From Candidatus Tachikawaea gelatinosa (GTDB taxonomy: Bacteria; Pseudomonadota; Gammaproteobacteria; Enterobacterales; Enterobacteriaceae): 64,000 nucleotides of DNA. The notes beneath the pieces are model-generated. The model was not told the origin of the DNA, did no database searches, and worked only from the letters and a program-made list of their open reading frames with translations. Positions 1 through 64,000 of the stretch are shown piece after piece. The position numbers and the translations under genes are program-made. The stretch's first letter is position 1; every line of letters begins with the position of its first letter. The stretch lies in assembly GCF_000828815.1 (NCBI RefSeq), contig NZ_AP014521.1, forward strand, positions 32,001 to 96,000, given 5' to 3'.

Positions 1-344
1 ATTAATAATAATACACCTTTTAAAAAAACTCGGCTTACAATGTAATCGTATAACATTTTTTTTGTTTTTTTTTCATCTTTTTTAGAAAAATTTGTATAAC
101 CGTAACCAGGAAAATCAATAATTCTTTTTCCAGAAATAACTTCAAAAATATTGATAAATTTAGTACATCCTACTTTTTTGCTAGTTCTTGATATTTTTTT
201 GTTAGCTAGGATATTGATTAAAGTAGATTTTCCAACATTAGAATAGCCTAAAATAGCAATTTCTGAACCATAATTGAAAGAAAGATTATTAATATTTGAT
301 ATAGTAGCAAGAAAATTTATTAATTTATAATTTAACTTAAACAA
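1..344 (-). CDS. engB: Ribosome biogenesis GTP-binding protein EngB/YihA, C-terminus cut by window edge
   Basis: Reading leftward on the minus strand, the frame is open to the window edge and gives the N-terminal half of a YihA/EngB GTPase. The P-loop GYSNVGKSTL (G1) is followed by a G3 region IDFPGYGYTN, both as in the E. coli protein. The family is an essential GTPase in late 50S subunit assembly. I chose a TTG start at 344: it places FKLNY where E. coli EngB begins with TNLNY, and a GGAAGG Shine-Dalgarno lies 6 nt upstream (351-356). No in-frame ATG fits. The remaining C-terminal part lies outside the window. Identity is firm; the start is inferred. Confidence 0.9.
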   Translation of the reverse strand, partial: MFKLNYKLINFLATISNINNLSFNYGSEIAILGYSNVGKSTLINILANKKISRTSKKVGCTKFINIFEVISGKRIIDFPGYGYTNFSKKDEKKTKKMLYDYIVSRVFLKGVLLL

Positions 345-793
345 ATGTTTCCTTCCTTTAATTAAATGATGAATATAGTATATTAATAGTTTCAACGTTG
401 TTTGTGGTATACTTTAAAAGTATTTAAAATATAGTATTGGATTACAAATTTAAAGAGAATGATATTAATTTTGTGAATTATTATAAAATTTTTAGTTATT
501 TATCTTAAAAAGATAATTTACTGTTGAGTTTTTATCTTTTGTGAGGTTTTCTTATTTTTTTGCTATTTTATAATAATTACAATAAAATTGTATTAAAAAA
601 AATGTTTGCAATCTTAGATGACAGATTATTTAAATTTTATATTATTTAATTATAATTTAATAATCTATATACTTATGGTATTGTAAAAAAATTATTTAAA
701 ATATAATATAAAGAAATCGTTGATCTTCATTATAAATAAATTAATATAATTTGAAAAATAATCTGCGATATTTATTAGTATAAATAACAGTGT
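345..793. other. Intergenic region between dnaC and engB, no gene recognised
   Basis: About 450 bases without a convincing reading frame. It must hold the engB promoter on the minus strand. On the plus strand there is an extended -10-like TGGTATACT (405-413), followed about 95 nt later by a 9-bp inverted repeat (508-516 with 532-540) ending in a short T run. In E. coli the CsrC and Spot 42 RNAs flank yihA, but I see neither the repeated GGA motifs of CsrC nor Spot 42 sequence here. Confidence 0.4.
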
Positions 794-1525
794 TTATTTT
801 ATATGTTTACGGTAACTTTCCCAATCGAATCGTACCCAAATACTATTCCCTATACGCATTCTATCCATTACTCTTTCTCCTAGCAAATGGTTTAAACTTA
901 TATAATCAAGATTTGAAAGCATACCTGTTGGACGTTTTGAAGAAGAACGACGATCAATAATTTGATTAATTACAATTTTTTCATAACGTGATTCTATCTG
1001 AATACCGATTTCATCAATCACTAATAAATCAATATTAGAAAAATTATATAGTAAATTTTTTTCATGTAATGAATTTTTAAAAGAAAAAGTTTCTTTAATA
1101 TTAGACATAATATCTGCAACAGTAATTAGTAAAAAACTTTTACCATTTAAAATAAGATTCATACCTATTGCTGTAGCTAAATGATTTTTACCTGTTCCTG
1201 GTTTACCAGAAAAAATAAAACTAGCTAAACTATTTTGATTAAATTCCTTTAAATATCTTTTTGCCATAGATAATGCTTTTTTTTGTCTTTCATTTTCTAA
1301 TTGATAGTTATCAAAAGAACAATCTTTATATAATTCGTGAATACCAGATTGCATAACAGTTTTTTTAAATTTTATTTCATAATTTTTTTTAATAATTTTT
1401 GTAGAATTTAATTTACCTTGTTCTTGATTCCATTTTAATAATTCTAATCCAGTACCAAATTTTGGTTTAATATGTTGAGGAATTATTTTTTTTAAACGAT
1501 TAAAAAAATAATCATGTTTTTTCAT
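794..1525 (-). CDS. dnaC: DnaC, helicase loader
   Basis: DnaC is an AAA+ ATPase that loads the replicative helicase DnaB at the origin and at restarted forks. The 243-residue protein matches E. coli DnaC (245 aa) along its length. The Walker A GKPGTGKN is at residues 107-114, the Walker B LLVIDEIG is near 167-174, and the arginine-finger stretch DRRSSSKRPTGML follows. The N-terminal DnaB-binding segment (PQHIKP...GTGLELL) is kept. It lies directly downstream of dnaT, two bases after its stop, in the usual dnaTC operon. Identity is clear. Confidence 0.97.
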   Translation of the reverse strand: MKKHDYFFNRLKKIIPQHIKPKFGTGLELLKWNQEQGKLNSTKIIKKNYEIKFKKTVMQSGIHELYKDCSFDNYQLENERQKKALSMAKRYLKEFNQNSLASFIFSGKPGTGKNHLATAIGMNLILNGKSFLLITVADIMSNIKETFSFKNSLHEKNLLYNFSNIDLLVIDEIGIQIESRYEKIVINQIIDRRSSSKRPTGMLSNLDYISLNHLLGERVMDRMRIGNSIWVRFDWESYRKHIK

Positions 1526-1527
1526 TA

Positions 1528-2085
1528 TTATTCACTTCTAAAACCATCTGGAACATTATCATTATAATGGTGATTGTTAGATCCAGTATGTTTTTTTTTC
1601 GTAATTTTATTATCTATTAAACGATTTAATTTAATATTCCGTGCAAGTTTTTGTTGCCATTGAACGTGATGTAAAATACATTCTTCTACGATCCAATAAT
1701 CAATAAATGATGCTAATTCTGATGTGCTAACAGGTTGTTCTAATATCACCCCCCAAACAGCAGCTTTTTTTTGAAAGTCAATATCTGGTTGCCATTTTTT
1801 ATACATCGCAAATTTTTCTTTTGGTAGTATTTGATAGTCATTTAAGTTTTTTCTAAAAGATTTTTTAGATTGACTTTTATCTAAAAAATAGTTTTTTTCT
1901 AAAAACATTTTTTTTTCTATTTCTAGTAAATATGACAATCTTTCTTGTGTTAAAACATACATAACTGGTATATTTTTATCGAGTACAGCTAAAGTTCCTT
2001 TATCTGATTGATGCAATTCAATTATAGGATTTTTAATAAATTTTTTTATTCCAATAATAGTTGAAGTTAAAATTTTTAAAGACAT
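1528..2085 (-). CDS. dnaT: Primosomal protein DnaT
   Basis: DnaT takes part in PriA-directed restart of stalled replication forks, helping hand DnaB-DnaC to the fork. The 185-residue product (E. coli 179) keeps the diagnostic central block FAMYKKWQPDIDF (about residues 92-104), the ELASFI helix and the HHVQWQQKLAR segment (about 139-149), and ends with a PDGF motif matching the E. coli PPGF tail. It is the first gene of the dnaT-dnaC operon and diverges from mntH. Its usual partner gene priB is absent from its normal place between rpsF and rpsR in this window. Confidence 0.95.
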   Translation of the reverse strand: MSLKILTSTIIGIKKFIKNPIIELHQSDKGTLAVLDKNIPVMYVLTQERLSYLLEIEKKMFLEKNYFLDKSQSKKSFRKNLNDYQILPKEKFAMYKKWQPDIDFQKKAAVWGVILEQPVSTSELASFIDYWIVEECILHHVQWQQKLARNIKLNRLIDNKITKKKHTGSNNHHYNDNVPDGFRSE

Positions 2086-2397
2086 TTGAATTTGTTCATA
2101 TATTTTAAAGTGAAGTATCTTAAATAGATAATGTTTATTTTTTATAAAGATTATGAAAAATGATATTATAATTTATAATTTTTTAACACATCATAATTTT
2201 CAATTATACTAATAATATAAATTAATTGGAATATTCATTATAATTTTTACTAATTTTTTTAATGTTTCATAAACATGAATACTTCTAATTAATTTATTTT
2301 TTATTTTTATAGCAAATGCTATAATTTATTATTAAATAATTATCTATTTGGTTCATATTAAAAAAATATATTAAAAAATATGAATAAGGTAAAATTT
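2086..2397. other. Divergent intergenic region dnaT / mntH
   Basis: About 310 AT-rich bases between two divergent genes. It should contain promoters for both dnaTC (minus) and mntH (plus). The one clear signal is the palindrome at 2307-2324, described separately as a candidate MntR operator. No open frame or RNA gene is recognisable in the rest. Confidence 0.6.
2307..2324. promoter_or_regulatory. Candidate MntR box upstream of mntH
   Basis: The sequence TTATAGCAAATGCTATAA has two perfect 7-base inverted arms (TTATAGC / GCTATAA) around AAAT. This closely matches the E. coli MntR operator core, ATAGCAAAGGCTAT. It lies about 75 bases upstream of the mntH start, and an mntR gene is present in the same window (24817-25287). 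Binding by manganese-loaded MntR, repressing mntH, is inferred from the E. coli system. Confidence 0.75.
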
Positions 2398-3636
2398 ATG
2401 ACTAAAAGTAGTTCAGTAAACTATATCATAAAAAATAAGAAAAAAATAAATCTCGCTTTATTAGGACCAGCTTTTATTGCAGCTGTGGGATATATTGATC
2501 CTGGAAATTTTGCGACTAATATTCAAGCAGGTTCATCATATGGATATAGTTTACTTTGGGTAGTGGTATTATCTAATATTATGGCAATGTTAATACAATT
2601 AATTTCTGCTAAGCTTGGAATTGCAACAGGAAAGAATCTTGCTGAACATATTCGAGACCGTTTTCCTAAAAAAGTCGTTTGGTTATACTGGATACAAGCA
2701 GAAATTATTGCTATGGCAACAGACTTAGCAGAATTTATTGGAGCATCTTTAGGTTTTCAACTATTATTTGGCATGTCTTTAATAAAAGGAGCAATTATAA
2801 CTGGTTTTCTAACATTTTTTATTTTAACGTTTCAAAACAGAAAAGAAAAAATACTAGAAATAATTATTGGAGGATTTTTAATTTTTGTCGCTGGTTCTTA
2901 TATTGTTGAATTAATTTTTTCTCAACCTAACGCTCTAAAGTTAACAAAAGGAATGTTTATACCATATTTACCAGATAAAAATTCAGTGTTTTTATCAGCA
3001 GCAGTTTTAGGTGCAACTATTATGCCTCACGTAATATATTTACACTCAGCCTTAACTCAAGAAGGTGACAAAAATACAAGAAAAGAACGTTATAATGCCA
3101 CAAAACTAGACGTTACTATTGCTATGACAATAGCTGGTTTTGTTAATTTAGCAATGATGGCCACTTCTGCCGCAGTTTTTCATTTTAATGGTTATACTAA
3201 ATTAGCTGAACTTGATCAAGCATTTATGACATTAAAACCATTATTAAATAATGCCGCTGCAACAGTTTTCGGGTTAAGTTTAATTACAGCTGGTATTTCT
3301 TCTACAGTGGTAGGAACTTTAGCAGGACAAGTTGTAATGCAAGGATTTATTAGATTTAATATTCCATTATTTATAAGACGATTAATTACTGTGATTCCTT
3401 CTTTTATTGTTATTTTAATTGGGTGGAATCCCACAAAAATTTTAATATTTAGTCAAGTTTTATTAAGCTTTGGTATTGCTTTAGCAATAGTACCATTACT
3501 TGTTTTTACAGGAAATCGTGAATTAATGGATGATATGGTAAATACAACTTTAACCAAATATTTTGGTTGGTTAATCGTAATATTAGTAATTTTATTAAAT
3601 ATTTATCTTTTAATATGTCAATTATTAATTTCTTGA
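2398..3636 (+). CDS. mntH: Manganese/iron:proton symporter MntH (NRAMP family)
   Basis: MntH imports Mn2+ (and Fe2+) across the inner membrane with protons. The product has about 11 hydrophobic segments. It carries the metal-binding DPGN motif at residues 34-37, the same positions as in E. coli, and the MPHVIYLHS motif in TM6. I start at 2398 rather than an in-frame ATG at 2380: AAGG sits 8 nt upstream of 2398, and the resulting 412 residues equal the E. coli length. A palindromic MntR-like operator precedes it, and mntR is in the window, so manganese-dependent repression is likely. Confidence 0.97.
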
Positions 3637-3796
3637 AATGACCATATTAATAAAATACATAAAAAGTTTTCTAATTTATATCTGATATTTTCATAAATTT
3701 TGTTCAAAAATTACGGTATATTATTTATATGAAAAAATGAAAATTTTAATAGATATATAAAAGATTATATATTTTATATATAAAATTTTAAATTAT

Positions 3797-4270
3797 TTAT
3801 TTATTATCAAATAAATCTTGAAGAACAAAAAAAATTTTTTTAATATTTGAAATAATTTTTGGAGTTATAAATATTGTATCATTACTAGCAAGTGTGCCTA
3901 AAATACCTTCTTTTTTTTCTAAAGAATTAATTAATTTTGCAATAATATGAGCGCTTCCGGGTATGGTATGAATAATTATCATTACATCATTATAATCAAT
4001 ATTTAACACCAAACTTTTTAATGTATTTGTAATAGATGGAATATTTAATTCACTAGGTGGTAAACAATAAACCATTTCCATTCTAGTATTCCTTATACGT
4101 ATAGCACCTAATTTCATTAATATACGTGAAATTTTAGATTGATTAATTTTTTGAAAGCCTTTTTTTTTTAGCTCTTGAGCAAGAGCATTTTGAGAACCGA
4201 ATTTTTTTTCTTTTAACAAAGTTTTAAATTGTTTAATTAAATTTTCTTGATTTGTTAGTATCTTTCGCAT
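3797..4270 (-). CDS. argR: Arginine repressor ArgR
   Basis: ArgR is a hexameric, L-arginine-dependent DNA-binding repressor of arginine biosynthesis and a cofactor in plasmid dimer resolution. The 157-residue product (E. coli 156) has the winged-helix N-terminus with the INQSKISRIL recognition helix (about 43-52) and RMEMVYCLP. The C-terminal oligomerisation/arginine domain keeps IDYNDVMIIIHT, GSAHIIAKLI and the GTLASNDTIF segment with its conserved Asp pair region. Specific regulators are often lost in reduced genomes, so retention is notable. I found no convincing ARG box pair upstream. Its E. coli neighbour mdh is not here. Confidence 0.96.
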   Translation of the reverse strand: MRKILTNQENLIKQFKTLLKEKKFGSQNALAQELKKKGFQKINQSKISRILMKLGAIRIRNTRMEMVYCLPPSELNIPSITNTLKSLVLNIDYNDVMIIIHTIPGSAHIIAKLINSLEKKEGILGTLASNDTIFITPKIISNIKKIFFVLQDLFDNK

Positions 4271-4480
4271 AAGGTACCGGATCTATATCAAATAAGTTAT
4301 TAACAACTGAAATTTAGTATTTGAATTATTTTTATTATTTGTTAAATAAAATTTTTATTTTTGATAAAAACTTTATTCAAAAAAAAAACTGCAACAAGAT
4401 TTTAGCATAAAAAAAAAATATATAAAGAAAAAATTATAGGTTAATTAAATAAGTAATTTTTAAAAAAAATTAATTCTAAA

Positions 4481-7400
4481 TTATAATTTTTTTTTATTTT
4501 TATGAAAAATTTCCGTTCGTATTTGAGTTGGTGGAAATGGTAAATCTATATTGTGCTCTTTAAATCCTTTTAAAATCAATTGGTGTAGTTCATGTCGTAA
4601 AGGCATACGATGCCCAATTTCAGCTGCATAAATTCTTAATTCAAATAGTTGAATGCCTTTTTGTAAATCTACTAAAAAAACCTCAGGAGAAGGAATAGTC
4701 AAAACATAAGAACACATTTCTGCTGCTTTTTTTAAAATGGTAGTAATTTTTTCAGTACTTTCTTTAGTGAATGCAGGTATTGTTAAAACTATACGTGTAA
4801 CAGAATCAGAAAGAGACCAATTAATAAATTGTTCAGTAATGAATGCTTTGTTAGGAACAATAATTTCTTTACGATCCCAATCTATAATAGTAGTTGCTCG
4901 TGTATTAATGCGTGTAATGCTACCAGTTAAATTACGAAGAGTTACTGTATCTCCAATTCTAATTGGTTTTTCAAATAAAATAATTAAACCTGAAATAAAA
5001 TTTGCAAAAATTTCTTGTAAACCAAAACCTAATCCAACACCAAGAGCAGCTACTAACCATTGTAACTTTACCCACTCAACTCCAATAAATGAAAATCCAA
5101 TTACTCCTCCTATAAACATTAAAAAATATTTTGTAAGAGTAGTAATAGCATAACCAGTACCTGGTTTTAAACTGATATGTTGTAAAATTGCTAATTCTAA
5201 TAATGCTGGCATGTTTCTTACTAATTGTGCAGTAATAAAAAGTATGAGTACTGTTATTAATATGGAACTTAAAGTGATAGGATATACATGATTTACATTA
5301 CTAATTGTTCGCTGTACTTCCCATAAATGAATATTTTCTAAAAAACTGAAAGCAGAGTGAATATCTGACCATAAAATTATAACTGATAATAAGGCTATTA
5401 ATGTTAAAATAGATCTTACTAGACGCAGAGATTGAGAACTAATTTTATCTAAATCAATAATAGGTTCATCAATTTCTACTGAATCAGCATTTTGCATTAA
5501 TAATTCTTTTTCTTCTTCACTACGTGATCTATTAGCTAGTATTTCTGCTCTTTTTTGACGAGCACGATCAAAAGCAATTCGTCTTTTTTGAATCAGCATC
5601 CAACGTCTTATAATGTAATAAATTACTAGTAAAGAAAACCAAATAGCTACTGAAATTTCAAGTTTAGCTAACAAAGCTTTTGCTGTTTCTAAATATCCTA
5701 TACAAGCTGCAAAAGCGGATAATATAGGAATAGCAATCATTACGTTCCATAAAAAATAATTAATTAAATTTTTACAATTACCTTCTTTATCAAGATATAA
5801 AGGAATATCAGCACGCTTAAAACTACTTGTTACAACACTTAGTGCTCCACAAATACATATAAAACATAATCTTCCTAGTGTTGCTGATAATTGATGTTCT
5901 TCAAAATTAGCGAAGGTAACCATTAACATAATTAATGGTACAATAAACCAAATAATTAAACGATAATAACGCATAGCATGGGCAACACGATTATATGACC
6001 ATTGAAAATGAATAAGAAATAAACCATTTTTTTCAGCAAAAGCTGCACTAATCATAAAAATAAATAATAGTGGTAATGTAGAAATAATTCCTTCACCTAA
6101 AGAAACAGCTATTGGATAAGACCAACATCTTTGTAAAGCTGTTCCTAACGTCGCACATAATAATATTGGTGGCGCTGTAATTATAATAGATAAAAAAACA
6201 GTAAATAATGTAATATAAAAATGATCTTGAGTCACCTTTCCTACTTGATTTGCAGTATTCTCTAAAAATAATAAAAAGTTTTTTCTTAGTTGTAAACTCA
6301 AACCAATAAACAAAAGAGATATAATAATTGTTATTAATGTTTCTTTTTTACTAAAGATTATTAATAATGAATTATATAATTGACTAAAAACATTAGGTGA
6401 AAGAATGAAAGAAAAAGCATGTATTACTTCTACAGGATAATAAAAATTAATTGGACTAATATCTGCTGTCCAAAATAAATAACGATGTGTAGATTCTTTG
6501 ACAGCAAGCAAAATATTTTTAAGTTCATGTCTACTAATTCTTAATTTATTAAGTTCTATAATTAAATTATCACATCCTATGATTAACAAATTAAGTAAAT
6601 TATTTCTATGTTTTAATTGATAAATCAAAGTATCTTTTTGATTTTTATCTAAATCTTTATTTTCATTAAAACATTGTTGTAATATATCTTTTTCATGATC
6701 CAGTTTATTTTGATAAATTAATTTTTTTGCATGTAAATCTCCTAATTGGTTATCTATACTTTTAGATTTTTGAATTTCAGGTGAAGGTAAATGTATTAGC
6801 TGAGTTCGTAAAGCTTCTCCAACTAAATTAGAAAATTTTAACCATTTTGATTGTTCATATAATGTATTTAAGACATGACGTACTTGAATAATTTGTGAAT
6901 GAACAATTTTTTTTTGTATTAAAATAGATTCCATTTGTTGATTTTGTTGGCTTAAAACATTAAAAAGATCTTTATTTATACGTAATTGATTTCTAATGAC
7001 TGATGGTAATTTTTGATTATTTTTAACAGGTTCTTCTATTTTTTCTAATATTTTTTCTGCTTTTTTTTGTCTGTTTTTATGTATTTTAGTATGAAGAAAA
7101 CTTAAGCATTCATCTAAGTAATAATTATTTTTATGATGCATTATCATAAAATCATATATTGACTGCTTTTTTCGATCTTTAAAAAATGATTTTTTTACTT
7201 TTTTTTTATATATATAAGCTACATTAGCTTTATAAGCTATTTGCATTAATAGTTTTTTAATCAAATTATTTATTATTTTTTTTAATTGTTCTATATATTT
7301 TGCTATAATTTCATTAATATCATTTTTTATTTCAGATGCAGTTACTAAAAGTAATGAAACTTTATTACATTGATTATATTTTTTTTTAATTAATTGATTC

Positions 7401-7519
7401 TTTTGAAATTGTAAGTTTATTGGTTCTTTTTCTACTTGGTCAACATGAACTAAAGTATGCGAAAAAGAACTATTAATTAATAAAAAAAAATTAAGAATAA
7501 TATAGTAAAGAAAACGCAA
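4481..7519 (-). CDS. mscM: Miniconductance mechanosensitive channel MscM (YjeP, MscS family)
   Basis: A large inner-membrane channel that opens under membrane tension to release osmolytes during hypo-osmotic shock. The 1012 residues (E. coli about 1100) start with a signal-like hydrophobic stretch (residues 1-20). A coiled-coil-rich periplasmic region runs to about 400, followed by many membrane helices. The C-terminal MscS core has the pore/seal sequence GLGFGLQEIFANFISGL (about 845-861) and then the beta domain FEKPIRIGDTVTL. As in E. coli it follows psd on the same strand (40 bases between them), which separates it from the related MscK. It is unusually long for a reduced genome. Confidence 0.93.
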   Translation of the reverse strand: MRFLYYIILNFFLLINSSFSHTLVHVDQVEKEPINLQFQKNQLIKKKYNQCNKVSLLLVTASEIKNDINEIIAKYIEQLKKIINNLIKKLLMQIAYKANVAYIYKKKVKKSFFKDRKKQSIYDFMIMHHKNNYYLDECLSFLHTKIHKNRQKKAEKILEKIEEPVKNNQKLPSVIRNQLRINKDLFNVLSQQNQQMESILIQKKIVHSQIIQVRHVLNTLYEQSKWLKFSNLVGEALRTQLIHLPSPEIQKSKSIDNQLGDLHAKKLIYQNKLDHEKDILQQCFNENKDLDKNQKDTLIYQLKHRNNLLNLLIIGCDNLIIELNKLRISRHELKNILLAVKESTHRYLFWTADISPINFYYPVEVIHAFSFILSPNVFSQLYNSLLIIFSKKETLITIIISLLFIGLSLQLRKNFLLFLENTANQVGKVTQDHFYITLFTVFLSIIITAPPILLCATLGTALQRCWSYPIAVSLGEGIISTLPLLFIFMISAAFAEKNGLFLIHFQWSYNRVAHAMRYYRLIIWFIVPLIMLMVTFANFEEHQLSATLGRLCFICICGALSVVTSSFKRADIPLYLDKEGNCKNLINYFLWNVMIAIPILSAFAACIGYLETAKALLAKLEISVAIWFSLLVIYYIIRRWMLIQKRRIAFDRARQKRAEILANRSRSEEEKELLMQNADSVEIDEPIIDLDKISSQSLRLVRSILTLIALLSVIILWSDIHSAFSFLENIHLWEVQRTISNVNHVYPITLSSILITVLILFITAQLVRNMPALLELAILQHISLKPGTGYAITTLTKYFLMFIGGVIGFSFIGVEWVKLQWLVAALGVGLGFGLQEIFANFISGLIILFEKPIRIGDTVTLRNLTGSITRINTRATTIIDWDRKEIIVPNKAFITEQFINWSLSDSVTRIVLTIPAFTKESTEKITTILKKAAEMCSYVLTIPSPEVFLVDLQKGIQLFELRIYAAEIGHRMPLRHELHQLILKGFKEHNIDLPFPPTQIRTEIFHKNKKKL

Positions 7520-7559
7520 AAGATTTATCTCTCTCTTATTTTAATAAATTAACAATTGT

Positions 7560-8441
7560 TTATTTACTTTTATATGAATGAACCGCAAATGGTTTACCTA
7601 CACGAGTTAGGCTATTCACTGTTAAATGAGAAAGTATTCTCATATTATTATTTGAAGAAAATAAACTAATTACTGTAGAACCTATTTTAAATTTACCCAT
7701 TTCTTGTCCTTTCAACAAAAAATTTTGGTAATTAGATACATGATCTTTAGAAAAATTCCATTTTTTTATTACCCCTTCACGAGGGGGGATAATAGTTCCT
7801 TTCTTTAATATTTCAATACTACCAACCATTGCGGCACCAACTAAAATCTGTATCATTGGACCTATTTCTGTTTCAAAATAACAAATCACACGTTCATTAC
7901 GTGCATAAAGGTTTTTAACATTGTTTATAGAAACTGTATTTAATAGATAATGTTCTCCAGGAACATAAATAATTTTACGAATAATACCCGTATAAGGCAT
8001 ATGTACACGATGATAATTAGATGGATGTAAATAAATACTAATATACTTACCATTATAAAATTTTTCAGCCATTTTTTCATCACCTGCTAACAATGATTCT
8101 AATGTATAGTATTTTTTTTTTGCTTGTAACAATATGTTATATTTAATACAACCTAACTGAAATATTTTACCATCTGCTGGAAACACTATAGATTTTATAT
8201 CATTATCAATAGGACGCATACCTTCTTTTAACGGTCTTGCAAAAAAATCGTTAAAGTTTTTATATTTTTCTATATTAGATTCTTTTACTTCAGACATATC
8301 AATTTTATAAAACCAAATAAATAGTTTTATAAATAATTTAGTTAACCAAGTAACTTGTATATTAACTAACCAACTAATAAATTTAACAATAAATTTATTT
8401 AAAAAAAGATAACTAATTTTAAGTTTTAAAAAATCTAACAT
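7560..8441 (-). CDS. psd: Phosphatidylserine decarboxylase proenzyme
   Basis: Psd makes phosphatidylethanolamine from phosphatidylserine at the inner membrane. It is a self-cleaving proenzyme whose new N-terminal serine becomes the pyruvoyl cofactor. The 293 residues (E. coli 322) contain FNDFFARPL, the catalytic PADGK, YLHPSNYHRVHMP and the cleavage motif IGST near residues 253-256 (Ser about 255). The residue before the GST is Ile-Gly here versus Leu-Gly in E. coli, a conservative change. It is followed by mscM and diverges from orn. In E. coli rsgA lies between psd and orn; it is absent here. Confidence 0.97.
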   Translation of the reverse strand: MLDFLKLKISYLFLNKFIVKFISWLVNIQVTWLTKLFIKLFIWFYKIDMSEVKESNIEKYKNFNDFFARPLKEGMRPIDNDIKSIVFPADGKIFQLGCIKYNILLQAKKKYYTLESLLAGDEKMAEKFYNGKYISIYLHPSNYHRVHMPYTGIIRKIIYVPGEHYLLNTVSINNVKNLYARNERVICYFETEIGPMIQILVGAAMVGSIEILKKGTIIPPREGVIKKWNFSKDHVSNYQNFLLKGQEMGKFKIGSTVISLFSSNNNMRILSHLTVNSLTRVGKPFAVHSYKSK

Positions 8442-8677
8442 TTTTTCCCTACTTTTTATAAAGTAATAAAAAAATATTTATTTATCTATTAAAAGATAAG
8501 TTATTATAAAATTCAGTACTTTAATCTAAATAAATATTTAGGTAAAATATATAAAAATAATTATTAGGCGTATTATTTTTTCAAATATCAAACTAATGCT
8601 ATATTACATCAATGAAGACAACAAAATTTTTAAAATTTTAACAAATTTTTATAAATTATACCATTCTCTAAAATAAA

Positions 8678-9229
8678 ATGAACAAAAAAAATGAAAAAAA
8701 TTTAATTTGGATTGATTTAGAAATGACTGGTTTAAACCCAGAAAAAGATCGTATAATTGAGATCGTTACTCTAATTACTGATAGTGATTTAAATATTTTA
8801 GCAGAAGGACCTACATTAGCAATACATCAAACAGATGAAGTATTAGAAAATATGGATCAATGGAACAAAAAAACACATTCACATACCGGATTAATAGAAA
8901 AAGTAAAATCTAGTAATTATAATGAAAAATTAGCTCAAGATTTAACAATAAATTTTATAAAAAAATGGGTGCCAGAAAAAAAATCTCCTATTTGTGGAAG
9001 CACAATAGCACAAGATAGACGTTTTTTATTTAAATATATGCCACATTTAGAGTCCTATTTTCATTACCGTTATATTGATGTAAGTACTATTAGAGAATTA
9101 GCAGTGCGTTGGAAGCCAGAAATTTTAATATCAATTAAAAAAAAGAGTAAACATCAAGCTTTGTTTGATATTCGAGAATCGGTTGCAGAGTTAAATTATT
9201 ATCGAAAGTTTTTCTTTACTAAAAAATAA
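8678..9229 (+). CDS. orn: Oligoribonuclease
   Basis: Orn degrades 2-5 nt RNA fragments to mononucleotides, the last step of mRNA turnover, and is essential in E. coli. The 183 residues (E. coli 181) show the DEDDh exonuclease motifs: IDLEMTGL (Asp13, Glu15), [11 protein letters not shown] with its Asp, and [12 protein letters not shown] at the end with the catalytic His and Asp. It diverges from psd across about 235 bases that hold no other gene. Confidence 0.97.
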
Positions 9230-9281
9230 TACTTAAAAAAAACTTTTTAAGTTATGTAATGAAATTCATAAATAAATTATT

Positions 9282-10775
9282 ATGATAAATATAAATTTAC
9301 CAAATGATATTTGGTCTGTTCACGATTCTATCAAATTACAAAAAGAAATAATGCAATTTTATAATCTTTCTTTTGAAGAATTTTTACAAAAAGCTAGTAC
9401 ATCTATTTATGAAAAAATTAAAAAAATATATCCAAATCTAAAAAATTGGCTTTTATTATGTGGTCATAATTTAAATGGATTATACGGATATTCTATTGCT
9501 ATTTTAGCTTATTATGAAGGTTATAACGTAAACATTATTGATTCCCAAGAAAAAATATTTTTTAAAAATCAATATATAGACTCTTTAAGAGAAATTTGGA
9601 AAAGAACAGGTAAAAAAATTTATTCTCTTAATTCTACTTTTCCAAAAGCAAATTTAATTATAGATGCCTTATTAGGAGATCAATTATATGTGTTTTATAA
9701 AGAAAAATATGAAAAAATTATTAAAAAAGTTAACATGCATCATGCTAAAACTTTATCAATAGATATTCCATCAGGATTAATTTCTGAAACTGGCAATACT
9801 TTCGGAGAAACAATACAAGCTGATGATACTATTATTGTTCTATTTATTAAACCTGGGCATTTGACAGGAAAAGCACGTCAATACATTGGAAAAATTCATT
9901 ATATTCATTTGAATATGAATAATTGGCTAAAAAGAAAAAAATCGCCTATACAAAGAATAAATACTAACTTTTTAAAAAATAAATTACTTCCAAGAAGTCC
10001 TATTCTGCATAAAGGTAATTGCGGAAAAATTTTAGTAATAGGTGGATATAAAGGAACAGTAGGAGCTGTTTATATGACAGCTGAAGGAGCTTTAAGAGCT
10101 GGAGCAGGTTTAGTTAAAATACTTACTCATAAAGAAAATATTGCTATGATTAATATAACAGTTAGACCTGAGTTAATGGTAAACGAATTAACAAAATTTA
10201 ATTTAGAAAAAGAAATACTCTGGAGTGATGTCATCATTATTGGCCCAGGATTAGGAAAAAATCAATGGGGAAAATTCGCTTTTTTAACAGTAATAAATAG
10301 TAAAAAACCTATATTATTAGATGCAGACGCATTAAGTATATTATCAGAACATACATATAAAAATAATAATTGTATTATTACTCCACATCCAAAAGAAGCC
10401 GCCGTTTTATTAAACGTAAAAATTCAAGATATTGAAAATAATCGATTGTCTATAGCTAAAGAATTAAGAAAAAAACATAAAGGTATAGTAGTTCTAAAAG
10501 GGCCTGGGACAATAATTGCTAGTAAAAAAAAAATTGCAATTGCTGATATTGGAAACGTTGGAATGGCTACTGGAGGCATGGGAGACATTTTAAGTGGAAT
10601 TATTGGATCATTTATGGTTGATATGGATCTTTTTACAGCTGCTTCTATAGGATGTATAGCACATGGTGCTGCTGCTGATTTTTTAGCAAAGAAAAAAGGA
10701 ACAAGAGGATTATTAGCAACAGATTTATTTAAAGTATTATATAAATTTATTAATCCTAGGTTTTTAAAAAAATGA
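9282..10775 (+). CDS. nnr: Bifunctional NAD(P)H-hydrate repair enzyme Nnr (epimerase + ADP-dependent dehydratase)
   Basis: Nnr repairs damaged NADH/NADPH hydrates. An N-terminal YjeF_N epimerase domain (about residues 1-215) converts R- to S-hydrate, and a C-terminal ribokinase-like domain (about 225-495) dehydrates the S form using ADP. Visible motifs are CGHNLNGLYGY, ALLGD and SIDIPSG in the first domain. The second has GGYKGTVGA, IIGPGLG, DADALS, TPHPKEAA and the phosphate-binding NVGMATGGMGDILSG. Length is 497 (E. coli 515). Its stop overlaps the tsaE start by four bases, as in the E. coli yjeF-yjeE pair. Confidence 0.96.
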   Translation: MININLPNDIWSVHDSIKLQKEIMQFYNLSFEEFLQKASTSIYEKIKKIYPNLKNWLLLCGHNLNGLYGYSIAILAYYEGYNVNIIDSQEKIFFKNQYIDSLREIWKRTGKKIYSLNSTFPKANLIIDALLGDQLYVFYKEKYEKIIKKVNMHHAKTLSIDIPSGLISETGNTFGETIQADDTIIVLFIKPGHLTGKARQYIGKIHYIHLNMNNWLKRKKSPIQRINTNFLKNKLLPRSPILHKGNCGKILVIGGYKGTVGAVYMTAEGALRAGAGLVKILTHKENIAMINITVRPELMVNELTKFNLEKEILWSDVIIIGPGLGKNQWGKFAFLTVINSKKPILLDADALSILSEHTYKNNNCIITPHPKEAAVLLNVKIQDIENNRLSIAKELRKKHKGIVVLKGPGTIIASKKKIAIADIGNVGMATGGMGDILSGIIGSFMVDMDLFTAASIGCIAHGAAADFLAKKKGTRGLLATDLFKVLYKFINPRFLKK

Positions 10776-11242
10776 AAAGTTATTCAATTTTATTAAATAA
10801 AAGTATAGATACTATTAACTTTGGTAAAAAAATAGCAAAAAAATTCAAAACTATAGGTACTATTTATTTATATGGAAATATAGGTTCAGGAAAAACAACT
10901 TTTGTTTATGGATTTATGAACGGTTTTAATTATTACGATAAAATAAACAGTCCAACGTATGAACTAGTAAAATCATATAATTTAAAAAAAGTTATTATTC
11001 ATCACTTTGATCTATATCGTCTTATTTATCAAGATGAGTTGTATGAAATAGGAATTCAAGACTATCTTGAGGAAGATAGCATTTTCTTAATTGAATGGCC
11101 TAAAAAAGGAAAAAAATTTTTACCTTATCCAGATTTATCCTTATTTTTTTTCTATAAAAATTTTTCTCGCTATGTAAAAATTTTTTCTCATTCAAAATAT
11201 GGTCAATCAATATTAAAAAAAACCATAAAAGATCATGAATAA
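10772..11242 (+). CDS. tsaE: tRNA threonylcarbamoyladenosine biosynthesis ATPase TsaE
   Basis: TsaE is the ATPase partner of TsaB/TsaD in making the t6A37 modification on ANN-decoding tRNAs. The 156 residues (E. coli 153) hold the Walker A YGNIGSGKTTF (about residues 33-43), the switch region SPTYELVKSY and HHFDLYR, and the EW motif in LIEWP. It overlaps the end of nnr (ATGA). In E. coli amiB follows before mutL; here only about 90 bases remain and amiB is gone. Confidence 0.96.
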   Translation: MKSYSILLNKSIDTINFGKKIAKKFKTIGTIYLYGNIGSGKTTFVYGFMNGFNYYDKINSPTYELVKSYNLKKVIIHHFDLYRLIYQDELYEIGIQDYLEEDSIFLIEWPKKGKKFLPYPDLSLFFFYKNFSRYVKIFSHSKYGQSILKKTIKDHE

Positions 11243-11329
11243 TTTTTTGTAATTTTACATAACATTGAAAAAAATATTAATCTTAACGCTTTTAAATCGT
11301 GTTAACAAAAAATTAAGTATAAAAAATTT

Positions 11330-13048
11330 ATGTTAATAAAAATGATGTCAAAAGAATTAATTAAACAAATTGCTGCTGGTGAAATAGTGGAACGTCCTGC
11401 TTCTGTTGTTAAAGAACTAATTGAAAATAGTCTAGATGCTGAAGCTAAAAACATTAATATTAATGTTGAAAAAGGAGGAAAAAAACTAATTCAAATTTAT
11501 GATGATGGACATGGAATAAAAAAAGAGGAGTTATCTTTAGCTTTAGCACGTTATTCTACCAGTAAAATTTATAAAATAGAAGATTTAGATGCTATAAAAA
11601 GTTTTGGGTTTCGAGGAGAAGCTTTATATAGTATTAGTTCTGTTTCACGTTGCTCATTAATTTCTCGAACACAACAACAAAAAGAAGGTTGGAAAATTTA
11701 CTCTGAAGGAGAACAAAAAAACATTGAAATTCAACCTATCGCACATCCTTACGGTACAACAATAGAAATATTAGATTTGTTTTATAATGTTCCTGTAAGA
11801 AGAAAATTTTTACGTACTGAAGCGACAGAATTTTTACATTTAGATGAAATTATTAAAATTCTTGCTTTATCTAACTTTTATGTATCTATTTCAGTTAATC
11901 ACAATAATAAAAACGTTAGGAGATATCGTTCTGTTAATAAATTCAACAATAATGAAAAAAGAATAGAAGATGTTATAGGATCAAATTTTATAATAAACGC
12001 TGAAAAAGTTAACTATTTTAATAATAATTATTCCTTGAAAGGATGGATAATTAATCCATTAAAAAATATAAAGGGAAAAAATATACAATATTTTTATATT
12101 AATAAAAGGATTGTTCGCAACAATATACTTTTTCAATGTATACGCAAAGCTACAAAAAATTATTTTTATAAAGATATTAATTTTTGTTATGTACTTTATT
12201 TTACAATTGAACCTCAAAAAATTGATGTAAATATACACCCCAAAAAAAGTGAAGTACGTTTTTATGAACCTAAATTAGTTTATAATTTTATATATGAAGC
12301 AATTTCGAAAATTTTAATAAATAAGAAAAATTTTTTAACAAATAATTTATTTATAGAAAAAAAAAATAATTTTTATAACAAAAAAAAAATTATAAAAAAT
12401 CATATATTACTAAAAAACGATGAATGTAAGGAAAAAAAACATGAAACTAATACTACACAAGCAATAAATAAATTAGAAATATCTAATCATGATATTTCTA
12501 AAAAATTTGTAAATTTTAAAAAAGTTATCACCATTTTTAAAAAAAAAGTTGCATTAATAGAAAATAATACAGGATTAATATTTCTTGATTTACAGCTAGG
12601 TTTAATTTTTTTAAAAAAAGTACAACTGATACAATATTCTAGTAGTTTATATAAGAAAAAACATCTTCTTTTGTTTCCTATTAAAATACATATTAATGAT
12701 AATGAAAAAAAATCGCTGTTAATATATCACAAACAACTGCAAAATATCGGAATAAATTTCAAACAAGATTTAAATTATATAACACTATATCAAATTCCTA
12801 AATGTTTAAGAATAAAACATTTAGAAAATTTGATTTTAAATTTATTAAAATATCTTGCACAAAACTCCTATTTATCTTTAAACGATTTATTAGATTGGTT
12901 AGCTAACGCAAGTACAGAAAAAAATTTTTATTCTAATACTTTTCAAGTTACCGCTTTTATCAAAAATATTCAACTGATCTGCAAAAATGATTTCAAGACA
13001 TTGTTCCCAAATTTTTTACACGAAATCAATATTGAAAAACTATTTTAA
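11330..13048 (+). CDS. mutL: DNA mismatch repair protein MutL
   Basis: MutL links MutS mismatch recognition to downstream nicking and excision. The N-terminal GHKL ATPase is well kept: AAGEIVERPASVVKELIENSLDA, split over the Asn/Glu motif I, then DDGHGI, GFRGEALYSI and the DVNIHPKKSEVRF Lys-containing motif near residue 305. The C-terminal dimerisation region is shortened and very Asn/Lys rich, and the total is 572 residues versus 615 in E. coli. No DQHA endonuclease motif is seen, as expected for a MutH-type system. The frame is intact despite several A tracts. It precedes miaA by 14 bases, the E. coli order. Confidence 0.96.
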   Translation: MLIKMMSKELIKQIAAGEIVERPASVVKELIENSLDAEAKNININVEKGGKKLIQIYDDGHGIKKEELSLALARYSTSKIYKIEDLDAIKSFGFRGEALYSISSVSRCSLISRTQQQKEGWKIYSEGEQKNIEIQPIAHPYGTTIEILDLFYNVPVRRKFLRTEATEFLHLDEIIKILALSNFYVSISVNHNNKNVRRYRSVNKFNNNEKRIEDVIGSNFIINAEKVNYFNNNYSLKGWIINPLKNIKGKNIQYFYINKRIVRNNILFQCIRKATKNYFYKDINFCYVLYFTIEPQKIDVNIHPKKSEVRFYEPKLVYNFIYEAISKILINKKNFLTNNLFIEKKNNFYNKKKIIKNHILLKNDECKEKKHETNTTQAINKLEISNHDISKKFVNFKKVITIFKKKVALIENNTGLIFLDLQLGLIFLKKVQLIQYSSSLYKKKHLLLFPIKIHINDNEKKSLLIYHKQLQNIGINFKQDLNYITLYQIPKCLRIKHLENLILNLLKYLAQNSYLSLNDLLDWLANASTEKNFYSNTFQVTAFIKNIQLICKNDFKTLFPNFLHEINIEKLF

Positions 13049-13062
13049 AATATTAAATAATA

Positions 13063-14010
13063 ATGCATAAAAAACAATTAATAAAACCTAAAGCTATCTT
13101 TTTAATGGGACCAACTGCATCAGGAAAAACTAAATTAGCAATTATGCTAAAAAAAAAATTACCATTAGAAATTATTAGTGTTGATTCTGGGCTAGTATAT
13201 AAAGGTATGGATATCGGAACTAATAAACCATCAAAAAAAGAACTAAAAATTGCACCTCATTTTTTAGTTGATGTTTGCAATCCAAAAAAAAATTATTCTG
13301 TAGCAGATTTTTATTTTGATGCTTGTGCTGCAATGAACAGTATAACAAAACGTGGTAATATTCCTCTTTTAGTTGGGGGTACAATGTTTTATTTTAAAAC
13401 ATTATTAAATGGATTACCAAAATTACCTTCTAGTAATTTTCAGCTAAGAAATCAAATAAAAAAGAAATACTCAAACAATCTTATTTACTTGCATAGTAAA
13501 TTATCTAAAATTGATCCTATTGCTAGCAATAGAATTCATCCTAACGATATTCAAAGAGTCTTAAGAGCTTTAGAAATTTTTTATTTATCAGGAGGTAAAA
13601 CATTAACAAGTTTAACTAAAAAAAATAATCACTCTTTACCATATGATTTTTATCAATTTGTTATTTATCCTTCAGATAAAGAAAAACTTAATAAACTTAT
13701 TTCATTAAGATTTAAAAAAATGTTAGATTTAGGTTTAGAAGAAGAAGTTAAAAAATTTTATATAAAAAAAGATATGAATAAAGATTTATCTTCTATGCGT
13801 ACATTAGGATATCGTGAAATGTGGTCTTATTTATCTGGAGAAATTAGTTATGATAATATGATTATTAAAGCAGTTAATAATACTAAAAAGCTTGCAAAGA
13901 AACAAATGACCTGGTTACGTCAATGGAAAAACATTTATTGGTTAAATCATGAAAAAAAATCTATTGCGTTAAACCAAATTCAACAAATATTTTTCTTTAA
14001 CAAGAACTAA
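13063..14010 (+). CDS. miaA: tRNA dimethylallyltransferase MiaA
   Basis: MiaA transfers an isopentenyl group from DMAPP to A37 of tRNAs reading UNN codons. The 315 residues (E. coli 316) start with the P-loop GPTASGKTKLA (about 16-26). Then come the catalytic DSGLVYKGMDIGTNKPS (conserved Asp in DS..VY), the VGGTMFYF stretch and the RVLRALEIF helix. It follows mutL closely. The downstream E. coli genes hfq, hflX, hflK and hflC are missing; 229 bases lead straight to purA. Confidence 0.97.
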   Translation: MHKKQLIKPKAIFLMGPTASGKTKLAIMLKKKLPLEIISVDSGLVYKGMDIGTNKPSKKELKIAPHFLVDVCNPKKNYSVADFYFDACAAMNSITKRGNIPLLVGGTMFYFKTLLNGLPKLPSSNFQLRNQIKKKYSNNLIYLHSKLSKIDPIASNRIHPNDIQRVLRALEIFYLSGGKTLTSLTKKNNHSLPYDFYQFVIYPSDKEKLNKLISLRFKKMLDLGLEEEVKKFYIKKDMNKDLSSMRTLGYREMWSYLSGEISYDNMIIKAVNNTKKLAKKQMTWLRQWKNIYWLNHEKKSIALNQIQQIFFFNKN

Positions 14011-14030
14011 AAATATTAATTGTTGTGTGT

Positions 14031-14059
14031 AATATGTAAAAATTTTTAAATTACATATT
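14031..14059. terminator. Weak AT-only inverted repeat after miaA
   Basis: AATATGTAA (14031-14039) is the exact inverse of TTACATATT (14051-14059), with an 11-base loop, 21 bases after the miaA stop. It contains almost no G or C and has no T run after it. It may mark the end of the mutL-miaA transcript, but chance is not excluded. Confidence 0.25.
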
Positions 14060-14236
14060 TATGAAATATTTAGTATTTCTTTAAATGAAATAAAAGAATA
14101 TATTTTCATTAACAAAAATTAATTAAATTTAATATAGACTCATCATAATTTTTTTTAAAAATAATAATTAAATAATTATAATATTCATACATAATGTACA
14201 AAAAGTTGCCATTAAAAATTAAAGATTGGTAAATAA

Positions 14237-15538
<1,302 letters not shown>

Positions 15539-15549
15539 AAAAGTGAAAA

Positions 15550-15587
15550 AAAAAGGAAAAGAACAATTAGAAACACTTTTCCTTTTT
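15550..15587 (+). terminator. Rho-independent terminator after purA
   Basis: AAAAAGGAAAAG (15550-15561) pairs perfectly with CTTTTCCTTTTT (15576-15587), 12 bp with a 14-base loop. The last bases of the stem provide a T run. It lies about 12 bases past the purA stop. Confidence 0.75.
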
Positions 15588-15756
15588 ATAAGAACAAAAC
15601 AGATTATATTTTTACACTATTTTACATTAAAATTTTATAAAAAATTGTTATTTATGTTGATTTTAGTATAATAAGAACTTTTATTATTAATAATATATTT
15701 AAAAAAGTTTTTATTAATAATTTAAAAAAATATTTATTATAGGTATAAAATGACAT

Positions 15757-16509
15757 ATGTTTGAAACAGTTTTTGGTATTCACCAGATATTTTCTTTATT
15801 AAAAAAAAATCCAGATTCTATTAAAGAAATTTTTTGCATAAAAAAAAATAATAGTAGACGTGTACTATTAATTAATGAACTTAAAAAACATAATATTAAT
15901 ATTAATAAGGTAGATAACAATTGGTTTAAAAAATTTAAAAATTGTGTTCATCAAGGTTTAGTAGCATACGTTAAACCATCTATATCTTTGCAAGAAAAAG
16001 ATTTATATATTTTATTAAAAAAAATAAAAAATCCATTTTTATTAATCTTAGATAGCATTACTGATCCACATAATTTAGGTGCTTGTTTAAGAAGCGCAGA
16101 AGCAGCAGGTGTTGATGTAGTCATTATTCCTAAAAAACGTTCAGCTAAAATTAATGCAACAGTTAAAAAGACTTCTTGCGGTACAACAGAAAACATTGCT
16201 GTCATTCGTGTAACGAACATTGTACATACAATATCTTTATTAAAAGATTATAATATTCAAATATTAGGCAGCGATAGTGAGGCTGATCAATTATTTTATA
16301 ACACAAAAATGAATGGCCCACTAGCTTTAGTTATGGGATCGGAAGATAAAGGCATTCGCAGTTTAGTAAAAAAAAATTGTGATGTTTTATTAAGTATTCC
16401 AATAGTAGGAAAAGTTTCTTCATTAAATGTATCAGTTGCTACCGGTATATTATTATTTGAAATTTTAAAACAAAGAACAAAAACCATTATAAATAATAAT
16501 ATAAAATAA
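15757..16509 (+). CDS. rlmB: 23S rRNA (guanosine-2'-O)-methyltransferase RlmB
   Basis: RlmB is a SPOUT-family enzyme that 2'-O-methylates G2251 in the 23S rRNA P loop. The 250 residues (E. coli 243) begin with the substrate-binding GIHQIFSLL segment. The SPOUT core has the motifs ILDSITDPHNLGACLRSAEAAG (motif 1 with N and R, about 104-125), LVMGSEDKGIR and SIPIVGKVSSLNVSVATGI (motif 3). An upstream ATG at about 15750 runs into a stop, so the start at 15757 is the only reasonable choice. The E. coli neighbours nsrR and rnr are gone. Confidence 0.95.
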   Translation: MFETVFGIHQIFSLLKKNPDSIKEIFCIKKNNSRRVLLINELKKHNININKVDNNWFKKFKNCVHQGLVAYVKPSISLQEKDLYILLKKIKNPFLLILDSITDPHNLGACLRSAEAAGVDVVIIPKKRSAKINATVKKTSCGTTENIAVIRVTNIVHTISLLKDYNIQILGSDSEADQLFYNTKMNGPLALVMGSEDKGIRSLVKKNCDVLLSIPIVGKVSSLNVSVATGILLFEILKQRTKTIINNNIK

Positions 16510-16572
16510 ATTAGTATTTATTTATACGTTATAAAATGATAGTATTTCAAAAATATGTAAAAAAAATATAAT

Positions 16573-16595
16573 AAACAATATTAATTGTTTTTTTT
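16573..16595 (+). terminator. Possible terminator after rlmB
   Basis: AAACAAT (16573-16579) pairs with ATTGTTT (16584-16590) around a 4-base loop, and is followed by an unbroken T run to 16595. The stem is short and AT rich. It stands about 60 bases past rlmB and just ahead of rpsF, so it could separate the two units. Confidence 0.4.
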
Positions 16596-16630
16596 ATGAA
16601 AATGTTTTAAAATAAATAAAAGGTTTTTTT

Positions 16631-17014
16631 ATGCAACATTATGAAATTGTCTTTTTAATTCATCCCGATAAAAGTGATCAAGTAAAAAAAATTATTGAAA
16701 AATATACTACATATATAACTTCAAAACAAGGAATTATACATAGATTAGAAGATTGGGGGAGAAGACAGCTATCCTATTCTATTAAAAAATTAAATAAAGC
16801 GCATTATATTTTAATAAATATTGAAACAAAAAAAAATATCGTACAAGAATTATCAAAAAATTTTAGTTTTGATGATTCAATAATTCGTCATATAATCATA
16901 AAAGCTAAAAGCGCACATACTGATATTTCACCTATTTTAAAATTCAAAGAAGAACGTCGTGAAAATCTAATTCATGAAAGTAATAATGTAATTAAACTAT
17001 CCACTCATGTGTAG
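16631..17014 (+). CDS. rpsF: 30S ribosomal protein S6
   Basis: S6 binds the central domain of 16S rRNA together with S18. The 127 residues match the family: MQHYEIVFLIHPDKSDQV at the start, then RLEDWGRRQLSYSIKKLNKAHYI in the middle, and a C-terminal extension after HTDISPILK as in E. coli S6, with fewer acidic residues in the tail. An AAAGG ribosome-binding site lies 7 bases upstream. It leads the rpsF-rpsR-rplI cluster; priB, normally second, is absent. Confidence 0.97.
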   Translation: MQHYEIVFLIHPDKSDQVKKIIEKYTTYITSKQGIIHRLEDWGRRQLSYSIKKLNKAHYILINIETKKNIVQELSKNFSFDDSIIRHIIIKAKSAHTDISPILKFKEERRENLIHESNNVIKLSTHV

Positions 17015-17116
17015 AATTTTTTAAAAAAATGCATTTTTTTATTTGTTAAAATCGCTTTTTTTTCTAAAAAATATTTATTAAAAAACCATTCAAAAAAAAA
17101 TTATAGGAGTTTTTAT

Positions 17117-17344
17117 ATGGTACGTTATTTTCGCAGACGTAAATTTTGTCGTTTTACTGTAGAAGGTATAAAAAAAATTGATTATAAAGATATCAACACA
17201 TTAAAAAGTTATATTACTGAAAGTGGTAAAATTGTTCCAAGTCGTATTACAGGAACACGTTCAAAATATCAAAGACAACTTTCTCATGCTATTAAGTGTG
17301 CACGTTACTTATCGCTAATACCCTATACTGATCGTCATCAGTAA
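17117..17344 (+). CDS. rpsR: 30S ribosomal protein S18
   Basis: S18 forms a dimer with S6 on the platform of the 30S subunit. The 75 residues equal the E. coli length. They show the RRRKFCRF start, [27 protein letters not shown] in the body and the [22 protein letters not shown] end. A strong AGGAG site precedes the ATG. The 102 bases between rpsF and this gene contain no remnant of priB that I can read. Confidence 0.98.
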
Positions 17345-17362
17345 ATTTTATAGGAATATTTT

Positions 17363-17812
17363 ATGGATATAATTTTAATTAATAAGTTAAAAAAGCTAGG
17401 TAATTTTGGTGACCATATAAAGGTAAAATCAGGGTATGCACGAAATTTTCTAATTCCTAAAGGAAAAGCAATTTCTGCGACTCAAAAAAATATTAAAAAT
17501 TTTAAAAATAAACGCGAAGAACTAGAAAAAAAATCTCTAAAAATGATTAAAAACTTACAACAACGCGCCGAAAAAATAAAAGCTTTGGGAGAAATTATAA
17601 TTAAAGCTAAAGTTGGAAAAAAAGGAAAATTATTTGGTTCTGTCAACGCAAAAAATATTAAAAATGCTTTATTTAAAATAGGTATTATAGTAGAAAAAAA
17701 TGAAATTAAATTAACAAAAAATATGATCAGAGTTGCTGGTAAACATGAAGTACAATTTAATTTTCAAAATAATATTACTGCTTCAATTTTTATTAATATC
17801 ATACCTGAATAA
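17363..17812 (+). CDS. rplI: 50S ribosomal protein L9
   Basis: L9 is an elongated protein of the 50S subunit near the L1 stalk. The 149 residues equal the E. coli length. The N-terminal domain MDIILINKLKKLGNFGDHIKVKSGYARNFLIPKGKA (in pieces at residues 1-36) carries the L9 signature. A long connecting helix and the C-terminal GKLFGSVNAKNI / GKHEVQFNF segments follow. Spacing to rpsR is 18 bases with a GGA site, consistent with one operon. Confidence 0.98.
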   Translation: MDIILINKLKKLGNFGDHIKVKSGYARNFLIPKGKAISATQKNIKNFKNKREELEKKSLKMIKNLQQRAEKIKALGEIIIKAKVGKKGKLFGSVNAKNIKNALFKIGIIVEKNEIKLTKNMIRVAGKHEVQFNFQNNITASIFINIIPE

Positions 17813-17929
17813 ATTTTTAGTGGTTTCGTTACAAAAACTAAAATTTAACTATAAATGACATAATAAAAAACCATGTGTTATAAAAAATAGATATTAAAAT
17901 TATTTATATCATCTTAAAGAGATAATAAA

Positions 17930-18667
17930 ATGTTAAAAAAAATTTGTAAATTAGTGTATAAAGCAGGTAAAAATATTATGACTATTTATAAACAAAAAAA
18001 CATTGAAGTTTTTAAAAAAGATGATAGTTCTCCTGTTACTATTGCTGATCTTTTATCAAATAAAATTATAATTAAAGGATTGCAAAAAATGACTCCTTAT
18101 ATTCCAATACTGTCTGAAGAAAACCTTGAAAAATGGGAAAAAAGAAAAAAGTGGACAAAATATTGGTTAATTGATCCATTAGACGGAACTAAAGAATTTA
18201 TTCATCACAATAATGAATTTACAATTAATATTGCTTTGATTGAACACGGAAAACCTATTTTAGGTGTAATTTTTGCTCCAGCTTTAAGTACTATTTATTA
18301 TGCTACAAAAAAAGAATCGTGGAAAGAAAAAAACGGAAAAAAAAAACAAATATTTTCTAAAAAAAAAAATAATCCATTAATAATAATTAGTCGATATCAT
18401 CAAGATTTTGAATTAAAAAATTACCTTAAAAATTTTAATCACGATCAAATTACTTCTGTGGGGTCATCTCTAAAATTTTGTTTAATTGCAGAAGGAAAAG
18501 CACAAATATATCCTAGGTTTAGTCCATCAAACATTTGGGACACAGCTGCAGGACATATAATAGCTATTTCAGCTGGAGCAAAAATTAATAGTTTAAATTG
18601 TTCACAAGATATAGATTATTTTCCTCGTCAAACTTTTATTAATCCTGGGTTTATTGTTCATGTATAA
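17930..18667 (+). CDS. cysQ: 3'(2'),5'-bisphosphate nucleotidase CysQ
   Basis: CysQ removes the 3' phosphate from pAp or PAPS, clearing the by-product of sulfate assimilation and acyl-carrier priming. The 245 residues (E. coli 246) show the inositol-monophosphatase-fold metal motifs: SPVTIADLLSNKII, ILSEE (about residues 61-65), WLIDPLDGTKEFI (about 83-95) and the C-terminal NIWDTAAGHIIAISAGA. It lies downstream of the rplI cluster, in the E. coli map order, and converges on ppa with 25 bases between. Confidence 0.96.
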   Translation: MLKKICKLVYKAGKNIMTIYKQKNIEVFKKDDSSPVTIADLLSNKIIIKGLQKMTPYIPILSEENLEKWEKRKKWTKYWLIDPLDGTKEFIHHNNEFTINIALIEHGKPILGVIFAPALSTIYYATKKESWKEKNGKKKQIFSKKKNNPLIIISRYHQDFELKNYLKNFNHDQITSVGSSLKFCLIAEGKAQIYPRFSPSNIWDTAAGHIIAISAGAKINSLNCSQDIDYFPRQTFINPGFIVHV

Positions 18668-18692
18668 TATATATGTTAGTATTATACTTAAT

Positions 18693-19238
18693 TTAAGTAC
18701 TTTTTTTATTTCTAAGGTGAAATCTTTTAAAAGAATTTATAATCTCTTCTTTTGCTGTTTCGATAGATGACCATCCTATAATTTTTACCCATTTATTTTT
18801 TTCAAGATCTTTATAATGTTCAAAAAAATGAACAATCTGTAAACGTAATAATTTTGATACATCCTCTATATTTTTAATATTTTCATATTCTTGAGATATT
18901 GTTTTATGAGGCACTGCAATAATCTTTTTATCATCTCCTGATTCATCAATCATATTTAACATCCCAACTGGGCGACACAAAATTACAGAAGACGATCTTA
19001 ATGGATATGGAGTGGGCACTAAAACGTCAAGTGGATCACCATCTAATGATAAAGTATTATTAATATATCCATAGTTACATGGATAAAACATTGCTGTATT
19101 AATAAAACGATCAACAAAAAAAACATTTGTTTTTTTATCAATCTCATATTTAATAGGATCGGAATTACAAGGAATTTCAATGATAACATATACATCTTCT
19201 GGAAGATTTTTTCCTGAAGAAACTGTTTTAAAAGACAT
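18693..19238 (-). CDS. ppa: Inorganic pyrophosphatase
   Basis: Ppa hydrolyses pyrophosphate, pulling biosynthetic reactions forward; it is a soluble hexamer in bacteria. The 181 residues (E. coli 176) carry [41 protein letters not shown] with the Asp triad of the active site, and [17 protein letters not shown]. It lies 41 bases downstream of pmbA on the same strand and converges with cysQ. An AGAGG-like site precedes the ATG. Confidence 0.97.
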
Positions 19239-19279
19239 AAAAAATACCTCTTGAAAAATTATAATGGTTTATATGTAGT

Positions 19280-20623
19280 TTATATTCCTCCTACGTATAT
19301 TTCTGATAATAATACTGAACCACATTGAATACTTCCTCTATTTTCAATATCATTACCAATAGAGACAATATTTTTCCACATCTCTTTTAAATTTCCGGCA
19401 ATAGTAAACTCATTAACAGGGTATTGAATTTTTCCGTTATCAACCCAAAAACCTGCTGCTCCCTTAGAGTAATTTCCATTAATAATATTAATTCCTTGAC
19501 CCATGAGTTCAGTTATAATTAGTCCTTTATTCATCTTTTTTAACAATTGATCAAAATTGTTATTTTTATGAGTTATTGTCAAATTATATATACCATTTGC
19601 ATGTCCATTACTTTTTAAACCTAGTTTTTTTGCTGAATAACTATCTAATAACCAATTTTTTAAAATACCATCTTTCACAATAATGTTTTTTTTTGTAGCC
19701 ACTCCTTCTGCATCAAATGGAGCAGAAGCGATGCCTCTTAAAATGTGAGGTTTTTCTTCAATAGATATCCATTCAGGAAAAATTTGTTTATCTAAAGAAT
19801 GTAATAAAAAAGTTGATTTTTGATATACATTTTTACCATTGATAGCTGCACATAGACATCTAAAAAGATTAGTTGCTATATCAGCTAAAAAAATTACTGG
19901 TGTACTCATAGTAGATATTTTTTTTGGAGATAATTTACGTAATACACGTTTTGCACATGATTTACCAATAAATTCTGGTTTTTTTAAATCATCTATGATT
20001 CTACTAACAGTATAATCGTAATCAGCCTCCATTTTATTATTTTTTTCTGCAACTACTGATGTTGAGAGAGAATAATAACTTGTATAATAATCTTGTAACA
20101 TACCGTATGTGTTACCAAAAATTTTTATTTTTATATAACCATTAAAGTTTCCTCCTTCTGTATTAATTATTTTTTTGTCAAAATTAAGCGCAACTTTTTC
20201 AGCACAAGCGGTTAAATTAATTATTTCGTCAACACTAATAGTAGAAGGATGATATAAATCTAAATCTCTAGCTTTAAAAGCAAGCAATTCTTCTTCCGGC
20301 ATACTAGAAAAAGTATCTGGTTGACTATAATGCGCAATATCTAAAGCATTTTCTAATGTGGAATTAATTGATTTTTTTGAGAGATCAGTTGTAGAAGCAC
20401 TGCCTCTACGTAATTTAGAATAAATTGTTATATTTAATATTTCATCATTATGAAATTCAATGTTTTCCAGTTTTCCATAACGAGTTTTTACGTTTATACC
20501 AATTATTTTTTGTAAACTGATTTCTGCACCATCTATATTTTGGCATTTTATTTTTTTTATAATATTATTAATATCTTCTTTTTTATTAGAAAAAGTTTCT
20601 AAGTTTTTATTATATAGCATCAT
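19280..20623 (-). CDS. pmbA: Metalloprotease subunit PmbA/TldE
   Basis: PmbA (TldE) pairs with TldD in a cytoplasmic metalloprotease that trims small peptides such as microcin B17 precursor and the antitoxin CcdA. The 447 residues (E. coli 450) match through GNTYGMLQDYYTSYYSLS, GIASAPFDAEGVATKKNIIVKDGIL, LIITELMGQGINIINGNYSKGAAGFWVDNGKI and the GNDIENRGSIQCGSVLLSEIYVGG end. TldE itself lacks the zinc HEXXXH site, which is carried by TldD; tldD is not in this window. A terminator and rnpB lie upstream. Confidence 0.95.
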   Translation of the reverse strand: MMLYNKNLETFSNKKEDINNIIKKIKCQNIDGAEISLQKIIGINVKTRYGKLENIEFHNDEILNITIYSKLRRGSASTTDLSKKSINSTLENALDIAHYSQPDTFSSMPEEELLAFKARDLDLYHPSTISVDEIINLTACAEKVALNFDKKIINTEGGNFNGYIKIKIFGNTYGMLQDYYTSYYSLSTSVVAEKNNKMEADYDYTVSRIIDDLKKPEFIGKSCAKRVLRKLSPKKISTMSTPVIFLADIATNLFRCLCAAINGKNVYQKSTFLLHSLDKQIFPEWISIEEKPHILRGIASAPFDAEGVATKKNIIVKDGILKNWLLDSYSAKKLGLKSNGHANGIYNLTITHKNNNFDQLLKKMNKGLIITELMGQGINIINGNYSKGAAGFWVDNGKIQYPVNEFTIAGNLKEMWKNIVSIGNDIENRGSIQCGSVLLSEIYVGGI

Positions 20624-20670
20624 TTATAAACCATGTTTATGGTACATTGATTATCATATAAAATGAAAGT

Positions 20671-20706
20671 AACAAAAACAATACATTTGAACGTATTGTT
20701 TTTGTT
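20671..20706. terminator. Rho-independent terminator of rnpB
   Basis: A perfect 14-bp inverted repeat, AACAAAAACAATAC (20671-20684) with GTATTGTTTTTGTT (20693-20706), around an 8-base loop. Read on the minus strand it stands 12 bases past the end of the RNase P RNA and ends in a T-rich arm. That is where an rnpB terminator is expected, upstream of pmbA. Confidence 0.8.
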
Positions 20707-20718
20707 AATATAAAAAAC

Positions 20719-21052
20719 TACTAACCGATAAGCCGGATTCTGTCTTGGACAGTCATTCATCTAGATTAGTAATCACTTACTAATTCAAGCAGCGCTACCC
20801 TGATTTTATTTGTACGAGCAGTACAAAATCTTTATTCCGCCTTGCTCCAAGTGGAGTTTACATCGCCATATACTGTTTCCAGATATGCGGTGTGCTCTTA
20901 CCACACCTTTTCACCCTTGCCTAAATTGGCGGTTTTTTTTCTGTTGCACTAGTCGTAGGAATTTCACCTCCCAGGTATTACCTGGCACTTTGCTCTTTGG
21001 AGCCCGGACTTTCCTCTTTTTGATTTTTTAAAAAGCGACTGTCTAGTTAGTG
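20719..21052 (-). ncRNA. rnpB: RNase P RNA (type A), shortened
   Basis: RNase P RNA is the catalytic RNA that matures tRNA 5' ends. On the minus strand the universally conserved segments appear in order: GAGGAAAGTCCGGGCTCC, GCCAGGTAA...CCTGGG, CGAC.AGTGCAACAG, AAGGGTGAAA, GGTAAGAGCACACCGC, GTAAACTCCAC..GGAGCAAGG, and the 3' part TAGATGAATGACTGTCC followed by ACAGAATCCGGCTTATCGGTTAG. The ends (CTAACTAGAC / CGGTTAG) pair as P1. At about 334 nt it is shorter than the E. coli RNA (377 nt): the P3 helix has shrunk to a T5/A5 stem, and the segment between CCGCC and AAGGGTG (P9 in E. coli) is nearly gone. Ends are approximate to a few bases. Confidence 0.95.
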
Positions 21053-21073
21053 TTTTTTTAATAATATTGATAG

Positions 21074-22007
21074 TTATACTTCTAATTTTTCTTCATTTAT
21101 TGCAAATTTATACAATAAATTTTTTTGGATATCGTGAATTTTTGCAGTTAAGTATACTGCTTTTTTTAAAGAAAGTTCTTTTTTTAATAAAAAATAAGTT
21201 TTAATTATTTTCTTGTCAAGTATTTTTTTATTTAAATTTTTATATCCTTCTACTAATAAAACTAGTTCTCCTTTATATCTGTTTCTATCTTCTTTCAACC
21301 ATTCTATTAATTTACATATTTGAGAACCATAAATATGTTCCCATTTTTTAGTAATTTCTCGTGCTAAAACAATATATCTAGTTTCACCAAATGCTTTTTT
21401 CATATCTTTTAAGCTTTCTATAATACGATGATTAGTTTCATAGAAAATTAAAGTTCGGACATCTTTAGACAATGAACATAAAAGCTCGTATCTTTTTTTA
21501 GAAATCTTTGGTAAAAATCCCTCATAACAAAATCGGATACAAGGTAATCCCGAAGCAATTAATGCAGTAATTGCTGCACAAGCACCAGGTAATGCAATAA
21601 TTCGAATTTTTTTTTCTTTGCAAAGTTGCACTAATTTATAACCAGGGTCATTAATTAATGGAGTTCCTGCTTTAGATACTATAGCAATACTTTTTTTTTT
21701 CTAACAATTTTATCAACTGATGATTTCTTTGTGGTTCATTATAAGCATTAAATGATATATATTTTTTTTTAATATTAAAATTTTTGAGCAGAATACTAGT
21801 ATATCGGGTGTCTTCTGCTGCTATTAAATCTACTTTTGATAATATTTGTATCGCTCGTAAAGAAATATCAGAAATATTTCCGATAGGAGTTGGAACAATA
21901 TATAGCGTATTTGAAAAAAAAGTTTGTTTATCTAAATTATTGAAAATCTTTGAAAATTCAAGGTTCATATTATTTATATTCTGAAAATTGTTTATTAAAA
22001 CTTTCAT
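21074..22007 (-). pseudogene. rsmI: 16S rRNA 2'-O-methyltransferase RsmI, frame broken at a 10-A tract
   Basis: RsmI methylates the ribose of C1402 in the 16S rRNA decoding centre. The N-terminal frame (22007 down to 21672) gives LYIVPTPIGNISDIS and AEDTRYT, then falls off into a stop right after LEKKK. The rest (AGTPLINDPGYKLV, GACAAITALIASGLP, FYEGFLP-like and EITKKWEHIYG down to 21074) continues in another frame. The switch lies at a run of ten A (minus strand, 21691-21700); nine would restore one frame. Both halves are otherwise well conserved. This can be a true pseudogene, a gene rescued by polymerase slippage at the A tract, as reported in Buchnera and Blochmannia, or an assembly error. 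The motif usually SDAGTP reads SKAGTP. Confidence 0.9.
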
Positions 22008-22071
22008 TTATTACAATGATAATATTAACTTTTTTTAAAAAAATATTAATAAATAAATTTTAAATAGTAAA

Positions 22072-22153
22072 TACCGAAGATCGGAATCGAACCGACATGT
22101 ATTTCTACGGTTGATTTTGAATCAACTGCGTCTACCTATTTCGCCACTTCGGT
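22072..22153 (-). tRNA. leuX: tRNA-Leu (anticodon CAA)
   Basis: The minus strand folds into a long-variable-arm tRNA. The acceptor ACCGAAG pairs with CTTCGGT and A is the discriminator. The anticodon stem GTTGA/TCAAC encloses TTCAAAA, giving anticodon CAA (reads UUG). The T arm reads GTCGGTTCGATTCCGAT. It is close to E. coli leuX. The CCA end is not encoded (TTT follows), unlike in E. coli. It is the only tRNA I found in the window and stands between rsmI and murJ. Confidence 0.96.
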
Positions 22154-22314
22154 ATAATCTTAAATAAGATATTAACATTTTTTTTAATTTTAAAAAACTA
22201 AAGATTATCAAAAATTAATCAATAAATGTTATTTATTAAATTTTTTATATATTATTCATAATAAAATACTAATATTTATCATTATCAATACTATTATAAT
22301 ATTTTATAACAGAT

Positions 22315-23853
22315 ATGAATTTACTAAAATCATTTTTTTTAATCAGTTTTGCAACTTTTTTTTCTAGAATATTAGGATTTATTAGAGATGCAATCATTGC
22401 ACATATTTTTGGTTCAGGAAGTAATACAGATGCTTTTTTTGTAGCTTTTAAAATACCTAATTTATTAAGGAGAATTTTCGCAGAAGGAGCATTTTCTCAA
22501 GCTTTCTTGCCTATTTTAACTATATATAAAAAAAGGAAGGGAAAAAATAAAACAAAAATTTTTATTTCATATATTACTGGATTATTAATGTTATCGTTAA
22601 TTGTTATAACTGTTTTAGGAATTTTTTTTTCTTCTTATATTGTTTTAATAACTGCTCCTGGATTTCAAAATGATCAAAAAAAATTTATTTTAACTTCCTT
22701 AATGTTAAAGATTGTGTTCCCTTATATATTTTTTATTTCTATGACATCTTTAATAGCGAGTATTTTAAATACTTGGAATTATTTAATCATACCAGCATTT
22801 TCTCCATGTTTATTAAACCTTAGCATAATTTTCTGTTCTCTTTTTTTAATACCTTATTTTAATCCACCAATACTAATATTGGCTTGGGCTGTTTTTATTG
22901 GAGGGATATTACAATTATTATATCAATTCTTTTTTTTAAAAAAAATTAATATGTGTATATTACCTAAATTTAATTTAAAAAATCGCGAAGTTTGGGATTT
23001 TTTAAAAAATTTTTGTACAGCTGTATTTTGTGTGTCAATTAATCAAATAACATTATTAACAAATACTATTTTTGCTTCTTTTTTAGATTCTGGTTCAGTT
23101 TCTTGGATGTATTATGCTGATCGATTAATGGAGTTACCATGCGGAATTTTAGGCGCAGGAATTAGTAGCATTTTATTACCACTATTATCCAATAGTGTAT
23201 CTCAAAATAACACAGATCAATATTCTAATCTTATTAATTGGGGATTAAAATTATCTATTTTATTAGCTTTCCCAAGCGCTGTTGCTATTTATATTTTGGC
23301 TGGACCTTTAGTTATATCTTTATTTCAATATAATAAATTTACAATGTTTGATGCTCTAATGACAAAACATGCATTAATGGCTTACTCGTTAGGTTTGATA
23401 GGTTTAATTTTAACAAAAATATTAGCACCAGCTTTTTATTCATATAATGATATGAAAACTCCATTAAGAATTAGTATAATAACATTGATTATTACACAAA
23501 TGATGAATATAATATTTATAAAATTTTTTAAACACATAGGATTAGCTTTATCGATTGGATTATCAGCTAATGTTAATTCAATTTTATTATTTTTAAAACT
23601 AATACAAACAAAAAGGTTTTATCTAATTAATGGATGGAAAATTTTTTTACTACGTATATTAATAGCTATTATAATAATGATTATTACATTATATGGTTTT
23701 CTTAATTTTTATCCAGTATGGAATACTGGGACTATCTTTTATAGATTACTACGTTTAATTAGCATTTGTATTATAGGTGGAACAAGCTATATTTTAACTT
23801 TATTTATGTTGGGATTAAAAATAAACGATTTTATATATAAACATAACAACTAG
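22315..23853 (+). CDS. murJ: Lipid II flippase MurJ
   Basis: MurJ moves the peptidoglycan precursor lipid II across the inner membrane. The 512 residues (E. coli 511) form about 14 hydrophobic helices of the MOP exporter superfamily. The N-terminus matches closely: FFSRILGFIRDAIIAHIFGSG (around residues 15-35, in pieces) with the functionally needed Arg residues, then NLLRRIFAEGAFSQAFLPI, and later YYADRLMELPCGILGAG. Presence of murJ implies the bacterium still makes a cell wall. The terminal hydrophilic tail is short. Confidence 0.96.
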   Translation: MNLLKSFFLISFATFFSRILGFIRDAIIAHIFGSGSNTDAFFVAFKIPNLLRRIFAEGAFSQAFLPILTIYKKRKGKNKTKIFISYITGLLMLSLIVITVLGIFFSSYIVLITAPGFQNDQKKFILTSLMLKIVFPYIFFISMTSLIASILNTWNYLIIPAFSPCLLNLSIIFCSLFLIPYFNPPILILAWAVFIGGILQLLYQFFFLKKINMCILPKFNLKNREVWDFLKNFCTAVFCVSINQITLLTNTIFASFLDSGSVSWMYYADRLMELPCGILGAGISSILLPLLSNSVSQNNTDQYSNLINWGLKLSILLAFPSAVAIYILAGPLVISLFQYNKFTMFDALMTKHALMAYSLGLIGLILTKILAPAFYSYNDMKTPLRISIITLIITQMMNIIFIKFFKHIGLALSIGLSANVNSILLFLKLIQTKRFYLINGWKIFLLRILIAIIIMIITLYGFLNFYPVWNTGTIFYRLLRLISICIIGGTSYILTLFMLGLKINDFIYKHNN

Positions 23854-23922
23854 TGTTAAAAAAATTTTATCTATATTAGATGATATATAATATAAAAAAT
23901 TTCACTATAAATTGGGTATTTT

Positions 23923-24708
23923 ATGGGTTTTCTTTCAGGTAAACGTATTTTAATTACTGGTGTAGCAAGTAAAAGATCCATTGCATGGGGCATAGCAAAA
24001 GCTATGCATCAACAAGGAGCTGAATTAGCTTTTAGCTATCAAAAAAAAAAGTTACAGAGTCGAATAGAAAATTTTGCAAAAGAACTAAAATCTAATATTG
24101 TTTTACTTTGTGACGTATCGAGCGATAAAAACATAAAATTTATGTTTAATGAATTAAAAAATTTCTGGAAAAATTTTGATGGTTTTGTACATGCAGTTGC
24201 ATTTGCTCCTATTGATCAATTGGATGGCGACTACTTAACACAAGTTAGTAGAGAAGGTTTTATTACTGCGCATGAAATTAGTTCTTATAGTTTTGCTGCA
24301 ATGGCAAAAGAATCTTGTAATATGTTAAATGAGCAATCTAGTCTATTAACACTATCATATTTGGGTGCCGAAAAAGTTATTTTAAACTATAACGTTATGG
24401 GCTTAGCTAAAGCTTCTTTAGAAGCTAATGTTCGTTATATGGCAAATTCACTAGGAAAAAATAACATTCGTGTAAATGGAATTTCTGCTGGTCCAATAAG
24501 AACTCTTGCTGCATCTGGTATAAAAAATTTTAAAAAAATGCTATCACATTTTCAATCAGTAACTCCATTAAAAAGGAATGTAACTATTGAAGATATAGGC
24601 AATGTTGCTGCTTTTCTTTGTTCAAATCTTGCCAATGGAATAACAGGAGAAATTATTCATGTTGATAACGGATATAATATTGTTTCAATAAATCAATTAA
24701 ATTACTGA
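23923..24708 (+). CDS. fabI: Enoyl-[acyl-carrier-protein] reductase FabI
   Basis: FabI reduces the enoyl-ACP double bond with NADH in the last step of each fatty-acid elongation cycle. The 261 residues (E. coli 262) keep [20 protein letters not shown] (cofactor loop), the catalytic YNVMGLAK (Tyr and Lys of the Y-x6-K motif, about 156 and 163) and the substrate loop [13 protein letters not shown]. The residue equivalent to E. coli Gly93, in the loop that reads HSIGFAP there, is Ala (HAVAFAP here). Substitutions at that Gly are known to lower triclosan binding. Confidence 0.97.
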
Positions 24709-24816
24709 TTTTTTTTGATATTGTTGTTTTTATTAAAATGATATATTTTATTTAATATTTATTTGAAAATATTAAAATAATTAAATCTATTAATATAATA
24801 AGAAGGAAAACTTACG

Positions 24817-25287
24817 ATGGTTTTTCATATAAAAAACAATACTATATTAATAAAAAAAAATTTTAAAGCAATAAAAGAACATATTGAAGCATTTCAACAA
24901 ACACGAGAAGCACATCGTCATGAATTAATTGATGACTATGTTGAATTAATTAATTATCTTAAAAAAACGTTAGATATTATACGTCAAATAGATATTGCAA
25001 TATATTTAGGCGTGGCTCAGCCTACTGTTGCTAAAATGTTAAGACGATTATTTGAAGCTGGTCTTATAAAAAAAATGTCATATCGGGGAATTTTTTTAAC
25101 TGATAAAGGAAAAAAACTCGCCATAAAGAATCATAAACGTCACGTAATTGTAAAAAAATTTTTATTATCATTAGGAATAGATTTAAAAACCGCTCAGCTG
25201 GATGCAGAAGGCATAGAGCATCATGTTAGTGATAATACTTTACTTGCTTTTCAAAAATTTTATAAAAATCGTGAAAAGATTTTATAA
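24817..25287 (+). CDS. mntR: Manganese-dependent transcriptional regulator MntR
   Basis: MntR is a DtxR-family repressor that, loaded with Mn2+, turns off manganese uptake. The 156 residues (E. coli 155) contain the REAHRHELIDDYVELI segment, the helix-turn-helix VAQPTVAKMLRRL (about residues 68-80), the wing with RGIFLTDKGKKLA, and the metal/dimer region DAEGIEHHVSDNTLLAF with its His pair. An AAGGAAAA site precedes the start. The obvious target in this window is mntH, which has an MntR-box palindrome in its upstream region. I see no such box in front of mntR. Confidence 0.95.
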   Translation: MVFHIKNNTILIKKNFKAIKEHIEAFQQTREAHRHELIDDYVELINYLKKTLDIIRQIDIAIYLGVAQPTVAKMLRRLFEAGLIKKMSYRGIFLTDKGKKLAIKNHKRHVIVKKFLLSLGIDLKTAQLDAEGIEHHVSDNTLLAFQKFYKNREKIL

Positions 25288-25347
25288 TTTTTTTTGATTA
25301 TTTTTTTTAAATATATTTAATTGTTGATCATATTATTATAAATTATA

Positions 25348-27477
25348 TTATTCTTTTTGAGATTGAATTACAGTTATTGCAACTGTGTAAACAATATCTT
25401 CTACAGATGCTCCACGCGATAAATCATTAACTGGTTTATCCATTCCTTGCAAAATAGGTCCAATAGCATCAATTTTTCCGCATCTCTGTACCGCTTTATA
25501 AACAGTATTGCCAGTATTTAAATCAGGAAAAATTAATACTGTAGCTTTTCCAGCAACATTTGAATTTGGAGCTTTTATTTTTCCTATCTCTTGAATGGTA
25601 GCTGCATCATATTGTAAAGGTCCGTCAATAACTATATTAGGATATTTTAATTTAACTAAATTCGTAGCTTTTCTTACTTTTTCTACGTCAGGACCACTTC
25701 CTGAACAATGTGTGGAATAAGAAATCATTGCTATTTTAGGTTGAATACCAAAAGCTTTTGCAGAATTTGCTGATTGAATAGCTATTGTTGCCAATTCTTC
25801 ATAAGAAGGATTAGTATTAATAGCACAGTCTCCATAGATCATCACTTTTTCAGGAAATAACATAAAAAAAATCGATGATATTAACGAATTGTTATTTTTC
25901 GTTTTAATGATTTGTAAAGCAGGACGAAGAGTATTCGCTGTAGTATTAATTGCTCCAGATACTAAACCATCTACCTTTCCAAGCTTTAACATCATAGTTC
26001 CTAAAATAACGTTATCTTTTAATAATTTTTTTGCTATAGAATTTGTCATTCCTTTTTTTTGACGATATTTAACTAATGATGAAATATATTCTTCTCTTAT
26101 AAAAGACGGGTTAATAATTTTAACGTCTTTATTTAAAGATAACTTCATTGTTTTTGCAATTAAATAAATTTCTTTAGGACATCCAAGTAAAATACAAGTT
26201 GCAATTTTCTTATCAGCACAAATAGATGCTGCTTTTATAGTACGAGGCTCTGTGCCTTCTGGTAAAACAATTACTTTTTTTGTTTTCTTTGCTAGAGAAG
26301 TTATTAAATACTTAAAAGAAGAAGGTGAAAATTTTTCTTTTTTTATTGAATTATTTTTTAGTGAACGAATCCAATTTTGATTAATATTTTTTCCAATATA
26401 TTTTTGTATTATTTTGATACGAAAAATATCATCTTCATAAACGTGAAATTGATATTTTTTTAAAATAAGTAACGTTTCTATTATATTTAGATTTGTTTTT
26501 AAGATAGGTAAACTAGTTTTAAAAATCGATGCAAAAATCTTTTTTTTATTATAATTTATATTTTTATTCCCAATAAGAAGGACTCCGCTGATTTTAACTC
26601 CTTCTATTATAGCCAAAAATACAGCAGTAAATATATCTTCTCTATGACTTGGAATCATTAACAGTATTTCATCAGAAACAATTTTTTTTAAAATATTAAG
26701 GGCATTATCAGTACATAATACAACCGATTTCACACGAAATTTTTGAATATTACCGTAATTAATAATTTTTGCTTTTAAACTACGACAAATATCAATAGTA
26801 CGCATAATAGATGAACAGGAATAAAAAGGAATGCATCCTATAACAGATTTCATGTGTTTTATCTTTATTTCATCTTTTTCAAAAAGGTAAGTATTTTTAT
26901 AGTGCCTACTATTTTTTTGCTTAATAAAATCTTCCAAAGAATCATAAAATAATTTTTTATAACTATTTTGAAACGGTGAATTTTGTAAAAATATTATTTG
27001 AGAAAAACTTATTTTTTTATATGATAATTCTTGAATAGCTTGATTTGCATCATTTAAGCAAAAGTTTTTTAAAAAAAATATAGGTAAAATTTCTGCATTT
27101 AAAGAAACAGCAATTTTGTAATTTAAATCTAAAATAGATAAATCGTCAGACTTTTCAGTGAATCCTTCAATGAAGGTAATGTTTTTTGTTTTTTTATTTT
27201 GTTCATAATACTCTAAAACTTTTTCTATTAATTCATTTTCTTTTTTATCTTTCAATAATATTTGAGCAGATCTCATTGATAAAGCATTTTTTATAAAAAA
27301 AATTTTCTTTTTACTAATTTCTTCTGAATAAATTTTATTTAAATTTGAACGTCCAATAGGTTTAAAAATATTAAATGGTATTTCATGTTTTTTTATTATA
27401 TAAGTTAAACCTAAAATAACATTAAAAAATTGATCTTCTATATCATTAATAGGAATAATCATTATTTTTCGTGACAC
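25348..27477 (-). CDS. pta: Phosphate acetyltransferase Pta
   Basis: Pta converts acetyl-CoA and phosphate to acetyl phosphate, coupled with AckA to make ATP and acetate. The 709 residues (E. coli 714) have the full three-part enterobacterial form: an N-terminal P-loop-like domain (now very Lys/Asn rich), a central DRTGG domain, and the C-terminal catalytic PTA_PTB domain. Motifs of the last are VLPEGTEPRTIKAA (about 405-418), VDGLVSGAINTTANTLRPALQ, MISYSTHCSGSGPDVEKV and FPDLNTGNTVYKAVQR. It follows ackA by about 50 bases, as in E. coli. Confidence 0.97.
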   Translation of the reverse strand: MSRKIMIIPINDIEDQFFNVILGLTYIIKKHEIPFNIFKPIGRSNLNKIYSEEISKKKIFFIKNALSMRSAQILLKDKKENELIEKVLEYYEQNKKTKNITFIEGFTEKSDDLSILDLNYKIAVSLNAEILPIFFLKNFCLNDANQAIQELSYKKISFSQIIFLQNSPFQNSYKKLFYDSLEDFIKQKNSRHYKNTYLFEKDEIKIKHMKSVIGCIPFYSCSSIMRTIDICRSLKAKIINYGNIQKFRVKSVVLCTDNALNILKKIVSDEILLMIPSHREDIFTAVFLAIIEGVKISGVLLIGNKNINYNKKKIFASIFKTSLPILKTNLNIIETLLILKKYQFHVYEDDIFRIKIIQKYIGKNINQNWIRSLKNNSIKKEKFSPSSFKYLITSLAKKTKKVIVLPEGTEPRTIKAASICADKKIATCILLGCPKEIYLIAKTMKLSLNKDVKIINPSFIREEYISSLVKYRQKKGMTNSIAKKLLKDNVILGTMMLKLGKVDGLVSGAINTTANTLRPALQIIKTKNNNSLISSIFFMLFPEKVMIYGDCAINTNPSYEELATIAIQSANSAKAFGIQPKIAMISYSTHCSGSGPDVEKVRKATNLVKLKYPNIVIDGPLQYDAATIQEIGKIKAPNSNVAGKATVLIFPDLNTGNTVYKAVQRCGKIDAIGPILQGMDKPVNDLSRGASVEDIVYTVAITVIQSQKE

Positions 27478-27527
27478 AGAATTTAATCTCCCTCTAAAGA
27501 TTATGAAATAACTTACAGCATAAAAAT

Positions 27528-28736
27528 TTATATTTTATTAATCAAACTAATAGTATCTTTTGCTATCATTAACTCTTCGTTGGTAGGAATAATTAAAATA
27601 GGTCTTGTATTAATAGTATTAATACTACCAGATTTTCCATGTTTTATAATAGAATTTAGAACGTTATCTATGTTAAAGTTTAATAAAGATAATTTTTCGA
27701 TGGTTAATTGTCTAATTAAAGATGAATTTTCACCTATTCCACCAGTAAAAATCAAACCGTCTAAATGATTGTTCATTAAGGGTATATATGAAGCAATATA
27801 TTTAGATAAACGATGACAAAAAACGTTAATAGCACGTTGAGACGCAATATCTTTTTTGTAGTTTTTTTCTATATATCGACAGTCACTAGTAATTTCACTT
27901 AAACCGAATAATCCTGATTTTTTGGTTAATAGTTCCTTTATATCATCTATTTTCATATTTAATTGATTATATAGAAAAAAAATGATTGCTGGATCAATAT
28001 CTCCACTTCTTGTTCCCATTACTAAACCTTCCAAAGAGGTAAATCCCATAGAAGTATCAACACATTTACCGTTACAAATAGCAGCAATTGAACAACCGTT
28101 ACCTAGATGACATGTGATAATATTTAAATTTTTTAATGATTTATTTAAAATACTTGCTGCTTGATATGTAACATATTGATGACTAATTCCATGTGCTCCG
28201 TATCTTCTAATACCATGTTTCTTATATAGTTTATAAGGCAGAGCATATAAAAAAGAATGTTCTGGAATAGTTTGATGAAAAGCTGTATCAAAAACAGCGA
28301 TATTTCTTTGAGAAAGTTGAGGAAAATTCTTAATTGCAGATTTGATTCCGATTAGATGTGCAGGGTTATGTAAAGGCGCTAAATGAATAGATTCTTTAAT
28401 TGTTTCTATAACTTTTTTTGTAATAACAGTGGAATGTGTTATTTTTTCACCACCATGTACAACACGATGACCAATTGCAATTATATTTTTATAAATTTTT
28501 AAATTATTTTTTAAAATTGTATTAATAATCACATCCATAACTTCAATATGCGTTGCTTTATGTTTAAAAAATATTTTTTTCTCTATATTATTACTATGCC
28601 ATTTAATCTGTGCTTCTTGCAAATATAAACATTCCGCTAAACCCCATAATATTTTTTCTTCATTTTCAATATTAAATATAGCAAATTTTATAGAGGAACT
28701 ACCGCAATTTAAAACTAATGTATATTTATTTATCAT
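27528..28736 (-). CDS. ackA: Acetate kinase AckA
   Basis: AckA interconverts acetyl phosphate + ADP and acetate + ATP. I start at 28736, the Met of MINKYTLVLNCGSSS, which aligns with the E. coli N-terminus and gives 402 residues (E. coli 400). An upstream in-frame ATG at 28760 would add eight residues with no counterpart. Motifs are VLNCGSSSIKFA, HRVVHGGEK (catalytic region), FDTAFHQTIPE, CHLGNGCSIAAI, MGFTSLEGLVMGTRSGDIDPAI and FTGGIGENS. First gene of ackA-pta; it diverges from nuoA across about 310 bases. Confidence 0.97.
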   Translation of the reverse strand: MINKYTLVLNCGSSSIKFAIFNIENEEKILWGLAECLYLQEAQIKWHSNNIEKKIFFKHKATHIEVMDVIINTILKNNLKIYKNIIAIGHRVVHGGEKITHSTVITKKVIETIKESIHLAPLHNPAHLIGIKSAIKNFPQLSQRNIAVFDTAFHQTIPEHSFLYALPYKLYKKHGIRRYGAHGISHQYVTYQAASILNKSLKNLNIITCHLGNGCSIAAICNGKCVDTSMGFTSLEGLVMGTRSGDIDPAIIFFLYNQLNMKIDDIKELLTKKSGLFGLSEITSDCRYIEKNYKKDIASQRAINVFCHRLSKYIASYIPLMNNHLDGLIFTGGIGENSSLIRQLTIEKLSLLNFNIDNVLNSIIKHGKSGSINTINTRPILIIPTNEELMIAKDTISLINKI

Positions 28737-28916
28737 AAAATAAAATCTCGTTATTAACATATTAAAAACATAAGAGTATAAATTAAATTTAAAAAAAAAA
28801 TTATAAAATATACAATAATTTTGTTGTATTTGAATAAAATATGTTTAAATAAAAATTTATAACAAATTTTTCATAAAAATTATATGAATTGTAAAAATTA
28901 TAAACAAGATCAAAAG

Positions 28917-28945
28917 TTGACAAATCAGAAATTAGAGAGTTAAAT
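28917..28945 (+). promoter_or_regulatory. Candidate sigma-70 promoter of the nuo operon
   Basis: The ackA/nuoA intergenic region (28737-29047) contains a perfect -35 TTGACA (28917-28922), and after 17 bases TTAAAT (28940-28945), a 4/6 match to the -10. It lies about 100 bases upstream of nuoA. A fully matching TTGACA is less likely by chance here than AT-only boxes. Nothing else is recognisable in the region. Confidence 0.4.
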
Positions 28946-29047
28946 CACTATACTAAATTTTTTAAACATCTAATATCTTCTTTATTACATATATCTATTA
29001 TAAAATATTTATGTATTTAGAATTTTAAAAATTGTATGGAATAAAAA

Positions 29048-29461
29048 GTGTTAAATAAGTATTTTACATTAATAAATATAGAGTATTTACGATTTATTAT
29101 ATACGTATTTGTTATTGTTTTTTTTTGCGCAATGATGCTTATAGGGGGGTGGTTATTAGGGGGTCGTTCTGACTCTCGTTATAAAAATACGCCGTTTGAA
29201 TCAGGAATTAATCCAATAGGATCAACATATCGTGAATTTTCAACAAAATTTTATTTAATCGCAATATTTTTTGTTATATTTGATATAGAAGCTATTTTTT
29301 TATACTCTTGGGCAATTTCAATAAGAGAAACTAGTTGGACCGGATTCTTTGAAGCTACTATTTTTATTTTTATACTATTAACTAGTTTATTCTATTTAAT
29401 TCGTATTGATGCTTTAAACTGGTTATCTAAAAATAAGAATAAAGTCAACTTAAATAAATAA
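29048..29461 (+). CDS. nuoA: NADH-quinone oxidoreductase subunit A
   Basis: NuoA is a small membrane subunit of respiratory complex I, near the quinone entry site. The 137 residues (E. coli 147) show three membrane helices, the [22 protein letters not shown] loop after TM1 and the [19 protein letters not shown] helix with its acidic residues. The start is GTG at 29048. First of the thirteen nuo genes, in the standard order A-B-CD-E-F-G-H-I-J-K-L-M-N. Confidence 0.96.
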
Positions 29462-29477
29462 ATTAAAGGAGTTCTAT

Positions 29478-30152
29478 ATGGATTATACGCTGATTCAAAC
29501 AGACTATAATAATAAAAAAAAATATCCTTTACAGGATAAAAAAACTGTTGATGATCCTTTAAATTCTATAGAATCACATGGTATTTTTTTAGGAACAGTA
29601 AAAAAAAAATTAAATAGTCTTATAAATTGGGGGCGCAAAAATTCTCTTTGGCCTTATAATTTTGGTTTATCTTGCTGTTATGTAGAAATGACTACAGCAT
29701 TTACTTCTGTACATGATATAGCGAGATTTGGATCTGAAGTATTACGTGCATCACCTCGACAAGCAGATTTTATGGTTGTAGCTGGAACTCCATTTATAAA
29801 AATGGTGCCTATAATTCAAAGATTATATGACCAAATGCTTGATCCAAAATGGGTTATTTCTATGGGATCATGTGCTAATTCTGGAGGAATGTATGATATT
29901 TATTCTGTAGTACAAGGGGTGGATAAATTTTTGCCTGTTGATATATATATTACCGGATGTCCTCCTAGACCTGAAGCATATATACAAGGTTTAATGTTAC
30001 TTCAAGAATCTATACAAAATGAACGTAGGCCGTTATCGTGGGTAGTAGATAATAAAGGTAGTTATTACCGTGCTAATCTTAAATCAAAACGTATAGAAAA
30101 ACGTAATGAACATATTGCAGTACGAAATTTACGTAGTCCTGATACAATTTAA
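29478..30152 (+). CDS. nuoB: NADH-quinone oxidoreductase subunit B
   Basis: NuoB holds iron-sulfur cluster N2, the last electron carrier before quinone. The 224 residues (E. coli 220) contain the cluster ligands: the tandem Cys in GLSCCYVEM (about 66-67), [12 protein letters not shown] and [15 protein letters not shown] very good AAAGGAG ribosome-binding site stands before the ATG, 16 bases past nuoA. Confidence 0.98.
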
Positions 30153-30216
30153 TTTTATGAAGATTAATCAATAATTTTAATTTATCAACAGCAACGTTAT
30201 TAAGAATTCTTCTAAA

Positions 30217-31992
30217 ATGAAAAAAAATATTTCAAGTATAACACATATTAAAAATAAACAAATAATCAAGGAATTAACTCAAAAGTTTGGTAATAGTATT
30301 TTTACTATTCAAGAAACTTATATTGAATCACTTGTTTTATGGATTCGTAGAAAAGATTTATTATCTGTTCTAAGTTTCTTAAAAAAAACTGATAAACCAT
30401 ATATTATGTTGTATGATTTACACGGAATAGATGAACGTTTACGCTCTAATTGTCATAATATTCCTTTTATGGATTTCACAGTTTTTTATCATTTATTATC
30501 TATTGAACGTAATCATGATATTGTACTAAAAGTAGCTTTATTATCAAATAATTTACATATACCAACTGTTACTAAAATTTGGCCTAATGCTAACTGGTAT
30601 GAAAGAGAAACTTGGGAAATGTTTGGAATAACATTTGATGATCATCCCAACTTAACACGTATAATGATGCCTATAGATTGGATAGGACATCCTTTGCGCA
30701 AAGATTACCCTGCTAGAGCAACAGAATTTAATGCTTTTTCTTTAACAAAAGAAAAAGAAGATAGTAGTATGAGTAACCTTACTATGATTCAAAAAAAATG
30801 GGAAACAAAAAATAAAAAAGATAATGAAAAATTTATGTTTCTTAATTTTGGTCCTAACCATCCTTCAGCGCATGGTGCTTTTCGTATCATTTTAAAATTA
30901 GATGGAGAGGAAATTGTTGATTGTATTCCAGATATTGGATACCATCATCGAGGAGCTGAAAAAATGGCAGAACGTCAATCTTGGCATAGTTATATTCCTT
31001 ATACTGATCGTGTGGAATATTTAGGTGGATGTGTAAATGAGATGCCTTATATTTTAGCGATAGAAAAATTAGCAGGAATTATAGTGTCAGATCGCGTGCA
31101 ATTTATTCGTGTAATGCTCTCAGAATTATTTCGTATAAATAGTCATTTACTTTATATTTCTACTTTTATTCAAGATGTCGGAGCAATGACACCAGTTTTT
31201 TTAGCTTTTACCGATCGTCAAAAAATTTATGACATTATTGAGGCAATAACAGGTTTTCGTATGCATCCTGCATGGTTTCGTATTGGTGGTTTAGCGCACG
31301 ATTTGCCAAAAGGATGGGAAAAATTACTAGATGAATTTTTAAAATGGATGCCAAAACGTTTAAAAGAATATAATAACGTTGCTTTAAAAAATAGTATTTT
31401 GATAAAACGTTCTAAAGGAATTGCTACATATAACTTTAAAGAAGCCCTAGAATGGGGCGTTACTGGATCAGGACTACGTGCCACTGGTATAAATTTTGAT
31501 GTAAGAAAATGGCGTCCTTATTCAGGATATGAAAAATTTGATTTTGAGATCCCAATTGGAAACGGAATTAGTGATGCTTATACACGTGTTATACTAAAAA
31601 TGGAAGAAATTTATGAATCTTTAAAAATTCTTGATCAATGTTTAAAAAAAATGCCTGAAGGATCTTTTAAAGCTGATCATCCTTTAACTACTCCTCCAAA
31701 AAAAGAAAAAACTTTAAAAGATATAGAAACCTTAATTACTCATTTTTTAAACGTTTCTTGGGGTCCAGTTATACCTGCCAATGAATCATTCCAAATGATT
31801 GAAGCTACTAAAGGTATTAATAGTTATTATATTATCAGTGATGGAGGAACGATGAGCTACCGTACAAGAATTCGTACTCCTAGTTTTGCACATCTTCAAC
31901 AGATTCCTTCTGTAATTTGTGGTAGTTTAATTTCAGACTTAGTAGTTTATTTAGGTAGTATTGATTTTGTAATGTCGGATGTGGATCGTTGA
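30217..31992 (+). CDS. nuoC: NADH-quinone oxidoreductase fused subunit C/D
   Basis: A fused NuoC-NuoD of 591 residues, the enterobacterial arrangement (E. coli 596-600). The N-terminal 30-kDa-like domain ends with the signature [21 protein letters not shown] (about 128-148). The 49-kDa-like domain has [14 protein letters not shown] (about 211-224), [19 protein letters not shown] and the C-terminal DFVMSDVDR. This part lines the quinone-binding cavity. The stop overlaps the nuoE start region. Also called nuoCD. Confidence 0.98.
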
Positions 31993-31994
31993 TT

Positions 31995-32510
31995 ATGTCT
32001 AATAAAAAAATTCCTATATATGTTTTTAACAACAATGAATCAAAAATTGTATTAAGTGATGAAGAAATTTATGCCATTGAAACTGAAAAAAAAAAATATG
32101 CTCATGCACGTGCTGTAGTTATTGAAGCACTAAAAATTGTTCAAAAAAAACGTGGTTGGATATCAGATCAAGCAATTTTCGCTATATCAAAAATATTAAA
32201 AATTTCAATAAGCGATATTGAAGGAATTGCAACATTTTACAGTCAAATTTTTCGTCAACCAGTAGGAAAACACATTATTCGATATTGCGATAGCGTTGTT
32301 TGTTATATTAACGGATATGAGTCGATTGTAAAAGAAATAACAAAAATTTTAAAAATACAACCTGGTGAAACAACGGAAGATGGTATTTTTACACTATTAC
32401 CTGTATGTTGTTTAGGGAATTGTGATAAAAGTCCAACTTTAATGATCAATAATAAAACTTATAACTGCGTAAAATCAAATCAAATACAGTTTTTATTAGA
32501 GAAATATTAA
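31995..32510 (+). CDS. nuoE: NADH-quinone oxidoreductase subunit E
   Basis: NuoE carries the [2Fe-2S] cluster N1a beside the FMN site. Ligand motifs are YCDSVVC (C-x4-C) and CCLGNC (C-x3-C), with [17 protein letters not shown] between the domains. I start at the ATG at 31995 (171 residues). A TTG six bases upstream is in frame but overlaps the nuoCD stop and is less likely. The stop shares a base with the nuoF ATG, consistent with translational coupling. Confidence 0.97.
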
Positions 32511-33811
32511 TGAAGATCAACAATATCATTCGAAATATAGAAACTCATCCTTTAACTTGGCGTTTAAGAAAAGATAAAAAACCAGTGTGGTTTGATGAAT
32601 ATACAAAAAAAGAAGGTTATTCCGGATTTAAAAAAGCACTAAAAAATTTCAGTTCGGAAGAAATTATTAAGTTAATTATTAAATCAAAGTTAAGAGGTCG
32701 AGGCGGAGCTGGGTTCTATACTGGATTAAAATGGAGTTTAATTCCTAAAAAAAAAAAAAATACAGATATAATTTATCTTTTATGTAATGCAGATGAAATG
32801 GAACCAGGAACCTATAAAGATCGTTTATTAATGGAACAAATGCCTCATCAACTAATAGAAGGAATGATGATTTCTGCATTTGCTATACAAGCAAACATTG
32901 GTTATATATTTTTACGAGGAGAATATATAAAAGCTGAACAATCTCTTCGACGTGCAATAATAGAAGCAAAAGAACAAAAACTTTTAGGACAAAACATTTT
33001 AAACACCACGTTTGATTTTGAAATATTTATACATACTGGTGCAGGTCGTTATATTTGCGGAGAAGAAACTGCTTTAATTAATTCGTTAGAAGGACGGCGT
33101 CCTAACCCACGCTCTAAACCGCCCTTTCCTGCAGAAGTGGGGTTATGGGGTAAACCGACATGTGTTAATAATGTTGAAACGTTATCGAACATTCCTGCTA
33201 TTTTAAATAATGGAGTTCAATGGTATTTGAACTTATCGAAGAAAAGTAACGACACTGGAACAAAGATGATGGGATTTTGTGGAAAAGTTAATCAACCGGG
33301 TGTTTGGGAATTACCTTTTGGGATTACTGCAAGAGAAATTTTAGAAAATTATGCTAACGGTATGTGTAAAAATCATTCCTTAAAAGCCTGGCAACCAGGC
33401 GGAGCTGGAACGGATTTTTTATTAGAAAAACATCTTGATATAAAAATGGATTTTTATAGCATTGCTAGTGCTGGTAGTCGTTTAGGTACCGGAATTTCTA
33501 TAGCTATTGATAATAAAACTAGCATTGTTTCGGTAGTAAGGAATTTAGAAGAATTTTTTGCACGAGAATCTTGTGGATTATGTACTCCTTGTCGTGATGG
33601 ATTACCTTGGATTGTTCAAATTTTATGTAGTATTGAAAAGAGCAAAGGATTATCAAAAGATATTAAAATTTTGAAGAATCTTTGTTATCAGTTAGGTCCT
33701 GGGAAATCTTTTTGTGCTCACGCACCTGGGGCAATTGAACCTTTACAAAGTGCATTAAAATTCTTCCCAGAAGAATTTGAAAAAGGAATTATAAAGTTTA
33801 TTGAAAAATAA
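32510..33811 (+). CDS. nuoF: NADH-quinone oxidoreductase subunit F (NADH/FMN site)
   Basis: NuoF binds NADH and FMN and holds cluster N3. The 433 residues (E. coli 445) keep the NADH loop [14 protein letters not shown] (about 64-77), the FMN-binding [19 protein letters not shown] and the N3 ligands [12 protein letters not shown] plus a Cys in KSFCAHAPG. The coding sequence contains a run of 14 A (32747-32760), read as four Lys and part of Asn, and stays in frame. Such a tract is prone to polymerase slippage, so some transcripts may be out of frame. Confidence 0.98.
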
Positions 33812-33925
33812 CAATTTTATTAGGACGATAAACAATATACATAAAATAAAAAATATAGTGTTGCATTAATATTTGATTTTAAAAGTCGTTAAACATGCTA
33901 TTTAATTTTTTTACTTACAAATCTT

Positions 33926-36673
33926 ATGGAAAAATTATTTGATATGATCATTATTCATATAGATGGAAAGAAATATACAATTAAAAAAACGAATAATTTG
34001 TTGAATACTTGTTTGTCATTAGGAATAGATATTCCTTATTTTTGTTGGCATCCAGCTTTAGGAAGCTTGGGTGCTTGTCGTTTATGCGCAATAAAAGTTT
34101 ATCAAAACAAAGAAGATAAAATTGGAAAAATTGCGATGTCTTGCATGACATCTGCTGTTGATAACATGCATATTTCTATAGAAAATGCAGAAATAAAAAA
34201 ATTTAGAAAAAATATAATAGAATTAATGATGATAAATCATCCTCATGATTGTCCTGTTTGTGAGGAAGGGGGAAGTTGTCATTTACAAGATATGACTGTA
34301 ATGACTGGACATAATTATCGTCGTTATCGTTTTAAAAAACGTACTTTTTATAATCAAAATCTTGGTCCTTTTATTTCTCATGAAATGAATCGCTGTATTA
34401 CTTGTTACCGTTGTGTAAGATTTTATCAAAATTATGCAGACGGAAAAGATTTTGGTGTATATGGAGTGCATAATAATATATATTTTGGTCGTTTTTCAAA
34501 TGGAACGTTAAATAATGAGTTTTCAGGTAATTTGATAGACGTTTGTCCAACTGGAGTTTTTACTGATAAACTTCAATCTAAAAATTATACAAGAAAATGG
34601 GATATACAATTTTCTCCAAGTATTTGTCAACAATGTTGCGTTGGATGTAATATTAGTGTAGGAGAAAGTAATGGAAAAATTATTCGTATTGATAATCGTT
34701 ATAATGAAGCGATAAATTATTACTTTATTTGTGACAGAGGACGTTTTGGATATGGTTATGTGAATCGAAAAGATAGACCTCGTTATCCATATGTAAAAAA
34801 TAATGATGACTTTATAAGAATTAATACTAACGAATCTATAATGCTTGCAGTAGACATCATTAAAAGTTCAAAAAATATAATTGGTATAGGATCGCCAAGA
34901 GCTAGCATAGAAAGCAATTTTGCTTTACAAAATTTTGTTGGAAAAAAAAATTTTTATACAGGAATATCTTTTCTTGAACAACAAAAATTAAATTTAATAA
35001 TAAAAATATTGCGTGAAGGAGGTTTTTATATTCCTTCTGTGCATGAAATTGAAAGTTATGATGCAATATTAATTTTGGGTGAAGATATAACTCAAATCGC
35101 TGCTCGTATTGCCTTATCAATTCGTCAAGCAGTAAAAGAAAAAATGTATAATTTATCTGCATTAAAAGGTATTGAGAAATGGCAATCAGAAGCAATTTTA
35201 AATTATGCAAAAAATAAAAAATATCCACTTTTTATTACAAGTGTTGATAAAACTTCATTAGACGATATTTCAATGTTTAATTATTATGCTCCTATTAATG
35301 ATCAAGCACGTTTTGGTTTTTCTATTGCTCATTTTATTAATAATGATGCACCAAAAGTGGATAATTTAAGTGTAGATATCGAAAAAAAAACTAAAGAAAT
35401 TGCTAAAATTTTAAATGAATCAAAAAAACCTTTAATTATATCAGGTAGTAACTCTGGAAATTTGTCTCTTATAGAATGTAGTGCAAATATTGCAAAATCA
35501 CTAAAAAAAAATAAAAAAGATGTAGGTATCGTTTTATTAGTACCAGAAGTTAATAGTATTGGTGTAGGATTAATAGAAGGTAACCCTCTTGAAAAAATTC
35601 ATAATCAATTAAAAGAAGAACATAACAACGTTATTATCATTCTCGAAAACGATATATGTCGTTCTCTTTCTAAAAATAAAAGAGATTTAATTTTTAAAAA
35701 AAATAATAAAATTATTGTTCTTGATCATCAATTAACTAAAACAACAAAAAAAGCAAAATTGTTATTATCATCAACTAGTTTTGTAGAAAGTGATGGTACT
35801 TTAATAAATTATGAAGGAAGAGCTCAACGATTTTTTAAAACTTATGACCATAATTACTACAATAATAATGATACAATTTTATTTGAAAGTTGGCGGTGGA
35901 TTAATTATATAAGCATGAAAATTAATAATAAATCTGTTCAATGGAAAAATTTAGATGATATTATTAAATGTATAGAAAAATCTGTTGTTAATTTGAAAGG
36001 TATTAAAAAAGCTTCTCCAAAATCTACATTCAGAATTCATGGTCAAAAAATAGCACGGTTAACAAATCGTTCTAGCGGAAGAACTGCAATTAATGCAAAA
36101 AATAATGTACATGAAACACGACAACCTCAAGATAAGGATACTATATTTACGTTTTCAATGGAAGGAAATAGTCAACCTAATCATTTAAATTCAGAGATTC
36201 CTTTTGTTTGGAGCCCAGGATGGAATTCTGTTCAAGCTTTAAATAAATTTCAAAAAGAAGTAGGAAGACAATTATTAGCTGGTAACCCAGGACATTTATT
36301 ATTTCGTTTTATAAAAAATAATTCATTAAAATGGTTTGATCATATTCCTTCTACTTTTATTAAAAATGAAAACAGCTGGATTGTAGTACCTTACTATCAA
36401 CTATTTGGTAGCGAAGAATTATCACAATTATCAAAAGATTTTCAAAAAAGAATACCTACTGCACAAATAACAATGAATCCAATGGATGTATATAATCTAG
36501 GTTTGGATAAAGGTGGTAATTTTGCTTTTTTATATGATGAAGAAAAATGGATTTTTCCAATAAGTTTTTCAAAAATCCTGAATCCAGGACAAGTTGGTTT
36601 ACCAATAGGTATGTCAGGTGTTCCAATATTTTTATTAGGAGCTAATATAAAACAACTCAAGGAGATAAGATGA
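33926..36673 (+). CDS. nuoG: NADH-quinone oxidoreductase subunit G
   Basis: NuoG carries the chain of Fe-S clusters from N1b to N5 and, in this group, the extra cluster N7. The 915 residues (E. coli 908) show the ferredoxin-like Cys set [15 protein letters not shown] and SCMT, the His/Cys ligand [23 protein letters not shown] with CPTG, and CQQCCVGC with a later Cys for N7. The molybdopterin-oxidoreductase-like remainder is kept in full. An ATG six codons in (33944) aligns better with the E. coli start and is a valid alternative. An unusual 114-base gap separates it from nuoF. Confidence 0.97.
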
Positions 36674-37653
36674 GTAAAATAGGTTATTTTTGCGCTTATA
36701 TTTATCCTTTTTTATCAGAAATAATTAAAATTGTTTCTGTCTTTTTAGTTCTTCTTATTTCTAGTGCTTTTATGAGTGTTTTTGAACGTCGTATGCTTGG
36801 ATTGTTTCAAAATAGATATGGACCAGATCAGGTAGGTTGGCAAGGATCCTTACAATTATTTGCTGATATGATAAAAATGTTATTTAAAGAAGATTGGATT
36901 CCTTCTTTTTCTAATAAAATAATTTTTTTAATTGCTCCTATTTTTTCTTTTTTGCTTCCATTTTTAATATTTGTTATTGTACCTGTTGCTCCTAATTATT
37001 ATATTATTAATTTAGATAACGGTTTGTTATTTTTTCTTATGATTGCAGGATTATCTGTTTATCCGATTATGCTTGCAGGTTGGGCTAGCAATAATAAATA
37101 TTCTCTGCTTGGAGCAATACGTGCTTCAGCACAAGTTTTAAGTTATGAAGTTTTTTTAGGTTTATCATTAATGGGCATCGTTGCACAAACAGGTTCTTTT
37201 AATATAAACGATATTGTAGAGCATCAAAAATTTATTTGGAATATTATCCCTCAGTTTTTTGGATTTATTGTTTTTATTATTGCTAGTTTAGGAATTTGTC
37301 ATCGTCATCCATTAGATCAACCTGAAAGTGAGCAAGAATTAGCTGATGGTTATCATATTGAATATTCTGGTATGAAATTTGGTTTATTTTTTATTGGTGA
37401 ATATACAGCAATGATTGCCATTTCTAGTATAATTGCAACCTTATTTTTTGGTGGATGGCAAGGTCCTTTCTTTCCACCATTTTTGTGGTTTTTTTTAAAA
37501 ACTATCTTCTTTATTGTAATTTTTATTCTTATTAGAGCTTCTCTGCCAAGACCACGTTATGATCAAGTAATGTTGTTTGGGTGGCAAATATGTTTGCCAT
37601 TAACGTTATTAAATTTAATTTTTACTGCTGCAGTAGTGTTGTACAAAATATAA
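36670..37653 (+). CDS. nuoH: NADH-quinone oxidoreductase subunit H
   Basis: NuoH forms the junction between the peripheral and membrane arms and part of the quinone chamber. The 327 residues (E. coli 325) have eight or more hydrophobic helices. They also have the conserved loops [21 protein letters not shown] (in pieces, about 38-58), [38 protein letters not shown] and [13 protein letters not shown]. The start overlaps the nuoG stop by four bases. Confidence 0.98.
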
Positions 37654-37668
37654 GAAGGACGAACTATT

Positions 37669-38214
37669 ATGGGTTTATTAAAAAAGACCGTATTTGGAAT
37701 TTTTACACAAATTCGTAGCATTTTCATAATTTTTATGAATATTTTTAGTAAACGTGAAACAAAAAGATATCCAAAAGAACCAGTTTATTTATCTCCTCGT
37801 TATAGAGGTCGTGTAGTTTTAACAAGAGATCCTGATGGTTTAGAACGTTGTGTTGCTTGTGGATTGTGTGCAGTTTCTTGTCCGGTTTCTTGTATTTCAC
37901 TTAAAAAATCAGAGAAAAAAGATGGACGTTGGTATGCAAAATATTTTCGTATAAATTTTTCTCGTTGTATTTTTTGTGGTATGTGCGAAGAAGCTTGTCC
38001 TACTATGGCTATTCAATTGATTCCAGATTTTGAATTATCTGAATTTCGACGTCAAGATTTAGTATATGAAAAAGAAGATTTAATAATTTCTGGTCCTGGA
38101 AAATATCCAGAGTATAATTTTTATCGTTTTACTGGAAAAAAAATAAAAAACAAAGATAAAGGAGAAGCTAACAATGAAGAAAAACCAATTGATTTAAAAA
38201 CTTTGTTACCATAG
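37669..38214 (+). CDS. nuoI: NADH-quinone oxidoreductase subunit I
   Basis: NuoI is a ferredoxin-like subunit with two [4Fe-4S] clusters (N6a, N6b) that pass electrons to NuoB. The 181 residues (E. coli 180) show both C-x2-C-x2-C-x3-C motifs: [12 protein letters not shown] (about 61-72) and [12 protein letters not shown] (about 100-111). The N-terminus has a membrane-associated helix. Spacing to nuoH is 15 bases with an AAGGA-type site. Confidence 0.98.
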
Positions 38215-38225
38215 AGATATATAAA

Positions 38226-38774
38226 ATGACATTTTTCTTTTATTTTTTTGCAATAATAGCAGTATTAAGTACAATATTAACAGTAATCAGTGTAAATCCA
38301 ATTTATATGCTATTGTATTTTATTATTTCTTTATTTTCAATATCAGGAATTTTTTTTTCTTTAGGTAATAATTTTGCAGGATCTATGGAAATTATTATTT
38401 ATGCTGGTGCAATTATGGTGTTATTTATTTTTGTTATTATGTTGTTAAACTTAGGACCTTTATTAGAAAAACAAGAAAAAAGTTTTTTAAAACCTCAAAT
38501 TTTTATATATTCTATAGGAATATCTTTGCTATTGTTTTTATTAATTACGTATCAATTAGCAAGTATTAAAAATTATGTATTAGATAAAAACTTAATAAAA
38601 TCTCAAGAAATAGGAATAAATTTGTTTAGCCATTATCTATTAATGGTAGAATTGATCTCATTTTTATTATTATCTAGTTTAATTGTTACTTTTCATGTTG
38701 GACGAGAAAATTATTTTCTGAAAGATGAAAGAAATAATAGCAGTAAAAAAACAATAAAGGAGATAAATAAATGA
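38226..38774 (+). CDS. nuoJ: NADH-quinone oxidoreductase subunit J
   Basis: NuoJ is a five-helix membrane subunit next to NuoK in the proton-pumping arm. The 182 residues (E. coli 184) have the conserved third helix [22 protein letters not shown] (in pieces, about 52-73) with its Glu and pi-bulge Tyr region, and a polar C-terminal tail. The stop overlaps the nuoK ATG by four bases. Confidence 0.97.
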
Positions 38775-39073
38775 TTCCAATACAACACTGTATAATTATA
38801 TCTACTTTACTTTTTTTAATCGGACTAACATCATTAATATTAAGAAAAAATTTATTTTTTATATTAGTAGGAATAGAGATAATGATAAATGCTGCTGCTT
38901 TATTTTTTATACTTTCAGGAAATTTTTGGAAACAAGTAGATGGACAAATTATGTATTTACTTACTATTAGTTTTGCAGCAGCAGAAGCTAGCATTGGTTT
39001 AGCTTTTTTAATTCAAATGCATCGTCGCTTTAAAACTTTAAACATAGATGATATATGTGAGATGCATCGATGA
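38771..39073 (+). CDS. nuoK: NADH-quinone oxidoreductase subunit K
   Basis: NuoK has three membrane helices and two conserved glutamates that take part in proton transfer, both visible here: [10 protein letters not shown] (Glu about 36) and [14 protein letters not shown] (Glu about 72). Length is 100 residues, as in E. coli. It overlaps both neighbours by four bases (nuoJ upstream, nuoL downstream), so the J-K-L genes are translationally coupled. Confidence 0.98.
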
Positions 39074-40941
39074 ACTATCTTTATTTGACTATATTAATTC
39101 CATTAATTGGATTTTGTTTATTAGCGTTTTCTTTAGGATCATGGTCTAAAAAGATTTGTACACTTATTGGAGTTGGATCCATTGCTTTATCTGCTTTAGT
39201 TGCAGTTTATGTCGCTTTTGATTTTTCTAGAAAAAATACAATAGTATTTAATCAATTTCTTTGGGATTGGATAAAATTAGATAATTTTAATATAAAAATA
39301 AGTTTTATGATTGATTCCATATCATTAACAATGTTATCTATGATAACAGGTGTAGGATTGTTAATACATATATTTGCATCATGGTATATGTATAATAAGG
39401 AAGGATATTCAAGATTTTTTGCGTATACTAATCTATTCATGGCTAGTATGCTAATATTAATATTAGCAGATAATTTAATGTTAATGTATCTTGGTTGGGA
39501 ATTGGTAGGAGTATGTTCATACTTATTAATTGGATTTTATTATCAAAACTTAAATAATTGTTATGCAGCAATGAAAGCATTTATTATAACAAGAATAGGA
39601 GATATTTTTTTAGCTATTGGTTTATTTATTTTTTATCGTGAATTTGCTACTTTAAATTTTCAAGAAATAAAATCGTTAGTTCCATTACAATTTTTAGTTG
39701 GAAGTTCTATATTAACTGTTGCTACTTTAATGTTATTAATAGGTTCAATTGGTAAATCTGCACAATTTCCTATGCAAAATTGGTTACCAGATGCAATGGC
39801 TGGTCCTACTCCGGTATCTGCTCTTATCCATGCAGCAACTATGGTAACTGCAGGAGTTTATTTAATTACTCGTACATATTTTGTATTTTTAATAACCCCT
39901 ACAACATTACTTATTATTCAAATAGTTGGCGTTATCACTTTATTATTAGGTGGTATATCTGCATTGTTTCAAACTAATATTAAACGTATTCTTGCATATT
40001 CTACGATTAGTCAAATTGGTTACATGTTTTTAGCTTTAGGTGTTGAAGCATGGGATGCAGCTATGTATCATTTATTGACTCATGCTTTTTTTAAAGCACT
40101 TTTATTTTTATCTGCAGGTTCAATAGTAAATACATGTAATCATGAACAAAATATTTTTAAAATGGGAGGTTTAAAAAATAAGATACCATTAGTTTATTTT
40201 TGTTTTTTAATAGGAGGATTTTCTTTATCAGGATTGCCACTAATTACTGCTAGTTTTTACAGTAAAGATGAAATATTACTAGGAGTATTTACTCATGGTC
40301 ATCTAAAATTAATGATTGCTGGGTTGATAGGAACAATTTTGAGTTCTTTATATATATTTAGGACAATTTTTGTTGTCTTTCATGGAAAACTTAATAAAAA
40401 AAATATTTATTCTGATGTTGTAAATAATACAATAAATCATAATCTTCCTTTAGTGATTTTAACAATTTTATCTACATATTTAGGAACTTTTGTCATTCCT
40501 TCTTTTTCAAAATTTTTTTCTATAATAGAAAAAAACAATGTAGAACAAAAATTTTTAATACAATTTTTATCAAGTGTATGTAGCTTATCAGGTTTTTTAA
40601 TTGCTATTTTTTTTTGGTTAATAAAAAAAGATTTTTTAAAAAAAATTAAAGAAAAACGTTTTTTTTTAATGCTGAATTCTTATTTATATAATGGTTTTGG
40701 ATTCGATTATTTATATAATAAAATATTTGTTCAATCTTATTTAAGATTTTCTAATTTTTTAAGAAATGATCCATTTATTGTTTTTTTTGATTTTCTTACT
40801 ATTTGTTTTAAAAAAACTAGTAATGTTTTGTTAAAAAGTATAAATGGAATGTTACGCTGGTATATAGCATCAATAGGATTAGGTGCGAGTTTTACTATTT
40901 TTTTAATTCTTTTTTTAAAGCAATCAAAAATAGTTTTATAA
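39070..40941 (+). CDS. nuoL: NADH-quinone oxidoreductase subunit L
   Basis: NuoL is the distal antiporter-like proton channel, with a long lateral helix along the membrane arm. The 623 residues (E. coli 613) keep [20 protein letters not shown] with the channel Glu (about 138-157), the core [32 protein letters not shown] in pieces with its Lys, and the [17 protein letters not shown] helix. The C-terminal lateral helix and last anchor are present, so the gene is complete. Confidence 0.98.
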
Positions 40942-40979
40942 AAAATAATTTCTAATTTTGTTATGAGAGAATATTTGCT

Positions 40980-42494
40980 GTGTTACTACCTTTTTTAATC
41001 GTTATTCCTTTTATCGGTGGTTTGCTTTGTTGTTTAACTGAAAAATTGAATATAAAAATACCTAGATGGATAGCATTAATTACTACAGGAACATTTTTAA
41101 TTAGTGTTCTTTATATTTGGTCAACATGTAAAAATAACATTAATTTTTATTCTAAATTTCCATTTTGGAAAATAGAGTTTCTTTATCCTTGGATCCAAAG
41201 ATTTCATATTAATTTTCATTTTGCATTAGATGGTTTGTCACTAACTATGTTGGTTTTGACAAGTTTATTAGGATTCATGGCTGTTTTATGTTCTTGGAAT
41301 GAAATACAGAAATATCAAGGATTATTCTACTTAAATTTAATGTGGATACTTGTTGGAGTAATAGGAGTTTTTATTGCTGTTGATCTTTTTTTGTTCTTTT
41401 TTTTCTGGGAAATTATGTTAGTTCCGATGTATTTTTTAATTGCTCTGTGGGGTCATAAAGCTTCTAACGGAAAAACACGTATTTCTGCAGCTACTAAGTT
41501 TTTTATTTATACACAATTGTCAGGATTAGTAATGTTAGTAGCTATTTTAGGTTTAGTAGCGATACATTATTATACAACAGGAATTTTAACTTTTAATTAT
41601 GAAGATCTTTTACATACAAAAATGCCTTATTATGTAGAATATTTATTAATGATCGGTTTTTTTGTTGCTTTTGCTATAAAAATGCCAATAATTCCCTTAC
41701 ATGGTTGGTTGCCAGATGCGCATAGCCAAGCTCCTACTGCAGGTTCTGTAGATTTAGCTGGAATCTTATTAAAAACAGCAGCATATGGTTTGTTAAGATT
41801 TAATTTATGTTTATTTCCTCATGCTTCTATAGATTTTACTCCTATTGCTTTGTTCTTAGGTTTATTAGGGATTTTTTATGGTGCTTTTTTAGCTTTTTCA
41901 CAAAATGATGTTAAGCGTTTAATTGCTTATACTTCTATTTCTCATATGGGTTTTACATTAATTGGTATTTATAGCTTTAATCAACTTGCTCTTCACGGAG
42001 TTATAGTACAGATGTTTGCTCATGGCATTTCTAGTGCTGCTTTGTTTATTTTATGCGGTCAACTGTATGAACGTACAAAAACACGCAATATCCATGAAAT
42101 GGGAGGGTTGTGGTCTTCCATAAAATGGATTCCAAGTTTATCATTATTTTTTTCTATGGCCAATATTGGAATACCAGGAACTGGTAATTTTGTTGGTGAA
42201 TTTATGATTTTAATTGGTAGTTTTAAAATTATACCTTGGGTAGTAGTTATTAGCATATTTGGTTTAGTTTTTGCATCAGTATACTCTCTTCATATGATGC
42301 AACGTATATATTTTGGTTTATTACCGGCGATTTTATCTAAAAGTGTCACTCATTTTAAACAAACTGAGTTACGTGAATATTTTATTATTATAACGCTCAC
42401 TCTTACATCTGTGATAATAGGTATTTATCCACAATTACTTTTAAACGTTTCATATGAATCAATTAATGATCTTTATAAATGGATCATGATTTAA
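40980..42494 (+). CDS. nuoM: NADH-quinone oxidoreductase subunit M
   Basis: NuoM is the second antiporter-like proton channel of complex I. The 504 residues (E. coli 509) contain FFFFWEIMLVPMYFLIALWG with the conserved Glu (about 144), the KMPIIPLHGWLPDAHSQAPTAGSVDLAG core with its Lys (about 235), and AHGISSAALFILCG. The start is GTG at 40980, supported by alignment with the E. coli N-terminus. A 38-base gap separates it from nuoL. Confidence 0.97.
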   Translation: MLLPFLIVIPFIGGLLCCLTEKLNIKIPRWIALITTGTFLISVLYIWSTCKNNINFYSKFPFWKIEFLYPWIQRFHINFHFALDGLSLTMLVLTSLLGFMAVLCSWNEIQKYQGLFYLNLMWILVGVIGVFIAVDLFLFFFFWEIMLVPMYFLIALWGHKASNGKTRISAATKFFIYTQLSGLVMLVAILGLVAIHYYTTGILTFNYEDLLHTKMPYYVEYLLMIGFFVAFAIKMPIIPLHGWLPDAHSQAPTAGSVDLAGILLKTAAYGLLRFNLCLFPHASIDFTPIALFLGLLGIFYGAFLAFSQNDVKRLIAYTSISHMGFTLIGIYSFNQLALHGVIVQMFAHGISSAALFILCGQLYERTKTRNIHEMGGLWSSIKWIPSLSLFFSMANIGIPGTGNFVGEFMILIGSFKIIPWVVVISIFGLVFASVYSLHMMQRIYFGLLPAILSKSVTHFKQTELREYFIIITLTLTSVIIGIYPQLLLNVSYESINDLYKWIMI

Positions 42495-42517
42495 AAAATT
42501 AAAGGTTTTTATTTTTT

Positions 42518-43993
42518 ATGAAAATTACTATGCAACAATTAATTGCGTTATTTCCATTCATTATAGTAGCTAGTACTACTATACTTGTTATGTTATCTAT
42601 TATCTTTAAAAGAAATAATTTTTTAAACGTAATTTTTGTAATAATAGGTTTATTTTTTGCTCTTTTTTCATGTTTTTATTTAATAAAAAACAATCAAACT
42701 ATTAATATTGCTTCAATGTTTGAAATAAATAATTATTCAATATTTTTTTGTATATTAATTTTGTTAACAAGTATTATAACTTGTTTTTTTGCACATCTAT
42801 GGTTAAAATTTTTTCAATATAATACTGCTGAATTTTATTTATTAACTCTTATTGCTACACTAGGATCACTAACATTAGTTATTTCTGTTCATTTTGCATC
42901 AGTTTTTGTTAGTTTAGAACTATTATCCTTGCCTCTTTTAGGATTAATTGGATATTCTTTTCATCAAAAAAAAACTATAGAATCAGCTATTAAATATACT
43001 ATATTATCTGGAGTAACATCTGCTTTTGTTTTATTTGGAATAGGTTTAATTTACTTAAACACAGGAAAATTAAATTTTTTTCAACTTTATGAAGCTTTTT
43101 ATAATAATAGGATAATAAATTATCCGCTATTATTAATCGGTTTTGGAATGTTAATCACAGGGATTTTTTTTAAAATGTCTATATTTCCGTTTCATCTTTG
43201 GACTCCAGATATTTATGAAGGATCTCCTATTCCCGTTACAAATTTTTTAGCTACAATTAGTAAAATTTCTATTTTCAGTTTTTTTTTACAACTATTATGT
43301 GTTTTTATACCGATAGAAGAAAAAAGCATTTATTTAATTATTAGCATAATGGCTGCTTTTTCAATTATTTTTGGCAATCTTATGGCAATAAACCAAATGA
43401 ATCTTAAAAGGTTAATAGGATATTCATCTATTGCTCATTTTGGATACTTGATAATTTCTGTAGTTGGATTAGAAACTATTAATTTTAATTTTATTAAAGA
43501 AACAATTATTGTGTATATTATTGGATATTTACTTAGTATTATTTGTGTTTTTGGTATAATTAATTTAATGGCCTCTTTTCATAAAAAAGAAATATCGCAT
43601 GCAGATTCTTTATATTGTTATCGTGGTCTTTTTTGGAAAAATCCAGTTTTGGCTATTACATTTACTGTTTCTATGTTATCCCTAGCAGGGATACCTAGCA
43701 CTTTTGGTTTTCTTGGTAAATTTTATATTATTGTTTTAAGTATGCAAACGAGTTCTTGGTTTTTAGTATTTGCAATTCTTTTGGGTAGCGCAATTGGATT
43801 ATATTACTATTTAAGAGTGGTCATAAGTTTATTTCTTAAAGAAAGATCTTTTGATAATATTTATGAAATTTCAAAAAACTGGTGTTTAACTCCTACTGGT
43901 TTAATAATTATAACATTAAGTTTTCTAAACATTTTATTTGGAATTTTACCCCAATTATTATTTTCTTTTTTAAAAAAAATATGTGTGATATAA
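42518..43993 (+). CDS. nuoN: NADH-quinone oxidoreductase subunit N
   Basis: NuoN is the third antiporter-like subunit, last gene of the nuo operon. The 491 residues (E. coli 485) keep FVSLELLSLPLLGLIGY with the channel Glu (about 131-147), KMSIFPFHLWTPDIYEGSPIPVTNFLATISK with its Lys, and FSMLSLAGIPSTFGFLGKFYI-like sequence. The stop lies only two bases from the stop of guaA on the opposite strand, leaving no room for a terminator between them. Confidence 0.97.
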   Translation: MKITMQQLIALFPFIIVASTTILVMLSIIFKRNNFLNVIFVIIGLFFALFSCFYLIKNNQTINIASMFEINNYSIFFCILILLTSIITCFFAHLWLKFFQYNTAEFYLLTLIATLGSLTLVISVHFASVFVSLELLSLPLLGLIGYSFHQKKTIESAIKYTILSGVTSAFVLFGIGLIYLNTGKLNFFQLYEAFYNNRIINYPLLLIGFGMLITGIFFKMSIFPFHLWTPDIYEGSPIPVTNFLATISKISIFSFFLQLLCVFIPIEEKSIYLIISIMAAFSIIFGNLMAINQMNLKRLIGYSSIAHFGYLIISVVGLETINFNFIKETIIVYIIGYLLSIICVFGIINLMASFHKKEISHADSLYCYRGLFWKNPVLAITFTVSMLSLAGIPSTFGFLGKFYIIVLSMQTSSWFLVFAILLGSAIGLYYYLRVVISLFLKERSFDNIYEISKNWCLTPTGLIIITLSFLNILFGILPQLLFSFLKKICVI

Positions 43994-43995
43994 AA

Positions 43996-45591
43996 TCATT
44001 CCCATTCTATAGTAGCAGGTGGTTTATTAGTAATATCATAAACAACACGCGATATTCCACGTATTTCATTTACTATACGATTAGAAACATGATCTAAAAA
44101 AGAGTAAGGTAACGATATCCATTTTGCAGTCATAAAATCAACGCTTTCTACTATTCGTAGTGCAATTATCCATTCATGATGACGATTATCACCTTTGATT
44201 CCGACAGATTTTATAGGAAGAAAAACTGTAAAAGCTTGACTGACTTTATAATATAAATCTGCATTAAATAATTCTTCTATTAGAATATGATCAGCTTGTC
44301 TCAAGATATCACAATATTCTTTTCTTATTGTACCTAAGATTCGTACTCCAAGACCTGGTCCTGGAAAAGGATGGCGATAAATTATTTCTTTAGATAAACC
44401 TAATGTTAATCCAATTTTTCTTACTTCATCTTTAAAAAGATATCTTAAAGGTTCAATTAATTTTAAGTTCATTTTTTTAGGCAAACCACCAACATTATGA
44501 TGAGATTTAATAGTTGATGTATAAGAATAAATATCTTTTTGAGATGAGGAGGATTCAATAACGTCTGGATAAATTGTTCCTTGAGCTAACCATTTAATAT
44601 CCTCAATAGATTTTTTTGCAGTTTCTTCAAAAATTTCAATAAAAATATTTCCAATTATTTTTCTTTTTTTTTCTGGATCTTCTACATTAGAAAGTGCTTG
44701 CAAAAATTTTTTTTCTGCGTGTATATATATAATTTTTAGTTTAAATTTATTTTTTAATATCGATAAAATACTATCAGCTTCGTTGATTCGCATTAACCCG
44801 TTATTTATAAAAATACATGTTAATTGTTTACCAATAGCATGATTTAATAATATCGCTGATACTGAAGAATCAACGCCACCAGATAAACCTAAAATTACTT
44901 TATCTTGTTTAACTTTTTTACGAATATTAATAACAATATTGTCGATTATCTTATCAGATGTCCATAAAGAAGGATGGCAATTACAAATATTATAAATAAA
45001 ACGCTGTAAAATTTTTTTTCCTTGAAGAGTATGCGTTACTTCAGGATGAAATTGTAAGCCGTAAATTTTTTTTTTTTTGTGTTCTACAATTGCAAATGGG
45101 CAATTTTTTGTTTGTGCAACTATATCAAATTCTTTAGGAATTATGATAACCTTATCCATATGGCTCATCCAAACATTTAATAATGGATTTCCTTGTGAAT
45201 TAAAACTATCATATATATTTTTTAACAAAAGACTTGATTTTTTGGTAATTTCTACTTGAATTGATCCAAATTCACATTCTTTAGATTTTTCTGTTTTTCC
45301 TCCTAACTGATTCATAATAATTTGCATGCCATAACAAATACCTAATATTGGGATATTAATATGAAAAATTTTATCATCTACAGATGGATAATTCTTATCA
45401 GTAGCGCTTTTTGGACCACCTGATAAAATAATGCCGTTTGGAGAAAAATTAAGAATTTTTTCTATAGTAGTATTCCATAAATAAATTTCACAATATATTT
45501 CTAATTCACGTACACGTCTTGCCAATATCTGTGTATATTGAGAACCAAAATCTAAAATTAAAATACGATTTTTATTATCTTTTTTTATCAT
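43996..45591 (-). CDS. guaA: GMP synthase (glutamine-hydrolysing) GuaA
   Basis: GuaA aminates XMP to GMP. The 531 residues (E. coli 525) carry the class I glutamine amidotransferase with GICYGMQII (nucleophile Cys about 91) and [10 protein letters not shown] (His). The ATP pyrophosphatase P-loop is [11 protein letters not shown] (about 232-242), and the C-terminal dimerisation domain ends with KPPATIEWE, as in E. coli. It follows guaB by 67 bases in a guaBA operon. Confidence 0.98.
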
Positions 45592-45658
45592 TAAAGTTTA
45601 TTCCTACATAAAAATAACTACAAATTTTTTATAAAACATGAAATATTTTTTAGAAGTT

Positions 45659-47206
<1,548 letters not shown>

Positions 47207-47279
47207 TTATAAAAAACAACTATATTATAGCAAAAAAAACATAAAATTTTTACCATCTGTAATAAATATTAATTTTTTT

Positions 47280-47314
47280 AATCAAGAATATACCATTTTA
47301 GTGTATCCTTGATT
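47280..47314. terminator. Hairpin downstream of fabB
   Basis: AATCAAG (47280-47286) pairs with CTTGATT (47308-47314), extended inward by ATATAC/GTGTAT with a mismatch. It stands about 30 bases past the fabB stop on the minus strand. The stem is long, but no T run follows it in that direction, so its action as a terminator is uncertain; it could stabilise the fabB mRNA end. Confidence 0.4.
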
Positions 47315-47346
47315 AAAAGTTAATAATATCTTCCTTTATAAAAGAA

Positions 47347-48561
47347 TTAATATCTACATAAAACTAGTGTAGCATTTGTGCCACCAAATCCAAAACTATT
47401 AGACATTACTGTGTTTATCTTTTTTTTTAAAGTTTTTGTAACAATATTCATATCTTTTGCAAGAGGATCTAACTCTTTCACATTAATACTAGGAGCAATA
47501 AAATTATTTTTTAACATTAATAAGGAATAAATAATTTCTTGAGCACCAGCTGCACCTAAAGAGTGACCTGTCATAGATTTAGTTGAAGAAATATAAGGAA
47601 TATTTGGATAAAATACCTCTTTTATTGCAAGAAGTTCTTTTATATCGCCGATTACTGTGGATGTTCCATGAGCATTAATGTAATCAATTGGATTCTGAAC
47701 ATTGTTCATAGCCATTTTCATACAGCGTATAGCGCCTTCTCCAGAAGGAACAACCATATCTGTACCATCAGATGTAGCGCCGTAACCTATAATTTCAGCA
47801 TAAACCTTTGCGTTTCTAGATAAAGCATGTTCTAATTCTTCAACAATAAGAATACCGCTTCCACCAGCTATTACAAAACCATCACGTTTTATATCATAAG
47901 TACGGGATGCTTCTTTAGGTAAGTGATTATATTGAGTAGATAAAGCTCCCATAGCATCAAATTCACATGCCATTTCCCAACTTAATTCTTCTCCACCTCC
48001 AGCAAAAACTATATCTTGTTTTCCTAACTGTATTTGCTCAACAGCATTACCAATACAATGTGTAGAAGTCGCACATGCAGAACTAATGGAATAATTTATG
48101 CCATAAATTTTAAAAGATGTAGCTAAACATGCAGATATCCCAGAAGCCATTGCTTTTGTAACAATATATGGTCCAATTGCTTTCAAACCTCGTGAACTTC
48201 GCATTGCATCTGCACCTAATACTTGAAAATGAGGAGATCCTCCTCCAGAACCAATAATTAATCCTACACGCGGATTTTTTTGATAAACTTTATCAGAAAT
48301 ATTAGCATCTATAATAGCTTCTTTTGTAGCAAGATAAGCATAAATAGATGCATCACTCATAAAACGCATGTTTTTTCTATCTATTAAACCAGTAACATCT
48401 ATTTTTATATTACCCCAAACATGACTTCGCATTCCAATGCTTTTCATTTCATCTGAAAAAACGATTCCAGATTGACCCTTTAAAAGTGATTGTAATACTT
48501 CTTCTTTATTATTACCAATACTGGAAATGATTCCTATACCAGTAATTACTGCACGTTTCAT
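47347..48561 (-). CDS. fabB: 3-oxoacyl-[acyl-carrier-protein] synthase I FabB
   Basis: FabB condenses malonyl-ACP with growing acyl-ACP and is needed for unsaturated fatty acid synthesis. The 404 residues (E. coli 406) carry the Cys-His-His triad: [10 protein letters not shown] with Cys163, [11 protein letters not shown] (His about 298) and [12 protein letters not shown] (His about 333), and end with [15 protein letters not shown]. Together with fabI here, it indicates de novo lipid synthesis. Its neighbourhood (fabB, aroC, prmB, smrB) corresponds to E. coli 52-53 min. Confidence 0.98.
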
Positions 48562-48635
48562 TTAATGAATTACCTATATTTTAATTAAAGTATTAATATA
48601 AGTTTTAATTTATATTAATGTTTTTGATATTTTTA

Positions 48636-49700
48636 TTATTTATTTTCATGATAATAATAATTACGCAAAATATGATCCATCAAAACAATTGCAACCATAG
48701 ATTCAGCTATAGGTATTGCTCGTATTCCTACACAGGGATCGTGACGTCCTTTAGTAATTATTTTTACTTCATTTCCAAAACGATCAATCGTATTACATGG
48801 TTTCTGAATACTGGAAGTAGGTTTCATAGCAATATTTAATATTATTTCTTGTCCAGTACTAATTCCTCCAAGCATACCACCAGAATGATTAGTTTTAAAA
48901 CCATTTTTATCAATTTCATCTCGATGAAAACTTCCTTTTTGATTTATTACAGCAAATCCGTCACCAACTTCTATTGCTTTTACGGCATTAATACTCATTA
49001 ATGCATGAGCTAAATCTGCATCTAAACGATCAAAAACAGGTTCTCCAAGACCCACAGGAACATTCTTAACTAAAATTCTTATTTTTGCTCCAATAGAATC
49101 TTTTTCTTTTTTTAAAGTTCTAATTAACAGATCTAAAGAATCTAATTTATCTGGATCTGGACAAAAAAATGGATTTTTGTCTATGAAATCTAAATTTTTA
49201 GAATCACAAACAATATCCCCCATTTGTGAAAGATATGCACATATTTGAATATTATATTTTATTTTTAAAAATTTTTTTGCAATTGCTCCTGCTGCAACTC
49301 TCATAACAGTTTCTCTTGCAGAAGAACGGCCTCCTCCCCGATAATCACGAAATCCATATTTTTTTTGGTATGTATAATCTGCATGACCTGGTCTAAATAA
49401 ATCTTTTATTTGATTATAATCTTGAGAACGATGATCTTCATTTTTTACCAATAAACCAATAGGTGTACCAGTTGTTTTTCCTTGAAACATCCCCGATAAG
49501 ATTTTTATTTTATCTAATTCACGACGTTTTGTAGTATAATGAGATGATCCAGGACGACGACGATTTAATTCAGATTGTATATCATCTTCAGTAATGGGTA
49601 TTCCAGAAGGCATACCATCAATAATACATCCGAGTGCTTCTCCGTGAGATTCTCCAAAAGTAGTAACTCTAAAAGATTGACCTATGCTATTTCCTGCCAT
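48636..49700 (-). CDS. aroC: Chorismate synthase AroC
   Basis: AroC converts EPSP to chorismate with reduced FMN, the last shared step to aromatic amino acids and folate. The 354 residues (E. coli 361) contain [15 protein letters not shown] with the catalytic His (about 13-27), [44 protein letters not shown] in pieces, and [18 protein letters not shown]. It lies 22 bases after prmB on the same strand. Retention suits a nutritional symbiont. Confidence 0.98.
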
Positions 49701-49722
49701 ATTAACACCTCATTTACAATAT

Positions 49723-50649
49723 TTAATAAATTAAATATTGTTTAGAATCAATGATCTGCTGAAAAGTTAAATAAAACACTCCTTTTCCACCGTTGTTTAA
49801 TTCAATCCAAGTAAAAGGTATATTAGGATATTTTTTTTTTAAATTTTCAATGTTATTTCCTACTTCGCAAATTAATATACCATTTTCATTCATATAATCT
49901 GAAGCAATAAACAAAATACGATTGATAAAATTTAATCCGTCATTCCCACCTAATAATCCTATATGAGGTTCATGAAGATATTCTTTTGGAAGATTTCGCA
50001 TATCTTCGTTATTTACATAAGGTGGGTTAGTTATAATTAAGTCATATTTTTTAATAGGGATATGAAGAAATAAATCAGAATGTATAAGTTTTATACGGTG
50101 AAATAAAAAATGATTATTAATATTAATATTAGCTACTGCAAGTGCATCAGCAGAAATATCAACAGCATCAATTTGTGATTCAGGAAAGACATATGCGGAA
50201 GCAATAGCAAGGCAACCGCTGCCAGTACACATATCAAGAATAAATTTAGGAGAATGAGAAACAATATTTTTAAAATTATTATTAATTATTTCACCAAAAG
50301 GAGAACGTGGGATTAAAACACGTCTGTCGATATAAAACTCATAATTACAAAACCATGATTTATTAGTTAAGTAAGGAACAGGAATACGTTTTTTTGTACG
50401 TAACATAATGTTATCAATAATTTTTTTTCTTTCGCTCCACGTCAATTTAGCTTCTTTAATATTTTCAGCTAAAGAATCGATAGGTAAAAAAAGTGTTGGT
50501 AAAATTAATTGTACAGCTTCATCCCATGGATTATCTGTTCCATGACCGTAATAAATATTTTCTGATTCAAAACAACTTACTGCCCATCTGAGCATATCTT
50601 GTAGAGTTTTTAATTCATTAATTGCTTCATTAATAAACATGTTTTCCAT
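49723..50649 (-). CDS. prmB: 50S ribosomal protein L3 glutamine methyltransferase PrmB
   Basis: PrmB methylates a glutamine side chain of ribosomal protein L3. The 308 residues (E. coli 310) have the N-terminal recognition domain, RVLIPRSPFGEII, the SAM-binding ILDMCTGSGCLAIASA (about 140-155) and the glutamine-binding NPPYVNNEDM (about 209-218), followed by EPHIGLLGG. The NPPY motif is shared with PrmC. The position next to aroC and divergent from smrB, plus the long N-terminus, supports PrmB. Confidence 0.95.
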   Translation of the reverse strand: MENMFINEAINELKTLQDMLRWAVSCFESENIYYGHGTDNPWDEAVQLILPTLFLPIDSLAENIKEAKLTWSERKKIIDNIMLRTKKRIPVPYLTNKSWFCNYEFYIDRRVLIPRSPFGEIINNNFKNIVSHSPKFILDMCTGSGCLAIASAYVFPESQIDAVDISADALAVANININNHFLFHRIKLIHSDLFLHIPIKKYDLIITNPPYVNNEDMRNLPKEYLHEPHIGLLGGNDGLNFINRILFIASDYMNENGILICEVGNNIENLKKKYPNIPFTWIELNNGGKGVFYLTFQQIIDSKQYLIY

Positions 50650-50762
50650 TATTTTTTATACTAAGTTAAATAAATAAGTTATTCTTACATAAAATAATAG
50701 AAAATAAAGTAATTCAATACAAAAATTATTTTTATATCTAAATATGATAAAAGAACATTTAT

Positions 50763-51284
50763 ATGAATAATAAAGGTATTAATAAAAGTGATAAAATACT
50801 TTTTCGTCAAGTTATGTACGATACTTATCGCATAAAACAAGATGTAATTACGTATAAAAAGCAAAAAACAGATAAGAAATTAATTAGTAAAAGTTTTTTA
50901 AATGAACTAAATCATTCGCATTATTTTACTAGTTATAATCAATTGTTATCTTTTGAATCTCCAATACGATATGTACGTAACAATATATACAATAAAGAAT
51001 TAAAAAAATTAAGTAGAGGATATTATAAACCAGAAATTTTTCTTGATTTACATGGATTAAATCAAAGGCAAGCTAAAATGAAGTTAGCTTCATTAATTAT
51101 GTTTTGTCGTGATCAACAATTATTTTGCGCTAATGTTATGCATGGGCATGGTGAACATATTTTAAAAAAACAGATACCTCTTTGGTTAGCTCAGCATCCT
51201 CATGTTATTGCATTTCATCAAGCAATAAAAATTTTTGGCGGTACAGCAGCTTTATTAGTATTAGTTGATATTAAAAATTTTTAA
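50763..51284 (+). CDS. smrB: Ribosome rescue factor SmrB (Smr-domain endonuclease)
   Basis: SmrB cleaves mRNA between collided ribosomes to start ribosome rescue in E. coli. The 173 residues (E. coli 183) have a basic N-terminal hook region and a C-terminal Smr domain: DLHGLNQRQAKMKL (about 96-109) with the DLHG catalytic motif, then the VMHGHGEHILKKQIPLWL motif. It is divergent from prmB with about 110 bases between them, the E. coli arrangement. Confidence 0.93.
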   Translation: MNNKGINKSDKILFRQVMYDTYRIKQDVITYKKQKTDKKLISKSFLNELNHSHYFTSYNQLLSFESPIRYVRNNIYNKELKKLSRGYYKPEIFLDLHGLNQRQAKMKLASLIMFCRDQQLFCANVMHGHGEHILKKQIPLWLAQHPHVIAFHQAIKIFGGTAALLVLVDIKNF

Positions 51285-52349
51285 AAAATATAAATTTTTT
51301 TTAGAATCATTATTTTTTATAAAAATAAATGATCTATAATATTTTTATTTTTTAAAATAATTATAATACTAACGATAATTTATTTTTATAAAAATCAGCA
51401 AATTTTTTAATAATAATTAATATGAAATATAAAATTTATTTTTCATAAAATTGTAATGTAAAAAACATAAAACATAATATTTATCTTAAACGTCCTATTG
51501 ATTGAATATTTTTATTGATTTAAACATTTATATCAAAAATATACTAAAATAGTTATTAAAAATATTTAATTCATTTACTGAAGAAACTGTATACACAGTT
51601 TATCATACAATTTTATTTTTAATAAAACTGGAAAAATATTATTTTTATTAATGATTTTTTATATTTTTTCTAAAAAAGTTGTAAATTTATTAAAACAATA
51701 TAAGAAAAACATTGAAGAATATAATTATTCGTTATTTTATAACCAATTTATGGGAATGATTATTGTTACTTTATGATAAAAAATATTTATTAAAGCTACT
51801 AATAATAGTTATAGTGTATTGCATTTTTTTTAGAAGTAATTATTAAAGACTTTTTTATATCTAAAAAATCTTTAAATAATTTGTATTCGTTATTTTAATA
51901 TAACAAGATTTTATTGATTGTGTAACCTTAAATTTATTTAAAAATATTAAAAAATTTATTTTTTATTATCATTAAAATAGCAATAAGCATATGTAATATG
52001 TATAGAATATTTATAATATATTATATGCATTGTAAATAAATATATAAAAGCTTTAAAAAATTTCAAAAAATAAAAAAAAATAAATATAAAACGTATAATT
52101 TTGAGAAAAAATATAGCATATTGATATTAGAACTTTAATATTTTAAAAAAAAATTCTTAAAGAGAATATCATTTAATATAAAATAAGTAAGAATAAGAGA
52201 GTTATAATATTTTTGTACTGATCTCTCTTCGATCAGAGCAAACATTACATTAAGTACAAAAAAAAGAAATTATATAAATAATAACTAATTTTTTTAGACA
52301 TAGTGTATGTATCATTTATAAAAATTAAAAAGTGCTAAAAATACAGATG
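51285..52349. other. Gene-poor kilobase between smrB and glyS
   Basis: More than 1 kb of very AT-rich sequence with many stops in all frames; the largest such gap in an otherwise compact window. The longest plausible plus-strand frame (51651-51776) codes 41 residues resembling nothing I know. A compact inverted-repeat element (52210-52262) stands near the glyS end. I see no tRNA, no insertion sequence and no readable remnant of a known protein. It is probably an eroded gene region. Confidence 0.5.
52210..52262. repeat. Nested inverted-repeat element downstream of glyS
   Basis: TTTTTGTACT (52210-52219) is the exact inverse of AGTACAAAAA (52253-52262). Inside it, CTGATC (52218-52223) pairs with GATCAG (52231-52236) around a 7-base loop, competing with the outer stem by two bases. 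The GC-containing inner part stands out from the AT-only surroundings. It may end the glyQS transcript, form a small RNA, or be a relic of a structured RNA gene; I cannot name it. Confidence 0.5.
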
Positions 52350-54431
52350 TTATAATTCACTGTTTTTTAAAAAAGAAAAATCTGCAATTTTTAAGAAAAT
52401 TTCTTTTATATTTTTTAAAATTAATAATCGATTTTTATATAATTTTTTGTTTGTAACGTTAATTTTTACATTTTTGAAAAAATTATTTACTGGTTTTATT
52501 AAACTCATTGTTTCGTTCAATAAACTTTCATAGTTGTTTTGTTCTATTAAATGATCAATAATATTATTGATTTGATTAATAACTTGAAATAATTTAATTT
52601 CATCATGTTCTACTAAATATTTAACGTTTATTTTATCAGGTAATACAACATTTTTATTTATTTTAGAAAAAACATTAATAATACGTTTATTTAAATCAAG
52701 TAAAGCGTTTATTTGCTTTGAATTGTAAAATAACGTAATAGCTTTAACTTTAGCATCAAAATTCATAGGTTTTGTAGGTCGAAAAATTAATATCGATTTA
52801 ATAACGTTTGAATTATATTTTTTATCCTTATACCATGAGAGTAATCTCTTTAAAAGGAAATCAATAATTATCTCTTTTTTTGTTTGCTGTAATTGATTAT
52901 AGCATTCAATAGATTTTTCAACTAAATTATTTAAATCGATATGAAAACGATTGTGAACAATAATTTTTAATAATCCTAAACCTGCACGTCTTAATCCAAA
53001 AGGATCACTGTTTCCTTTTGAAATTTTTCCTAAAATCATTATACCCGTAATTACATCAATTTTTTCTGCAATACTTAAAATAGATCCGATTATGTTAGAA
53101 GGCAGTATATCATTAGAAAACCGAGGTAAATATTGTTCTTTTAAAGCAATAGCAATTTCTTTTTTTTCTCCATTATTAAGTGCGTAATACATACCTACTA
53201 TTCCTTGAAGATCTGGATGTTCGTTTACTAATTGAGTAACTAAATCACATTTGGATAATAATGCTGTACGTTTTATAAGCTTATCGTCTATATTAAGTGT
53301 ATTAGCAATCCATATTGACAATTTTTTAATTCTTTTTGTTTTATCGTACATATTTCCTAAATCTTTTTGAAAAATAATTTGCTTAAGTTTCAATAAACGA
53401 TCTGCAAAATTGATTTTCATGTCCTGAGTAATAAAAAATAGAATGTCAGAAAAATGTGAATATAAAATTTTTTCATAATCAGCAACAATAATTGTAGAAG
53501 ATTTAGATTTAATATTAGCAACAAAAATAAAACTTTTTAGTAAATTATGATTAATATCATATATTGGAAAACATTTTTGTTTTACTTCCATAATATATAT
53601 AAGAATTTCTTGAGGTATAATAAGAAATTTTTTATCAAAACTTCCATAATATATGTTAGGGGATTCAACTAAAGAATTAATTTCGTTAAGTAATGCACTA
53701 TTAAATTTAATAATTCCACCTAACTTTCTAGCAGTGCTTTTAATATCTTTTTTAATTTTTTCTTTTCTTTCATTAAAATCAGCAATTATTTGGTTATTCT
53801 TATAAAGAATAGATGGGTATTCATTAGCATGATTTAAAAATAATTTATTTTTTCCTAAAAAACGGTGCCCATTTATATAACGATTAGACTGTATATTAAA
53901 CAGTTTCATATTAATTAATTCATTGTCTAATAAAACTGTGATTGTACGGATAGGTCGTACGAAAGGTGTAATATCCATATGCCATTTCATGGAATATGGA
54001 GCAGAGATTTTTTCCAAAGTTTTTTTTATAATTTCAGGTAATAAGATTTTTGTTAATTTACCTTTTATTTTTTGATAATAAATTAAAGAATAACCGTTAT
54101 TTCTTTCTAAGAATTTAGTTTTTAAAATATCAATTTTATTTTTAAACGCCCAAATTTCAGCAGGTTTAGGAATTTTTTTATTTAGATCAAAAATAGAAGA
54201 AAAATAAGGACCAATTTTTTTAATATTTTGATCTAACTGGTATTCATGTAATTTAAAAATTTTTATAGCTAATCTTCTTGATGTTGCAAATATTTCTACA
54301 TTACCATGCATTATTTTTAATTTTTTTATTTCGGATACTAAATGATTACAAAAATTTTTTGATAAATTGTGCAATATTTTTTGTGGTAATTCTTCTGTTC
54401 CAATTTCTACTAAAAAAGTTTGTTTATTCAT
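52350..54431 (-). CDS. glyS: Glycyl-tRNA synthetase beta subunit
   Basis: GlyS pairs with GlyQ to charge tRNA-Gly. The beta subunit binds tRNA and resembles archaeal CCA-adding and HD-domain proteins. The 693 residues (E. coli 689) start with FLVEIGTEELPQKIL and include MKWHMDITPFVRPIRTI, NGHRFLG, the HD-like CDLVTQLVNEHPDLQGIVGMYYA (in pieces, about 415-437) and DPFGLRRAGLGLLKI. The C-terminal anticodon-binding DALR-like region is Lys/Asn rich but complete. It follows glyQ by 24 bases. Confidence 0.97.
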   Translation of the reverse strand: MNKQTFLVEIGTEELPQKILHNLSKNFCNHLVSEIKKLKIMHGNVEIFATSRRLAIKIFKLHEYQLDQNIKKIGPYFSSIFDLNKKIPKPAEIWAFKNKIDILKTKFLERNNGYSLIYYQKIKGKLTKILLPEIIKKTLEKISAPYSMKWHMDITPFVRPIRTITVLLDNELINMKLFNIQSNRYINGHRFLGKNKLFLNHANEYPSILYKNNQIIADFNERKEKIKKDIKSTARKLGGIIKFNSALLNEINSLVESPNIYYGSFDKKFLIIPQEILIYIMEVKQKCFPIYDINHNLLKSFIFVANIKSKSSTIIVADYEKILYSHFSDILFFITQDMKINFADRLLKLKQIIFQKDLGNMYDKTKRIKKLSIWIANTLNIDDKLIKRTALLSKCDLVTQLVNEHPDLQGIVGMYYALNNGEKKEIAIALKEQYLPRFSNDILPSNIIGSILSIAEKIDVITGIMILGKISKGNSDPFGLRRAGLGLLKIIVHNRFHIDLNNLVEKSIECYNQLQQTKKEIIIDFLLKRLLSWYKDKKYNSNVIKSILIFRPTKPMNFDAKVKAITLFYNSKQINALLDLNKRIINVFSKINKNVVLPDKINVKYLVEHDEIKLFQVINQINNIIDHLIEQNNYESLLNETMSLIKPVNNFFKNVKINVTNKKLYKNRLLILKNIKEIFLKIADFSFLKNSEL

Positions 54432-54455
54432 AATAATTTATAATATGACAATTTT

Positions 54456-55340
54456 TTATATTTTTCTCATTAGCTTACAATAAGTTTTAGCAATAGATTT
54501 AGTTAATTTATGAAGTCGTAAAATATAGTCTTGACGTTCAGTAACTGAAAAAGCTTGACGAGCATTCATTAGATTAAAACAATGTATTGCTTTTAGCGCC
54601 AATTCGTAAGCTGAAATAGGTAAAGGTTTTTTTAAATTAATTAAGTGTTGTATGTCTTTTTCGTATTGGTTAAAACAATATAAAAGAAAATCAACGTTTG
54701 CATATTCAAAATTATAAGCAGATTGATCTTGTTCATTTTTAAGAAAAAAATCACCGTAAGTAATTTTATTAAATAAATTTTCATCCCAAATGATATCATA
54801 AACATTATTTTTTTGCTGAACATGCATAGCTAATCGTTCTAAACCATAAGTTATTTCTACACTAATTTGTTTGCAAGAAATACCCCCCATTTGTTGAAAA
54901 TAAGTAAATTGAGTAATTTCTATTCCGTTCATCCAAACTTCCCATCCCACTCCACAAGCGCCTAAACTTGGGTTTGACCAATTATCTTCGATAAATTGAA
55001 CATCATTCTTTTTTAAATCTATTCCAATACTTTTTAAAGAATTTATATATATATCTTGTATATTTTGAGGAGGAGGTTTAATAATAACTTGTAATTGATA
55101 ATAGTGTTGTAATCGATAAGAGTTTTTTCCATAACGTCCATCATTTGGACGACGTGAAGGTTGTAAATAAACTGCTGACATAGGTTCATTGTTAATTGCA
55201 CCAAAAAAAGTAAAAGGATGAGATGTACCAGCACCAACTTCTAAATCTATGGGATGTAATACATTGCATCCTTTATCTGACCAATATTTTTTTAAAATGC
55301 GTATAATGTTTTGAAACGTTATTAATGTAGATTTATTCAT
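54456..55340 (-). CDS. glyQ: Glycyl-tRNA synthetase alpha subunit
   Basis: GlyQ is the catalytic class II synthetase subunit that activates glycine. The 294 residues (E. coli 303) hold the start [39 protein letters not shown] (motif 1 area), [14 protein letters not shown] (motif 2 loop), [28 protein letters not shown] in pieces, and [11 protein letters not shown] (motif 3). A separate alpha/beta GlyRS is the bacterial form. First gene of glyQS. Confidence 0.98.
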
Positions 55341-55434
55341 TATGAATTTTATGATAAGAATTTGATGAATAGTTAATTCAAAAATTTTTTATATATATAA
55401 TAATTTTCTTGTTAAGAATAATTTTTATATTGCA

Positions 55435-56184
55435 TTAAAACGTATCTTTTTTTTTACGTAATAAAGCAAGAATATCCCATAAAAAGTTTGTTTTAACATG
55501 AAAAAATTTTTTTATTTTTTTTTCTTTGATGCGAAAAAAAATATTAATTTTTCTTTCCTTTGATAAAGTTGTTGGAAAATTTATTCTTGTTTTTTTTGTT
55601 TTATTTTTTATTTTCCTATAATATGAAGAAAAGTATACATCTTTTGGAAAAAGTGTATAAGAGAATTTCATATTATTTAAAGAATATTCATGTCCAGGAC
55701 ATATAATAGTTTGTTCGGGTAAATTATTAATTCTATTTAAAGAATTATACATATCTTTAGCCGTTCCTTCAAATAAACGTCCACAACCTCCAGAAAATAA
55801 AACATCACCACAAAACAAATAAGGTTTAATATAATAAGAAACATGTCCCATTGTATGACCTGGTGTTAATATTACAAAAATTTTTTTTCCTAAAATATTA
55901 ATACTATTATTACTAACAACGATATAGTTATTATATTTTTTTGTTATTTCTTTTGGACCAAATATTTTTATTTTTGGCCAAATTTTGCATATATTATATA
56001 CTCCTCCTGTATGATCTTCATGATTATGCGTAAGAAAAATTCCAATAGGATATAATTTATTAGAATATATTTTATTTATTAATAATTTTGTATCACCTGG
56101 ATCAATGATGACGCAATCTTTTTTTTTGTTATATAAAATCCAAATGTAATTATCTTTTAAACTTAATACACCTGTAATATTCAT
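55435..56184 (-). CDS. gloB: Hydroxyacylglutathione hydrolase (glyoxalase II)
   Basis: GloB hydrolyses S-lactoylglutathione to lactate and glutathione, the second step of methylglyoxal detoxification. The 249 residues (E. coli 251) belong to the metallo-beta-lactamase fold. The metal motif THNHEDHTGG has ligands at His53, His55, Asp57 and His58, the same positions as in E. coli; TPGHTMGHVSYY and LFCGDVLFSGGCGRLFEG follow. The gloB-rnhA-dnaQ neighbourhood is kept from E. coli. Confidence 0.96.
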   Translation of the reverse strand: MNITGVLSLKDNYIWILYNKKKDCVIIDPGDTKLLINKIYSNKLYPIGIFLTHNHEDHTGGVYNICKIWPKIKIFGPKEITKKYNNYIVVSNNSINILGKKIFVILTPGHTMGHVSYYIKPYLFCGDVLFSGGCGRLFEGTAKDMYNSLNRINNLPEQTIICPGHEYSLNNMKFSYTLFPKDVYFSSYYRKIKNKTKKTRINFPTTLSKERKINIFFRIKEKKIKKFFHVKTNFLWDILALLRKKKDTF

Positions 56185-56191
56185 ATTAATA

Positions 56192-56659
56192 TTATTTTTT
56201 ATATATGTATCCAGTATCTATATGATCTGGAAATTTTGCAGCTTTTTTGGCTAAAATATCACAAATTTCGTTTTCTTTATGACCATTATGACTTTTTAAC
56301 CAATACCATTTTATTTTATAATGAAATTTAATAACGTGATCTAATTTTTTCCATAAGTCAATATTCTTAACAGTTTTTTGTTTAATTTTCCAATTATTTA
56401 TTTTCCATTTTTTTATCCATATATTAATTCCTTGATTTAAATATTGACTATCAGTGTAAATTTTAATATCACAAGCCTGGTTAATTGTTTCTAATGCAAC
56501 AATAGCTGCCATTAATTCCATTCGATTATTCGTTGTTAGATGATATCCAACACTCATTTGCTTTTCATATGTATTATAACGTAAAATGATTCCATATCCA
56601 CCAGGACCTGGATTTCCTAAACAAGAACCATCAATAAATATTATTACTTTTTTATACAT
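56192..56659 (-). CDS. rnhA: Ribonuclease HI
   Basis: RNase HI removes RNA from RNA-DNA hybrids. Starting at 56659 gives 155 residues, the E. coli length, and places the catalytic residues at Asp10 ([16 protein letters not shown]), Glu48 ([10 protein letters not shown]), Asp70 ([11 protein letters not shown]) and Asp134 ([13 protein letters not shown]). A longer frame from 56704 adds 15 residues without counterpart and would overlap dnaQ. It diverges from dnaQ across only 31 bases and is followed by gloB. Confidence 0.97.
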
Positions 56660-56690
56660 TTCTTTTAATAAATTACTATTTAAAAAAAAT

Positions 56691-57419
56691 ATGAACATTA
56701 TCAATAATCGTCAAATTGTTTTAGATACTGAAACAACTGGAATGAATACTATTGGTGCACATTATGAAGGACATCGTATTATTGAAATTGGAGCAGTAGA
56801 AATTATTAATCGTCAGTTAACAGGAAAAAATTTTCATGTTTACTTAAAACCTAATCGTTTAGTAGATATCAAAGCATTTAATATACATGGTATATCAGAT
56901 AATTTTCTTTCTAACCAACCAAAATTCAATGAAGTTGCAAAAAGTTTTTTTAAATATATTGTGAATACTGAACTGATTATTCATAATGCAGCTTTTGATA
57001 TAGGATTTATTGATTATGAATTTTCATTATTAATGAAAAAAAAATTTAAATTAGAAAATTTTTGTAAAATAACTGATAGTCTAAAGATCGCAAGAAAACT
57101 GTTTCCAGGAAAAAGAAACAGTTTGAACGCGTTATGTTCACGTTATAACATTAATAATAATAAACGTATTTTGCATGGAGCTTTATTAGATGCTGAAATT
57201 CTTGCACAAGTTTATTTATTAATGACAAGTGGTCAAATATCTTTTTCCTTTCATCAAAGGAAAAGTTATGATAAAGATATTGATTATAATAAAATTCATA
57301 AAAAAAACAAAGTATTAAATTTACCTATAATATATGCAAAAACCAATGATATTGAACAACATATAAAATTATTAAAAATTATAAAAAAAACAAATAAAAA
57401 TTGTTTATGGAATAGTTGA
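56691..57419 (+). CDS. dnaQ: DNA polymerase III epsilon subunit (proofreading exonuclease)
   Basis: DnaQ is the 3'-5' proofreading exonuclease of the replicative polymerase. From the ATG at 56691 the product has 242 residues (E. coli 243) and aligns from the first residue. The DEDDh motifs are [10 protein letters not shown] (Asp12, Glu14), [15 protein letters not shown] (Asp) and [15 protein letters not shown] (His, Asp). The C-terminal alpha-binding tail ending NCLWNS is kept. A reading frame open further upstream overlaps rnhA and is not needed. Confidence 0.97.
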
Positions 57420-57515
57420 TTTTTATTTATTTTAACGTACAAACAAAAGTAATTGACAAACAAATAAATTTCAAATATAGAAAAATTTAGTTAAAATATA
57501 TTTTAAGCTAAATCT

Positions 57516-58469
57516 ATGAAGATGAATTTGAAAAAAAATAATACATGCGCTATAAAATATTCACGTGATTTTATTGGTTATGGTAATAATAGTCCTAATT
57601 TTCGTTGGCCAAATAACACAAATATTGCAATTCAGTTTGTCTTAAATTATGAAGAAGGAGGAGAGAGTCATATACAAAATGGAGATAAATTTTCTGAAAA
57701 ATTTCTTTCAGATATAACAAACGCACAAGAATATAATAATATTCATATGTCTATGGATTCAATTTATGAGTATGGTTCTCGTGTAGGTTGTTTGAGAATT
57801 ATGAAAGAATTTCAAAAAAGAAATTTACCTCTCACGATTTTTGCTGTAGCAATAGCATTAGAAAAAAATTCAGAAATCATATCAATAATTAAATCAAATT
57901 ACTTTGATATAGTGAGTCATGGTTTTCGTTGGATTAATTATCAAAACATTAATGAGAAAATTGAAAAAAAACATATAGATCAAGCAGTAAAAATATTTAT
58001 TAAAATTTTTAATAAAAAACCAACAGGTTGGTATACAGGAAGGGATAGTCCTAATACCCGTAGATTAATAGTAGAAAATGGTTCTTTCATTTATGATAGT
58101 GATTATTATGGCGATGATTTACCTTTTTGGACAAAAGTAACTTGTAAAAATAAAATCATAAAACCTCATTTAATAATTCCGTATACATTAGATTGTAACG
58201 ATATGCGTTTTGTTACACAACAAGGATTTGGAACTTCAGAACATTTCTATAAATATTTACGTGATACATTTGATGTTTTATATAAAGAAGGAAAAAACAC
58301 ACCTAAAATGATGTCTATTGGAATGCATGGTCGAATATTAGGTCGACCTGGTCGGTTCAAAGGATTGCAAAATTTTCTTGATTATATTCAACAATATAAA
58401 AAAATTTGGATCTGTACACGACAACAAATTGCTGAATTTTGGATAAAAAATTTTCCTTATTCTTTTTGA
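57516..58469 (+). CDS. puuE: Allantoinase PuuE (polysaccharide-deacetylase fold)
   Basis: PuuE opens the ring of allantoin to allantoate; it belongs to the polysaccharide-deacetylase-like family rather than the amidohydrolase allantoinases (AllB). The 317 residues match the Pseudomonas PuuE type over the whole length: YSRDFIGYGNNSPNFRWPNN at the start, FVLNYEEGGESHI (about 41-53), MDSIYEYGSRVG, SHGFRWINYQ, GWYTGRDSPNTRRL, YTLDCNDMRF and MLSIGLH-like MMSIGMHGRILGRPGR. It stands at the edge of a ureide cluster with hpxYXW and hpxJK. Base composition is like its neighbours, so the gene is an old resident. Confidence 0.93.
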   Translation: MKMNLKKNNTCAIKYSRDFIGYGNNSPNFRWPNNTNIAIQFVLNYEEGGESHIQNGDKFSEKFLSDITNAQEYNNIHMSMDSIYEYGSRVGCLRIMKEFQKRNLPLTIFAVAIALEKNSEIISIIKSNYFDIVSHGFRWINYQNINEKIEKKHIDQAVKIFIKIFNKKPTGWYTGRDSPNTRRLIVENGSFIYDSDYYGDDLPFWTKVTCKNKIIKPHLIIPYTLDCNDMRFVTQQGFGTSEHFYKYLRDTFDVLYKEGKNTPKMMSIGMHGRILGRPGRFKGLQNFLDYIQQYKKIWICTRQQIAEFWIKNFPYSF

Positions 58470-58506
58470 ATAAAATATTTATAAAATTAAGTATTTTAAT
58501 TTATTT

Positions 58507-59904
58507 TTATAGTCTAATATTCCTAGGTTTCAATAATATTTCTTTTTTTTCTAATTCCCAAGCTATTCTTAAAGCATTTATTTCTTTAAATGGAGAAGCA
58601 ATTATTTGTATTCCAATTGGTAATTTTTTATCAGTCATTAATGGCACGCTACAAACTGGTAAACCAATAAAAGAAATTGGTTGTGTTAATAACCCCATAG
58701 CCACACGTGGTGAAAAATTTGTATTATTAATAATCATGTTTTCTTGTCCAATTAAAGTAGCACTACAAGGAGTAGATGGTGCAATTAATATATCAATTTT
58801 TTTAAAAATAGATGCAACAATTTTTTGAAAAATACGTCGAAAACGTTGAGCTTGAATATACCAAGTATTTGGTATCATAGAACCTGCTAAAAGTCTAGGG
58901 TATGAATAACTATCCATTTTTAATGATTTACGTAAATATGGTAAGTAATTATTTCCAGCTTCAGAGGCTGTAATAATAAAAGCAGATATACGAGCTATAA
59001 TTGCTTCAGGTAAAATAATTTCTTCTTGTATATTTAATGATTGAGCAACTTTTTTAACTGCTAGATTCGCATGTTTATCACACCACTTTTTAAAAAAACC
59101 TCCAAGAACAGCGCATTTTAATCCTTTTGCACCTTTTTTAATACAATTAAAATTATACATCGAATTATCAGAATAAGAAGATTGAAAACAATCTTGTATA
59201 TCACGTCCACATAAAACATTATAAACAAGTGCAAGATCTTCAACACAGCGAGCAAAATGACCAACATGATCTAAACTGCTTGAAAAAACGTGCACTCCGT
59301 TTCGAGAAATACGTCCAAAAGTTGGTTTTAACCCAAAAATTCCACATAAAGAAGCAGGTACTCTTATTGAACCATTTGTATCAGTTCCAAGCGAAAATGG
59401 AATTAAACCTGCAGATACTGCTGCAGCTGATCCTCCTGATGAACCACCTGCTATACGTTTATGATCATGTGGGTTACGCGTAGGACCATAATCGCTATTT
59501 TCTGTAGTAAAACCATATGCATAAGCATCCATATTTAATGCACCTGTTAACAAAGCTCCTGACTGTAACAATTTATTTATTGTCCATGCATCTTTAATAG
59601 CGGGTTTGTTTTTTTTAAAAATTTTTGATCCAACTAATGTTATATAATTTTTTATATTAAAAATGTTTTTAACCCCATAGGGTATTCCTAATAAAGGTAA
59701 ATTTTTAATGTTTTTAAAATATTTTTTCTCAAGATTAGTTGCTTCAAGCAACATACGTTTTTCAGTAATTGTTATCCAAGCATTTAATTGTGGATTATAT
59801 TTTTGAATATTTTTTATCGTTTCTTTCGTGATTTCTTGGATACTTATTTTCTTTTTAAGAATAGCTGATTTCAATTGTTTAATAGTTAGTCCAAAAATAT
59901 TCAT
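58507..59904 (-). CDS. hpxY: AtzE/HpxY-like amidase of the ureide cluster
   Basis: An amidase-signature hydrolase of 465 residues. The Ser-cisSer-Lys triad is visible: YGVKNIF (Lys79), AGGSSGGSAAAVSAG (Ser155/156) and TDTNGSIRVPAS (nucleophile Ser179). It follows hpxX with an ATGA overlap, and a small DUF4089-like subunit directly upstream is characteristic of AtzG-AtzE and of Klebsiella HpxX-HpxY, not of GatCAB. AtzE hydrolyses 1-carboxybiuret; the substrate of HpxY in uric acid breakdown is not firmly known to me. It is convergent with puuE. Family assignment is firm, the substrate is inferred. Confidence 0.82.
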   Translation of the reverse strand: MNIFGLTIKQLKSAILKKKISIQEITKETIKNIQKYNPQLNAWITITEKRMLLEATNLEKKYFKNIKNLPLLGIPYGVKNIFNIKNYITLVGSKIFKKNKPAIKDAWTINKLLQSGALLTGALNMDAYAYGFTTENSDYGPTRNPHDHKRIAGGSSGGSAAAVSAGLIPFSLGTDTNGSIRVPASLCGIFGLKPTFGRISRNGVHVFSSSLDHVGHFARCVEDLALVYNVLCGRDIQDCFQSSYSDNSMYNFNCIKKGAKGLKCAVLGGFFKKWCDKHANLAVKKVAQSLNIQEEIILPEAIIARISAFIITASEAGNNYLPYLRKSLKMDSYSYPRLLAGSMIPNTWYIQAQRFRRIFQKIVASIFKKIDILIAPSTPCSATLIGQENMIINNTNFSPRVAMGLLTQPISFIGLPVCSVPLMTDKKLPIGIQIIASPFKEINALRIAWELEKKEILLKPRNIRL

Positions 59905-60083
59905 GCATTAAAAACTCCTGATATTTCTATATCATATTCGATTGGATAACTCATTAAAATTATTGATAATTCTTCAATTTGTTTTAATTGATATAATAAT
60001 TTTAAACGATTAGTATTATTTATCTTTAGTTCTAAAATATCTTCCATATGATGAATATAATTCATCCAATTTTTTTTTTTCAT
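59901..60083 (-). CDS. hpxX: Small HpxX/AtzG-like subunit (DUF4089 type)
   Basis: A 60-residue protein read from ATG at 60083; a longer frame begins at 60110 inside hpxW. It has no catalytic motif. It shows the two-helix pattern of AtzG/HpxX partners: MNYIHHMEDILEL, then LKQIEELSIILMSYPIE and the tail EISGVFNA. AtzG resembles GatC and is needed for AtzE folding and activity. The ATGA overlap with hpxY and the 14-base gap from hpxW argue that it is a real gene. The assignment rests on context and weak pattern similarity. Confidence 0.72.
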   Translation of the reverse strand: MKKKNWMNYIHHMEDILELKINNTNRLKLLYQLKQIEELSIILMSYPIEYDIEISGVFNA

Positions 60084-60097
60084 ATAATATCTGTTTT

Positions 60098-61693
60098 TTA
60101 AAAACCACATGCGCTTCCGTTGCTACGTGGATCATAAGCACCTTCTAATATTCCATTACTATGACGAACAATTATACCTGCATGACCAACTTTTTCACTA
60201 TATTGAGATAGTATCTCTATGTTATGTCCCATTTTTTTTAAATCTTTTAAAATATTTATAAAAAATCGATTTTCGAGTTTTAAGGTGTTACAATTTTTAC
60301 CCCAATTTCTTCCAAATAACCAACGAGGCGCACTAATTGCATCTTGAAGTGGTATATTTTGTGTTACATATCGATGAAAAATTGTTGCTTGTGTTTGCGG
60401 TTGTCCATCTCCACCCATTGATCCATATACCATTAATTTACCATTTTTTAATATAGCTAAAGAAGGACAGAGAGTGTGAAATGGTTTTTTTTTAGGGAAT
60501 AAAGTTAATATTTTTTTAGGTTCTAAAACAAAAGATGAACCTCTATTATTCCATAAAATTCCTGTTTTAGGAATAACAACACCACTGCCAAACTCATGAT
60601 ATATACTTTGAATAAAAGAAACTGCAATACCATTTTTATCTATAGCACCCATCCAAACAGTATCATTTTTAAAAAAACTATTATATAAAAAATCAGTAGC
60701 TTTATGCTTATTTATTTTATCAAATAGAGATTTTAAATAATCTTTTGAAAGTAATGATTGTAAATTTTTGTTCATATAAATAGGATCAGTGATATATTTA
60801 TCGCGCATAAAAAAAGCTATTTTTGTTGCTTCGACAATATAATGAATATTATGTGATTCTTTTTTATAATTAATTTTAGATAAGTTATCAATAATTCCTA
60901 ATATAACTAGAGCAACAAAACCTTGGGTTGGAGGCATTGTATTCCATATTTTTCCTTTACTATGAGACAAATATAAAGGAACATGGGATTGTGCACGATA
61001 ACTCATTAAATCATTTAAAGTAATAGGAATATTTAGTTTTAACATACCTTTTGCTATTTTACACGCTGTTTCTCCTCGATAGAAACTATCTAAACCATCT
61101 TTACTTAAATTTATTAATGTTTTTGCTAATTCAGGTTGAAAAAAAAGGTCACCAGGTTTATAAATATTTTTATTATCTTTTAGAAAAATTTTAGAAAAAC
61201 CAGGTTGATTAATTAATTCTAATTTTTTAGATTCAGTCATAATACTTTGTGATAAAGTGATTGGAAAACCATTACTTGCATAATTAATTGCATCATTTAA
61301 TAATTCATAAATAGAAAAGGATTGCAAAATTTTTTTTTCTTTTATTAAATTTAATGCTTTTTCCCATCCACTAACAGTACCTGCAATTGTTAATGCTGAT
61401 TGTGGACCTCTATAAGGAATAGTTTTTTTGTTATTAAAGTATTTTATGTTAGCTAATGACCCAGAAAATCCACTTGCATCAATAGCTATAGGTTTTTCTT
61501 TAGGGAACATAATAATCCAAAATCCATCACCTCCTAATCCGTTCATATGAGGATAAACTACTGAAATGGTTGCTGCAGCTGATACCATTGCTTCAATTGC
61601 GTTTCCACCTTTACGTAATATTTTTAATCCGCTTGAACTAGCTAAATGGTGAGGAGTAACAACCATTCCATTAACAGACATATTGCTTTGCAT
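60098..61693 (-). CDS. hpxW: HpxW-like oxamate amidohydrolase (gamma-glutamyltransferase fold)
   Basis: An Ntn-hydrolase of the gamma-glutamyltransferase family, 531 residues. After GGNAIEAMVSAAATISVVYPHMNGLGGDGF in pieces (29-58), the self-cleavage site NDTVWMGAIDKNG puts the nucleophile at Thr345. The small subunit has NNRGSSF, PFHTLCPSLA and YGSMGGDGQPQTQ. There is no signal peptide, unlike periplasmic Ggt, so it is cytoplasmic. In Klebsiella HpxW hydrolyses oxamate to oxalate and ammonia at the end of uric acid breakdown. Location with hpxX, hpxY and ureide genes supports this over a glutathione role. It diverges from hpxJ. Confidence 0.85.
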   Translation of the reverse strand: MQSNMSVNGMVVTPHHLASSSGLKILRKGGNAIEAMVSAAATISVVYPHMNGLGGDGFWIIMFPKEKPIAIDASGFSGSLANIKYFNNKKTIPYRGPQSALTIAGTVSGWEKALNLIKEKKILQSFSIYELLNDAINYASNGFPITLSQSIMTESKKLELINQPGFSKIFLKDNKNIYKPGDLFFQPELAKTLINLSKDGLDSFYRGETACKIAKGMLKLNIPITLNDLMSYRAQSHVPLYLSHSKGKIWNTMPPTQGFVALVILGIIDNLSKINYKKESHNIHYIVEATKIAFFMRDKYITDPIYMNKNLQSLLSKDYLKSLFDKINKHKATDFLYNSFFKNDTVWMGAIDKNGIAVSFIQSIYHEFGSGVVIPKTGILWNNRGSSFVLEPKKILTLFPKKKPFHTLCPSLAILKNGKLMVYGSMGGDGQPQTQATIFHRYVTQNIPLQDAISAPRWLFGRNWGKNCNTLKLENRFFINILKDLKKMGHNIEILSQYSEKVGHAGIIVRHSNGILEGAYDPRSNGSACGF

Positions 61694-61870
61694 ATTTTTA
61701 GTTTTTAATATAAATGTACAACTATTTTATTTAAAAAAACTTTTAATGAATTTTTATATAAAACAAAAGAATTAAAAATTATATTTTATTTTAAAAAATC
61801 ATTTAACTAACTATCATTTATAATAAAATTATAGTTTTTACTTAATAAATATTAATAATGGTTATCTTCT
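61694..61870. promoter_or_regulatory. Divergent promoter region hpxW / hpxJ
   Basis: The 177 AT-rich bases between the two divergent ureide operons must hold both promoters. An inverted repeat AACTAT (61809-61814) / ATAGTT (61831-61836) with a 16-base spacer lies about 35 bases before hpxJ and could be an operator, but is weak. In Klebsiella the corresponding genes are controlled by HpxU; no regulator gene is seen here. Confidence 0.35.
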
Positions 61871-63103
61871 GTGAAGAATAATATATATAAACAAATAAAT
61901 CCTCCTCAAAGATTGCTTATGGGTGCTGGACCAGTAAATGTTGATCCTAGAGTATTAAAAGCAATGTCTAGTAATATAATTGGACAATATGATGAGATAA
62001 TGATTAATTATATGGATGAAGTTATGCAATTATATCGTCAATTATTTATGACAAAAAATTTTTGTACTTTAATTGTAAACGGTACATCAAGAGCTGGTAT
62101 TGAATCTATTTTTGTTTCTATAATAAAACCTGGGGATAAAGTTTTAGTTCCTATTTTTGGTCGTTTTGGTTATTTATTATGCGAAGTTGCTTATAGATGT
62201 CGCGCAAAAGTTTATAGAATAGAAGTTGCTTGGGGGAAAGTTTTTAGTGCAAATAAAATTGAACACTATATTAAAAAAATTAAACCAAATTTTTTGTTTA
62301 TTGTCCATGGAGATACTTCTACAACAATGTTACAACCTTTATCTGATTTAGGAAAAATTTGTAAAAAATATAGCGTTTTTTTTTATACTGATGCTACAGC
62401 TACTATTGCTGGAAACTTTTTAAAAACTGATGATTGGGAATTAGATGCAGTTTCTGTAGGTATGCAAAAATGTTTAGGAGGTCCTTCTGGCAGTTCTCCT
62501 ATTACTATTAATAAAAAAATGGAAGGTATCATTAATAACAGGAAATCTATAGAAGAAGGTTTACGTAATTCTTTAGATAAAATAAACAAAAAATACATAT
62601 CTTCAAATTATTTTGATTTATCAATGATAATTGATTACTGGGGAGCTAAACGTTTAAATCATCATACTGAATCAACTACTGCACTATTTGCAGTTCGTGA
62701 GTGCGCTAGAATTATTTTAGAAGAAGGTCTTGAAGAAAACATTAAACGTCATAAATTACACGGTGATGCCTTACTAAAAGGAATATTAGGTATGGGTTTA
62801 AAAATTTTTGGTGATATAAAAAATAAAATGAATAATGTTGTTGGAATTATTATTCCAAAAAAAATAAATGGTGAACAAGTACGTTCATTAATGCTTAACG
62901 ATTTTGGCATCGAAATCGGCACTTCTTTTGGTCCATTATATGGAAAAATATGGAGAATTGGAACGATGGGATATAATGCAAGAAGAGATTGTGTTTTACA
63001 AACTTTAAGTGCATTAGAATCAACGCTACATCGTTTAGGTTTTAAAATAAATCATGGTCATGCTTTACAAGAAGCATGGAATCACTATGATAAAATGAGT
63101 TAA
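61871..63103 (+). CDS. hpxJ: Ureidoglycine-glyoxylate aminotransferase (HpxJ/PucG type)
   Basis: A fold-type I PLP enzyme that transfers the amino group of unstable (S)-ureidoglycine to glyoxylate, giving oxalurate and glycine. The 410 residues show MGAGPVNVDPRVL at the start, the NGTSRAGIES phosphate-binding loop, HGDTSTTMLQPL, the PLP Asp in FYTDATATIAG, and the PLP-binding Lys200 in VGMQKCLGGPSGS, plus NHHTESTTALFAVRE. It is in the alanine/serine-glyoxylate aminotransferase family; the neighbours point to ureidoglycine as substrate. The start is GTG at 61871; an overlapping ATG frame stops at once. hpxK follows by 15 bases. Confidence 0.88.
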   Translation: MKNNIYKQINPPQRLLMGAGPVNVDPRVLKAMSSNIIGQYDEIMINYMDEVMQLYRQLFMTKNFCTLIVNGTSRAGIESIFVSIIKPGDKVLVPIFGRFGYLLCEVAYRCRAKVYRIEVAWGKVFSANKIEHYIKKIKPNFLFIVHGDTSTTMLQPLSDLGKICKKYSVFFYTDATATIAGNFLKTDDWELDAVSVGMQKCLGGPSGSSPITINKKMEGIINNRKSIEEGLRNSLDKINKKYISSNYFDLSMIIDYWGAKRLNHHTESTTALFAVRECARIILEEGLEENIKRHKLHGDALLKGILGMGLKIFGDIKNKMNNVVGIIIPKKINGEQVRSLMLNDFGIEIGTSFGPLYGKIWRIGTMGYNARRDCVLQTLSALESTLHRLGFKINHGHALQEAWNHYDKMS

Positions 63104-63118
63104 AAAAAAGGACTTATA

Positions 63119-64000
63119 ATGAACAAAATTTTAATAACTTTTGATGAAGCAAAAAAAATGGCAAAAAGCGTTATGAAACGCTGTAATATTTTAGGAAAAA
63201 TTAGTGAGAATAAAAACATAATTACACGATTATATCTTTCAAAAGAACATAAACATGTAAATATCATAGTTGAAAAATGGATGCAAAAAGCTGGTATGAA
63301 AACATGGCAAGATGAGGTAGGTAATATTTGTGGTCGTTATGAAGGTAATACATTAAATTCATCTGCTATTCTTATGGCATCACATTTAGATACAGTAAAA
63401 AATGCAGGAAAATATGATGGAATATTAGGTGTATTAAGTTCAATAGAAATTGTTCATTGGTTTCATAAAAAAAATTTACGTTTTAATTTTGCCATTGAAG
63501 TAATTGGTTTTGCTGATGAAGAAGGTGTAAGGTTTGGAATACCATTTCTAGGTAGCAAAGGAATAATAGGGGAATGGATAAAAGATTGGCTGAATATAAT
63601 AGATAATAAAGGAATTTCATTAAAACGAGCAATGGAAGGTTTTGGATTAAATCCTAATTTTTTTAATAAAGCATCTCGTGCTAAAGACGATTTTATTACC
63701 TATTTAGAATTGCATATTGAACAAGGACCTTATTTATATTTGGAAAAATTACCGTTAGCTGTGGTAAAAGGAATTAATGGCATGTATCATTTAGAATGTA
63801 AATTTATAGGTGAATCTGGTCACGCTGGTACTGTTCCTATGTCTTGTAGAAAAGATGTATTTTTTGCTTTTTCTGAATGGTTGATGTTTTTAAGAAAAAA
63901 TATACAAAAAGAAAAATATAGCAAAAAAATTGTTAGTACTATCGGTAAGTTTAATTGTTTTCCTAATGTAACTAATGTTATTCCAGAAAGTATTGTTTTT
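63119..64000 (+). CDS. hpxK: Allantoate amidohydrolase (HpxK/AllC type), C-terminus beyond window
   Basis: This frame is open from ATG at 63119 to the last base of the window (294 codons) with no stop. It is an M20-family metallohydrolase. Metal-binding motifs are SHLDTV (His89), KYDGILGVL (Asp100), FADEEGVRFG (Glu134/135) and LELHIEQGP (His199), followed by the dimerisation domain GESGHAGTVPM. The specific GADEEG/LHIEQG pattern fits allantoate amidohydrolases and ureidoglycolate/carbamoyl-amino-acid hydrolases. The neighbours puuE and hpxJ favour allantoate, releasing CO2, ammonia and ureidoglycine. An AAAGGAC site precedes it, 15 bases past hpxJ. Confidence 0.9.
   Translation, partial: MNKILITFDEAKKMAKSVMKRCNILGKISENKNIITRLYLSKEHKHVNIIVEKWMQKAGMKTWQDEVGNICGRYEGNTLNSSAILMASHLDTVKNAGKYDGILGVLSSIEIVHWFHKKNLRFNFAIEVIGFADEEGVRFGIPFLGSKGIIGEWIKDWLNIIDNKGISLKRAMEGFGLNPNFFNKASRAKDDFITYLELHIEQGPYLYLEKLPLAVVKGINGMYHLECKFIGESGHAGTVPMSCRKDVFFAFSEWLMFLRKNIQKEKYSKKIVSTIGKFNCFPNVTNVIPESIVF

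Follow-up and report, generated by a model that had tools for sequence, protein, structure and literature searches.

We found that the short frame between hpxW and hpxY is hpxX, a member of a known family of small amidase subunits, and that its product is most likely the non-catalytic, GatC-like partner in HpxXY, an oxalurate-deaminating amidase with translationally coupled subunits. The family membership of HpxX, its gene order, its co-retention with HpxY and its predicted fold are shown here, whereas formation of the complex, the solubilising role, the translational coupling and the reaction are inferred. Both the HpxX family and the W-X-Y-Z gene cluster have been described before. Throughout, the window is the whole stretch of 64,000 nt that was analysed.

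As a sequence-only reading had claimed, the frame is present and 60 residues long; it lies on the minus strand, and the plus strand of the same interval gives a translation full of stops (Table 1). The spacings proposed in that reading are exact, with the hpxX stop lying on the hpxY start in a 4-base ATGA overlap and 14 bases separating the frame from the hpxW stop at 60098. An alternative in-frame ATG at 60110 would extend the protein to 69 residues and overlap hpxW. We provisionally prefer the 60-residue start, because the nearest ATGs of several homologues are close to it.

Table 1. Features of the hpxX locus in window coordinates, with the basis of each assignment.
Feature	Position	Strand	Basis or remark
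puuE-type allantoinase	57516..58469	+	TIGR03212 443.1 bits, cut-off 424.6
hpxY, AtzE-family amidase	58507..59904	-	NF006631 627 bits, cut-off 461
hpxX, 60-residue AtzG/GatC-like subunit	59901..60083	-	PF13318, NF033624, predicted fold, PDB ranking; ATG 60083-60081, stop TGA 59903-59901
hpxX stop/hpxY start ATGA overlap	59901..59904	-	hpxY ATG 59904-59902
A11 run, codons 2-5 of hpxX	60070..60080	-	frame open as sequenced
hpxW, gamma-glutamyltranspeptidase-like	60098..61693	-	PF01019 E 4.8e-122; TIGR00066 353.8 bits, cut-off 357.85 just missed
class V aminotransferase	61871..63103	+	PF00266 E 8.4e-14; no NCBIfam model over cut-off
hpxK-like allantoate amidohydrolase	63119..64000, continues beyond the window to 64390	+	TIGR01879 E 5.3e-110 (match G000:C1:95209-96366; ORF G000:C1:95119-96390)

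Sequence comparison confirms that hpxX is a genuine but diverged member of a known small-subunit family. The Pfam profile PF13318 (AtzG-like) matched HpxX over its curated cut-off (E 6.2e-7, 30.1 bits, cut-off 24, profile 1-50 of 50), placing it in the AtzG-like family, and this is the single PF13318 match in the window's whole genome (G000). The NCBIfam HpxX profile NF033624 also matched the frame across all 55 of its positions (E 8.4e-13, 48.1 bits), at a score below the 70-bit equivalog cut-off, which counts against our explanation; therefore, the gene is filed as AtzG-like and named HpxX by its position and partner. That cut-off was passed in 124 of 128 matching genomes, the four below it being G000, G021, G082 and G189. 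HpxX of the window also deviates at the near-invariant positions P42, L48 and A55, a second point against. Searched alone against PDB sequences with phmmer, HpxX had no match up to E 10, and a profile of 12 HpxX sequences (window included) found the AtzG chain 6c62_C at E 0.00016, with the other three matches at E 0.94 to 1. The proposal of an HpxX/AtzG-like subunit is thus supported by one family profile over its cut-off and by another matched over its full length.

The genomic context agrees with this assignment. The frame lies directly upstream of an AtzE/HpxY amidase, with which it shares the ATGA overlap, and the adjacent GGT-like hpxW, puuE, class V aminotransferase and allantoate-amidohydrolase-like genes place it in a purine-ureide hpx cluster. 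The gene resembles hpxX of the Klebsiella-type hpx cluster (NF033624) in its position between hpxW and hpxY, its overlap and its end-to-end profile match, and differs in scoring 48 bits against a cut-off of 70, in the HpxZ that was not found in the window's genome and in residing in a strongly reduced genome. The top PDB match of HpxY is 6c62_A, deposited as 'Biuret hydrolase' (E 1.7e-113), and its Lys79, Ser155 and Ser179, which we take to be the amidase-signature triad, are invariant in 12 of 12 and 11 of 11 sequences in two alignments that both contain the window's protein. An AlphaFold model of HpxY was left unused (pLDDT 64.2, with residues 121-190 and others below 50). The class V aminotransferase is presumably a ureidoglycine-glyoxylate aminotransferase (PucG/HpxJ), and we take HpxW to be an oxamate amidohydrolase by its position and homology. 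The same name is given to HpxW in PMC5270733.

We employed AlphaFold2 with nine sequences to model HpxX, which is predicted to form two helices (residues 6-17 and 23-45) followed by an extended tail (pLDDT 85.8, about 65 over the last ten residues; pTM 0.60). A Foldseek search of the model against 350,542 PDB chains gave 14 matches within an E limit of 10, of which none reached 0.001. All of the top ten were GatCAB, transamidosome, GATA-GATC or AtzE-AtzG entries, with a best E of 0.42; we take the matched chains to be GatC or AtzG from their chain letters and lengths, and 3al0_C (564 residues) is presumably GatC fused to another protein. When the model was aligned to 15 chains with VIA-align, the AtzG chain 6c62_C gave a Z of 5.4 over 59 residues (rmsd 3.8), a value within 1 of those of the eight other rows listed, and a Z this low proves little alone. 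All Foldseek E-values exceed 0.4 and no Z is as high as 8, which weighs against our explanation. As a comparison, a combined profile of HpxX and AtzG matched GatC with 54.6% probability (E 1.2e-4), while 30 column-shuffled controls reached at most 0.9%; two further, uncontrolled comparisons gave 43.7% with the AtzG-type rows by themselves and 11.6% with HpxX by itself, the latter value again unfavourable. A direct hhalign match between HpxX and AtzG (99.6%) was set aside as non-independent, because the window's sequence stood in both alignments.

HpxX is like AtzG of the cyanuric acid operon in its PF13318 and profile matches, in a gene directly before an AtzE-type amidase and in its predicted helical hairpin and tail, whereas AtzG serves triazine breakdown and the setting of hpxX is that of purine ureides, with an allantoinase and an allantoate amidohydrolase. 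The model also ranks with GatC chains of the GatCAB tRNA amidotransferase (Z 4.5 to 5.1). Unlike GatC, HpxX has 60 residues rather than the 83 to 99 of most such chains, its sequence-profile link is weak and no GatB-like gene was seen beside hpxX.

We next consider the retention of HpxX with its amidase across 392 genomes of the window's family, counting HpxX at E of at most 0.001 and HpxY at a chosen limit of 1e-130. We take these genomes to be Enterobacteriaceae and the small ones to be insect symbionts. HpxX was found in 128 genomes and HpxY in 126, and all 126 genomes with HpxY carried HpxX. Among them is G341, in which a stop interrupts HpxX and HpxY is matched in part. The two genomes with HpxX and no counted HpxY, G028 (49% complete) and G398 (87%), both carry HpxY in pieces. 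A smaller first set gave the same picture, with HpxX in 12 of the 12 genomes, among 36, that had HpxY at 1e-100. The loss of the frame from sister genomes, which would have spoken against the sequence-only reading, therefore did not occur. In a contig scan, the best 80 of 594 matching stretches were mostly GatA-like in appearance; 8 of these best 80 loci matched the HpxX profile (window included) at E 0.0041 or better, all of them with HpxX just upstream of the amidase and within the first ten (L033-L042). Of 37 loci inspected by eye, L038 and L039 show comparable short frames before the amidase.

The overlap between the two genes is retained as well. Of 13 loci, window included, 12 have ATGA where hpxX ends; in the remaining one, G028, hpxX is cut short and hpxY is disrupted. 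All 27 further loci have ATGA or GTGA there. Among ten reduced genomes, three of which overlap with those 12 loci, ATGA is kept in nine. The exception is G082 (L186), where HpxX lacks its final eight alignment columns and ends before the conserved EIAGV(Y/F) tail. There the overlap is lost and HpxY is open throughout, which counts against our explanation, and the HpxX tail is consequently not kept in every lineage.

Based on these observations, we propose that HpxX binds HpxY and maintains its folding and solubility, in the way that AtzG acts on AtzE, and that the ATGA overlap couples translation so that both proteins would be made together. According to PMC6219798, AtzG is non-catalytic and forms an obligate heterotetramer with AtzE, whose solubility depends on AtzG; 1-carboxybiuret is deaminated by AtzE, whose product may be decarboxylated by AtzH, and the carboxylated intermediates are unstable. 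From this published case and the co-retention, we infer that HpxY needs HpxX. HpxXY would remove the terminal amino group of oxalurate, yielding ammonia and unstable N-carboxyoxamate, which would lose CO2 to become oxamate, either unaided or, in genomes that have it, with the help of HpxZ. HpxW would then act on oxamate to release a second ammonia and oxalate. A different route is described for E. coli in PMC11326118, in which AllFGH converts oxalurate to oxamate and carbamoyl phosphate; Klebsiella pneumoniae is given there as lacking AllFGH.

The reduced genomes indicate which neighbours can be lost. Among the 392 genomes, the pair was found in ten whose size is at most about 1.2 Mb (G000, G013, G021, G082, G119, G145, G189, G247, G318 and G377). 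HpxW was found in eight of them and not in G021 or G189, which belong to the same genus; HpxZ turned up in G013 and G119 and not in the other eight. These counts were made without a tree, and the eight genomes in which HpxZ was not found fall in four genera, so that they are not eight independent losses. The counts cover pair-keepers only, as reduced genomes without the pair also exist (for example, G005-G007). The damaged pairs of G341 and G398 are accompanied by neither HpxW nor HpxZ, and the 2.7-Mb genome G135 has HpxX, HpxY and HpxZ with no HpxW match, which speaks against a strict order of loss. Two loci in genomes of about 480 kb, L114 (G021) and L187 (G189), keep hpxX-hpxY, with no HpxW or HpxZ found.

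Layouts are similar in G000, G013 and G021, where the pair sits among allantoinase-, aminotransferase- and allantoate-amidohydrolase-like genes, with dnaQ- and rnhA-like genes nearby; neighbours were named by eye, except for the allantoate amidohydrolases and the window's own genes. In G013 (L115), a permease-like and a racemase-like gene, again named by eye, stand between puuE and the dnaQ-like gene, and the window has neither at that place.

An alternative that accepts the HpxX family assignment is that HpxXY splits oxalurate into oxalate and urea, or uses another ureide. Our search of the open-access literature turned up no HpxXY assay, and PMC12625717 names hpxY an oxalurate amidohydrolase in its text and an oxamate carbamoyltransferase in a legend, both of which leave some room for this alternative. 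Nonetheless, urease alpha was not found in G000, G013 or G021, so that urea would be a dead end there, although the three large genomes searched alongside yielded none either. AllG was likewise not found in G000, G013 or G021, and was present in one of the three large genomes; for G000, the two negative results favour our explanation. The retention of hpxW, thought to need oxamate, in 8 of the 10 reduced genomes with the pair further argues against it, and we consider the alternative unlikely. Another stinkbug symbiont is reported in PMC7218078 to have urate oxidase and to lack allantoinase, allantoicase and urease. Judged by titles, the literature on stinkbug symbionts with allantoin or allantoate held nothing on the hpx cluster.

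A less probable explanation still is that the hpxX frame is a decaying remnant, open yet without a working product. Such decay could account for the low NCBIfam score, the A11 run and the deviations at near-invariant positions, and it has counterparts in the truncated HpxX of G082 and the damaged pairs of G028, G341 and G398. Against decay stand the profile matches over full length, the kept ATGA overlap and the selection measured in relatives. We calculated dN/dS for eight pairs of relatives, with the window's own genome in none of them; YN00 gave ratios in 3 of 16 comparisons, and NG86 ratios are quoted instead. They are below 1 throughout, at 0.19 to 0.62 for HpxX and 0.15 to 0.25 for HpxY, with genomes shared between pairs and no significance test applied. 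The HpxX ratio is at least that of HpxY in each pair, which runs counter to our explanation. By these ratios HpxX is constrained, less tightly than HpxY, and its 60 codons make the values imprecise. Lastly, the frame could be open by chance, for which its length of just 60 codons speaks. This is very unlikely and receives next to no credence from us: 60 sense codons in one given frame have a probability of about 0.004 at this base composition, and a held-out profile of nine relatives with genomes of at least 4.5 Mb, built with no sequence from the window, G013 or G021, ranked hpxX first among 1008 open stretches of the window at E 1.1e-14, with the runner-up at E 1.4.

Returning to HpxX as the partner of an oxalurate-deaminating HpxY, the losses around the pair lead to a broader and more tentative proposal, for which we rate the chances at slightly under even: HpxX and HpxY may form a minimal self-sufficient oxalurate-deaminating module, from which genome reduction drops HpxZ in most lineages and HpxW sometimes, and never HpxX from a working HpxY. 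The decarboxylation of N-carboxyoxamate to oxamate, proposed above by analogy with the AtzE case, would account for the frequent absence of HpxZ and for the occasional loss of HpxW; HpxZ would be expendable as the step can proceed unaided, and HpxW as oxamate could be discarded. If so, one nitrogen per oxalurate would be recovered without urease, carbamoyl phosphate or ATP. Whatever the fate of this proposal, the co-retention shows a 60-residue subunit, most likely structural, staying with its enzyme through severe genome reduction, so that automated annotation which discards short frames would give the impression of an amidase working alone. The pattern of lost neighbours in this sample, often HpxZ, sometimes HpxW and not HpxX from an intact HpxY, provides a testable account of which step of the purine branch brings the nitrogen benefit.

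The window contains 19 runs of at least 10 A or T, the A11 run of hpxX among them. Elsewhere in it, a methyltransferase gene that we take to be RsmI-like (21074-22007, minus strand) is divided into two frames, the break falling at an A10 run that may be a slippage site or a sequencing error.
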